Assembly (NCBI GenBank): GCA_026874595.1
Contig: CM049308.1
Location: 11,187,501 to 11,251,500 of the forward strand
Direction of reading: 5' to 3'
Origin: Sipunculus nudus
Lineage: Eukaryota; Annelida; Sipuncula; Golfingiida; Sipunculidae
Length of the DNA stretch: 64,000 bases
The translations under genes and the position numbers were made by a program. A model generated the notes under the pieces. It searched no databases. It was not told the origin of the DNA and worked only from the letters and a program-made list of their open reading frames with translations. Of this stretch, positions 1 through 64,000 are shown in pieces (the stretch's first letter is position 1; every line of letters begins with the position of its first letter).

Positions 1-388
1 GGACTTTTCGCTGCGTGGGAGACTGCTTCTGGTGCCCCGAATTTACAAAAATAAGGGAAAACATTTCTTACCTAGAGTACTCATTTAAATATGACTCCCT
101 ATTCTAAAAGACATTATGAAAACCTGACGAAAATTGTTATTAGGACTGAAGTGGAAAGATTTTATTTCATGGCTGAAAGTTGTCTATACATGTACCATTT
201 GATGTATTACAGGGATGACTACAAACTCTGATATGCATCTGAGACACCACATCATGAAAATATTTTTATTCTCATAAATAGAGATTCAAGTAATGCTATT
301 TACTTTAGCTAATTATTACTTAGTTAACAAATCTTTAAATTTACAAATATATAATGTCCCTTGGACATGCATAGGTATAATGCATATG

Positions 389-688
389 TCAAGGCCCAGG
401 TCCTGATCTGGACCAATCAGTGATAGTTTATGAGTAGGCTGAACTTAGGTGAATTTTGCTTGATTTAATTAGGAGTTTGTGCTGCAGGCATTATTTAGTA
501 TTGTGTCAACTCATAGTCTGAATCAGGATTTGGGCTGGTCCAGATCCTAATCGGGTTTGGACTTGTCAAAATCCAGACTGGGATCTGGTCAAGCCAAAAT
601 CCTGATTGGGGTTTAGGCAGACTGAATCCCAAACAGAATTTGGTCTGGACCATTTGGCAATTGGTCCAGATTGGGGTCTGGGCCTTGA
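389..688. mobile_element. 300-bp inverted-repeat element (MITE-like)
   Basis: Left end TCAAGGCCCAGGTCCTGATC TGGACCAA. The right end, reverse-complemented, is TCAAGGCCCAGACCCCAATC TGGACCAA, about 24 of 28 identical. The interior repeats CTGGTC/GACCAG words. No clear target duplication. The interior has no transposase. Confidence 0.65.
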
Positions 689-3600
689 AATATACACAGG
701 TATACTGGATGAGGACTTTTCAGAACTTCTACAAATTTAAAAGTTGAAATATAGTAGGTGGCATTGAGATTTTTGAACTCATAACATATATACATTCTCT
801 CTGTAATACATAAGGCAAGATGTGTGTGTGTGCATTAAATTAATTGCCTTCTGGATTTTAAGTGTGCCTGTATTCAATGAATGGAAGTAAAAGCAGATAA
901 ATAACTTATAAGGATTAGAGTGAATCACAATTAAACCATTTATCAACTTGAGCAGAAACTGGATTTACACTGGAGACCTTCGACTCTGAGAGTCAACGCT
1001 TAACCCACTGGGCCATGCCCCACCCCACCCCCTGGTAGTAGTTATCAGATAATAATGCAAGGAAAATCAACCAGATTTAAATCAGTGAGGTGATCTCTTT
1101 AGAACAGTCGCTCTCCCAGTCCCTGTTCTACATCTGTCAGGCCTTTACCCAGCATGTAATATTAACATCAGCGATAAGTGGGAGAAATCAATACTGACTT
1201 ACAATATCATACATTATCAATAAATATTGTCATACATATCCTGTACCTGCACGAGCCTGTACCTGTATCATTAATCATACGTGTTTCGGGCCTACGTGTT
1301 ATGGCAGAGAATATACCTGTCTTATACGTTTAATGTATTAAAAGTATAAACATGCCCCACCCTTAAATATCTTTATATTCAAATTTTGGGTTTTTTTTGG
1401 TTGTTTTTCCAATCAGCAAAATGGTACCTTACCATTTTCTTGTATCTGTATGACTCACAAAGATAAAGAGTTTCCTGTATAAAGCATAGGATCTATGTGA
1501 AAGGGATACAGTAACTTAATAATTAATCTTCATAATTTATTTTACTTAAATGTATTGATGAAAAATCCTGAAAGACCATTCCCCTTAGGGAATATTAATG
1601 GGCATTTTGTGACCATTTTGTGTATATTTTCACAAAATTTGAGATGTAAAACCTCATGACCACAATTCATGTTCTGGATTCCTATAGATCTTATAATTAT
1701 GACCTAAACCATCTTTCAGTACCTATTAAATTTAAGTATATGTTTTATCATGCTTGGAACTGAAATAAACTGAAAAATAACATTTTCTCTGATACAGAAT
1801 AAATGCATTTTTTCCAAAGGTACTTATTTTTGGAACATGGCTTAATTTTAATTGTAGCTTTCTTATTTTACTTAACTACCAATTTATAAAAATTTCAAGA
1901 ATTTTCATATTCCTCTGTGTAATGAATATAGAGCAATGCTCATTCCAGTAACATATATCTGCACCAAGGCTAAATGTTCAGATGTTCAGAAATATAGAAA
2001 ACTTCTACTCAGGCTGGCTGCTGGGCTGTTCTGGGATTCCAAACCACGACATACAATAGTTATGAGCCAAACATGTAGCCATTTGACTGATACAACCCAA
2101 TATTTTATAATATATGCCTTTTAAGTATAGCTTATTCAGCTATTGTAAGTTTCCAATTCAGCGAATGACCAACTGAAAATGAACATGTGATGAATCTGAA
2201 AATGTAATGACTTACATATGTTCTGTATATCAGTTGGTGTGACTGATATGTTATCACAGTTAAAATACCAGTTAATACAAGGTTCCTCCACCAGATGGCT
2301 CTATCTATCATAAGTCTGATACAGAGCCATTAACTCTAAATCACACCATCAGATGGCCCCACTCATCAAATAACCCCCACCCCCACCCCCCTTCTCTCTC
2401 CACCTTTTTCTCTCTCATTTCATTTTTTTTTTGTTTGTTTAATACATTTTTCTCATTTACAATGAAAATTGTGAACAGATTTACGCATGTTTCTTATTAA
2501 CACAATTTGTTCACATTGTGCAAATATCTGAACACTTTAAATTATTACTATTATTATTAGATTATATTTTTTACTTTGTTTATTTTTATATCTATTTTAT
2601 ATTATATTTATATTATTTTAAATATATATATATATAGAGAACAAATGCAAAAATTCAAATTATTTTAAATATTTTATTAATTCTACAGTATCATGAGGTG
2701 TTTGGCAAAGCAACTTTGGTTATAATTCATTCTGACTGATATTGATTAAATATGACACCTGTTTTGACATAACCAAAATGAAATGGAAATCAGTGGTAGC
2801 TGTCTAGGAGTGGATGTTTGGTCAAGCAACAAAAGTACAGCATTCGTCAAAGTTAAACAAAAGAGTCAGAGTGTAGACCTGCCACGTCTCTTCTAGTTAT
2901 TTGCCACTGCAAAAATGTCAAACAAAATGCAGCATATAACCATAATAGGCTTCACTGAATTAGATGTAGTCCTTAAAAGGGCTAATATGTAAATACTTTC
3001 CACCAACTGAACCTGTCTCTTTTAAAAAGTTTAAGCATCAGGCCTAATGACTCTGCAACAAGTCAGGACTTACAAATGATGGAGGTGCTGCCACCTGTTG
3101 GTTAAGTAACAACTCAAAGAGCACAGACTAAGTTTTAGGGCAGTGAGCATAGAACTAGCTGTGGTGTATTAGAACTGTCAGCAACTTCATTAACAAACAA
3201 TATGTGTCAGAAGAGAATGAAAAAATAACACAGCCTCACCGAGGCAGTTTTGTATGCAAGATCATAATTATCTCAACAATTCAATTGTCTTGGACAGATG
3301 ATATATTATGTTCAAAGTCTCTATTTCTATTGTGTCTGACTTCCTTTGAACAAGAATTGAATAAAAATGTGGAAACTGGGTCATTTTATTTTTATTTGTA
3401 AAGAAAAGGCAACCAGTGCTGACATCTGATAGAATAATGCAGTACTAATAAAGAAAGTCGGTATAAAGGTAAGGTGCTGGCTGAGGTATGTGCTCTCTGG
3501 TTTACTGTGTCCGTTTTCATTATAAGTCAAAATTTGTACTCATCATGCTCAAAGTGATCCTGTGACTGGGTCAATATTCATGAAGATTTCAAATCTTTGA

Positions 3601-6600
3601 CACTCACTATAGGGGAAGTATTAATAAAATAATCTTTGGCAAATAATCCATCCTATAGGCACAGTTGTACAGTCATCTAACCAGTGACAGCTACTGGTAG
3701 TTGAACTTGAAGCAATGATCAGAAAAAATGACCATATGATTCGACATCATCATTCACCAAGGTGAAGTTGATGCCTTGCCACTTTAATGTTGACAGTTTA
3801 ATACTTCTGTGTCAATTGTAATTTACACTCTCAATTTCAAAAAAGATTTAATAAATTTGAGAAATCAGTGGAGGTTTCTAAATCAAACACTAATGCTGTA
3901 CATATCAGGTTTTATTCAAACATTATGAGCAGAACACATTTCACATATATGCTAATATTCCATTCAACTCTTAGTGAAATCATAAAAAGAAACCCTTGTT
4001 AAACCCTCTTACAAGAGAATATATATATATCTGAGTTTCAGCCTCAAGCAGATGAAGCCAGTCACAGCCATCACCTGTTTTCAGCCTTAACTCATAACAC
4101 CTACACTGACTCAAATGACCTAAACACCAAACCCTTACACCATAATTGAATGTTACTATATATAGGCCACTGGTACAGACCATTTCTGAAATAAGGTTCA
4201 CAGCCAGTCAAGTAAATGGTTCAATGTTGTAAATATATTTTTCCTTTGCCAATGTGCACTCAGCCAGTTGCATTCAATAAGCCTCTCAGTATGAAACTGC
4301 ACCTTGACTAGGTAAAAGAGTTCAAATATGAGTCATATAGCTCAGAATGAAAAGCAAAGTAAAGGCCCACTTGACCATACAGACATAACTGATGGTGTAA
4401 AGTCATGGATGGTTTGTGCTGTGTGGTGTATATTTTGTATTTCCTTCACATCTGCAGCTATCACTGGACAGCTGACTATGGGAATCAGTTCCAGTGTAAA
4501 AAAGACAGTCCTGGTGACGTGTACTTTAAAGGTATTACACAGTTACCTTATAATATTTCTAATAATCTTTAATATAATAGATAATATTTATTATAATATA
4601 TAATTTTAAACAGAACTTTAACCCTGTCACAATACCCATGTCCGAAGTTAAGTGAGCTGTTACGCTCACCCTGATCTGTGTGACCAAAATACCTGATGAC
4701 CTGACACCTTATGAACATACAGAATGATAAGAATGAAGTTTCAAATGAAAGGTCCATCAGTGCTCAACATTAACTGATAACTCCTTGCCCCGGGCAAGTA
4801 AAGGTTTGAGAAAATGGTAGTAGGGCAACCAAAAATAGGCTCCTACTTGCCCAATCAGGGAAGTGGGTGAAACATAAACCTTTACCAAAATATCTGAATC
4901 TTTAATTGATAATACCTCGTTTTCTCAAATTACCTGTTTGTTTCTCTTTGTAAATATTAAAGAGAAATATTATTAACATACAAAATTTGAAAATATTCAT
5001 TATTTAATAATAACATATAACATGCATATAAAAGCTAGATGTTACTTTCCCTACTAGGCAAGTATTTTCTAAGGTTAATTTCAAGCTGTGTCCATATTGT
5101 GTTTATGCTGCAGTATTTCTAAAGGAAGAATGGCAATTTTTTCATCTTTTTGAAGCTAGTTTACTGACTTTCAATCAGAGGACAATATATTATTCATATA
5201 ATGTTGCTATATATGAATCACAAGACATATCATCACTGGCAATAATGACATCACACGTAAACTGCTGTATTGTAAAACTGTTTGGCACAGCATCACAATA
5301 AAAGGCGCTCTGTATTATAGACTGTATAATGATCTGGTTCAGCAAAATGCACAGGGCTTGTGTTGTAAGATGACACTTTTTCTTTCAAAATATTATTAAC
5401 CCTTTGAAATATTTTGCTAACTTCTGAATCTGTCTGATTTATCAAGGTAACAGAAACAAGCAAACATTATCCACAGAGGGCACATACCTTCTCTAAGGCC
5501 TGATATTAATCAAATTAATAAACACCGCAAAAACTAATACATTTACATCTTGCCTGAAGGCTTATATTATTGTCTTCCCACCAGATGTCAGCACCAGCAG
5601 TAACACTTCGTAGCATTACAGACATAGTTTTATCATATTGTAACCCAGTGGCTGACATGAAATTATCAGCAAAACTAGAAAGTGCTCAAAGATAACAAAC
5701 CTCCTCAAACTTTCTGGATCACCATTTTCCACTGATTTCAGCTAAACTGAATCTCTTGTACAAGGAATTGTACATGTCTTAACTTAATTTTAACTGGAAA
5801 AGCAAGGTTTAATTAATAATTATTAATTTATATGTTACACAATGTTAAGCTTGTGATCCAAGACCTTTAAATTAAAAATTGTATTTGTTATTTAAAGTTA
5901 TTTATCATTTACCATAAGTTGGGGTTTTTTGTCTGTGAAGTCACCCATTAAAACATTGCACACATTGTACCATTGAACCTAGAACTTATAACATACTACA
6001 TATTAAGGAAAGAAGGCCCTGAAACATCTATTAAGATACCTGAACTTAAGTCATTGAAATTAGGTGACTGAAATTTAGCAAACAGAAAAATATATATCTA
6101 GTGTACATAAATTAGGTTGATATTTGCTAATTTGTGACAGTGTGAATTATTAGAACTATCATAATGTATTTAGATAGAATAGTGGGAACAATATTCACCA
6201 ACTCAGCAATTTAACTATTGAAGGTAGAGAATATTTGTATTGCAGGATATTGAATATTGTTTGTCACCCTCTGAAATAAAATTCTAAATCCAATTGTCAT
6301 GCATGTTCACCTCTATGCCAAATGACAGCAATCATATCATTTTCTCAGCTGTGGATTTTCTGCTATTGAAAATTACAGTAATGGTATCAAAAACCTCTCC
6401 CTAGCCCCATGTTAGGGCACCATGTCATGCTGCTCACCCAAATGAGCATCAAGACAGATAAATTACTTTTGTTCACTTATAAATGAGTAAAGCTGGTATT
6501 TAATTGTGCATTTATATATTTAATAAAACACATGTAATTTTGATATTCAGAACAGAAAATTATCTCAGTTAAGTTGAAAATTTTGATAAAGTCAAGTAGA

Positions 6601-6879
6601 TGTCTCAGAACTAACACATTTTCTAAACTCTGATTAATTATGGTAGTTGGTTTAAATAAAGTTCAAATGTGAACTTGCATGCTTTAAGAATAGATGAAAC
6701 CAAAGAAGCACATGTATCACATTTGTTCATTAGCTTTTTCCTCACTAAAATATTTTAAATGATCTTGTTCATTATGTGTTTTGTGCCCTTCAAAATGGTG
6801 TATCTGGAATAAATGTTTACTGTATTATCTGAATTAAGATGATAAAAATCAAGCTAGCCTAAGATTAGATTAGGGTTCT
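689..6879. other. AT-rich DNA without recognised gene
   Basis: Beyond the tRNA-like sequence at 960-1022, open frames are short and unsupported. A poly-T/TA-rich patch lies at about 2400-2640. Near 2285 and 2345 two CACCA(T/G)CAGATGGC-like words occur 60 bp apart. No exon or transposon ends could be paired. Confidence 0.4.
960..1022 (-). pseudogene. Degenerate tRNA-like sequence or SINE head
   Basis: On the minus strand, GGGGCATGGCCCAGTGGGTT AAGCG has an A-box-like TGGCCCAGTGG. An anticodon-arm-like TTGACTCTCAGAGTCGAAGG follows, then a poor B-box (TCTCCAGTGTAAATCC). Cloverleaf pairing is incomplete, so it is not a functional tRNA. Confidence 0.35.
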
Positions 6880-7187
6880 GAATTCTGATCTGGTTAGGCC
6901 CAGTTTAAAACCAGTCAACCACAGGATTGTAAACTTAACCAGCCTAGATCAAAATTCTAATCTGGGCCAGCCCAGTTTAAAATCAGTCCAGACCAGATTT
7001 AAATCCTGAAGTCTTTACCACAGGATTTTGATCTGGACCAGCCCAGATCAAAATTTTAATCTGGGCTGGCCCAGTTTAAAACTGGTCCGGCCCAGGTTAG
7101 AATTTTGATCTGGGCCGGTCCAAATCAAAATTTTGATCCGGGCTGGCCAGTTTTAAACTTGGCCAGATTCTAATTTGGGCCTCGACA
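6880..7187. repeat. Relative of 389-688 with internal repeats
   Basis: TTAGGCCCAGTTTAAAACCA near the left and GGGCCTCGACATAT at the right resemble the ends of 389-688. The middle is four to five repeats of about 60 bp of the form AGATCAAAATTTTAATCTGG GC(C/T)GG(T/C)CC(A/G). A TA-rich run follows at 7185-7212. Confidence 0.6.
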
Positions 7188-10100
7188 TATATATTTAATA
7201 TATATATATACAAATATATCAAATTAAATAAAACATGTTAAAAGATCCTTCACTGTCAAGCCAATGACTGTGCTGTGCTGTGTAAAGTTCTGTGTCCACC
7301 AGACCTGGGAGTCAATTTAGAATTTTCAATTGCAAAGCTATTCTAATATAAACCATTTATGAAACTTCAATTCTAAATCAAGTCAATTCATGTAGTTGGG
7401 AAAATATCAACTCATCTTTAATTCACATGCGAGGTGTAGTCTTTTGACAATAGGACATTTCACTGGTGAGTGTGCTGATGCACAAAATCCAGTATGCTGA
7501 TGCACAGAATTCAGCTGCCCACCATGATGCTTAGAACATCTGTTAGAGGTATCTGTGTTGGACTAAAGTCAAATAATTTGTGACTGATCTGCCAATATTC
7601 CATTCTAAAATCATTTGCTTTCTCATGTACCTGTACACAGGTTGAAATAAACTTGCATCAGGTGGGATCAGTAGCATAAAACACAAACATAGCATGCACG
7701 ATACCTTGAGCTGTGGCTGTAGTCATATTGTAAGATATTACCCCAAATAATATACAACAACACAAAATTTAAAGTTTTAAGTCCACAAAAATGGCCAAAA
7801 TGTCTGTCTAAAGTTTGAATGGTTGTTTAACTTTGCCAAATGTTGGTATACTGCCGTTTACTGGAAGCGTCTTTGGAAAGAGACGGAGAGTTGCTGGCTA
7901 CTAGCTTTGCTGTTGCATAACTATCTCCTTCTCATGCCTTGGCCCAAACTCCTTTCCCCTCGGCTCTCTTCCCAGCTTTTCTGATCCGACAGTGGAAGAG
8001 CCCAATGTCTAGGGTTGAATGCTTATCGGAAGATGGGATATCTTACACAATGACAGTTCTAACTTGCAAGTTCCAATTTCACATTTGATATTTGGTGGTG
8101 ATCAGGAATCTGTACAACTTACACAGTGCAAAGGTTTTTCAGGGAGAGCTTCCTTCAAGATCTTATATAATGTAAAAGTTAGCAGCATAGATTGGACCAT
8201 GTCATCTGGCAAAACTTTGGAAAGAAATGAATAACAAATTGTGTGACGAATTAAGGCAATGCAATTACTTTTTATATCTGAGAACAGTCAATTTTAAATT
8301 GCACCAGGACTCCCACAAGGTTTCTAAAGAAATAAAGGAATTTGAAATGGGCACCAAAGACAAAAGTATAGGAGTTAATAGGAATTTTTTTCCCAAAATT
8401 TAGGAAAATTATATGAGTTTTAATTGCACAATTGTGATTTTCATAGTAACCATTAGATTCTAAATGAATATTTAACTCGTTTAGATGGTCATACTTGTTT
8501 AGTCTGTTTCACCCTGGGGTGCCCATTGAAAATTGGTGATTATTCTCTTAAACTTAAATAAATTAGCACACAATTTGACACTGAAGCTAATTGATTAAAG
8601 GCCTAAAATAAGATGTAAAACTTCATAACACAAACCAACATAAATATTTTGCAACCTTTTGTTTCTTCTTATTCTTTTAGCCAAGTGACATGGTTTTTTT
8701 CATGAGTTAATAACCTAACTTTGACAATTACATTTTTTAGAAAATTTCTGACACACAACACCAATCAGCAGCTTCTAAATGTAGTTGCTTTAGCATGTGA
8801 CCTGTGACCTTGGATTAGTTGAGATGTTGGAAAAATATTTACTGTTTTCTCATATATTGATTTTAATGAAATACTGAAATATAATACAAGGTACGGTTTT
8901 GGTTTCATTCTAGTTAATTCGACCTATGCCTCATTTTCCATTGCAGCTACTTTCTGGATCTGGTCCATGAGTTTAAGAAAAGATCAACAAATTTCAATGA
9001 GTGCACAACTGTGAACAGAGTACAGTACTTACTTAGCATTTACTAACAGGGACAGTTCTATAAAAGAGCTGCATGTTTTCAACAACAGCAAGTCTATGTG
9101 ATAACAAGGGACCCATGGGTCATGATGCTCAGCTGTTATATATGATAAAAAATATGATTTGGGAAAGAGGCACATGCTTGTTTTGTATGGTAATAAATAT
9201 AGGCTTTATTATGAGTTGTTGGTGTTTAGCTTATGTATGATTTATGGGAGACAGGGAAGAGGATTGATTTCATTTATTTTATTAACAAATGGGGTGCTAT
9301 TGTCACACAGATTTTGACTTGGCCATATAACTTATAAGCAGCACATATTATAAAAGAGTTTTAATATTTATTAAAATTTAATAACAAATATTGTGCCAAT
9401 ATAATTTTTATTTAAAAAAATAATAAGTTAATCATGATTTTTTTAAATAAAATATAACTGAAATGATTATTGAAATAATATTATAGAATACATTCATGAA
9501 TGCATTCATGAATACATTTTGAAAGTATCTGCACTGGTATTCAAATACTTTCATTTTTACCTGAATTCACATTCTTATGCAATAAAATTTTTTAATGCAG
9601 TACATATTCATATTCGTATTCAAATACATTTGCAAAGCATTCACACCATGTCTAGTATTTATTCAGTTTAAGCCAAACAAAGATGTTGAGAATCCAGAAT
9701 ATACAAAATTCACAAATTTAAATAATGATCATAAGTACCTAGTTTTATGGCTTTTATTTATATTAAAAAAAAATAAATGTAATATATTCACTTTGGAAGA
9801 CTTTCACATCAATCTACACACTAGACACAGTAGGAATCTAGATTATTATTATCAACTACATCTTTGTCTATCATTAATTTCCTTCATATGATCCCTAATG
9901 ATTAGTAATGAATATTATGATTTATTTTTTATCATTAAAATTTCACTGAAAAATACCATAGGTGACTGCATGGTGTTATTTGGAATAACATTGACATTGA
10001 CATTCTATCCATCCATACAAGATTCTTACATTATCAGTAACTGCAAGTTAATTTTCTGTTACTCATCAACTAACAAATTCCTTTTCTATTAATTTTTCTT

Positions 10101-10420
10101 TAATTTGTTATAAAAAACCAATACAAAATTATTAATTTATTGTTCATTGTTATGTTGTTTTTCAAAACAACTACTAGATGAGTTGGGTTGGACACCTGGA
10201 TCAACTGTGGCTGGGCATTAGCTGCCTGGCTGCCCCAGTGTATGCTTTGCTCAAGCATGCATAATCTGATGAAAGGTCAACAAGATCAACATACAGGTGA
10301 CTGAAGAGGGGCTGGATTAAGCCTGGGTCTGACATGGTCTCATATAAACATTAATAAAAGCTACAATATTTGGCCAATTTCTCTCAGCTTTCTAAACTAC
10401 AAAGATGAAATCCTTATGTG
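7188..10420. other. AT-rich DNA without recognised gene
   Basis: No exon recognised. It contains a truncated repeat end at about 9104-9135 (GGGACCCATGGGTCATGATG then CTCAGCTG, like the start of block A) and a perfect 22-bp palindrome at 9492-9513 made of ATTCATGAAT/GC/ATTCATGAAT. Confidence 0.5.
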
Positions 10421-10518
10421 TTCATGATATGAAAATTATATCAACAGTGCTCTGAGGAAACAAACATGCCATGGTCAAAGTTGGGCAAATTTAAGGTACT
10501 AATTTTATATTTACTGTA

Positions 10519-11580
10519 TTTATTCCAATTTGGCGATCCCTCTTATTTCTCGACCCCAAAAAATATTTTGAAAGCATAATTTCTAAAATGACTCTAATTT
10601 CGCGACTGCCGACGATGTTTTCTGTCGACGATGTTAAGGTGTAATGCCTCCGTCTCTCACGGGCACCGCAGTTTGTATCTGACTAGATTCTTATTACACT
10701 GAGCATCCACAACAAACTTGTTTGCAATAAAATTTTTGAAGATACAAAGATGCGTTTTTCATAATATATAAACATGATAAAGCGTTCAAGTTCCAAATGG
10801 GTGTCCGTGACGAAGCAAACTCGTGTACCATTCCTGGTACGCACGTGTCTCGTGTGCGATTCACGTGGGATAATTAGCAATAATATTTAACAAGTACGGG
10901 GAAGCACTCGCGGTGGAACACAGTTGGACCAGTCATCTTAGTTAAGTTTAAACGACCTCGGTTAGTTTTTGGATGGGTGACCGCATATACAAAACAGGGC
11001 CCGATTGAGGGCACGCCAGCTAGGACCATTTCCGGTCGTACATATTTTAACGCGGCTTTACTTTCCTATATTTATTACGTATTATGCAAATAAAATTTAT
11101 CTGATAATTGGCAGTTATTTTTTATAAAGTCTTCTTCCAACGTGGTTATCTGCTTGTCCCTTTTCGGCCCGCCGATATCGCCGCCTGGTGGGTTAACTTG
11201 AATCAACTGGTAGTTGCATGAGTTGCCGTCTATGTCATCATACGTATACGCGAAGTAGTGATCATTTTGTAAAGTGATTGAGCTGAGTTTCATTAATCAT
11301 TTGCGGACACCGTGTAATTCATGTGACGGTTGGAAGCCCGTTTGTAGGAAATACTGTTTAGCTAACAAAACAAACTTATAAACGACCAAATTATCACTCA
11401 ATTCATATGACCGCTCGAGTGTCAGAGCGGCTCTGCGGCTCTAGGGAAGGTTATTAAACCGCGTGCCTCTTAAATCTCGACCACCGCAAATTCTGCAGGA
11501 AGATAATTTTCAAATATCCTCTATAGTCTCGACCTCTGAGAAAATTTATTATTTTTAAGTGGTCGCCAAATTAGAATAAA
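10519..11580. mobile_element. TA-flanked inverted-repeat element (1062 bp)
   Basis: Left end TTTATTCCAATTTGGCGA. The right end, reverse-complemented, is TTTATTCTAATTTGGCGA, 17 of 18 identical. TA flanks both sides (10517-10518, 11581-11582), as in Tc1/mariner-type insertions. It splits a repeat whose uninterrupted relative lies at 12223-12340. More CpG-rich than the surroundings. No transposase recognised. Confidence 0.75.
10890..10990 (+). pseudogene. 5S rRNA-like sequence inside the TA element
   Basis: GTTAAGTTTAAACGACCTCG then GTTAGTTTTTGGATGGGTGACCGC follows the 5S rRNA 3' half, including the box C-like promoter word TGGATGGGTGACCGC. The 5' half is poorly matched, so it is a 5S pseudogene or 5S-derived promoter and not a working 5S gene. 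Confidence 0.5.
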
Positions 11581-12833
11581 TAAGGTATACTAATAACTTA
11601 TAAAATTTGAAAAATTCAGAACTAATTTATGGTATTCAATTGAATCTTGATTAAATAATGTTACATCCCTGACAAAAAATCTCTTGCTTCAGCAATCCTC
11701 TTGTTAAGGGAGTAAATATATTTCTTGATTTTTTAAAAAGTGCATTATGTTTGGGCCCATAACTTAAAACAATTACGCAATACTGACATCATTTCTGGCA
11801 TGTGCATAGCGAATGTATAGAAAAATATGTATATTGTATATGATCAAAGTCAGATCAGTGGTTTTGATATTAGGCAGTCTTACAGTGTAACAATGGGTTT
11901 TTAATGGAAAAATGAAGTTTTTCATTAATATTTCGAAGGAATTAAGTCCTAGTGATAAAATTCTTGGCATGGTAGGGGATTTTGGAGACATCTAACTGTA
12001 TGCTAAATTTAAGGAACTTAGAGCTGAAGCTGGGGAGCTGAGCTCTAGCAAACTGCATAACACTAGCTTGATGTAAACTTGATGTGACATGGTGCTTGAA
12101 AACTTGAATAAAATCTACAGTTTTTGATCAACTGGTTTCAAATTTTTGGTGTTAACAGACAAAATGCTAACAAAAACATGCTGTGAAAGTTAAATCCACA
12201 GTACTCACAGGATAAAAAAGTGCCATGGTCAAACTTGGGCAAAATTTAAGGTACCAATTTTATATTTTTGCCAATATTTAAAAAAATTTAACAGATTTTG
12301 ATCTAATTTTTGGTATACAATTAAATTTTGATCAATTAAAGTTGTATTACTGAAAAAAAGTCCCTACCTTTAACACTTTTGGTCTTAAGTGACCAAATAT
12401 CTTTCCTGATTTTTTTACAAGGTCCATTATGTTTGGGCCCATAACTTTTTTTAAATTAAATAATACTGACTTAATTTCTGGCATGTACATAGGAACTATA
12501 TAGAGGAATATTTATGGTAAATATGAAGAAAACCAGATGAGTGGTTTTGATATTAGGCAGTCCTGAAAAGTGAAAATAGATTTCTAATAAAAAATTGAGG
12601 TTTTTTCCTTCATATCTCGAAGGAACAAGGTCCTATTGACCCAATTTTCGGCATGGTAGGAGATTTTTGGGACATCCAACTGTATGGCAAATTTCAGATT
12701 CGTAGGTCCAATGGTGTCGAAACGTGCCAGTCTTACGGACGAACATCCGGACAGACAGACGGACGGACAGACAGACGACTGAGAATGGACCACGACTATA
12801 GCTCAGATGACTTATAGTCAGCTGAGCTAAAAA

Positions 12834-13720
12834 TCAATCAGTTATAACAGTTATATTGGACAATAAATTGTGTAGTGAAATAACATAGGAATATAAAGAA
12901 GGGTATGGTCTAAATACTGGAAGATATTGGATATCACCAGAGACAATTTTTTCATAAGATAAAATAGCATTCAGGGGGGAGCCCTGCAGCAATGGCTTAA
13001 ACCATTGTCACAAACTGAAAAGGGATATGGGCATTTCATATTTATTAGCAAAACTAATGGGCACTTAAAAAAGGAAACAATTATAATATTATAGCAGCCA
13101 TCTTGAATCTTGTCAGAGGACAATGAAGAAAGGGTATGAAGTATGAACTGACCAAGGATGCCACCTATGGTGACTTAAATGATATCTATACATGTATGAT
13201 AATACATATCAGTCACCATTCAATATATATATATATATATGCATTTGAGTGGGATTATAAGCTCCAAATGAATTGTACAAGTTTTTAAAAAGTAGAAAAT
13301 ACAAATTTATCTTAATCGTTTAGACAGGTTTCAGGTACAGTGAGCTAAAGTGAATAAAGTTTGTTTGAATATGTTTATAGATCCCTGAATAATAGAGCAC
13401 AGTTCAAGCCACATTGCTACAATATATACAAATTCTCACTGCTACTATAAGGGTGAATATGAGCAGTGCTGCAATTGTCTTTCTGGACAAAAAATATTAT
13501 GATAACTAAAGTTAAAGTCATTTTCTGTCACCAATACAAGGAAATTAGGTTCTAAATTAGATACATTTATATACTTTGGTGCAGACATTTTAATGTCACA
13601 ACTTTCATAACACTGATAAGAAAGCTCCCTTTAAGGGGAATATTAACATGGAAACGTGTTATTATGCAAATTCACTCAATACGTGGGAAACTGACATTTT
13701 GACGCTGAAGGTGGCCAGGT
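12834..13720. other. No recognised gene; short (AT)n
   Basis: AT-rich, with an (AT)n tract at about 13222-13240. Nothing else supported. Confidence 0.4.
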
Positions 13721-13736
13721 TGTCGCTATAGGTATC

Positions 13737-14015
13737 TGTACCTGTAATATGGTACCCTATTCAGTGTACCGGTACCTGGCTGCAAAGAGTGGGCAGTACC
13801 TGGTAACTGGACTGAAGTATCTGTACCTGTGTAATTTGATCCAGGTACATGTATGATACTAGAAACGGACACACTGATTTCAGGGTTGGGGCCAGGTTCT
13901 TGTACCTGGACCAGTACCCTATTAAGAGTACCTTTTCTTGTACTTGGCTGTAATGAGTCTCTGGACCAAGTATATGTACCAGGTATATGATGTATTCTAG
14001 GTGCATGTATGACAC
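13737..14015. repeat. Tandem pair of about 160 bp rich in GTACCTGG
   Basis: ACCCTATTCAGTGTACC, GTACCTGGCTGCAAAGAGT and ACATGTATGATACTAG recur as ACCCTATTAAGAGTACC, GTACTTGGCTGTAATGAGT and GCATGTATGACACTAG. The 158-codon open frame over it on minus is a by-product of the repeat. Confidence 0.65.
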
Positions 14016-14209
14016 TAGCCCCAACATTTAGCCTCCATTCAGGAATGGAGCCTGAACACCTGTGTGTGTGTGTGTGGGTGGGGGGGGGGTTTCCCTCTGA
14101 TTTGACACAACCCCAAACAGGCAGTTTATGCATATTAAAAGGGGGATCTAAGCAATTATCTAATAATGTGTGATAGATGGTGGTTCCCTCATAGATCCCC
14201 ATGACTTCG

Positions 14210-15677
14210 CCTAAGAATATACTCTCCTAAGCCTTCTCAGCATGCCTTGCCAGGCTGTTAACAAGAGCCAATGGAGGTAACAATTATCTGGTTTTCTTGG
14301 GAGTTAGGGCTAATATTTTTGTACATACTGAACATTACGTTACTTTATATGTCCTTACTGAGTCAATAGGACTGTATTTTGCATAATATGTAGGGGCTGG
14401 TGCATGTCCTCAAGCTGATTGGTATCATTGGTACTTTGGTCAGATCTGACCAAGCTTTAGAGGATAAAGTCTTCATCTCGGGGGCTGTAACGCTTAGAAC
14501 TAGAAAGAACAAATAAGAATTGTTTGTGTTATAGGCCTGTAACTAGTATGACACTGGATAAGGATATATATATATATATATATATATATGTTGACTTGTA
14601 TATAGATCATTTAGATGAAATGTATATAATATACAATTATCATTAGAACAATTGTCTTTGAATTGAGCTAAAAATATCTGTACCTTACGCTCCATAAGCA
14701 GCAGTTATGCTATGCTCAACTATTCTCTACACTATCTGCTGCATTAAACTGCGGAAGCAGTCAGGTTAGGCCACCAGGTGGTGCTGTCTCTGTGGAATTC
14801 CCTCTGCATTATATTTAACCAAACACATAGCAGGTATCACCATGCACAATCAGATGTTCTACGAGGTACCGGTCACTTTACACTGCTGTGTAAAGCGCTT
14901 GGTAGCATAGACTTTTTCCACCCCAATTGGATTACACACGATGCAATTGTCAACTTTCAACACAGTCTCTATACTCACTTGCCTGAGGTCAGTTATCCCC
15001 CACAGCCTGCACAGTTCCTGAACTGCCGTGCAACATGAGCTTGCCTTGGACATAGCTCTGTTTGTTTACTAGCTAAGCCAACCAGATTTTTTTCTACTAG
15101 TTCTGCAGATTTGTTTAAACGCAGAGCCAATAAGACTTTACTTTATCCAGAGCAAATTCACTGGGTGTTGCCAAACCTGAAAAATCCTGCTATTTCTCAC
15201 AGCATGTGAGTGGAAGGTCACCAGGCTTGGGAGGTCACATGCTGTGTTACAGCATATATGTACCTGTATCTAGTTAAATCTCAAGTTCCTTGACCTTTAT
15301 CTAATTACTCAACAAAGATAATGTCCCTGTACCTGAACCTGATCATCTTGATCGGCTAACTGTTCCCTTACTTAGGTAAACTGCTATAATTAAGTAATCT
15401 TCAGTATGAGGAGGGTGTGTGATTGTACAAGGTACAATCTGCCTATGTAAAATATGGGTTACATATTGAAAGGATACAAACCTGACAAGGTGCCAAATGA
15501 TATCCCATTAAGAACAGCATTTTTAAGAGCGAATCAGAATCAATATGCGTCTTTGGACGAAACAATGTAGTCATAAGATTCTTTAAAACTGGGTCTAATA
15601 AAGTGTAGGATAGGATCTGGATAACTATTAAGAATTCACTAATTAAGTAATTGGGTAATAATAATCAGGGGACACCT
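14210..15677. other. No recognised gene; (TA)n tract
   Basis: A (TA)n run lies at about 14563-14589. A moderately GC-rich patch at 14690-15060 has open frames on both strands without recognisable homology. GGCCACCAGGTGGTGCTG at about 14769 resembles a CTCF-type word. Confidence 0.35.
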
Positions 15678-15686
15678 GTGGGTAGT

Positions 15687-16153
15687 GGCACTCGGTAAAA
15701 CCCGGAATTTCCGAGGATATTCCGAGATCCCTCGGAATAAAAGTTTGAGCCATTTCCCTCGGCAGAGGATCCTTGACAGTAGAAAAAAAGTACCCATACC
15801 TGAAGAATGAACATTTATCTTCCCATTTATTCAGGGTTCCGTTCTAATCCTCGACTTATTAAGGTACAGCGTACGATTTTTTTAACATCTTTTCAAACAG
15901 CCCTGCACGACTGCCATGTTTACTAATATTTTGGAAGCGCCTGGAGAATTCCCGGAGAATTCAGACCCACGGCGACCGGGCCCACTCAAAACCACATAAA
16001 AAACTGCAGCTTTCTCCATTCCTGTTGACAAATTATTTATTACCTGTTGGATTGCATCGTTTATTCGTTTAATTCTTCTATAGCGCTTTAATTACATTAT
16101 GATTTTATATATTAGGTCAATAGATAGTAAATTAATAGTAATAAAATGTACAA

Positions 16154-16213
<60 letters not shown>

Positions 16214-16940
16214 ATATTTAAAATCATTACATGGGTATTTTAAATTCAATATATCATTGTGGTATCAGGTGTATTTCATGAGGCTTAATTTACTTTCAAT
16301 TTGTACATATTTCATTTGATTGTTATGGCTCAGTTGTTAATTAATGATTTTGTTTCCAAATGTGTTCCTTTGTTCATTGGACTAATAAAAAAATAAAATT
16401 TTAATAATGCGAGTGGTAAATGAAGACACTTGTAGACACTGATACTGCTGTAGCCTCCCTGTCCAAATGTCATGCCACTTCCGTTAATTGTAGAATCTCT
16501 CTCCATGCCCTGTCCCTTTCTTTAGTTGTGGCCTTCCACAATATTTCATGATCTTATTATCAGTAAGAGGAGTTTATCTGATAAATCTACAATTCACTCT
16601 CTTTACTGGCCATATCCTTTTAATCCAGGCCTGTCAGCTGTTTATACTCTCCACGAATTCTCATGAAACCACCGGATTTAGGTATGATCTACCATAAACA
16701 AGGCCGTCGTCCCGGGCTGGTCAGATCTGGCTCGGAAAACCGTAGAATACGCCTTTAAAAGTCGAAGATTAGAACGGAACCCTAAAGAAATAGGAAGATA
16801 ATTATTCATTTTATATGTATGTGAACTTTTTTCCTACTTTCAGATATCTTCTGCTGAGGGAAATGGCTCAAACTTTTATTCCGAGGAATCTCGGAATATC
16901 CTCGGAAATTCCGCGGAAATTCCGGGTTTTACCGAGTGCC
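15687..16940. mobile_element. Long-TIR DNA transposon, non-autonomous, Mutator-like
   Basis: 1254 bp with inverted repeats of about 175 bp. The left starts GGCACTCGGTAAAACCCGGA and the right, reverse-complemented, starts identically. The match continues through TTTGAGCCATTTCCCTCGGC to GGTTCCGTTCTAAT(C/T). A perfect 9-bp duplication GTGGGTAGT flanks it (15678-15686 and 16941-16949). Long TIRs with a 9-bp duplication fit Mutator-like elements. The interior has only an AT microsatellite and AT-rich filler, so it depends on a transposase encoded elsewhere. Confidence 0.92.
16155..16211. repeat. (TA)n microsatellite
   Basis: About 28 uninterrupted TA units inside the long-TIR transposon. Confidence 0.97.
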
Positions 16941-16949
16941 GTGGGTAGT

Positions 16950-18130
16950 CAACAGGTTAATGTACAGGAATGTTTAAAGTCAGTCACCTTAGGCTTAGGG
17001 TTTAACACCTGATGAAAATATGTATCAGTCATCTTAAAATTCAATACGACGCAATCAACTTTCATATATACAGGAAAGTGACTAAGTGCTGTAAAATTAT
17101 AATATACCCCATGTTTCTGTAAGAGTTGACACGTTGTTTATGTTTACCTACCGTCAACCTCCTCCGTGCCTTCCGTCAACACTTCACGAGTGAAGTTGGT
17201 GATTTGCCCAGAAAGTGATGACAGACTGTTCCCTATCCAAGAACTCATCTCGAATTAGCTTTGCGTGCCTTAATCTATTGTCTGAGTGGTCTAATTGTTT
17301 TTGTTTACATGCCGGTCGGTCAGTTTTCACTTGTTCGCATGTTTGACAGACAGGTGACTGCCAACTCAACGGCAGACATATTTGGCCCACTACGCATGCC
17401 CCTGGCTGTCTGTGTTCGCCTGAGCAGGGAATCAAGAGGTAGTTCACTCAGGCGGTTCAAATGGCGTCTTTTGCGAACAAATAAACAAATACACTTTAAG
17501 TGATAAATTAATATACATGAGGTTTCACTGAGTTTCTACGACTAATTTAAGGAACAAATTTTGATTCTTTGATTCTCCTCTTTATCCAAACACTTTACTT
17601 TTTATCTGAAAGAATAAAACTTACCCCCCCCCCCCCCGCAGCCCCCGGAGCGACGGCCCTGAAGGATTAAACTTATTCGAGGATTGTTAAAATATTAAAG
17701 CTAGGACAGAAAGACATGAATAGCTGTGTCATTTTATCCTTATGCAGATTTTAAAAAAATGGACCATCAAAGTTATTCCAGAAGATCCAGTAGGCCCAAA
17801 AATTAGGTTGTTAGGCCTACTAAAAGGAAAATTTGCAAAACTAAAAAAGTCAATTCCTATATAAATATATCCCGGGTCATTTCCCCAGCTTTCTTGTAAA
17901 AATGGTAACCCAAATCGATGTTATAATGTTGCTTTACACTGGATTTTCCATTTTCAATTTCAAGCTCTTTAATTACACTTAGATACATATAGGCCTATGG
18001 CCTTAATTTCCATTGCCTTCCCAAATTGCCGCCTTAATGTCACGTGCCCCTGGTCAGCCAATCTTTATTTCTATAGCTCAATATTCATATACATGTAATA
18101 TTATCTGCATATGCTGCATCCATAATCGAA
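16950..18130. other. No recognised gene; GC-richer patch
   Basis: 17140-17480 is richer in CpG and includes ACTACGCATGCCCC (NRF1-like) and CAAATGGCGTC (YY1-like start), which could be an old promoter. The ATG there is followed by a stop after seven codons. A C run at about 17624-17637 follows. Confidence 0.25.
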
Positions 18131-18137
18131 TTATTGC

Positions 18138-18660
18138 ATGGGGGGGGGGGTAATGTCGAGGGTGTGCAGGCCTATCGGCAAAAGGGCTGGGGTCTAGGAG
18201 GGGGTGTACCCTTCGTGTGGTTTTCAAAACTTTACAATTTTCATGTAAAACATGAGCGATTTGAAGCAATTTCAGTCTTTCGGTATCAAATAACTTGGAA
18301 TATTCTCACTTCAGAAAATAAATTCAATTAAAATTCATTGCCCTCAAAATTCTAGAGAGATTGGCTATTGCCCTCTGTATATCCCCATGGATCTATATCA
18401 CTATTTTGAGGTACAAACTGGCTATATATACACATCATATTATCAGTCATTTTGCTATTGATATTTGAGGAATTTTTACAAAACTGTGACACATATTTGT
18501 TTATGACTGTTATTTTTTAGAAATTGCAGCCCATTTTGATGCAAAAATGATTTTAAATTATTAACAACATGGGGGGGGGGGGGGCGTATAACATGGTATC
18601 CCCCCCCCCCCCAACGGACATCAGACACCAAATTGTACCCGGAGGGGAGGGGGCAGGTTG
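18138..18660. repeat. Cluster of poly-G/poly-C tracts
   Basis: G runs at about 18139-18149 and 18571-18584, a C run at about 18600-18612, and GGAGGGGAGGGGG at about 18641-18653. The adjacent G and C runs could pair as a hairpin. G-quadruplex potential is evident. Confidence 0.85.
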
Positions 18661-19004
18661 TTTGGCAACGCGCTCAGCATATGATGCATACACGCTTCTT
18701 TGACAAATAAAATAGTTATGCTGAATTGTTAAAAAAACATTCTTTATTTGTAAAGTGATGCATGTAGGCCTATTCATAAAACTTTGCAAGTAGGACTAAA
18801 GTTACTCCAGTCATTCCTAGAATAGAAGACGGAGAGATTTATAAAGTATTTAAAAGTAACAACAATTATCAACAAGTTTGATTGCAATGTACCTTTGTTC
18901 TTTGTGAAATGTTGACCAAGGATAATCACAGCAAGGATTCAGCCTACCATATAATATACGTAAAGTCAGATTTCCCATGAGGAATGAATGTGAAGGGGAT
19001 TGAG

Positions 19005-20025
19005 TAGCGCCATATCGGTCCTCTGACATTACGACCAGATTACTGGCGCCAGAGTGTCATAATATTACATGCATCGAAATCTGAGAAACGCATTATAAAA
19101 GGCCCCATGAGGATGCAAATATACTCGTCATTTTTTACGCCGCCTCATGGCCTACAGGTACACTGTCAGTAGACATAAACCAGACTAATCGTCAGCAGAT
19201 TTAGTGTACTTTCTAACAACACCAACCATGAGCGAGAAAAGTTCCGTTTTGACATAGCATATTGGCAAACCCCTCCGCATGTTTGTTAAATTTCTGACCG
19301 CATGGATACAGGCATAGCTCGCAAGGGTTAGTGGATCCGCCAACTTGTACGCGATACAGGGTATCACTCGTTACCATAGAGACGGTATATCAGTTTGGGT
19401 CATGAGTTCACATGTATTCTTTAGTATTAGTTCATCATTTGTAGCATAATGTTAAAGGTGCCCAATCACCTACCTTTTGAAAAAGAATTTATGTCATTTC
19501 TGGCTTCCTTGTGTGTATATTAATGATCTAAGGGAAATGATGGTTGTGGGAAGTTCTAATAAGGCCTTCGTGAAAGACGTATGAACTTGTTTATCAACAA
19601 CATGTTTGTAAACACAGCAATGTTGAAAAACGGGAAAAACATGTAACCTAAAGTGGTAGGTTGCATATATGCGGAGGTAGTAAGGTCATCTTTTGCAAAG
19701 CTCTGGCTTATCTGACTTGCTACCAGATGCCCTTGTTGAATTTGTTTTGATTATTTTGGCGGGTCCCCACATATTTTAAACACGTTGATATAAACAAAAC
19801 AAGCGGCCTGTGTGCGGTGATATCCACGTTTTCTGGTCTATTTTTATAAAATCTCCAAGGAATTACCTTTAGTTTATAAAGGTCAGATTAGGCCCGTTTA
19901 AGATTATGGACTGTTTAATTACCACAATATGAATGCAATATGATGGAATACCACTGCGATGCATTTCTCAATATTGCTTGTATCACGATTCAGGTAGGCT
20001 ATTACCAGCCCAATTATCATTCCCA
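19005..20025. repeat. Dispersed repeat, CpG-rich copy with insertion
   Basis: Matches 59048-59605 in two parts: about 19005-19445 and 19915-20025. The roughly 460 bp between (starting GGTGCCCAATCACCTACC) are absent from the other copy, so they are inserted here or deleted there. CpGs are largely intact. Confidence 0.7.
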
Positions 20026-20722
20026 TAGGGACTGAGAGAAGCAAAGTTTATCATGATTCACCGGGTTATCCTTTGTGATATCTTTGATGAAGATGAATAA
20101 AACACGTAATTCACATTGGTGCACAATCGTCTGCCTTTACGCGAAAATGCAGTTATGAAAAAACTTCGCTTCTGCAAAGCGCTAAAAGGCAACGGGATGT
20201 CTATGAAATTAATCTTAGGGGAAAGTAAGATCTATGTAAACAGCTTCTACCTGCAATAACCAACACAATGATAAACTGAAGAAAGCTTAAAACACTGTTT
20301 AAAGTATATTGAGTCTTTCCTATCTAAGATTTTTGTGTGAATATATGCAAATGACATATCAGGGACTAGTTTATGTCTAATATCTACATTGAATGACTAT
20401 GTTCACTATTTCTAACACCTCAAGGGCGACAAATCTTGCAAAAAGATAATATCGTTGTAGATAAGAATATAGGATAGGTAAGGTGTGGCCGAACCTTGAC
20501 CAAAAGAAAGCGAAGTCTCTCCCAGCCTCTCCAAGAGAAGTGACTGCAGCAGAGTGTCCGTCCGGCTTGCTTAATTCTAAGTAGACTATGGCCTATACTT
20601 GTATATGCGGCGTTTTCCTATATACAACTGTTCCCAAAGCAGCATTTACACATAGCGTCCTTCAGGAATGAGCTTGCTATGTCATGGCGCGTTCAAGTAA
20701 CTGTAGGTATAAAGTTTTCATT

Positions 20723-20781
<59 letters not shown>

Positions 20782-21180
20782 TGCTGTATGAATGCGTCTG
20801 TGCAGTATGTATGGGTAATGCAACTAGAAAACGGATGCCTGCATATGATTCCATTTATATGTATGTTTATGCGGTACGAATACGGTTAATACTATAGAGC
20901 TACATGAGTAGAGAAATCATCTGCAAGAGGAATACCCTATCACCGACTTCAAAAGTTCACAATTTCCCCGTTCGTTACGATGCGTATACGTTTTAAATCG
21001 CTACCCTGAGCGATCGAAATGTGCTGCATACGTATTTACGTATACGTACTGCATACATATGGAATGTTACTTTAACTGGGCGAGACAGTCTGGTTATACA
21101 TGTGTTTCCTGGTATCTATAGCTTAAGACAAGAGAAGCTTTCACTCCGGATGATAGAACTCGTTAGTCTTGGCGGGCTGT
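20026..21180. other. No recognised gene; (TA)n tract
   Basis: An (AT)n run of about 54 bases is at 20725-20778. Open frames are short. Nothing is recognised. Confidence 0.4.
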
Positions 21181-21187
21181 TTTCCTT

Positions 21188-21380
21188 TGGGGGGGGGGGG
21201 GGGATAAAGTCACACCAGTGGGGATGTGAACTCCAAGGTTCTTTTCAGTCAGTCAAAATAACATGTAGACCAGACATTAACACACTCAAAAATGACTCGA
21301 ACACCGTTGTAAGATAACAAAAAAAAATATCATAATAAATAATAGGTTACTTTCAGATCGGGGGGGGGGGGGGGGGGGAG
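21188..21380. repeat. Two long poly-G tracts
   Basis: G runs at about 21189-21203 and 21360-21379 (about 19 G), both on the plus strand and 160 bp apart. Confidence 0.95.
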
Positions 21381-21429
21381 GTGACGGAGTGCCGTCAACA
21401 TAAATAACGCAGTAATCACAATTTTTCCA

Positions 21430-24370
21430 TGTCCATGAATTAATCTGCATAACACGGTCACTGTTCTAAATGTTCCAGGTCACATGACTTCTCGCTCTCA
21501 TGTGACGTCTAGACGTTCCACTAGTCCCTAGCGCAGTACGGAGGACAGTCAAATCCCAGCGTAATACAGATTGACACGGAAAACACCTGGTTCTCACTGC
21601 TGTATAACTGTTCACCGTCTATAAATCACTATTCGCGTGTCGCACACTGAATGTTCTTGTAGAGCCCTGGATAGACGACTCTCACAGCTGTACTTTACTG
21701 GAGTCCTCCAGTCTCAGGTTACCAAAGATACGCACTCTCGCAGCGAAATTCAGCACAATCACGGTTTCGCGTCAAGAAAAAGTCTCCTGCCTGTTTCTGG
21801 AAGCACGCACCACTCGTAAATCACAAGAATGCCAGTCCTTCGGCAAGTAATACTACTGTCTCTGAAATGTTTTACAGAGGATCACCCAGGTGGCATCCCT
21901 CAGACGTAGACTGTCACTATACACAGACGCGATCTCTCAACTGTATACACAGAAGACAGCAAGACAGCCAGGTGGACTGCTGAAGCCCTCAGGCGACGCT
22001 ACCCATACGTAGCGCTCCAGCTCTTCTGAAGTTGTACTTTGTTTCACGTCTTATTAGAGACTCCTGACGTCACAACTCCCGCTAATCTCTCCGCCAATCA
22101 ACCATTCCATCCACGATGTCCGTTGTCATTACACATCAAACCTAACGCGGACACGCCTCCGGCGACGATTTCGTGGGAAAGCTACCCTAAGCAAGTTCAA
22201 AGTTAAGATGTCGTGTACTAGACACAATTTCTATGGAGACCGTCATACTAGATCGGTCCGCACTTATTTATGCTACATAGAAAGAAAAATCAAAGGATGT
22301 AGGTGGCACCTACAATTACTATATTGCTTTGAAATTTACGTTAAATAAAAAAGTGTTCTTCCTAACTGGGTTTTCTCACGCTAATGGCTAAACATGATAC
22401 TCAATAAAATAAAAAAAAAACTTGCAAAACACTTATCTGGTCATACTCCCTATACCTAAATATACAAAGTCACAGTCTGGTGACAATAGAAAACTTATTA
22501 TAAAATCTTAAGTACCGGACTTGCTGTGCAGAATTGGAGCTGGAGACCCTGGGCCCATGGACTTCCAAACCCAAAACGACCATGCTCAAGCTATGCACCA
22601 ATTGCTGCTCATCAGCTCAGCTTCTAGAAAGACAAAGGAAAAGGGATTGAGTGTATCCCCGGAGTATATCCCTCTTTTTTGCATCAATATCTCGGCCTCC
22701 TCCACTTTTAAGCTCCGGCCGCTCAGGGTTGATCAGCCCTCCGCCGCCAATATACCAACCCGCAAGGACCAGTCTTCTCTAGCGGGTAACCTGAGAAATA
22801 GTCCCAGTGTTTGAGAAGCATATCGTTAACCCTGTTAACCGTGCAAACAACTGAAAACACGAAAACACATAGCTCTTTCATTCCTAAACATGAATATATG
22901 AAATATGCTCCATTGACTGACGGCCAACATGAATCCTTGACCTATATACACACATCAGTAAGCAACCTAGAGCCCCAAGGACGTAGACTTAACAGCTATT
23001 CAGGAGCCAGACTTCCAGAGAATGGAACTCTTAAAGAATAACACCACATCTTTGATTTCTTTTGACAACAGAAGAACACTGAGGAGAACGGAGAGCTCGG
23101 AGTCCGGTTCGCCATACAGAGCACACCCTTCGCATGGTCGATGCTCAATTATTTACCACGGAGTGAATCTGCAGTCAACATCCCTCCACGATAGGAGGCC
23201 AGTAATCTTTGTCTTACACCTACACTCTACACAGCAGTTGAAATAAAGAATCACCTACGAGTCACTCGACGCTGGAATCAGGATCATCCAAAAGTCTGGG
23301 TACTTTCAGGGTAATCATTCTGACTGATTTAAAAGCAAGTCATTTCCCGGCACTATGGCACAGGGAAGGTTCAAGAAAAAGGACATGGGCTCCCGCATTT
23401 GTGCTGCCCCCATGTATCACCAACAACTTCTTCCAGAAAAAGAGTGCTACATTGTACACTGAAGACACCTCATGTCAAAACACTGGCAACGACTGGTTTC
23501 TTTCATTGCTTCTTTAAACATTCTTTGATTGTGTCTAGAGTGAAGTACGGGCAAAGAAGCTTTAGCGTAAAGTGACGAGGGACTAACCAAAATCAACACC
23601 AACAAGCTAGCGAACCCTTAGAAGTAAGAACAATACTCATTGTGGATCTACTAAACCAGACTTTTCCCCTACCAAAGCTCTCCACCTACTCTATATCTGC
23701 AAGGCAACAGTAAAAAGAGACAGGAAGGTGTGAAAGAAGGACGTTTTGAGTTAACCATCATTTAGGTATGGAAAGCAATTAAAATCTAGTAACAAACGAG
23801 GGTCAGAATAATCAACAACAAGCACGACCACAGTTGGAGCAAACTGCCCGAGTACTGAGATCCGCAGACTCAGTAATGCAACAGAGCGCAGGGTTAGGAC
23901 GTCGAGGTCGCCTCGCTTACCTGTACCAGAGAAGGAATTGAGCAATGGAAATTGATGGTCCCAGCCATGACAAGCGAGGTTGTCAGATCAGACCTCAACC
24001 AGATGTGTCATAGAAACTCCCATTAGTCAACCACTGTACTCATGATTAAAAAAAACTTAAAATTTGTGACCGAGAACTTTGTTATGAATGGTTCCAAACC
24101 TTGTCGGACCACTCCACCTGTAATGGCTGGGACCACTGATTTCCGCGGCTTCATTCCTCGCATTAAACAGCTAATTATTCACGGTATTACTGTGAGTTAA
24201 TTCTGTGCTTATCAAAACTTTTGTAATAAAATCTATTTGCTTGAAACAGCTTAGTTCGTACCAATTCGATGAACAATTGGGATCATATTTCCCTGGAAGA
24301 CACTGAATGCCTCCTGTCCTCCACACCTTAAGTCTTCTTTTTTTTTCTTTTCGATCACTCATGTTGAAAT
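21430..24370. other. GC-richer region, possible regulatory DNA, no gene identified
   Basis: Less AT-rich than its surroundings, with CpGs, a TGACGTCA element at about 22063-22070, GCCAATCA at about 22092 and paired TCACATGAC/CATGTGACGTC at about 21479-21507. Several 70-100 codon frames on plus (22521-23246) show no recognisable family. It could be a promoter or first exons of an unknown gene, or a decayed element. Confidence 0.25.
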
Positions 24371-24779
24371 GCCAGTCTCTTTGACGAATGTTGCCGTGCG
24401 TTGAAGATCCTTCCGATTGACGTAGAGTTTTCTTCCCAAAAATGTTGCCTAAGATCCTTGTATGAGGAGCATTCTTGCAGCAAACGCGGTGTTGTCGTGC
24501 TGCTGGTCTTGTAGGGGCAAAAGTAGGACTTGCCGATCAGGAGCTATGTGAATAGGTAATAGTTTATACGGTTGTTGTTTGTGCGCAGTCTAGATATATA
24601 ATCACCTGCTCAGATTTGGTAAGCAGATAGAAAGGATCCACTATGTTGTATTTGGGGTACTCCTGTATCCATTTACTGTGCTGCCTGACATTGGTAATTG
24701 TTTTTATTCAATTTTATACAAATTGTCTTCCTGTTGTTTAGTTGTTCCACCCTTGGCTAGACTGCTATATTATTACCAA

Positions 24780-25623
24780 TTACTTTGCAATGCGATGGTA
24801 TGCACTGCACAGTGACTCTGGCGAGTATGCCTAAGAACGCAAGAGTAGAAATCAGGTCATCCAATTCTTCATCCCTTGCAAGTCTGGAGGCTCAGGACGG
24901 ACAGGGCATCTTTCAGGAACACTACATTGTTGGGCCTGTTTCGGCTATGTTTAACATGGACTGTACCTGTCTTAATGGCCACTACTTTTGGTTTGAATTT
25001 TGTAGAATAACAGTCGGCAGCGAGGGAGAACCTTACTTCTCTTCCTCCTGGGTACTTAATGTAGATTCCGGCGGCCTCATTTCTGAGCTGACTGCCTGTT
25101 CAGCGTAGCTATCTGTGTACACATGGGTCCAGCTATCTTGCGGGAAGTTGTTGCAGATGTGCTCCATGGTGTAAGACTTCTTTTTTCAGTACTGCCCCGA
25201 GTCTTTTTTTTTGCCAACATCGGAGATGCCACAATGAATCAGGGGAGAAATCATTCCACTGCAAGCAGGGTTCCCAGGTGCGTCTGGGATCACAACAGGG
25301 TCTTGATCCACAGGCTCTTGCTGTTTTTTTTTTTTTTTTCGAGAATCCTTTATTGGTTTTAAGCCTCCCCCTTTCAGTCTTCCCCTTTTTGGCTGTGACA
25401 TTGTATCCCTCATTCGGTGTCCTGCGAGTCTTCTGAACCTTGCACAAGAAGTTTGGTGTTTATGGTCCGCAAGCGATTCAAGCCCTGTGATGGTCTCCAG
25501 TTCTTTTATTTGTGTTATTTCCATGGCTCCAGTAATGAGTCTGTATGTTTGATTCTGTACCCTATTAATGTTATACGTTACACCAGTGCGTTCTGCTGAA
25601 TCACAGCAAGTCTTGTACAACAC
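24780..25623 (-). pseudogene. Decayed non-LTR retrotransposon 3' end (RT end + RNase H)
   Basis: On minus, NRVQNQTYRLITGAMEITQI and KELETITGLESL (25540-25450) match the end of jockey-like reverse transcriptases. Further on, WTHVYTDSYAEQAV and, after a frameshift, AGIYIKYPGGREV (about 25110-25020) match the RNase H domain that follows in such elements (usually YTDGSA, here with changed residues). Frameshifts and a poly-A interruption (25322-25340 on plus as T) show that it is dead. Confidence 0.75.
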
Positions 25624-25694
25624 GTTGATGGCAAGAAATGAAACTCAAGAGTTTCAATCTTCATTGCCCTTGTACAACGCATTCTTGACATACC

Positions 25695-25815
25695 ATGGCA
25701 GCCAGAAAGCCAAACTTGGAGGTGCTTGATAGGGCTCGCTCACCATTAAGCATGTTGTGCCAGAGGGGTCTCCAGTGGCTTGGCTACGTTCACCGATGGG
25801 GGACTACCGAATCCC
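25695..25815 (+). pseudogene. Decayed LINE C-terminus
   Basis: The plus frame NLEVLDRARSPLSMLCQRGL then QWLGYVHRWG matches the C-terminal segment (xLRWxGHVxRM) of RTE/CR1-type LINE polyproteins. Only this short segment remains. It faces the opposite way to the element at 24780-25623. Confidence 0.65.
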
Positions 25816-26899
25816 AGAAGTAATGTTGGCAGAAGGATGAGGAGAGCAGAGAGAAATCACTTGACCCCTTATGATGATCCTCAAAGACTGACTGACCGAC
25901 CACGCCACTACCTTTGTCTCCTGAGGCAGAAGGACCAGAACGTTGTGCCATTCCGGCTCTCCTCCCCCTATGGCTTATAGTTTCGAGTATAGGCTTAATT
26001 TTCAACTAGGGCTCAACCAAGACCGCGGCATTCCCTGCTCTCTGCTAGGCTCCAAGGGTCTAATAATATTAGACAGTAGCAAAGAAGCCCCTTTCACCCT
26101 GCTAACACAAGTGTTCTTCCTGTTCAAATCTTTACTCCACAAAAACATGTTTAAAGACAATTTCAAACTGTATGTTGAATTCGGGATTCAAAGATCCCAT
26201 GGTTTCAAAACGTGCACTGTTAAAAGACTTCCGGATGGATGACGGACAAAGAACCAGCCCTAAAGCTCAGATGACTTACAGTCAGCCGATTTATAAATGT
26301 ATATTTACGTATCTTTTTGCACACATGATACAATGGTGCATTTTCACATATTAATTTACATATTTTGATCAAGTTTGCTCAAATGAATTATGGTAATTTG
26401 GATTAAAGTTTGGCGGGTTTTGATAATTTCTATGAACAGTATCAACTGCATTATCCCCACAGAAATTACCACTGAAATCACCATTAATCACTTAAATACC
26501 CAATCTTACAATAATAGTATTATCTGTTAGTATTTATACCCATTTGACTGCAGGGAAATTAAACAAGGACTTAAACATGAACTGATCATGAGGAGATGCA
26601 AATACAATGAATGTTCATAACATTTTTATGTGATATCAAAGTTGGACAAATTCTTACAGCAAACAGCCGGTCTCTGGCATAAAATGTAAATGGTGGCTAC
26701 TAAAGATTTTCCATTTTTGATTTTATATTACAGTGTTTAAAAGAGGTCACAATGGATTTTTCCATCCCAGGCAGGATCAGGGAATCAACGCCTCTCCATC
26801 ATTCCTTACTAGAAATGCTTATCACAATGTATCCCCCTCTATGCGACTGGCATGCTTGCATACTAGTTTACATACTATTCATATTCCTCAACATTATAG
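25816..26899. other. No gene; solo GAGCT-family repeat end
   Basis: At 26222-26300, CTTCCGGATGGATGACGGAC then AAAGCTCAGATGACTTACAG TCAGCCGATTTA is a diverged end of the GAGCTAAAA repeat family. The rest is AT-rich and unrecognised. Confidence 0.5.
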
Positions 26900-29800
26900 T
26901 TCCAACTGGGGTGGGCTATAAATAACAAATGATATTGTTTTAAAATATGAATAATCTTTATTTCATATTTGTCCATTGGGCACATAACATGAGAGTGAAT
27001 TACACTTGAGATAAACAGATAAGAACTTATCTACACTGGACAGAGCCAACAACATCTGGAACAGAATTTCTGATGGACCACACATCAACTCATCCGATAC
27101 ACCCCACCATACTAAATAAGCTTTTATTTTAAACATGGTAGTTAATGAACAAGAACCATGCACACTCATACCAGTATAACCATGTCAATGCCATGTGCAC
27201 ATACACAAACACTCAAAACTTTCACATTTTTTGTTAGAATTAGCATGAATTTTATAAACTGTAGCTTAAAAGATGCATAAAACTCTATTGATGTATCCTG
27301 TTCCTACAGCATTATTATTTCACCAAACGTCTCTTCAGTTTTAAATGAGGTTTATTCAGTGATATGCAGGCTGAATATTGCTCAAGTAATGATACAACAA
27401 AGCTTACACTGGCCTCAAATATTCCCATGAGACATGCTATACCATATAAGGAGTTTTGCTGCATTAATCATATAATAGTTTTATTTAGTATGACATGGAA
27501 AGCTGTATTCAGCACGACTATACATGTCATTTGGGATTTTAGTCATGTGACAAAAAAAGACATGACGGACACTGTTACCATGACAACTGTATTATCATCA
27601 TGAAATGCCATCATCACCAAGGTAACGCCAACCATCAGAATCCTCACCAAGCAATAAACTATCTGCTTAACAGCCAAATACTGAATAGACAAGTCACATG
27701 ACTTTGCTGCCATGACAACAAAGGCTTTGACTTGCGCTAATATGTCCTGTGCACCAATATATTTCAAACATTTCATAGCCTAAAATATCTTATTTTTAAA
27801 ATATATATATAAAAAAAAACAAATTGTAATGTACCTGAATTTTCTGCAATGATAATTATTCCTATGTACACATTTGACGTTGCTAACAAATATCTCATAC
27901 TCCGAGCAGCGACAGTCCAAATGTCAGATGAAGTCAACATTGATGTTATCACTGATTAAATAATTAAACTGAAATGGGAGTAATATTAGCACAGGTGCAA
28001 TGATATCAAAAGGTTAGTCAAATACTGGAATGATAATTTGGTTAATCTGGAATTCTATTGGATCAGTAAAATTATATCATGCCAATCATATCTGTGGCTG
28101 AAAATTAAGCAAAAAAGCAAGGATAACTGATTTAATGCTTTTCACAATAATCTTGACAATGATCAACACATTTTGACACTAATTAGATGAAGCACTTTTC
28201 TTAGTCTTCTGTACTGGGTAACTTTTGAAGAGCAGATGACATGAGATAAGGATGAACTGTACTTTTCCTTGTCACAAATGAAAATCTGAATAAATCTAAG
28301 AAAATATCATTATTGTAATTTAAGTTAAAATTCAAATGCTCGTCAGTGCTAAAAATAGCTCATGCTTGACACAATTGTTTGATTTACATTTTTCCTGTCA
28401 GCAATACACTGGAGCTTGAATCATCCTTTGTTTTCAACTTTTTTTGCAATCAGTCCATCATTTTACATGAATACACAACAGAACTTAAAAAATATCCATA
28501 TTTCCCTCAGTGTGCTTTAGTTCATTGACTGAAGGCAAGATGGCACTGAGGTGTAAACAGGGTATTCCCTCAATAACAACAATAGCCATCAGAGAAATAT
28601 TATATTAAATTTTACCATTAATTTGATCATACTGCACACTTCAAAATATCAGTATTACACAAATTAATCAACATCAATAATATATTAAAATGTTATCATA
28701 AGATTTTTATTTATCAGCTCATACTTTTCTTTTATTTTCAGACTGAAAAATCTTGTTCACTGTACGAATTTATTAAAATGTGGCGAATGTTTAACATATA
28801 CATAATGAAAAGATATTCCACATGTAATTTCGTACATATGTCAGCTACTTATATGAACCTGTATTCATGCATATACCACATGACATCTTGGTGGTAATGT
28901 CAAATTTACCCTGTTGCAATGCTAGTATTGCCAAATACATGTATAGTTCTTTAAAATCAAGGTAGCAAAGATTATATGCGTGACCAAATCTGGGTTACAT
29001 ACTCTACATACAATGCCTTGACATCTGTGAAATGTGTAGTAGTCAATACCTAAATATCTGGGTATTTTACACAACATTCAATACCTGAATATCTTGAAAG
29101 TTAACTATGTAATACCTTGAAATAAGGCCAATGTACACAATATATCAACCCTAGAAATGTAGGTAGCATACGTTAGATTGTTACCATTAGTACCTTGATC
29201 TCTGGTGGTTTATAACAAATACAGTACCTGGGAATCTGGACAGTTTTACTATTTGACACCATAATCTTCACATACACTGTCACACCTAAGCAATGCATAT
29301 ATTACTCCTAATACCTTTACAACTGTACAATTAATGTACAACACATTCAGAGCTGGACATTTAAATCACAGAAATCCTGAAGGATAAGGTAGAGGAAGGA
29401 TTACTGCAAGACTAAAGGCTTCAGTCAAGTACAAATATGTAGTCTGGTGGGAGGTGGTACAAACAGTGCCCCCTTTCTCTGCCCCTTACTGAACCGAGGG
29501 ACTGAACCAAGGGTGCTTTCCAGTGAATAACTTAAGGCATCAGACCTGCTTTCTTACTTACATATACAGCAGTCATCTTCATGAGGCCTGAGACCTTCCT
29601 GGTCTTGGATTGTGAAACAATGACCTTAGACTTCAAATAAATATACATGCAAACTATGCATGATACAAGCTCTTGAAAGCAAAACACACACACACAAAAT
29701 GCTCCATCATTTTGCATGGAGTGATTTAGACTTTCAGTGTTGCCCACTACTGTTGATAAGGATCAGCACAAAGTGTCAAACAAATCCAATTGCATTTCAA

Positions 29801-31611
29801 ACATTTAGTACAATTGTTTATAAATAGGTGGCACTCTCACCCAACCATCATGACACTGGTACTTCATAAGCCTCACATGACACAAAGTGCTGTATCACCG
29901 AGTAATCAAGATTCAGGAAAGACTAGAATGATCCAGTAACACTGACAACAATGGTCGTGTAAACATATTTTTGATGATCCAGCACCCAAACTAACTGAAA
30001 CTACAATGACTGTAGGCATTTTTCAGTTTCATTGTATTAAATACTGTGGTTGGCTTTATATTTGTGGGGTTAAAATTTTGCAATTTTAGCCTTTTCGCAT
30101 TCCGCAAGGGTTCCAATTTCATGATTTCACAATACCAAAGACATATACACAGGAGTATAACCATTATTATGTGAATTTATTATATAAAATATTAACAAAG
30201 ATATTGCTTGTTATTGTAAATGGCAAACAATTGGAAAGCTCTGATATTATTCAAGATATCAATCTTTGAACATACACACTCTGTCAGCCTTTTACTTTTC
30301 AACAAATCCTTCAATATTGGGACCTCTTATTTACGAAGGTTTTTTATTTTTAGTGACAATTCCCGTTTCGCACATATCGCGAATTTGAAACCCTTACAAA
30401 CAAAAAGGCAACCAAAGTATCTCACATTTGTGTACATGCTAAGGTCAGATAAATTGGTATATTATCAGAGAAGTCCACTGGGCCACATTAACCCGTTTCA
30501 AAAACACTGGCCTGCCTTGTGCTGATTTGCAGGAACATATAAACTCTTAGTATTAAACACTCTTTTACAAACCTCCAAGTCGTGTCTTCAAACATTAAAA
30601 TTCTGACATAGATCAACTTTACAACATATCTTGTGTTGATACATATTGTGATCCTGTCTTAAGGAGATGACCATATGCTACCTGAGAAAATCTTACCAGA
30701 AGTTGTTTGATACTTGAAAGATAGTGAATAATAGCACAAGATCATTTGATTTGCATGTATGTCATCAGGATGGTTCATAAATGCACAAGTCTTACTTTTC
30801 ACTACATTATAACAATCCTGACAATAATCCCTATCAAAGAGATAACAAACTGATTAAATTCTCAGTTTTAAAATGTCAAGTATATTAATTTGCAAGCTCT
30901 GGTTTGGACATGAGCATTTAATGTTAAACAGTACTTGTAACATAAATACCCAGCTATTAACATTCCTAGGTTTTAATGCACTATAAAACCGGCAGCGAGT
31001 CCAAAGATATTTTTGGTGGTGCATCTTTGAAAATTGTGAATAAACATAAAGAGTACGTGTTTCACTGCAAACAGGTTACTTACATTATTTACACTAACAC
31101 ACCCACACACACCCTCAGTGCTGGGTTTCTGCAATATGTGTATCAGCTAAAGCTTACTCTGACAGCACTTCATACGAAAATGGGAATGAGCAAGAGAGAT
31201 GACATAATGGGACTTTAGAACAATGACACCCCACCCCCTGACTGCTGTCAAACTTGTTAAAATAAGTAAATATTAATATTAACATCAACTAATATGACAT
31301 ACAGTCATATTTCATAAATGCATTCATAATCCAAATGAATTTTAGGATTAAAACTGACATGATGGTTTTCCATATTGTTTGAGGGTATTTCGCATATATC
31401 TGTATCCGACACAGATCAGCGTGATCCAGCTCTTTGAATATCATTTCATTTGGCAAGTTAACATCAAAAACTTTGGGATATTACCATAAATATGAGATAT
31501 CTCTGTGCCTCCGCACTCTTGCCCGACTGTCCTACGAGGCACTGCCAGCACACGGCATGCTGGGAATTTTATATAGTTTTTTCGAGACATGACTCTCGAG
31601 TAGTTCATGTA
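26900..31611 (-). other. RTF1 3' UTR and downstream flank
   Basis: This AT-rich stretch follows the RTF1 stop in the transcribed direction and no coding exon is recognised in it. No AATAAA occurs close to the stop. ATTAAA variants on the minus strand are near 30972 and 30917, and AATAAA is at 30348-30343 inside a MITE, so the 3' end cannot be fixed by eye. The only structured feature seen is the MITE at 30041-30420. Confidence 0.4.
30041..30420. mobile_element. 380-bp MITE in the RTF1 3' flank
   Basis: Left end ATACTGTGGTTGGCTTTATA. The right end, reverse-complemented, is ATACTTTGGTTGCCTTTTTG. The imperfect match extends about 50 bp. No coding. A related, truncated copy is at 56825-57075. 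No clear target duplication. Confidence 0.65.
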
Positions 31612-31712
31612 TCAGATTAATCCCTTCAGCTTTTTATAGTCCTGTAAATTAAGTGATCTTTTTGGAGCATTTTCTCGGCTAGTTGTCTTAAGTGGTATAC
31701 TCATGCCGGCAC
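31612..31712 (-). CDS. RTF1: RTF1 terminal exon l with stop
   Basis: The acceptor is ttttttacag/GT and the stop is TGA at 31614-31612. It encodes [20 protein letters not shown] then [12 protein letters not shown], the conserved RTF1 C-terminus (human ends RRSLNLEDYKKRRGLI). In yeast this end anchors Rtf1 to the Paf1 complex. Confidence 0.97.
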
Positions 31713-34700
31713 CTGTAAAAAAGTATAAAAAAACTGTAAAACTTATGATAATATACATTTTTTGCAAATTTATATGGTACCTTGATTCATAACAAGAGCA
31801 CTGCAAATGGTGCATGATATGCCCTTGGCATGGCTTGCAACCTCTGACCTCACTAAATATGCGTGAATTTTTATGAAAAGGTAATTCAGCTGAAAAAATC
31901 TATTGGTAAATATGTGACATGGGTTTCATGAAAATCCATAGGATTTTTTGGTATGTAACCAAGGTGTCTCCAAAGTGCTGTGACCTCTGACCTCATCAAA
32001 TATGCATGGACTTTGATGGAAATCGAATTTAGGCAAGATATTTTTATTGATTAACATTTCTGATGAGTTTTATCAAAATACTTCATATTCTTCATACGTT
32101 ATCGCTGCGACAGAACAAAGTAGCCTAGTGACCTGTGACCTTATTAAATATGCGTGGATATTGCCCATAATCAAACTTGGGCAAGATAATTTGTTGGTTA
32201 GTAGTTATGGTGGGTTTCGTGAAAATTCATCAAAGCCCTGGTAATTTATAGAAGCAACACTAAGACCAACAGTGGATATACCATAATACTTCTGTCATAT
32301 GATGGGCGTATAACAATTAACCATAGGGCGAGTGAAAGAGACTCGCCCAGTCCGGCAAGTACTTTGAAAAATTAATGCCAAGGCCTGTCTAACAGATGAT
32401 ATTTCTGCCCTGGTACTGATTGGAGTTTTTTTCATGTCAGTAGACTAAATTTTTCAGTTAAAAATGTAATAATAAAGATGGCCTTACTTGATAAAACTAG
32501 AATATCAGCAGAAGCTGACAAAAGCCCTCAGCCAAAAGAACAGTGTTTAGAGGTGGTAACAGTAACAAGTACTAAATATCTGTTCTCACATGGATGTATA
32601 TCTGTACATGTCTCAGTTATAAATTTAAAATGGAGAGGCATGAACCATGATTCATAACAAGTGACCCATGGGTCATGACGCTCAGCTGACTGGGAAGAGA
32701 TTCACAAAAGGAAATTTTATCACCAGAATGGTAGTATATACCCATTCAACTGAAGCATCAAACAGATTAACCAACAGGCCAAGATTTAGTCTGTATTTAT
32801 ATATCTCAAAAATAGAGAAAAATGTGTAAACTTTTAAAACTAGAATACGGGTAACCGACAAGTGACTACATGTATCTGCCAAAATCGGATAGTGAGGCAT
32901 GGATTGAGTGGCAAGGGGAAATAGAGTGAGGTATGTTGCATATTAGCATGGATGTCTGCAGCCTAAATGTGTATGTAGGTTGTGCCACCTACCACAAATC
33001 CAGAAATCTGTCCAAGTTGTATACACCTGCAAAATTTTAGGCAGAAAAGTCAAACCACTACATGTATATGAGCGATTTTTGCCCATGGCAGACAAACAGA
33101 CAAACACCGTGCAAAAATCTTTGCAGGTAACCCCTCCAGTTTTGTGTATGATAAAGACCTATGTGAGATCTAAACACATGCACAATTTTGGCCCAATCGG
33201 TCAAATGGTTCCTGAGATATGAGGTTGGATGTGTCCAGCGTTAACTAGAATGTAGGTGGCGCCACCTGTCATAAAATCAAGAAAGCTGTCCACGATGTAT
33301 TAACCTGCAAAATTTTAGGCAGTTATGTCGAACCACTACAGAGAAATGAGTAATTTTAGGCCACGGCAGACTAACAGACAGACGCTGTGCAAACATTGTT
33401 ACAGGTGGCGCCACCATTTTTTGTGTATGTTACAGAGCTATCAAAGGGCTACATTTGTATAAATTTTATTTCCTGATCGGTCAAACGGTTCCCGAGATAT
33501 AAGCTTGGATGTCATCAGCATGAACGTGAACATAGGTGGCGCCACCTGTCATAAAATCAAGAAAGCTATCCTGGATGTATACACATGACGAATTTCAGGT
33601 GAATTAGTCAATTCACTGCAGAGATATGAGTGATTTTAACCCAAGGCAGATGAACAGATGGACACTGTGCAAACATGGTTACAGGTGGCGCCACCATTTT
33701 TTGTGTATGTTATAAAGCAATCCAAGGGCTACATTTGTATCAATTTTATTTCCTGATCGGTCAAACGGTTCCCAAGATATGAGGGTTTATGAGTAGAAAC
33801 AGACCCACAAATGGACACTGGATAGAGAGGAAAGGTCAGAGGTCAATGCAAATTGGTTAGGCACCAGTTCACATGTGACCCGATAATAGGTGTAAGTTTG
33901 GGAAAAATCGGTCCATTAGTCTCTGAGGAGCTCTCTGGAAACGAACGCCGCCACGGCGGAGGAACTCGGTCAAAAACATAGTATCCGCAAAACTTCGTTT
34001 TGGCGGATACAAAAATACAGGTGGCTCCACCAGTCTGCAGAAACTAATAAAAACACTTAATGGTCAATATCCATGCAAAAAATCATGGTGATCTCTGCAT
34101 TAGTTGTTCAGATACTTCAGTTTTTGTATCAAATTGTCCATTATTCTGAGGGATACTTCGGAGTCCTATAGCTTGAAGGATATGGGTAACAGAGACCTAA
34201 TTTCAAGTTTCCACAGGCACCTTTCATGGGCCTCCTTGCATGACAAGAATGAAGATTCTAGGTCCAGTTGTTGCGATTTGTATCCTGTTGACAGATAACC
34301 ACATCTTTAAAGGTCTCAAAAAAAAGAAAAAAATTCGTAAAAATTTGAAAAAAAAATAGAGGTGGCACACCCAGTCTGCAGAAACTGATGGAACAGCTCA
34401 TGATCAATATGTATGCCAAAAATCATGACCATCAGTGTTGTAGTTATTGAAATACTGCAGTTTTTGTATCAAATTTTCCATTATTCATGGGGGGGGGGGG
34501 GGGTATTTTGGACCCATACAGCTTAAAGAATATGGGTAACAGAGACCTAATTTCAAGTTTCCATGGAGACTTTTCATGGGTCTCCCTGTGTGTCAAGAAT
34601 GAAGATTCTTGGTCCAGTTTTTATGATTTGTGCCCTGTTAACAGATGTTCACATTTTTAAAGGTCTCAAAAATAGAGAAAAAAATTCGTGAAAAATTGAA

Positions 34701-37700
34701 AAATACAGGTGGCGCCACCAGTCTGCAGGAAGTGATGTAACATCTCATGATCAATATGTACGCCAAAAATCATGACCATCAGTCAAGTAGTTAATGAGAT
34801 ATTGAAGTTTTTGTATGAAATTTTTTACTTTTCTGGGAGGTACTTTGGGGCCACAAAGCTAGAAGGATATGAGTAACAGAGACCAAATTTCAGGTTTCCA
34901 TGGAGACTTATCATGGGTCTCCCTGTGTGTCAAGAACGAAGATTCTAGGTCCAGTCGTTACGATTTGTACCCTGTTGACAGATAACTACATCCTTAAAGG
35001 TCTCAAAAATGGAGAAAACAATTTGTGAACATTGAAAAATACAGGTAGCGCCACCAGTCTGCAAAAACTGATGAAACATCTCATGATCAATATGTATGTC
35101 GAAAATCATGACCATCAGTGATGTAGTTAATGAGATATTGAAGTTTTTGTATGAAATTTTTGACTATTCTGGGGGGTAATTTTGGGCCCCATAGCTCAAA
35201 GGATATGGGTAACAGAGACCTAATTTCTGGTTTCCATGGAGACTTTTCATAGGTCTCTCAGTGTGTCGAAAATGAAGATTCTAGGTCCAGTCGTTACGAT
35301 TTGTGCCACGCTAACAGATGACAGCATCCTCAAAGGTCTCAAAAATAGAGGAAAAAATCGTAAAAAATCAAACGGTACAGGTGGCGCCACCAGTCTGCAG
35401 GAACTGATCGAACATCTCATGATCAATATGTATGCCAAAAATGAAGACCATCAGTGATGTAGTTATTGAGATATTGAAGTTTTTGTATGAAATTTTTTAC
35501 TATTCTGGGGGGTACTTTGGGGCCCGATAGCTCAAAGGATATGGGTAACAGAGACCTAATTTCTGGTTTCCAAGGAGATTTTTCATGGACCTCTCAGTGT
35601 GTCAAGAATTAAGATTCTAAGTCCAGTCTTTATGATTTGTGTCTTGTTAACAGATGTTCACATTTTTAAAGGTCTCAAAAATAGAGAAAAAAATTCGTAA
35701 AAAATTGAAAAATACAGGTGGCGCCACCAGTCTGCAGGAAGTGATGTAACATCTCATGATCAATATGTATGCCAAAAATCATGACCATCAGTCAAGTAGT
35801 TAATGAGGTATTGAAGTTTTTGTATGAAATTTTTGACTTTTCTGGGGGGTACTTTGGGGCCCCATAGCTCGAAGGATATGGGTAACAGAGACCTAATTTC
35901 TGGTTTCCAAGGAGATTTTTTATGGACCTCTCAGAATCCCAAGTTACAAGGTTCTAGGTCCAGCAGTTACGATTTGTGCCTGGTTAACGGACGGACAGAC
36001 GGACAGACGGACAGACGGACGACGGACAAAGAGTGATCGCTATAGCTCAGATGACTTTCAGTCAGCTGAGCTAAAAATCCACCAAATGTTTCCTGAAAAA
36101 TAAGCTTCTAAGTTTTATTCTATTATCAGCTCTGTGACCATGAAAAGTATGTCAAGGTCACCCATCTTTGAACTTGACCGAGATTTTGTCGATATACAGC
36201 TTCACCAAAGAAATAAAATTCCTATTGTGAATCCTTTTAGAGATATCCCGCTCACAAGGCCAAAGTTGAAAAATCCAAGAAAAATTCATTAAAAATAAGA
36301 AATTGCAGGTGGCACCACCAAACTTGTGCAGCAGTTACAGACCATCACTCCCTATGATCATAGTAAGTATTGTGAAAATCCAGCCAATGGTTCCTGAGAA
36401 TTAAGCTTCTAAATGTTTTTTCAGCTCTAAAACGTAGAAAAATAGGTCAAGGTCACCCATCTTCGAACTTGACCGAGATTTTGTCAATATACATCTTCAC
36501 CGAAAAAATAAAATTCCTACGGTGAATCCTTTTAAAGATATCCCGCTCACAAGCCCAAAGTTGAAAAATCCGATAAAAATTCATTAAAAATCAGATATTG
36601 TAGGTGGCACCACCAAACTTGTGTAGCAGGTACAGATTATCAGTCCCAATAATCATAGTTAGTTTTGTGAAAATCCACCAAATGGTTCCTGAGTAATTAG
36701 CATCTAAGTGTTATTCTATAATCAGCTCTAAAATGTAGAAAAATAGGTCAAGGTCACCCATCTTCGAACTTGACCGAGATTTTGTCGATATACATCTTTA
36801 CCAAGGAAATAAAATTCTGACGGTGAATCCTTTTCAAGATATCCCGCTCACAAGGTAAAAGTAAACGGACGCCGGACGGACAGACGGACGGACGGACAGC
36901 TTGGGTGACGACAATAGCCCAGCAGCCTAAGGGCTGAGGGCTAAAAAAATGTTCAAGTCCAGGAATAGATTAACCTTTGGAAAAAAAGTTTCTAAAAGTC
37001 TACCAATATAAATAAAAATTTTGCTGATTAAAGACAGAAGTGATCAATGTAATCAAGAAAATGGCAAGGTAAATATGGCATCTATGGTCAAATATCATCC
37101 ATGTAAGCCATATTAAAATAGAGTGGACATCAGAATACAAATTCATCAACTGAAGAGTGCATAATATCAATAGTGCCATTTAGTGAGAGATTACAACATT
37201 ACCTTCTGATGGAACATCTAGGTCAATTTTTATATCAAAATCATGGACTGCAAAGAGATCATGTGACTGCTGCCCCCCTCTGTCATCATTCCTGCCTTTA
37301 CTGCCTGGGTCACCATCCTGTTGAGAGAATACACAGTTAATTATACACACAGAAATGCAGGGATGTGCAGTTTGTATGTCTTACAACAATAGAACCTGGA
37401 AAACAAGTGGTCACATACCATGACATGAAACTGCAACACAAGCAGCAAGCGTTTTCAGTTCATCATATTACACAGAAAGTAACATGACTTAACAAGTATC
37501 ACGCCAAAATAATCTTGGTAATAGATAATAATTATACATGGGTACTGGGTAAGCACATTAAATCAACTGTTGAAAACAGATGCTTTCCTCACTGAGACAC
37601 AGAGATAATTATCTAATGACTGACCATCAGTCATGGGACATAAATAAGAAATTTACCAATATTATGTTTTTACTGAAAAGGTATCTCCTTCCAGTGAACA

Positions 37701-40700
37701 GGAACCTTACGAGTCTTAGTCTAATGGCCCACTGACATGGCAGATGTTTCTATTTTAGGTATATGAACTTGGCTGTGTACATGTGCAATTAAGCTGGTAA
37801 ATCTGTTATAAAACTGATATGTAATAAAGCTCATGAAATCAAAATAATATTTAAACTAAACATATTAATCATGTACAGGACCTTTTGTAACAAATTAAAA
37901 TAATAGAAGTTTTAGGACTGAAATGCATAAAAATGTGTGAAAATACTGAACAAATGTGCAGAAAACTACAAGTACAGGGAAGCATGCAAATAGTTTTCCA
38001 GTGAAATCTAGCCTTATGACCACCAAACCATCATGACCGTCCAAAAAAAACGACCACTATTTTTGGTCTAGGACTAATGTAAATAATCATAAAAACCTCC
38101 TGCTAACACGTACATACCATTAATATGACCACTCTAGCTGGTCCCCTTGGTGGTCACGTTCGCTAAATTTCACTGTATGGTAAAGCCAGCCAATGAGCAG
38201 GCGGAGACTAATAAATGAATAGTCAACATTGTTCTACGCATTTAACATCATTAATCATAATTTGTATGAAGACATCCTACGGGTAAACAGCATGACAAAA
38301 CACAGTGCACCTTTACAACTGAAAGTACAGTTTTTAGTACAAACTACATGCAATGGTCATGAAATTGTGTAATAAAAGCAACTAATGAAACAAACATCAA
38401 GAAAATTCAATATCAACATTCCTTCATTCAAAAACTCATTTTCAATATCGAAAGCTCCTGAAAGAAAGTATTTATTTTCTGACCCATTGTCATTTGACAC
38501 AGAAGGGAAAATCAATGATCAGAAGAATAAAACACCTCCAGCCAATATACTACCGGTATATCAATACTGTTGATTATGACTGGAGTGACTCTTGAAGTGG
38601 TAAATAGACATTATATAAAAATGTACAAAAAAATCACAAAATAAATTTAATGTTAAGATAAACCTAAACTAAAGAGCATTCTAGGGAAAGAGAAGCAAAT
38701 AAGGAATAGAAAATTGTAGAAAACAGAAAATAGCACAAGGATTCAGAGTAGGATCTACTTTCAGGCGAGAGCAACCAGTACACACTGGTAAATCAAGAAC
38801 CACTGGGGATTCACAGCCCAGTCCCAGGCTATCTTCATATTATGAACAGTTGTAGAGAGCTTATTTTACACATGTCTCAGCAAATGCTGCAGTTAAGTGT
38901 TAATTAAGAATTTTCTGGGTTTTCTCTTGTTGTCTTATATATATATATTACAACAGTTGCACAGGACAAAACAAAATATATGTTAAATGACTATCCTTTT
39001 CACAAGCAAATTCTAGTTAATGAACAACCTACTTAGAAATTTATCTCTGAACAATAGTTTGAAAGCTCAAACTGGTTGTACAGTATATTAGCTGTTCACA
39101 TGTATACCTTAAACTTCCAATAACTGCCTCCTACAGGGAAGCTTTTATTATATACACCACCTGTTATCAAGCAGTTGCTGTCTGATAAGACTGCAACACT
39201 CTGGTATATGTCAAACTTGAGATATGTAAAAGGAAGCATCTATACTAGGTCACCATGACCTGGCACTATTAATACTGGTACTATTAAAAATACTGGTACT
39301 AATATTAATAGTAATATTTACCTGGTACAAATACAAAATTATCATATAATTAAATTAACATTCTAAGAAAAACTGATCAAATGTAAAATCCTTAAAGTTC
39401 ATAAAAAGGTCTTGAAAGTTGAAATATGCCTATAACTTTGTGTGCCATATACTCTGAAAATGATCGGAAATAAAGACATCAAGATACAGGTGGCCAAGGG
39501 GTTATGATGCTCAGCAGAATGTGAGACACAAGTCAAGGGATCAGCACATAAATAAATATAAATTTAAATATAAATAAATGCAAAATATTTCACTTCTGAG
39601 CTGCTTGGCAGATGGCTAGATAGACTGAGGATTGGTCATCACTGTAGCTCAGATGAATTACAGTTACCTGAGCTAAAAATGCATATAAATAAAGCTATCC
39701 TGGATCAAAAGACAAACCTAGCTGTCATTTTAGCACCTTGCGATTGTGCCTGCAGTGAATTCTTTTAAATTTGTTTAATAGGCTTCAAATGTGACATGTC
39801 CACTGTATTTCTAAGTCTCAAAATATTATTAAAATGTGTAAAATTGAAAAGAAATGTAGATGATTTCATCTATCTTGCTCATATGCAAACTTTGCATGGC
39901 AAAGGCTATAGATGATCAATAACCGTACAAAATTTCAGTTAAATCCATGCACTCATTGTCAAGATATCTCATCTAAAGTATCAATTTAAGACTTGAACAG
40001 TAAACAATATTAAAATTTTGCAATTGTCTCTGCAACAGTTCTGAAGAATTCTGATTTGACAAAGATATTTGTGGGGATGTTGCAGTTCCTTTTAATTTTA
40101 TGGGTAAATGCAAAATTTTTGTTTTGCAGCCTGTGCACTAACACAAATCTGATTTTCTAATTTTAAGTGCTCAAAGTGGACCAAAGTATGCATAGCTTGC
40201 AGAATACAAGTCACTGTGACCAAATGTCAGAATACCAGTTTCTAGATCTAACAGTTTAGATTGGTGCCCTGTTACTGGACAGCCATATAAACAATTATCA
40301 GTTTTGCTCAGGTGACTCAAAGTCAGCTGAGCTAAAACCCCAATAAAATGGCCTGTTACACATATAACACAATATACACAATCATGAGAATAACTTAAAG
40401 AGGTACAACTGGTGTTCATCCCATTCAGCTGTTCAGAGGAATATAGCATTATTACAAGTTTCTACAAAATCATGTGCAATCTCAAAACAGTGCATAAAAC
40501 AAGCCAGGTATTGAGTGCTCATGTAACATGCATATATAACAATGTAACAGCATGAAGCATACAAGAAGTCGTGTGAAAACTAATCTATGTATCTAACTAT
40601 ATACAAGATCATGCAGGTTCAAACTCAAGGCTACCGGTACCTTTCTGTAGTTCACCCAGTCTTTCCGGCCTTCCTGTATTTGGGAAACAGAAACCAAACC

Positions 40701-43700
40701 ATATCCATATTAACAAAGTAAACCACCACCCATATCCCCTTAAATAATTTGTATTTCCAATTCTAACGTGCAATTATGTGAACCACAAATAAAAACATAA
40801 CTGAACTAAAATAAACTTATCTGGAGGAAAATTTACTAAAAATAAACCACTTGTTTAAAATCAAAATCTGATTTCTCTTCACATGACAAATGAAAATTAG
40901 ACTTTCCTAAATGACACTTTCACTGATCTTAAGATATAAAGAATTATATCAAATTTAAGAGCTGAAAATATTCAAAATGATTTGCAAATTATTCCTGATT
41001 TGAAGTTAGGTATTATGGACAAGATACAAGTGAAAAAAAAACATGGTAAATAAATATAAGAACTAGAATACGGGTAGTCGACAAGCGACTACTTGTATCC
41101 GCCTAAATCAGAGTGGAACGGGTGAAGTGTTGCATATCAGCATGGATGTCTGCAGCCAAATTGTGTATGTAGGTTGCGCTACCTACCAAAAAATCCAGAA
41201 AGCCGTCCAAGTTGTATACATATGCAAAATTTAAGGCAGATAAGTCAAACCACTATATTGTATATGAGTGATTTTTGCCCTTGGCAGACAAACAGATGGA
41301 CGCTGTGCAAAAAAGGGTTGCAGGTGGCGCCACCAGTTTGATAAAGTATGAACAAGAGCTTTGTGAGAACTCTACACATGCAAAATTTTGGCCCAATCGG
41401 TCAAACGGTTCCCTAGATATGAGCTTGGATGTCTGCAGCGTAAACTTGATTGTAGGTGGCGCCACCTGTCATAAAATCAGATAAGCTATCCAGGATGTAT
41501 AAGCATGCAGAATTTCAGGTGAATTAGTCAAACCACTGCAGAGATATGAGTGATTTTAACCCAAGGCAGACGAACAGCTGGACACTGTGCAAACATGGTT
41601 GCAGGTGGCGCCACCATTTTTTGTATATGTTATAAAGCTCTCTAAGGGCTACATTTGTGCAAAAAAATTTTCCTGATCAGTCAAACGGTTCCTGAGATAT
41701 GAGCTTGGATGTCTGCAGCGTAAACGTGAATGTAGGTGGCGCCACCTGTCATAAAATCAGAAAAGCTATCCAGGATGTATACGCATGCCAAATTTCAGGT
41801 GAATTAGTCAAGTTACTGCAGAGATATGAGTGATTTTAACCCAAGGCAGACAAACAGATGGACACTGTGCAAACATGGTTGCAGGTAGCGGCACCATTTT
41901 TGGTGTATGTTATAAAGCTCTCCAAGGGCTACATTTGTGCAAAAGAATTTTCCTGATCGGTCAAACGGTTCCCGAGATATGAGCTTGGATGTCTGCAGCG
42001 TAAACGTGAATGTAGGTGGCGCCACCTGTCATAAAATCAGATAAGCTATCCAGGATGTATACGCATGCCAAATTTCAGGTGAATTAGTCAAGTCACTGCA
42101 GAGATATGAGTGATTTTAACCCAAGGCAGACGAACAGATGGACACTGTGCAAACATGGTTGCAGGTGGCGCCACCATTTTTGGTGTATGTTATAAAGCTC
42201 TCCAAGGGCTACATTTGTGCAAAAGAATTTTCCTGATCGGTCAAACGGTTCCAGAGATATGAGCTTGGATGTCTGCAGCGTAAACGTGAATGTAGGTGGC
42301 GCCACCTGTCATAAAATCAGAAAAGCTATCCAGGATGTTTGCGCATGCCGAATTTCAGGTGAATTAGTCAAGTCACTGCAGAGATATGAGTGATTTTAAC
42401 CCAAGGCAGACGAACAGATGGACACTGTGCAAACATGGTTGCAGGTGGCGCCACCATTTTTGGTGTATGTTATAAAGCTCTCCAAGGGCTACATTTGTGC
42501 AAAAAAATTTTCCTGATCGGTCAAACGGTTCCCGAGATATGTGGGTTTATGTGTGGAAACAGACGCACAAACGGACGCAGAGCCCAGAGGAAAGGTCAGA
42601 GGTCAAAACAAAATCGGGGCGCAGCAGTTCACATGTGACCCGAACATAATCCAGGGTTTCTGAAAATTCCACCCAGCGGTTACGGAGGAGTTCTCCGGAC
42701 ACCTACGCGGCGGCGGCGGCGGCGGCGGCGGCCAGCTGAAAACATAGTATCCGCAAAACTCTGTTTTGGCGGATACAATTAATATTCTTGGAATTTCAAG
42801 CTTAAACATATAAATCCCATATTCATAAACACAAAATAAAACTTTTGGAAGAATTATATCTTGATTCAAGCGTGTGGTGCAAGCCTCCCTGATGCTTTTT
42901 CAAGCCAACCGAAGAAACATGGGCTGTTGTTGGTAAAAACATTCTAAGGGAGACAAAGTATACAGTGCATATTTATAGAGCATCTATTCAGTTATTTCTT
43001 TAATTGTTCAATTCTTCCATAGTCCTTTTTTCTTATACAGGTTTTAAGATGTCATGCTGAATTGCTGGTCAGATGTGATGGGAGTTACATATCTCTTGAA
43101 TTAATTACTTCACAACCTAATTGTCACCCTAACAGCAAGGGATTAGTGGTAAGAATGTGGTTTTCAGCCCCTAGTGTACTATTGAGTCTACTGCCCCCCC
43201 CCCCCCCCCCCCCCCCCTCTCCCGGGCACTACCCCAATTATTATAAAAGCTGCACTTAACTAACAACCTTTAAATGACAGACCAGTGATACATGATTAAC
43301 ATGGGTTAACCTGTAACATTATGTTATGTAGGGTGTGGTCAGTGGTTGGGTTATAGAGTAAGCCTTAAAGATTTGTTAGTAACCCATCCTATATGATATA
43401 TATACGAATATAACCTGTAGTAAATAACTCAAATCCCCAATCATCATCATTGCTGTATGTTTGTTTAACCAAAAGAGTCTAGAACATTACAAAAGGATGA
43501 CAATTCAAGGGATAATTTGGCTAAATTATTAGGATCTTGACCAACCACTCATATGTTAAGGAATGATTGAGGAAAAGTGTTATGACTGTGACAAATCACT
43601 GTTATCTTCTGGGACTTTTGGGTCAAATTATTATGACTGGGACAGCTCATTGGTATACTTAGTGATACTTGGGTTTAATTAAGATGACTTAGCAGATTAT

Positions 43701-46700
43701 TGATAAACTTAGGGATAAACTGAAGACTGGGTATTTTAGGAAAATTTGGGTAAAAATATGACTGGGCAGATCACCAAGACAAATCACTGATATACTTTGG
43801 GATAACCTGGAACATATCACTTGCATTCTGGTACATTGTAGAAAATTACACAAATCACTTATAAACTAAAGTATTATTGCAATATATCACTATTATATTA
43901 AAAGATATTTGAAACATATCACTGATACACTTTCAGATAACGTGGACAGATCACTGATACACTTAAGGAAATCTGAGACATATGACATATATACACAGAG
44001 ATGACTAGGTCATATCAATGATATACCTACAGATAACTCATACACTGGGAATAACTGGTAAAAACTTAATAACTAAGACATCACAGATATACTAAGGGAT
44101 AAGTGGGCTTGATTAATGATACTTATTTTCACTGGAATAGATAACTAATACACTGAATAACTGTTTAAATTAATCTGATTTGAAAAGATTGCCGATTGGT
44201 TAATGTGGATATTATTTTATTCTGAGATAATGCAGTGAAGCATAATTTATGTCAATTCAAGGTATAATATTCAGACAACTATCAGCGAGAATTATAGTCA
44301 AGGTTCTTACATGAGGATTAGCTTTGGCCAATTCCTGTTGCTCAGCTTCTTTCTGTTTCTCCTGATCTGCAAGCTTCTCCACTTGTGCCCGCGTACTCTG
44401 ATAAAAAACAAAGTAATTCATAAACACTCCAATTGTGCCTGCTAAGTCTGATAAACAAGTGACCCATGGGTCATGACGCTCAGCTGACTGGGAAGAGATT
44501 CATAAAAGGAAATTTTATCATCAGAATGGTAGATACCCATTCAACTGAAGCATCAAACAGAACAACCAACAGGCCAAGATTTAGTCTGTATTTATATATC
44601 TGAAAAATAGAGAAAAAATGTGTAAACTTTAAAAACTAGAATACGGGTAGCCGACAAGTGACTACGTGTATCTGCCAAAATCAGAGTGAAGTGAGGCATG
44701 GATTGAGTGGCAAGGGGAAACAGAGTGAGGTATGTTGCATATTAGCATGGATGTCTGCAGCCTAAATGTGTATGTAGGTTGTGCAACCTACCACAAATCC
44801 AGAAAGCTGTCCAAGTTGTATACATATGCAAAATTTTAGGCAGAAAAGTCAAACCACTGGATATGAGTGATTTTAGCCCACGGCAGACAAACAGACAGAC
44901 GCTGTGCAAAAATGGTTGTAGTTTTGTGTATGATAAAGACCTATGTGAGATCTAAACACAAGCACAATTTTGGCCCAATCGGTCAAATGGTTCCTGAGAT
45001 ATTAGCTTGGATGTGTGCAGCGTTAACTAGAATGTAGGTGGCGCCACCTGTCATAAAATCAAGAAAGCTATCCAGGATGTATAAACCTGCAAAATTTTAG
45101 GCAGATATGTCAAACCACTACAGAGAAATGAGTGATTTTAGGCCACGGCAGACCAACAGACAGACGCTGTGCAAAATGTGCAAAAATGGTTGCAGGTGGC
45201 CCCTCCAGTTTTGTGTATGATAAAGACCTATGTGAGATCTATACACATGCAAAATTTAGCCCAATCGTTCAAACGTTTCCGAGATATGAGCTTGGATGTC
45301 TGCAGCGTGAATGAGAATGTAGGTGGCACCACCTGTCATAAAATCAAGAAAGCTATCCAGGATGTATACGCATGCCGAATTTCAGGGGAATTAGTCAATT
45401 CACTGCAGAGATATGAGTGATTTTAACCAAAGGCAGATGAACAGATGGACACTGTGCAAACATGGTTACAGGTGGCGCCACCATTTTTTGTGTATGTTAT
45501 AGAGCTATCCAAGGGCTACATTAGTATAAATTTTATTTCCTGATCAGTCAAACGGTTCCCGAGATATGAGCTTGGAAAGCTGATAAAATCAAGTCCCACA
45601 GGAGCTCTCTGGAAACGAATGCGGCAACGGCGGAGGAACCCGGTCAAAAACATAGTATCCACAAAACTTCGTTTTTGCGGGTACAAAAATACAGGTGGCT
45701 CCACCAGTCTGCAGAAACTAATAAAAACACTTACAAACATCAATATCCATTCAAAGAATCATGGTGATCTCCCCATTAGTTGTTCAGCTTTTGTATCAAA
45801 TTGTCCATTATTCTGAGGGATACTTCGGAGTCCTATAGCTTGAAGGATTGAAGGATATGGGTAACAGAGACCTAATTTTAAGTTTCCACAGGCACTTTTC
45901 ATGGGCCTTCTTGCATGACAAGAATGAAGATTCTAGGTCCAGTTGTTGCGATTTGTACCCTGTTGACAGATAACCACATCTTTAAAGGTATCAAAAAAAG
46001 AGAAAAAAAATCGTAAAAATATGTAAAAATAGAGGTGGCGCACCCAGTCTGCAGAAACTGATGGAACAGGTCATGATCAATATGTATGCCGAAAATCATG
46101 ACCATCAGTGTTGTAGTTATTGAGATACTGCAGTTTTTGTATCAAATTTTCCATTATTCTGGGGGGTAATTTGGAGCCATACAGCTTAAAGAATATGGGT
46201 AACAGAGACCTAATTTCAGGTTTCCATGGAGACTTTTCATGGGTCTCCCTGAGTGTTAAGAATGAAGATTCTAGGTCCAGTTTAATGATTTGTGCCCTGT
46301 TAACAGATGTTCATAACTTTAAAGGTCTCAAAAATAGAGAAAAAATTCGTAAAAAAACCCGAACAAATACAGGTGGTGCCACCAGTCTGCAGAAACTGAT
46401 GAAACACTCCATGATCAATATCCATGAAAACAATTATGGTGATCTCTGCATTAGTTGTTCAGATACTTCAGCTTTTGTATCAAATTTTCCATTATTCTGA
46501 GCTGTACTTTGGAGTGCCATAGCTCAAAAGATATGGGTAACAGAGACCTAATTTCAGGTGTCCATGGAGACTTATCATGGGTCTCCCTGTGTGTCAACAA
46601 TGAAGATTCTAGGTCCAGTCCTTACGATTTGTACCCTGTTGACAGATAACTACATCCTGAAAGGTCTCGAAAATAGAGAAAAAAAAATTGTGAAAATTTG

Positions 46701-49700
46701 AAAAAATACAGGTGGCACCACCAGTCTGCAGGTACTGATGAAACACCTCTTGATCAATATGTATGCCAAAAATCATGACCATCAGTGTTGTAGTTATTGA
46801 GATGTTGCAGTTTGTTTTTATCAAATTTTCCATTATTCTGGGGGGTTATTGGGAGCCCCCCATAGCTCAAAGGATAGGGGTAACAGAGACCTTATTTCAG
46901 GTTTCCATGCAGACTTTTTATGGACCTCTCAGTGTGTCAAGAATGAAGATTCTAGGTCCAGTCTTTATGATTTGTGCCCTGTTAACAGCTGTTCACATTT
47001 TTAAATTCTTAAAAAATCGAAAAATTCAGGTGGCGCCACTAGTCTGCAGGAAGTGATGGAACATCTCATGATCAATACGTATGCAAAAAAAAACATGACC
47101 ATCAGTCAAGTAGTTAATGAGATATTGAAGTTTTTGTATGAAATTTTTTACTTTTCTGGGGGGTACTTTGGGGCCCCATAGCTCGAAGGATATGGGTAAC
47201 AGAGATCTAATTTATGGTTTCCACGGAGACTTTTAATAGGTTTCTCAGTGTGTCGAGAATGAAGATTCTAGGTCCAGCGGTTACGAATTGTGCCACGTTA
47301 ACAGATGACAGCATCTTTAAACGTCTCAAAAATAGAGGAAAAAATTGTAAAAAAAATCAAAAAATACAGGTGGCGCCACCAGTCTGCAGGAACTTATGGA
47401 ACATCTCATGATCAATATGTATGCCAAAAATCATGACCATCAGTGTTGTAGTTATTGAGATATTGAAGTTTTTGTATGAAATTTTTTACTATTCTGGGGG
47501 GTACTTTGGGGCCCCATAGCTCGAAGGATATGGGTAACAGAGACCTAATTTCTGGTTTCCAAGGAGATTTTTCATGGACCTCTCAGTGTATCAAGAATTA
47601 AGATTCTAGGTCTAGGCTTTACGATTTGTGCCTTGTTAACAGATGTTCACATTTTTAAAGGTCTCAAAAATAGAGAAAAAAATTTGTAAAAAATCGAAAA
47701 ATACAGGTGGCGCCACCAGTCTGCAGGAAGTGATGGAACATCTCATGATCAATATGTATGCCAAAAATCATGACCATCAGTCAAGTAGTTAATGAGATAT
47801 TGAAGTTTTTGTATGAAATTTTTGACTTTTCTGGGGGGTACTTTTGGGCCCCATAGCTCGAAGGATATGGGTAACAGAGACCTAATTTCTGGTTTCCAAG
47901 GAGATTTTTCATGGACCGCTCAGAATCCCAAGTTACAAGGTTCTAGGTTCAGCGGTTACGATTTGTGCCTGGTTAACGGACGGACAGTCGGACAGACGAA
48001 CAGACGGACAAAGAGTGATCGCTATAGCTCAGATGACTTTCAGTTAGCTGAGCTAAAAAACCACGCAAATCATGAACACTCCACTTGTGCCAGCTTAGTC
48101 TGATAAAAAAACAATGTAAGTCATAAACACTCAACTTGTGCCTGCTAAGTCTGATTAAAAAAACATATTAAGTCATAAACACTCCCCTAGTGCCTGCTTA
48201 GTCTGATAAAAAAAACAAAGTAAGTCATAAACACTCCACTTGTGCCAGCTTAGTCTGATAAAAAAACAAAGTAAGTCATAAACACTCAACTTGTGCCTGC
48301 TAAGTCTGGTTAAAAAAACAAATTAAGTCATAAACACTCCACTAGTGCCTGCTTAGTCTGATAAAAAAAACAAAGTAAGTCATAAACACTCAACTTGTGC
48401 CTGCTAAGTCTGATTAAAAAAAAAAATAAAGTCATAAACACTCCACTAGTGCCTGCTTAGTCTGATAAAAAAAACAAAGTAAGTCATAAACACTCCACTA
48501 GTGCCTGCTAAGTCTGATTAAAAAAAAACAAATTAAGTCATAAACACTCCACTTGTGCCTGCTTAGTCTGATAAAAAAAACAAAGTAAGTCATAAACACT
48601 CCACTTGTGCCTGCTAAGTCTGATTAAAAAAACAAAGTAAGTCATAAACACTCCACTTGTGCCCACGTACTCTGATAAAAAAAACAAAGTAAGTCATAAA
48701 CACTCCACTTGTGCCTGCTTAGTCTGATAAAAAAACAAAGTAAGTCATAAACACTCCACTTGTGCCTGCTTAGTCTGATAAAAAAACAAAGTAGGTCATA
48801 AACACTCCACTTGTGCCTGCTTAGTTTGATAAAAAAATCAAAGTAAGTCATAAACACTCCACTTGTGCCTGTGTACTCTGATAAAACAACAAAGTTAGTC
48901 ATAAACACTCCACTTGTGCCTGCTTAGTCTGATAAAAAAACAAAGTAAGTCATAAACACTCCACTTGTGCCTGCTTAGTCTGATAAAAAAACAAAGTAAG
49001 TCATAAACACTCAACTTGTGCCTGCTTAGTTTGATAAAAAAATCAAAGTAAGTCATAAACACTCCACTTGTGCCTGTGTACTCTGATAAAACAACAAAGT
49101 CAGTCATAAACACTCCACTTGTGCCTGCTTAGTCTGATAAAAAACAAAGTAAGTCAAAAACACTCCACTTGAGCCTGCTTAGTTTGATAAAAAAATCAAA
49201 GTAAGTCATAAACACTCCACTTGTGCCTGCTAAGTCTGATAAACAAGTGACCCATGGGTCATGACGCTCAGCTGACTGGGAAGAGATTCGCAAAAGGAAA
49301 TTTTATCATTAGAATGGTAGTATATACCCATTCAACTGAAGCATCAAACAGATTAACCAACAGGCCAAGATTTAGTCTGTATTTATATATCTCAAAAATA
49401 GAGAAAAATGTGTAAACTTTTAAAACTAGAATACGGGTAACCGACAAGTGACTACATGTATCTGCCAAAATCGGATAGTGAGGCATGGATTGAGTGGCAA
49501 GGGGAAATAGAGTGAGGTATGTTGCATATTAGCATGGATGTCTGCAGCCTAAATGTGTATGTAGGTTGTGCCACCTACCACAAATCCAGAAAGCTGTCCA
49601 AGTTGTATACACCTGCAAAATTTTAGGCAGAAAAGTCAAACCACTACATGTATATGAGCGATTTTTGCCCATGGCAGACAAACAGACAAACACTGTGCAA

Positions 49701-52700
49701 AAATCTTTGCAGGTAACCCCTCCAGTTTTGTGTATGATAAAGACCTATGTGAGATCTAAACACATGCACAATTTTGGCCCAATCGGTCAAATGGTTCCTG
49801 AGATATGAGCTTGGATGTGTGCAGCGTTAACTAGAATGTAGGTGGCGCCACCTGTCATAAAATCAAGAAAGCTGTCCACGATGTATAAACCTGCAAAATT
49901 TTAGGCAGTTATGTCGAACCACTACAGAGAAATGAGTGATTTTAGGCCACGGCAGACTAACAGACAGACGCTGTGCAAACATTGTTACAGGTGGCGCCAC
50001 CATTTTTTGTGTATGTTACAGAGCTATCAAAGGGCTACATTTGTATAAATTTTATTTCCTGATCGGTCAAACGGTTCCCAAGATATAAGCTTGGATGTCA
50101 TCAGCGTGAACGTGAACGTAGGTGGCGCCACCTGTCATAAAATCAAGAAAGCTATCCTGGATGTATACGCATGACGAATTTCAGGTGAATTAGTCAATTC
50201 ACTGTAGAGATATGAGTGATTTTAACCCAAGGCAGATGAACAGATGGACACTGTGCAAACATGGTTACAGGTGGCGCCACCATTTTTTGTGTATGTTATA
50301 AAGCAATCCAAGGGCTACATTTGTATCAATTTTATTTCCTGATCGGTCAAACGGTTCCCGAGAAATGAGGGTTTATGAGTGGAAACAGACCCACAAATGG
50401 ACACTGGATAGAGAGGAAAGGTCAGAGGTCAACGCAAATTGGTTAGGCACCAGTTCACATGTGACCCGATAATAGGTGTAAGTTTGGGAAAAATCGGTCC
50501 ATTAGTCTCCGAGGAGCTCTCTGGAAACGAACGCCGCCGGGGTGGAGGAACTCGGTCAAAAACATAGTATCCGCAAAACTTCGTTTTGGCGGATACAAAA
50601 ATACAGGTGGCTCCACCAGTCTGCAGAAACTAATAAAAACACTTAATGGTCAATATCCATGCAAAAAATCATGGTGATCTCTGCATTAGTTGTTCAGATA
50701 CTTCAGTTTTTGTATCAAATTGTCCATTATTCTGAGGGATACTTCAGAGTCCTATAGCTTGAAGGATATGGGTAACAGAGACCTAATTTCAAGTTTCCAC
50801 AGGCACCTTTCATGGGCCTCCTTGCATGACAAGAATGAAGATTCTAGGTCCAGTTGTTGCGATTTGTACCCTGTTGACAGATAACCACATCTTTAAAGGT
50901 CTCAAAAAAAAGAAAAAAATTCGTAAAAATTTGAAAAAAAATAGAGGTGGCACACCCAGTCTGCAGAAACTGATGGAACAGCTCATGATCAATATGTATG
51001 CCGAAAATCATGACCATCAGTGTTGTAGTTATTGAAATACTGCAGTTTTGGTATCAAATTTTCCATTATTCTGGGGGGGGGGTATTTTGGACCCATACAG
51101 CTTAAAGAATATGGGTAACAGAGACCTTATTTCAAGTTTCCATGGAGACTTTTCATGGGTCTCCCTGTGTGTCAAGAATGAAGATTCTTGGTCCAGTTTT
51201 TATGATTTGTGCCCTGGTAACAGATGTTCATATCTTTAAAGGTCTCAAAAATACAGAAAAATTTCGTAAAAAAAACCGAACAAATACAGGTGGAGCCACC
51301 AGTCTGCAGAAACTTATGAAACACTCCATGATCAATATCCATGCAAACAATTATGGTTATCTCTGCATTAGTTGTTCAGATACTTTAGCTTTTGTATCAA
51401 ATTTTCCATTATTCTGAGCTGTACTTTGGAGTGCCATAGCTCAAAGGATATGGGTAACAGAGACCAAATTTCAGGTTTCCATGGAGACTTATCATGGGTC
51501 TCCCTGTGTGTCAAGAACGAAGATTCTAGGTCCAGTCGTTACGATTTGTACCCTGTTGACAGATAACTACATCCTTAAAGGTCTCAAAAATGGAGAAAAC
51601 AATTCGTGAACATTGAAAAATACAGGTGGCGCCACCAGTCTGCACAAACTGATGAAACATCTCATGATCAATATGTATGTCTAAAATCATGACCATCAGT
51701 GATGTAGTTAATGAGATATTGAAGTTTTTGTATGAAATTTTTGACTATTCTGGGGGGTAATTTTGGGCCCCATAGCTCCAAGGATATGGGTAACAGAGAC
51801 CTAATTTCTGGTTTCCATGGAGACTTTTCATAGGTCTCTCAGTGTGTCGAAAATGAAGATTCTAGGTCCAGTCATTACGATTTGTGCCACGCTAACAGAT
51901 GACAGCATCCTCAAAGGTCTCAAAAATAGAGGAAAAAATCGTAAAAAATCAAACAGTATAGGTGGCGCCACCAGTCTGCAGGAACTGATCAAACATCTCA
52001 TGATCAATATGTATGCTAAAAATGAAGACCATCAGTGATGTAGTTATTGAAATATTGAAGTTTTTGTATGAAATTTTTTACTATTCTGGGGGGTACTTTG
52101 GGGACCCATAGCTCGAAGGATATGGGTAACAGAGACCTAATTTCTGGTTTCCAAGGAGATTTTTCATGGACCTCTCAGTGTGTCAAGAATTAAGATTCTA
52201 AGTCCAGTCTTTATGATTTGTGCCTTGTTAACAGATGTTCACATTTTTAAAGGTCTCAAAAATAGAGAAAAAAATTCGTAAAAAATCGAAAAATACAGGT
52301 GGCGCCACCAGTCTGCAGGAAGTGATGTAACATCTCATGATCAATATGTATGCCAAAAATCATGACCATCAGTCAAGTAGTTAATGAGATATTGAAGTTT
52401 TTGTATGAAATTTTTGACTTTTCTGGGGGGTACTTTGGGGCCACATAGCTCGAAGGATATGGGTAACAGAGACCTAATTTCTGGTTTCCAAGGAGATTTT
52501 TTATGGACCTCTCAGAATCCCAAGTTACAAGGTTCTAGGTCCAGTGGTTACAATTTGTGCCTGGTTAACGGACGGACAGACGGACAGACGGACGACGGAC
52601 AAAGAGTGATCGCTATAGCTCAGATGACTTTCAGTCAGCTGAGCTAAAAAACAAAGTAAGTCATAAACACTCCACTTGTGCCTGCTTAGTCTGATAAAAA

Positions 52701-55700
52701 AACAAAGTAAGTCATAAACACTCCACTTGTGCCTGCTTAGTTTGATAAAAAAATCAAAGTAAGTCATAAACACTCCACTTGTGCCTGTGTACTCTGATAA
52801 AACAACAAAGTCAGTCATAAACATTCCACTTGTGCCTGCTTAGTCTGATAAAAAAACAAAGTAAGTCATAAACACTCAACTTGTGCCTGCTTAGTTTGAT
52901 AAAAAAATCAAAGTAAGTCATAAACACTCCACTTGTGCCTGTGTACTCTGATAAAACAACAAAGTTAGTCATAAACACTCCACTTGTGCCTGCTTAGTCT
53001 GATAAAAAAAACAAAGTAAGTCATAAACACTCCACTAGTGCCTGCTTAGTCTGATAAAAAAATCAAAGTAAGTCATAAACACTCCACTTGTGCCTGCTAA
53101 GTCTGATAAAAAAACAAAGTAAGTCATAAACACTCCACTTGTGCCTGCTTAGATTGATAAAAAAATCAAAGTAAGTCATAAACACTCCACTTGTGCCTGT
53201 GTACTCTGATAAAACAACAAAGTCAGTCATAAACACTCCACTTGTGCCCATGTACTCTGATAAAAAAAAAACAAAGTAGGTCGTAAACACTCCACTTGTG
53301 CCTGTGTACTCTGATAAAACAACAATGTCAGTCATAAACACACCACTTGTGCCCATGTGCTCTGATAAAAAAACAAAGTAAGTCATAAACACTCAACTTG
53401 TGCCCATGTACTCTGATAAAAAAAAACAAAGTCATAAATACTCCACTTGTGCCCATGTACTCTGATAAAACAACAAAGTAAGTCATAAACACTCAACTTG
53501 TGCCTGCTAAGTCTGATTAAAAAAAACAAATTAAGTCATAAACACTCCACTAGTGCCTGCTTAGTCTGATAAAAAAAACAAAGTAAGTCATAAACACTCC
53601 ACTTGTGCCTGCTAAGTCTAATTAAAAAAACAAAGTAAGTCATAAACACTCCACTTGTGCCTGCTAAGTCTAATTAAAAAAAACAAAGTAAGTCATAAAC
53701 ACTCCACTTGTGCCTGCTAAGTCTAATTAAAAAAACAAATTAAGTCATAAACACTCCACTAGTGCCTGCTTAGTCTGATAAAAAAAACAAAGTAAGTCAT
53801 AAACACTCCACTTGTGCCTGCTTAGTCTGATAAAAAAAACAAAGTAAGATATAAACACTCCACTTGTGCCTGCTTAGTCTGATAAAAAAAAACAAAGTAA
53901 GTCATAAACACTCAACTTGTGCCCATGTACTCTGATAAAAAAAAACAAAGTCATAAATACTCCACTTGTGCCCATGTACTCTGATAAAACAACAAAGTAA
54001 GTCATAAACACTCAACTTGTGCCTGCTAAGTCTGATTAAAAAAAACAAATTAAGTCATAAACACTCCACTAGTGCCTGCTTAGTCTGATAAAAAAAACAA
54101 AGTAAGTCATAAACACTCCACTTGTGCCTGCTAAGTCTAATTAAAAAAACAAAGTAAGTCATAAACACTCCACTTGTGCCTGCTAAGTCTAATTAAAAAA
54201 AACAAAGTAAGTCATAAACACTCCACTTGTGCCTGCTAAGTCTAATTAAAAAAACAAATTAAGTCATAAACACTCCACTAGTGCCTGCTTAGTCTGATAA
54301 AAAAAACAAAGTAAGTCATAAACACTCCACTTGTGCCTGCTTAGTCTGATAAAAAAAACAAAGTAAGATATAAACACTCCACTTGTGCCTGCTTAGTCTG
54401 ATAAAAAAAAACAAAGTAAGTCATAAACACTCCACTTGTGCCTGCTTAGTCTGATAAAAAAAAACAAAGCAAGTCATAAACACTCCACTTGTACCTGCTT
54501 AGTCTGATAAAAACAACAAAGTTAGTCATAAACACTCCACTTGTGCCCATGTGCTCTGATAAAAAAACAAAGTCAGTCATATAAACACTGGTGGTGTGCC
54601 ATTTAATACATTATATTGATGAAGGGAAATTTTCTTTCAAAACCTATTTCAAAACCTGATTGCATTTTTGCATAATTGATCACAAACAATTCTGAAGTCA
54701 TAATACCCTGACAAAATATTCTTATTCTGTCTGAGATATAAGTGTCAGCAAACTTGCCATGACCTTGACTTTTCAGTGTGACGTAAGACTAGACAAAATT
54801 TAATTGGTCAATATTTAGGTATCTATAATTATATACATCACATTTCACACTGATAAAGATGTTACATAAAATACTTCATTAATAATTGTTCATTGGTTAT
54901 TTTCTATCTTTCAATCATAGAATATGCTTTTACAACCAATTCTTACCACTAATAAAAATTCCATTTGTGCTCGCATACTCTGATGAAACAACAAAGTCAG
55001 TAATAAACACAAGTCCGGTTATCATTGAATATAGCTTTGTACCATACATAGGTTTTTGAGCACTAGTTCTTTCAGAACTTTGCCTGCATGTAATTTTTTA
55101 CTGCATATTATTTTTTGCTTCATTTGGGTAAAGCCTCACAACAACACAAATTCAAATTCCTGCTTCACTCATTTATTAATCATCTGAGTAGACAGAAGCA
55201 ATAATAATCTTGAAATGACAGAAAGAAAACACTTGCTTGAGCTTCAACATTTGTGTTATATTAACACAGTTATTAAGATATTGGACAGTATTAGCCCTTA
55301 TTTGTTTATTACTTTTTATAACCAAAGAGCCATTCTTAAATAAAGCTGAATGATTTGTCAACACCTGGCGTAAAAATGAATGATCAAGCCTTAAAAAACT
55401 TGAGAAGGCTTCTATAACCAGTTGTAGCTCACCTTGGTGACCATGGTGGGACGACACTGCCGTCGTGTGAACGGATCAGCTGTAGCTTGCTTCATCTCAG
55501 CTACCTCCTGCTTAGCTGCCTCTTCAGCATCAATGATATTTTTCAACCGATTCCTCTGGTTGATATAACTATAAATAAACATGTTGTACAATATAAGTAA
55601 CCCTAACTTTTCCACAGAATGCGAATCTATGCCATCTGCAGAAGAGTACCGTGGTCAGCTTCATATTTGCGAGGTTAGATATTTATGATTTTTATTTTTT

Positions 55701-58700
55701 CAGTTTCCCGAGGGTTTAACTTTAATTTTCAGGTTAAGTAAACCCATTCCACGTGCGTTTGTTGTGTGATGGGAGGATTTCATCCGGATCCCAGACTTTG
55801 TCCTGATTTGATTGGCCGGTACACTTGACATCATGAACTGAATTTTATCAACAACTCTGATCTAGTAATGCATGTTGTTTTTATTCTCTGCTGAAAATTT
55901 GGGACTGACAGAGGCAGAAATACTGTGCTTTTACTGAGATCTAGAATTTTTCGTCACAGGGGATTTCCCAGTGTGTGACGTCACTGCCGAGTTGACAGTG
56001 CTCATAGATGTGCCAAAAGTTTTTGAACAAATCACACAACCTCATGTTTTAAGTAGAAAAATAGATAGAAAAAAATGTTTTTCCTCCAGAAATTTGGCTT
56101 ATTTTATGTAAAATCTATATTAATATTTTTCTCATAGGCAATTATGTTATATGATAATATAATGAGATTTGGAATACATTTGCTTGACCTTCACGATTTA
56201 CCATACAGTAACTTACACAAAGTACATAACCATTACTATATCATTTTATAATATGCATGCAAAGTCTTAACCTCTGTACAAGGAGCTAAGGAACATTTAA
56301 CAGGTGTAAATTATTCATGCAACAGTAGTCACGGATCGTAATACTTTGAAATTTTCTCCTTTCCAATCGAAAGGCATTAATACAGGTTTGCCTTTCCGTA
56401 GATAAATTTGCCTACCATCATATCAAACTTTTAGTCACACTTCACAGTGTAAACCTGATTCTGCCATCTTACATGCACACTTGCATGCAAAAAGAACCAA
56501 ATGTTTTCAATAGTAACAGTTATATTAGAAACACAATTGTGCAGTGAAAAAAGGGAAAATATATGAGATAAGGGCCTAAATGCCGGAAAGTAAAAGAAAT
56601 GACAAACCATTTTATAGAAAATATAGAAAATATTGGGAAACGGTGGAACACCCCTGTAAAATATTTTTGGTTTGTTTTGTGTAATATTTGTTATCAGCTA
56701 CTAATTATGTGGGAAACATCTAGGTGTTCACCTTTCCAAAGAATTGGTGTAAAATGAAAAATGCCTTTTTGTGCACGTGTTTGCCAGTCTGAGACAGGTA
56801 GAAAGGTGCTATTATGACCCCTGGTGGCAGATATGGAAAAGAACTGATATTATTTGAATTATCAATCTATGAATTACAGGACACATAAATATTTATATCC
56901 ATGCTGACACTGATGCTACCGGCACAATATATGTGAGATGCCATTGAGGGCCACAGAATACTCTATACACCTGTGCACTGAGGTGTATTATTCAAGGTTT
57001 TATTTTCAAAATACTTTCCCCTTTGCGGGCATCACAAGTGCGAAACCTGCGCAAAAAAAAGCCAACCAAAGAGTAATACAGATTAGTTGAAGAACAGATG
57101 AAAATGCAAAATTTGAAGTTAATCATCCCTAGCCCACAAGTGATTATTCTTCTATCCACTATTTACAACAAATGGTAATTGTGCATTTAAGAGGGTTTTT
57201 TTCAATGGCTAATTTTACAATCTTTAACACATATTATAAACAAAAGTAATGTTCTGTAATATAGAAGAGATGTATACTTTTTAGAAAAATAAGGGTTATA
57301 TAATGAAAGGTGGTGTTGTTTGAGAGTCATTGTGTCTTCCAAGTCAAATTTATTGCCTCAAATTTTCATCTTCTGCCATGACATTATGCATGACATCCAT
57401 GACATCGCAAAGAAAACAAGCTATATTTCAGCATTTTTGTCAATATATATCAAATATATTGGTTATTAAACTCTTTAAGTATAAGCCTTTTTCTTATATA
57501 AGTATACATTTCTTCTTATTATAGAACAATAAATTGTTGGAATCAATTTGTTAAAAATTGGTAATATAAGCCATTTATAAAAACCCTCTAAAATGCACAA
57601 TTACCCAATTAACATCTTAAACTCAGCTTGGTATGCACCATTACCCAATTAACATCTTAAACTCAGCTTGGTATGGACATTTGGCACTGCTCATACTATT
57701 CTTCAGAGTTGGCAGGCACAGTGGCCAATCTTGATTGGGCCCCAATGTTAATTTCATAACTATATGATATGAAACAAATAAGGCACATGACTGTAACAAC
57801 CATGACTGTGGCTAGTAGGGTCTTGGTTCCACACCTGATAGAGTTGATATTACTGGTCCTGCGTCTGTCCAGTTCCTGAGCCCGCTCCTCCAGCTCGTCC
57901 AGCGCCTGTGTCACCTCAGTCAGCCTTTCCTCTTCTCCGTTAATCTCAGCCATTTCCTTAATTATAATAAAGTCAACACCAGTTATAGCCACCACTCATG
58001 CAGGTAAGCATAGTCACTCAAACAAAGGTACCTTGAACATAAAGCAAAAATTCTTTTCCACAGAACTGTCTGATTACAGCATGGGAGAGATTGCATAATC
58101 TTAAAGAAATACAGATACCACAGTTAATCCTTAATGATCCAACTACCTTCATACTCCGGCATATATGCACACCTGCATAAACTATGTACATGTCAAGAAG
58201 GTGTTTAAACCATCAGAGTTTTCAACAAATATAACCAGGACCTTTTGATCTTCAATCACACAAGAAAATCTTGGGAAACATAATTTTATGTAACTTACAG
58301 GTAAAATGGTTTTCAGAATGAACTTGGAAATTTGATATTACAACAATACTTATGTAAGAACTTAATATGAATGTATGACAAATAAAATAAAATGGTTAAT
58401 CACCTTCTGTTTGAGCAGCTGAGTCTTCTTCATGGCATAATTATGTGGATTTTTCTTGAACTTCTGTTTTTCTGAAACAATCTACAAAGAGAACAAATCC
58501 TTGTCCATGTATTCATGTATTCCCCATCATTCATCTGGTTTACAGTAATAACCCAACCCCTTCCACTCTGTATCTCTGTATGTGTATACAGCTAAACTCT
58601 TTAGGTCAAATGTGAAGGAACAAACAAAAATTTGACATCATAGCTTAGAAATAATTAAACTGCAGTTTGCAGAAACTGAACTGTTCTGGCCTTCACAAAT

Positions 58701-61700
58701 GAGTCAGGGTATTCAACTGTACTGAAATCCTTCAAACATTCACAAACATGCACATACAAACATAAACACACACACACACACACAGTGACTGACCTGATCT
58801 ATATCTTTCTCTTCAAACTTATATAATGCTGCTTGTTTCATGTCCTTGAATTTTTGTTCGATCTCGTCCAAGGTCGGGAGCTGAAGTCCTCCCAGCATCA
58901 CCGCTTCTCGCCACTTGAAGAATTCTGTGTCCTGAAAGTCTTGGTTTGACACAAATTCCAACCTGTAAACCCGTTCTGCGCTGCCATGCCTGAAGGGGAA
59001 GAGTTGTATTTAATTATTATATCAGTGTTTCCATGCACGAAAATTTTAGCGCCACTTCGGCCCTCACACATTTAAAGCCTACGATTAGCATACTGGCTGT
59101 CAGTGTCAGAGTACCTTTACATCCTTTAAGACTGTATGAGGATGCCAATATTTTCATCATTTTTGACAATGCCTCATGGCCTACAGTATGCTGTCACTTT
59201 ACATAAACCAGACCAATTGTTAGCATTTTAGTATACTTTCTAACCACACCTAGGAGGAGCAAGAAAAATTCTCTTTTGACACAGCATATTAATAAATCCC
59301 TCTGCATGTTTATTGAATTTCTGACTGCATAAATACAGCATGGCTTGCACGTGTTACAGGATGGCAGCCAACTTGCATGCAATACAGAAAATGACTTGTT
59401 ACCATAGAGACAGAGTTTCAGTTTGTGAGTTTACAAGTATTAATTTGTGTTGATTCATCATTCCAATTCTAATGTTAAGAGTAAGGGCCCTTTACCACGA
59501 TATGAATGCAACATGATCAAAGACCACTGCAAGATATTCCTCCATATAACTTGTATTATGATTCAAGTGAGGCTTACTGGCCCAATATAAATGACGACCA
59601 AGTCCTGTACTCACCGCTATGGAAATCTCTACTCAGTAAAAATAAGCCATGATGCCCAATTTATTACACAGTAAAACACTTGAACGTCCCATAAAAATGC
59701 ACAGAATATATTTACAAGGTTTGACTGGTGTGGTAATTACTGAGGTGACTGTGATATTCAGACAGAATGAGACATATTTTAAAATAATATTAAACATTCT
59801 TTAGAGATAAAGAGTTCATCTCCCACTACATTTGATTGGTGTGTCTATCTGAGACTAATTCAAAATAACCACTTATATCTGAAGTGTATTCAATCAGGAT
59901 TGAGGTCAAATACATATTTGTATTTAAATACAGTCATAGCATGTCTTTGTATTTGTGTCATGCAAACTGATTGAATTTGAATCTGATCGCAATATTTGAT
60001 GTATTTGATCAAATTCTGTACAAATACTGTACAAATACATATTCATATCTGTAAAATGCTCCACGCATCTAGGTTTCATCTCATTTAAACTTACAGAGTA
60101 TCCAACTTATTCCCGAACAAATGACAGCATCCAGTGTTTCTGATCCTTCAATGCAACAGTGTTCTTTTGTAGACTCTTTAGTGACAATAATTTGCGAGTA
60201 AGAACTCTGATACATAAATACAGGTATACCAGTACACATGAAATAAATGTGGTACCAGGGGAATATATTTTCTGTATAACCAAATATTTGCATATTTGTA
60301 TTTGTATTTGACACCTTGCATTGGTATTTAACATCACTCACTTGTATTAGTACTTGTACTTGGTAGGTACAACTGAGCATATTTGTATTTGTATAAGGCA
60401 AACTGTATTTGACCCCAACCCTGTGTTCAATAGCTTAAACCCCTGACATCTAGGCAAACTGATTTTTTTTAACCACAACATACAAACTTTACACAGCTTT
60501 ATATAAGAGATTTACCTGAGCTTCAGTCCTTTGTTCGTCCTGGTGTTACCAAGCTGGTACACTTTGGCAGTTTCCACCACATCTGTAATTTCTGCAACCT
60601 GTCAAATAAACAGCAGAATGGTCATCACAAAATTTGTACATGTGAAGACACAGGGTTTCACATTTTACATTTTAAAGTACTTGACCATCCCGGCATGTAA
60701 CATCTAGCTTTTACTATCCCTAAATGAATTTATACTTGCCTGACAAAATCAGTGTACCAACCACAAACATCAAATGGTTCCACATGACTGTTGCATGTTT
60801 TATTGAATATTTGACAATACACTTGTTAAAATGTTTGTTTGTTATTATTATTTCTCTTCTTACTTCTACAGATAAATGTACAATCTAGAACAGAGGTATC
60901 TAATACTTAAAAAAAGGAATTCGGTTCACGTCTGTTTGCAATGTTCTCTAAAACCACGTTGTGTACAATACTGTGCCATACATCATTTTGAAGGTTATTA
61001 TCCCAGCAGTGACACAGGCGATATGAGAATAAATAATTTTTAATGTACATATAATTTTGAGTGATTTTTTTCCGTTTTCCATGCACGGAGGTAAGACCGA
61101 GCACAGCCGAACTGCAATCGGCAATGGCCGGAATGCGTGCATTGTGGTCACTCAACCTCAAACACTACTTTTGTTCATATGAATAACGCTTGCTTTCAGG
61201 GAGCGATTTGAACCTGTCTTACCTCACATTTGAACGAGGCCCTCACCAACGTGTGTGGTTCGTAAAGGAGAAAAACAGTTTCTCACTTTATGAAATGGAG
61301 AGTTCAACCCAGGAGGGGACAAAACCTAATTCAAGGTCCCAGTTTCAGGAACAGGGGTGGGATGGGGTTGGGTGGGGTGGAGTGGTGTCGGGGTTTCAGG
61401 CCTCAAAATTTGTCTGATACGATGAAAAAAAAGGTTGCGGTGGCCGAAAATGGGATTCGAACCCTCTGCATGGAGTCCCGTTGGGTCTGCTTCTGCTACT
61501 TACAAGGTATGCATATTTCTGTTTCTTTCTTCAGGAACAGTTTCCTTGCAACAAATTTAATAAATCTTTCATGTGTTCCTCATATCAACCTAATCTTTAT
61601 ACGTCCAACCTTAGAATCTAGTAATGAATATGACAAGTATTATTCAAGAAAGATAATGGATATCTAATGATTATTTTATCTCACACTGGGCAAGTAGGAA

Positions 61701-63756
61701 CTGGCATTTGGAAGCCCTGCCACAATATTATGGAACTTTAACTTGACCTTGGCAAGCTGTTTGGCAATAATGTCAAGCCTTGCAATAATGTCAACTCTGC
61801 AATAATGTCACAGCAATGGGGCACTGCCTTCCCATGAAGGCTGCAGAGTGCTCACCCTGGGTGGGGTTAACCGTAAAAAAATCTCACTGCCTTGACTGAG
61901 ATTTGATATCACGGTCTCACAGACCACAGAAGCAGATGTGAATCTGCCATGTTGTTTATTTTAGAATGCGACGACTTTAAATTGTTTTACTGGATTGCCT
62001 GTGTGCCTGTGGATCAAACTACTTGCTGAGATAAATTTTAACCTTTGGGATCATTTATTAACTCACCCTGTACACTGGCTTGCCATTATGGTTTCCAATA
62101 CCTATTCTGACAAAACAACCCCTGATTGTCCTTGCAAAGAATGGCATATGACACCACCTAATAAAAGATATGAACATGATATGGTACTTACGTACTGAAC
62201 AATGTATTGTTTATACAGGAAAGGTCAAATATAAAATTAAAAGAAAGCAGAGCACATAATTTTTGTATATCTATTCAAGATCTCCTTAACATGATTAATT
62301 ACTTGAAGAATTTCAGTCTTGTCTGTTGGCATGGTTAAAACAAACAATTCTTTTCAAGACTACACCTTGGATTTTAATATATGCATCCTACTGGACTTTT
62401 TTGTACATGTTTTGATATTTTGATAAAGAGAAAAATGGTTTTGGTGATTGGCCTTGTGAAATGTCTCACTCACTAGACTGGAAACTGGACATTAATTTAT
62501 ATTCTAAACTATAATTATGATGTACAATTAAAAGAGTAAGCTGTCATACCTTTCCAATTTATGTCTTGATAATCTTATTTTTGAGAGCTGTTCCTTAGTT
62601 TGGACATGCTGAATGGTCCTCTTTGGCTCCTCTCTACAATACAAAATACTAAAAGTGCATCGTTAAGTCACAAGGTACAGAATTGCTAAATACCATGTTA
62701 ACAGCTAGGATGACACAGAAGAACAATTGCCTTAATACAGGACACAGAAACTATTTTCAGTTCAACATAAATTTATAGCTTAAGCCTGCTGACTTGCATG
62801 ACATAAACCAGCTACTCTCTGTGACACAAGTACTTACTCCTCCTCTGATTCAGATGAAGAGCTCCTGGATGACCTACTACTGGCTTCGGAGTCTGAGGCA
62901 TCATCTTTACTGGATGGCTTCTCCTCTTTATCATCTTCTTCATCCTCATCATCACCTTCATCTTCATCCTCATCATCAGACCAGACCTCACTGGCTTTCA
63001 ACTTCTGTTGTTTAGCCTGTGCTTGTTGCTCTGAGAAAGTAACAGCAGACAGTATACACAACTGTTTCTCTCTTAAATATTTTACTTATCAGTTGACCTG
63101 AGGCGAAACATATCAGGCTTAACTTGTCATAAAAGCTCTATCAGTATAAGAGTTTAACATTTACTCGGGTCTCTTTTAGTATGACAACCAGCTACACCCA
63201 TGTTAGATGATCTTGAACATGCAACCTGATCATGTGCGTACATGCATGAGTGCGTAGGCATCTGCTTGCTGAAATACTTTTAAATGGTCACTCACTTGAG
63301 TTCTGATGTTAGAGGATACATTTCTAGGTACATAAACAAGCTACAGTCACATATAACTGTTGAACTGGAAACTGACCAAAATGCCTGTCTGTAAATGGGG
63401 AAACAATCTTAGGAGAGTATGTCAAAATTTGTTCAAAATTTCACAGGCCAGCAAGACCACTATGTGAAAGTTCCAAATTTCTTGTAAATTTCATGTCATT
63501 CAAATTACTATAAAACTTGATTAGGAATCATGAGGTAAGTCTTCCTTCACATTTACCTTTTTTAAGTTTTTCTTCTCGTCTGGCCTTGAGGTCCTGTAAG
63601 GCTGAGAATTTCTTGCTATCTTTCTTATCCTCCATGACTTTCCGTCGCTCCTGACTTCGAAGGCTGGCTGACTTTAGTATCACCTCACCACCCTTCTTTT
63701 CTTTTTTCTTTTGTTCCTTCTTTTTTGCCTGCCTCAGCTTCTTTTCTATCTCAAAC
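31612..63756 (-). CDS. RTF1: RTF1, Paf1 complex subunit (12 exons, 5' partial)
   Basis: RTF1 is a nuclear elongation factor of the Paf1 complex. In the family, an upstream histone-modification domain promotes H2B ubiquitination and the Plus3 domain binds phosphorylated SPT5. Exons, in minus-strand order: 63756-63557, 63030-62838, 62633-62550, 62157-62067, 60598-60516, 58989-58794, 58481-58404, 57956-57835, 55568-55433, 44397-44311, 37317-37203 and 31712-31612. All introns are GT-AG and the phases agree, giving 494 codons plus TGA. In this fragment, residues 1-66 are a basic charged helix, 67-135 are acidic and Ser-rich, about 150-280 are the Plus3 domain (it opens at [16 protein letters not shown]), 283-395 are a charged helical part containing DPFTRRQC, and the end is [15 protein letters not shown]. 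The N-terminus and most of the histone-modification domain lie beyond base 64000. The identification rests on motif recall without a database search, but the match is very strong. Confidence 0.95.
31830..32190. repeat. Diverged tandem repeat of about 145 bp
   Basis: CCTCTGACCTCACTAAATAT and variants followed by GCGTGGA/GCATGGA recur at 31841, 31984 and 32132, offsets 143 and 148. It lies in the last RTF1 intron, just upstream of the terminal exon. Confidence 0.7.
32191..32649. other. Intron sequence without recognised feature
   Basis: Last RTF1 intron between the 145-bp repeats and block A. No recognisable exon or element was seen. Confidence 0.4.
32650..36075. repeat. Large mosaic repeat block A (about 3.4 kb)
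   Basis: The block starts ATAACAAGTGACCCATGGGT and ends in GGAC/AGAC runs and a hairpin AGCTCAGATGACT/AGTCAGCTGAGCT plus AAAAA. The first half (to about 34000) has diverged units of about 280 bp with CTGATCGGTCAAACGGTTCC and GAGATATGAGC. The second half has six units of about 340 bp starting AGGTGGCGCCACCAGTCTGC (34020, 34362, 34706, 35043, 35380, 35716). No transposase-like coding is seen. It sits in the last RTF1 intron and is almost identical to 49244-52650. Confidence 0.9.
36080..36950. repeat. Tandem repeat, three units of about 298 bp
   Basis: GTCAAGGTCACCCATCTT and GAACTTGACCGAGATTTTGT recur at 36151, 36446 and 36747. The run ends in a GGAC/AGAC stretch and GCCTAAGGGCTGAGGGCTAA. It abuts the end of block A and is a different family with the same style of 3' end. 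Confidence 0.85.
37203..37317 (-). CDS. RTF1: RTF1 exon k
   Basis: The acceptor is tctcaacag/GAT and the donor is TCAGAAG/gtaatg. It encodes a Gly/Asp-rich start, then [19 protein letters not shown], matching human [20 protein letters not shown]. The last G joins GT of the terminal exon to make Gly. Confidence 0.95.
39491..39688. mobile_element. Miniature (about 200 bp) copy of the block A-type ends
   Basis: It opens GGGTTATGATGCTCAGCAG, like the block A start GGGTCATGACGCTCAGCTG. It closes GTAGCTCAGATGAATTACAG and TACCTGAGCTAAAAA, like the block A end. Having both ends so close together suggests that they define one mobile unit with variable filling. Confidence 0.6.
40240..40345. repeat. 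Solo 3' end of the GAGCTAAAA repeat family
   Basis: GCTCAGGTGACTCAAAGTCA then GCTGAGCTAAAA forms the same terminal hairpin as blocks A-C, preceded by a diverged GTGCCCTGTTACTGGACAG. Confidence 0.6.
41058..42778. repeat. Related tandem-unit element D (about 1.7 kb)
   Basis: Corresponds to the first half of blocks A-C standing alone. It opens with hairpin GTAGTCGACAAGCGACTAC and TGTATCCGCC, and closes with hairpin TATCCGCAAAAC/GTTTTGGCGGATA, so GTATCCGCC recurs inverted at both ends. Inside are units of 280 bp (starts GAGCTTGGATGTCTGCAGCG at 41421, 41700, 41980, 42260), each with two GGTGGCGCCACC palindromes. A (CGG)n run is at about 42707-42731. Confidence 0.85.
42779..43530. other. RTF1 intron j-k with a long poly-C tract
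   Basis: No exon recognised. A C run of about 24 bases, followed by TCTCCCGGG, occupies about 43193-43217 (a poly-G run on the RTF1 sense strand). Confidence 0.5.
43530..44140. repeat. Old, diverged minisatellite
   Basis: Phrases such as ATCACTGATATACTTTGGGA, ATCACTGATACACTTTCAGA and ATCACTGATACACTTAAGGA recur irregularly every 40-50 bp, with GATAACNTGG and GACAGATCACTGATACAC cores. Strong decay suggests an ancient array next to exon j. Confidence 0.55.
44311..44397 (-). CDS. RTF1: RTF1 exon j (source of the minisatellite)
   Basis: This 29-codon exon is in phase 0 at both ends. The acceptor is ttttttatcag/AGT and the donor is CCTCAT/gtaaga. It encodes [20 protein letters not shown] and more, a Gln/Glu/Lys-rich helix. 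Human RTF1 has a more hydrophobic helix here (SRDPAVQAAIL), so the identity is weaker, but phase, both splice sites and position fit. Its acceptor and first about 21 bases are the template of the intronic minisatellite upstream of it in the transcript. Confidence 0.82.
44398..44453 (-). repeat. First minisatellite unit, joined to exon j
   Basis: Directly upstream (in the transcript) of exon j lies one full unit whose acceptor half is the real exon j acceptor. It is followed by a second acceptor half (tgcctgctaagtctgataaa on plus) that is interrupted by the repeat block starting at 44454. This physically links the real splice site to the array. Confidence 0.88.
44454..48060. repeat. Large mosaic repeat block B (about 3.6 kb)
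   Basis: Same architecture and ends as block A (ACAAGTGACCCATGGGTCAT start, GACGGACAAAGAGTGATCGC then CTGAGCTAAAAA end), but clearly more diverged, with rearranged inner units. Its left edge interrupts a minisatellite unit after ctgataaa, 57 bp from RTF1 exon j. Confidence 0.88.
48061..49243 (-). repeat. Splice-acceptor minisatellite, block 1
   Basis: About 23 head-to-tail copies of a unit near 51 bp. Read on the RTF1 sense strand, each unit has a branch-point-like TTATGACTTAC, a tract like TTTGTTTTTTTATCAG, then ACTAAGCAGGCACAAGTGGA or AGTACACAGGCACAAGTGG. This reproduces the 3' splice site and first about 21 bases of RTF1 exon j. The length of the A/T tract varies between units. The block lies wholly inside the 11-kb intron, between two large repeat blocks. 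Confidence 0.93.
49244..52650. repeat. Large mosaic repeat block C (about 3.4 kb)
   Basis: Nearly identical to block A at an offset of about 16,586 bp, with only scattered substitutions and a shorter poly-G tract (near 51073). It is inserted in the minisatellite at the same point of the unit as block B. The right junction joins CTGAGCTAAAAA to the unit's ACAAAGTAAGTCATAAAC. Confidence 0.92.
52651..54595 (-). repeat. Splice-acceptor minisatellite, block 2
   Basis: About 38 more copies of the same unit, with variants ending CTAAGCAGG, GTACACAGG and GTACATGGG after the AG. Positions 53385-53860 and 53904-54380 are the same run of about ten variant units, offset by 519 bp, a higher-order repeat. 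A single diverged unit lies further out at about 54957-55010 (cttgtgctcgcatactctgatg order on plus, close to the exon version). Confidence 0.93.
54596..55432. other. RTF1 intron i-j, unique part
   Basis: AT-rich intron between the minisatellite and the exon i donor. It contains one isolated, diverged minisatellite unit at about 54957-55010 and nothing else recognised. Confidence 0.5.
55433..55568 (-). CDS. RTF1: RTF1 exon i
   Basis: The acceptor is tttatag/T and the donor is ACCAAG/gtgagc. It encodes [20 protein letters not shown] and then [15 protein letters not shown], matching human [11 protein letters not shown] and [13 protein letters not shown]. It is followed by the 11,035-bp intron that holds the minisatellite. 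Confidence 0.96.
55569..56824. other. RTF1 intron h-i, unrecognised part
   Basis: Intronic sequence with no recognised exon or repeat boundary. The stretch near 55640-55740 resembles the interior of MITE-like sequence, but no ends could be paired. Confidence 0.35.
56825..57075. mobile_element. Truncated MITE related to 30041-30420
   Basis: The interior GAACTGATATTATTTGAATT ATCAATCT resembles 30238-30265, and the right end AAAAGCCAACCAAAGAGTA matches the terminal repeat of the copy at 30 kb (GGCAACCAAAGTAT). The left terminal repeat was not found. Confidence 0.55.
57174..57605. mobile_element. MITE with GGTAATTGTGCATTT ends (432 bp)
   Basis: Left end GGTAATTGTGCATTTAAGAG then GGTTTTTT. The right end, reverse-complemented, reads GGTAATTGTGCATTTTAGAG then GGTTTTT. 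The TIR is about 27 bp with one or two mismatches. No coding. The flanks CAAAT and CAATT are only a doubtful target duplication. It lies in RTF1 intron h-i. Confidence 0.75.
57601..57675. repeat. 40-bp tandem duplication
   Basis: TTACCCAATTAACATCTTAA and the following ACTCAGCTTGGTATG occur at 57601 and again at 57641, exactly 40 bp apart. The duplication includes the last bases of the adjacent MITE. Confidence 0.9.
57835..57956 (-). CDS. RTF1: RTF1 exon h, coiled region
   Basis: The acceptor is aattaag/G and the donor is ATCAG/gtgtgg. It encodes a charged helix containing [20 protein letters not shown], matching human [20 protein letters not shown]. The open frame continues past the donor, but the phase and homology break there. 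Confidence 0.95.
58404..58481 (-). CDS. RTF1: RTF1 exon g
   Basis: This 26-codon exon is in phase 0 at both ends. The acceptor is tttgtag/ATT and the donor is CAGAAG/gtgatt. It encodes [20 protein letters not shown] then QLLKQK, matching human [23 protein letters not shown]. Confidence 0.96.
58794..58989 (-). CDS. RTF1: RTF1 exon f, end of Plus3 and helix
   Basis: The acceptor is ccttcag/G and the donor is GATCAG/gtcagt. It encodes [20 protein letters not shown], then a stretch with FFKWREAV and LQLPTLDEI, as in human RTF1. Its donor is followed within about 10 bp by a (GT)n tract on the sense strand (CA on plus, about 58768-58783). Confidence 0.97.
59048..59605. repeat. Dispersed repeat, CpG-poor copy
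   Basis: Collinear with 19005-20025. Shared blocks include GCCTCATGGCCTACAG, TGCATGTTTATTGAATTTCT and GTTACCATAGAGAC, and later CACTGCAAGATATTC against CACTGCGATGCATTTC. CpGs of the other copy appear here as TG or CA. It lies in RTF1 intron e-f. No coding seen. Confidence 0.75.
59895..60423. mobile_element. hAT-like non-autonomous element (529 bp)
   Basis: Left end CAGGATTGAGGTCAAATACA. The right end, reverse-complemented, is CAGGGTTGGGGTCAAATACA. The flanks TATTCAAT (59887-59894) and TGTTCAAT (60424-60431) form an 8-bp target duplication with one mismatch, the hAT hallmark. The interior is rich in TATTTGTATTTG and contains no transposase. Confidence 0.8.
60516..60598 (-). CDS. RTF1: RTF1 exon e, Plus3 core
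   Basis: The acceptor is tttgacag/G and the donor is CTCAG/gtaaat. It encodes [20 protein letters not shown] then TNKGLKLR, the Plus3 strands and loop that contact the SPT5 C-terminal repeat in the family. Confidence 0.97.
60599..62066. other. RTF1 intron d-e
   Basis: Besides the tRNA-like fragment near 61443-61490, it contains a G-rich run (GGGTGGGATGGGGTTGGGTG, 61356-61375) and three to four short repeats GCAATAATGTCA at 61768-61812. No exon is recognised. Confidence 0.5.
61443..61490 (-). pseudogene. 3' half of a tRNA-like sequence
   Basis: On the minus strand, an exact B-box (GGTTCGAATCCC) lies in a T-arm, with ATTTTCGGCCA after it and a possible long variable arm (CAACGGGACTCCATGCAGAG) before it, as in tRNA-Ser or Leu. 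No A-box or matching 5' acceptor strand is visible, so it is a tRNA pseudogene or SINE head. Confidence 0.45.
62067..62157 (-). CDS. RTF1: RTF1 exon d, Plus3 core
   Basis: The acceptor is tttattag/G and the donor is AGG/gtgagt. It encodes [20 protein letters not shown] followed by [10 protein letters not shown], nearly identical to vertebrate RTF1 ([22 protein letters not shown]...). It forms the first beta strands of Plus3. Confidence 0.97.
62158..62549. other. RTF1 intron c-d
   Basis: 392-bp AT-rich intron, nothing else seen. Confidence 0.8.
62550..62633 (-). CDS. RTF1: RTF1 exon c, start of Plus3 domain
   Basis: The acceptor is attgtag/A and the donor is GAAAG/gtatga. It encodes [20 protein letters not shown] followed by [16 protein letters not shown] is an invariant opening motif of the Plus3 domain. 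The final AG joins G of the next exon to make Arg. Confidence 0.95.
62838..63030 (-). CDS. RTF1: RTF1 exon b, acidic/Ser-rich linker
   Basis: The acceptor is tttctcag/AG and the donor is GGA/gtaagta. It encodes [20 protein letters not shown] and a serine run ([15 protein letters not shown]), the low-complexity acidic linker between the basic helix and Plus3. It corresponds to the human segment KTSEVYSDDEEEEED. The acidic serines look like casein kinase 2 sites (inferred from composition). Confidence 0.93.
63031..63556. other. RTF1 intron a-b
   Basis: 526-bp intron, nothing else seen. Confidence 0.8.
63557..63756 (-). CDS. RTF1: RTF1 exon a (first exon in window)
   Basis: The acceptor is ttgttag/G and the donor is AAAG/gtaaat. 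The exon starts in phase 2 (completing a codon, probably Arg) and encodes [20 protein letters not shown] and more, 66 residues rich in Lys, Arg and Glu. The start matches the RFEIKKKLKTAKKKE region of vertebrate RTF1, at the end of the histone-modification domain. The exons before it are outside the window. The last base pairs with AG of the next exon to make Glu. Confidence 0.92.
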
Positions 63757-64000
63757 CTAACAAATAATTGTCAATTTATTGTCTCTGTCAATTATTTTTG
63801 TGACACAACTTGACAATATAAGCAGATACAAACCGAAGTTTATGTTTATCTTTTGGAGAGTGACAAACTATTTTATTTTCATGATATTCTTTTGAATACT
63901 GATCATCCCCAGAACACTTTAGGTTTATAATCTAAAGATACCAACTTTCTATTGAATAATGACTAGAGAAGCAGTAACAGTAGCATTTCTAAGGACTTAT
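63757..64000. other. RTF1 intron upstream of exon a
   Basis: Intron running off the window. The preceding RTF1 exons and promoter are outside. Confidence 0.7.

Follow-up and report, generated by a model that had tools for sequence, protein, structure and literature searches.

A mirage-type minisatellite of exon 10 acceptor copies in intron 9 of the Sipunculus nudus RTF1 gene, interrupted by transposable elements

The window analysed here, a stretch of 64,000 nucleotides from Sipunculus nudus contig CM049308.1, carries a gene whose 12 joined exons give a single open frame of 472 aa. Against the PDB, the product matches RTF1 chains with an E value of 1.3e-128, and both observations uphold the identity used in a previous sequence-only reading of the same DNA. 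Within intron 9 (Table 1) we counted, on the minus strand, 62 near-copies of the 3' splice site and first ~21 nt of exon 10, in good agreement with the roughly 60 noted previously; 60 of them fall within two arrays and two are outliers (acceptors at 44447 and 54979). The range given in the sequence-only reading, 44311..54595, includes both arrays, which do exist, but it leaves out a further 5'-most unit at 55010-54960, and the interruption of the arrays by transposable elements went unmentioned.

Table 1. Intron 9 of RTF1, its flanking exons and the repeats within it, in positions of the window.
Feature	Position	Strand	Remarks
RTF1 exon 9 (exon i of the sequence-only reading)	55433..55568	-	end reads ...MVTK then gtgagc
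RTF1 intron 9	44398..55432	-	11,035 bp; contains the whole repeat structure
5'-most unit	54960..55010	-	acceptor 54979; 82% identity to majority unit consensus over 51 bp
hAT-like MITE (presumed)	54589..54951	.	short dispersed repeat with TAGTGG...CCACYA ends, between the 5'-most unit and Array 1
Array 1	52646..54588	-	37 unit heads, 54555 to 52690
HINE copy C (non-autonomous Helentron-like)	49244..52645	-	within the T-tract of a unit
Array 2	48055..49243	-	23 unit heads, 49235 to 48099
HINE copy B	44456..48054	-	insertion point in the unit identical to that of copy C
Last decoy	44427..44455	-	acceptor 44447; original branch point and most of the T-tract replaced by the HINE B end
RTF1 exon 10 (exon j of the sequence-only reading)	44311..44397	-	acceptor ...TTTGTTTTTTATCAG then AGTACGCGGGCAC

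A 20-mer from the exon 10 head, allowed at most 6 mismatches, matches 63 places, all on the minus strand and none on the plus strand: the exon itself, the 60 array copies, 44447 and 54979. In 20 mononucleotide shuffles of ~52 kb the number of matches averaged 0.7 and never exceeded 2. No comparable amplification was seen at the other 11 mapped RTF1 exon starts: with at most 5 mismatches, both strands searched and the query itself counted, copy numbers are 1-5 for these and 1-9 for the 12 exon ends, against 63 for the start of exon 10. The sequence-only reading had itself named similarity confined to low-complexity sequence as the result that would speak against it, yet the similarity between exon and unit goes further; a low-complexity origin is ruled out, since the exon head, which is non-repetitive sequence, is itself part of what is repeated.

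Mean pairwise identity among 59 aligned array units is 88%, and Array 1 contains an exact duplication of 547 bp (54432-53886 = 53913-53367). Measured as mean identity to the other units, the 5'-most unit reaches 76% (84% to its closest single units), the true acceptor 0.85 and decoy 44447 0.65, the last of these because a HINE has replaced half of the decoy. The true acceptor is itself a last unit of the array, with 90% identity to the majority unit consensus over 51 bp and 92% to its nearest unit, 48671. A hybrid unit query containing the exon's own head gave higher values (94% for the true acceptor and 90% for the 54979 copy) and was set aside; the majority consensus figures (90% and 82%) are preferred because the hybrid query is not independent. 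Minisatellite-like tandem duplications that lie over an intron-exon boundary and leave splicing undisturbed are described from amphioxus under the name of mirages (PMC3087553, PMC3902484), and their turnover, according to PMC3087553, leaves a homogenised interior and diverged edge units. The units in RTF1 likewise span the intron-exon boundary of a real gene, and they show the same internal homogenisation with a diverged edge unit.

Unit sequence lies on both sides of the MITE (ATTTTTAT / GTGTTTAT), and the element carries a cryptic donor at 54946. We take the MITE to be of hAT type, for which TAG...CTA ends and an 8-bp target duplication are presumably characteristic; when its ends and flanks were read, the two 8-bp flanks in the window were found to differ at 2 bases. 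It is a dispersed element: of 43 genome matches, from a search that scored 40 of 255 candidates, 37 are other places, and we compared four copies. The HINEs are represented in the window by three copies, the third of which, copy A, lies at 32658-36072. Subterminal inverted repeats are present in all of them (GCTCAGCTGACTG / CAGTCAGCTGAGC in copies A and C, with one change of the 5' arm in copy B), as is the 3' palindrome TGACCCATGGGTCA, and all three follow a T run; copy C has internal tandem repeats of 336 bp and 280 bp. Subterminal inverted repeats, a 3' palindrome, a GTCC-like microsatellite, internal tandem repeats and insertion at T runs are shared with the bivalve HINEs and pearl-type Helentrons, as far as the descriptions consulted extend. 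Tandem arrays are frequent in bivalve HINEs by the account in PMC7492417, and both arrays in RTF1 adjoin HINE ends, so that the minisatellite might be imagined as cargo of these elements. However, copy A shares the ends and contains no units at all, HINE C and HINE B each sit inside the T-tract of a unit, no other place in the genome is reported to hold the unit, and no unit-bearing HINE copy is among the reported matches. We reject the cargo explanation as exceedingly improbable; the HINEs here were inserted into the array and are not its source.

The birth of the array at the RTF1 locus, by tandem duplication of exon 10's own acceptor, is well supported at the level of sequence, because this is the only locus reported for the unit and exon 10 is present in a single copy in the 1.43-Gb genome. 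Searching the 1.43 Gb with a dimer of the unit returned at least 39 matches (counts are lower bounds, very common words being skipped), all of which lie in intron 9. These matches and the 63 sense-strand matches of the exon head favour the earlier proposal that the array arose by tandem amplification of the exon's 3' splice site. A piece of ~51 bp over the boundary of intron 9 and exon 10, comprising branch point, T-tract, AG and ~21 exon bases, would have been duplicated in tandem; the array would then have been enlarged by unequal exchange and afterwards split by the MITE and two HINE copies. Events may also have run in the reverse direction, with an older intronic minisatellite overlapping the exon and providing the present start of exon 10. 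Among the RTF1 relatives aligned, STRAQ, the head of exon 10, is indeed poorly conserved and the preceding VTK is mostly conserved; but the residues after STRAQ resemble by eye those of scallop and abalone RTF1, the unit is reported from no other place in the genome, and it holds a whole acceptor in register with the exon, which makes this order of events decidedly unlikely. The 547-bp stretch, repeated without any difference, could point to a copy number that is partly an assembly artefact, but the remaining units vary in many combinations and no haplotig was seen, since the exon 10 and exon 9 stretches each occur once in the genome at full length; we regard such an artefact as very unlikely. 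What can be read from the sequence itself is the local origin, the number of copies, the repeated duplication inside the array and its division by the MITE and HINEs.

The composition of the unit described in the sequence-only reading (a branch-point-like motif, T-tract, AG and ~21 exon bases) is borne out, with the boundary AG kept in 56 of 62 copies (ATCAA in the other 6) and CTNAC, at roughly the distance of a branch point, in 47 of 62; the true site has ATTAC at this position. At the level of sequence, the spliceosome does meet about 60 near-copies, as had been stated. Going upstream from exon 10, the first decoy to have a branch point and T-tract of its own is 48099, at a distance of 3.7 kb. 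The premature stop predicted for decoy use is found in frame within 10 codons in 58 of 62 copies, although in the 16 unit heads reading ACTTAG it comes earlier than predicted, at codon 2. The statement that no unit has a sense-strand donor proved incorrect, as unit 53361 contains a moderate one (GTG/GTGTGT) at 53343. A donor of at least 5.5 bits within 300 nt, which would give a decoy exon both a 3' and a 5' splice site, accompanies only 8 of 62 copies and is in frame in 2; six of the eight share the donor at 53343 and one, 44447, uses the real exon 10 donor. Recursive splicing at unit acceptors was considered and dropped, because these acceptors precede A and not GT (1 of 62 precedes T).

Every unit was scored, as had been suggested previously, with an acceptor consensus and with a PWM built from the other 11 acceptors of RTF1. 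On the acceptor consensus 30 of 62 decoys equal or exceed the true site, whereas on the gene PWM, a noisy scorer that gives real sites left out in turn -4.4 to 12.1, the true site beats 57 of 62, and discrimination could consequently be partly local. Median unit scores are 7.8 bits (acceptor consensus) and 7.4 bits (gene PWM); decoy 44447, which precedes the true acceptor by just 50 nt, is mid-range at 6.1 and 7.7 bits, respectively. Among other intron 9 AGs outside the arrays, 12 of 347 (acceptor consensus) or 2 of 347 (gene PWM) reach the score of the true site. Across the 59 aligned units, splice-critical columns are not clearly better conserved than others: 6 units have lost the G of the AG and 4 the branch-point A, and 6 of 21 exon-head columns are invariant.

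We infer that splicing of intron 9 still joins the 55433 donor to 44397, because the acceptor at 44397 starts an exon of 87 nt that has its own donor, as exon definition would require, and most decoys, having no donor in reach, would be skipped as ordinary intron. Decoy 44447 could be used, giving a 137-nt exon with the real donor and a stop at codon 2. Of the consequences proposed previously, slowed splicing or tuning of RTF1 through NMD is unsupported, given the few decoys with a reachable donor and the distance to the nearest intact decoy, and the anatomy argues mainly for the remaining option, tolerance through exon definition. A stronger effect would follow if U2AF and U2, assembling on dozens of donor-less acceptors, delayed or detained intron 9, with copy number setting RTF1 output directly or via NMD. 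The retention of AG and CTNAC in most copies fits this idea, as do the rarely included decoy exons of human OGT and other genes, described as binding splicing factors and raising intron retention (PMC12017769), and the reported effect of a donor-bearing VNTR on ABCA7 splicing (PMC5954066). However, the OGT effect is described as requiring decoy 5' splice sites (PMC12017769), which nearly all units lack, splicing is reported to be normal at known amphioxus mirages (PMC3087553, PMC3902484), and the splice-critical columns do not stand out in conservation; such a decoy effect is improbable. A role of the array as a brake on RTF1 that depends on copy number, its donor-less acceptors sequestering U2AF/U2 and detaining intron 9, with microexon use of the 54979 copy as a second possibility, seems quite improbable; if it were a brake, the amount of a general transcription-elongation factor would be set by changes in minisatellite length, even somatic ones. 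Most likely the array is close to selective neutrality; it is probably harmless to RTF1, and the locus as a whole is very probably a tolerated mirage minisatellite, with intron 9 presumably still spliced normally.

The isolated 54979 copy opens an in-frame stretch of 33 nt (54979-54947) that ends at the donor from the MITE. This is the best non-authentic sense donor in intron 9 (8.4 bits), and a donor as good or better goes with 19 of 1559 other AGs. Since the donor lies in a dispersed repeat, we set aside a separate, selected microexon and interpret the copy as the array's edge unit, cut off by the insertion; its use as a 33-nt microexon is possible and probably fortuitous. When a transposon places a donor beside a duplicated acceptor, as here, this could plausibly be how a new exon begins. 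Furthermore, the locus offers a natural test of exon definition, with about 60 acceptors locally like the true one in a single intron of a conserved gene, and shows a mirage array broken up by T-tract-inserting elements.

In a genome sample of 200 kb (20 stretches, 4,545 N) we found 6 minisatellites with a period of 20-200 and at least 3 copies; one of these, whose consensus unit includes GTAAG, was inspected visually, and we could make out no splice boundary at its edge. The stretch holding this minisatellite also has a second, related array. Our literature searches found no report of mirages outside cephalochordates.

The RTF1 array is a large example of a known repeat class, the amphioxus mirages, and neither this class nor the inserted elements appeared in the sequence-only reading. 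Two systems with partial resemblance differ in their donors. The human ABCA7 intron 18 VNTR also has an intronic unit that contains an exon's own splice signal, but it repeats the donor (a 25-bp unit starting GT) and is reported in PMC5954066 to alter splicing. Decoy exons of detained introns in OGT, SF3B1 and ARGLU1 likewise place splice sites that could engage the spliceosome in a long intron, yet the OGT effect described in PMC12017769 depends on a decoy 5' splice site, and most RTF1 units have no donor nearby. The closest counterparts are the amphioxus mirages of Adh3, TnC, the globins BflGb6 and BflGb9, and PGBD5, which as described share boundary-spanning units, many with intact splice signals, inner homogenisation and diverged edges. 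The RTF1 array differs from these in being from S. nudus and not a cephalochordate, in being split by HINEs and a MITE, and in being known from sequence alone. It takes amphioxus-style mirages beyond the cephalochordates and to a copy number far above that of the amphioxus globin cases, with 62 copies compared to the 3 or 6 given for the two BflGb6 haplotypes.

In the window, C3:11187501-11251500 of the assembly, RTF1 lies on the minus strand, where 12 mapped exons (63756 to 37203) form a single open frame of 472 aa, a count that covers these 12 exons. The product matches RTF1 chains in the PDB at E 1.3e-128. The seven relatives listed first come from scallop, snail and abalone (62-65% identity), which marks the genome as mollusc-like. 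Intron 9, from donor 55433 to acceptor 44397, is 11,035 bp long. The 20-mer that begins exon 10 matched 63 times on the minus strand at up to 6 mismatches and not once on the plus strand, compared with an average of 0.7 matches, and never more than 2, in 20 mononucleotide shuffles, so the minisatellite of near-copy acceptors claimed by the sequence-only reading is real. One match is exon 10 itself, 37 are in array 1, 23 in array 2, and one each is at 44447 and 54979. At up to 5 mismatches, self counted, each of the 11 remaining mapped exon starts gave 1-5 copies, and each of the 12 exon ends 1-9. The earlier description of the arrays also holds, but it left out the transposable elements that interrupt them.

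Features of RTF1 intron 9 and its surroundings (window coordinates)
Feature	Position	Size	Setting
Exon 9	55433-55568		minus strand
Copy 54979	54979		far 5' edge; minus strand; 20-mer match
Dispersed MITE-like repeat	54589-54951	~363 bp	between 5'-most unit and array 1
Array 1	52646-54588
HINE C	49244-52645	3.4 kb	in T-tract of a unit
Array 2	48055-49243
HINE B	44456-48054	3.6 kb	in unit T-tract, same point as C
Copy 44447	44447		beside exon 10; minus strand; 20-mer match
Exon 10	44311-44397		minus strand
HINE A	32658-36072		3' of mapped exon 12; no units

Within the arrays adjacent unit heads are 49-54 bp apart, and each unit joins about 31 intronic bases (branch-point-like CTNAC, T-tract, ATCAG) to 21 exon bases. 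The true acceptor is 90% identical to the majority unit consensus over 51 bp and 92% identical to the closest single unit; it clusters with eight units of AGTAC/AGCAC type (support 0.83). The proposed derivation from the exon's own 3' splice site agrees with the search of the 1.43-Gb genome, in which the unit gave at least 39 matches, all inside intron 9 among the matches listed, and exon 10 occurred once; such DNA repeat counts are lower bounds, with very common words skipped. A protein search of the genome found exons 9 and 10 and, besides them, only a single non-significant match (E 7.7). At the sequence level, a local origin of the array by tandem amplification of this splice site is well supported. 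Mean identity is 0.88 among 59 array units and 0.76 between the 5'-most unit and the others; of three averages printed, only that of decoy 44447, cut by a HINE, is lower (0.65). These identities and an exact 547-bp duplication within array 1 (shift 519 bp) form the pattern of an array that turned over by unequal exchange while its edge diverged.

The HINE copies, non-autonomous Helentron-type elements, carry subterminal inverted repeats of 13 bp, with one change in B, and a 3' palindrome of 14 bp; they also contain a GTCC-like microsatellite and 280/336-bp repeats in their interior, as PMC4067079 and PMC7492417 describe for HINEs. B and C share their site, and the units following them are almost identical (0.98), which suggests a single insertion, after which the element was duplicated together with units; alternatively, B and C may have inserted independently. 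Pairwise identity, flanks counted, is 95.9% for A-C, 93.6% for B-C and 91.5% for A-B. That C is nearer to the distant A than to the B that shares its site points to C having transposed again or to gene conversion. If B and C go back to one insertion, A would have been copied from C at a later time, or A and C would have converted each other. A 280-bp HINE-type repeat array (5 copies, 41134-42541) also lies in RTF1 intron 10, near a (GCG)n stretch at 42707-42732.

The start of the dispersed MITE-like repeat occurs in at least 37 other genomic places, of 43 matches (40 of 255 candidates scored), and four copies were compared. The repeat has the ends TAGTGG...CCACYA. Unit sequence flanks it on both sides (ATTTTTAT and GTGTTTAT), so the array was formerly continuous across it. 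Inside the repeat lies the strongest sense donor of intron 9 apart from the authentic one, GTG/GTAAGA (8.4 bits). Together with the 5'-most acceptor (54946-54979, minus strand) this donor bounds an open 33-nt frame, a possible transposon-assisted microexon.

Most decoys keep the AG (56/62), and 47/62 have CTNAC near branch-point distance, where the true site reads ATTAC. Acceptors were scored by a splice-acceptor consensus and by a PWM built on the 11 remaining acceptors of the gene, which is noisy and disagrees with the consensus. By the consensus 30/62 decoys, and by the noisy PWM 5/62, equal or exceed the true acceptor; among intron-9 AGs outside the arrays, 12/347 and 2/347 do so, respectively. 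Sense donors are rare in intron 9, with 12 of 669 GTs (true donor counted) reaching the weakest real donor's score. A donor of at least 5.5 bits lies within 300 nt of 8/62 copies, two in frame; six of the eight have donor 53343 in common, one has the real exon-10 donor and one the MITE donor. Since the moderate donor 53343 is held by unit 53361, the claim that no unit contains a sense-strand donor fails. The predicted premature stop largely stands, as 58/62 decoys meet a stop within 10 codons and their use would thus be unproductive, but 16 heads stop earlier than described, at codon 2 rather than at codon 10. On the antisense (plus) strand of intron 9 (44398-55432) there are 36 copies of a strong donor-like AAA/GTAAGT, which is complementary to the branch-point region of the units.

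By the established principle of exon definition, applied here to the choice of exon 10, we infer that this exon is selected through pairing of its acceptor with donor 44311. In decoy 44447, HINE B has taken away the original branch point and the greater part of the T-tract, yet the last 20 intron bases of this decoy still score in the mid-range, 6.1 bits by the consensus and 7.7 by the PWM. It is the decoy most likely to leak, which would give a 137-nt exon with a stop at codon 2. The next copy is 3.7 kb upstream.

Magallana gigas RTF1 (P0072) has a 9-aa insert, RNPVISHSA, after VTKA at the position of this exon-9/10 boundary, repeating a local AR(N/D)P motif; three close relatives of 93-94% identity (P0032, P0033, P0034) lack it. 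On protein evidence, an acceptor duplicated at that boundary is perhaps used in frame in oyster. In a genome sample (L017, 4923-5903), a 30-bp minisatellite of about 33 copies has GTAAG in its consensus unit, and no splice boundary was recognised at its edge when read by eye.

Judged by its sequence, the RTF1 array of this mollusc-like genome is a real and large mirage, the class of minisatellite across an intron-exon boundary known from amphioxus. We infer that it is selectively neutral; a regulatory function is conceivable but lacks support. Among titles and abstract openings, in coverage that mostly omits subscription journals, no report of mirages outside cephalochordates was recognised. 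The human ABCA7 VNTR shows that a VNTR of splice signals can accompany altered splicing.
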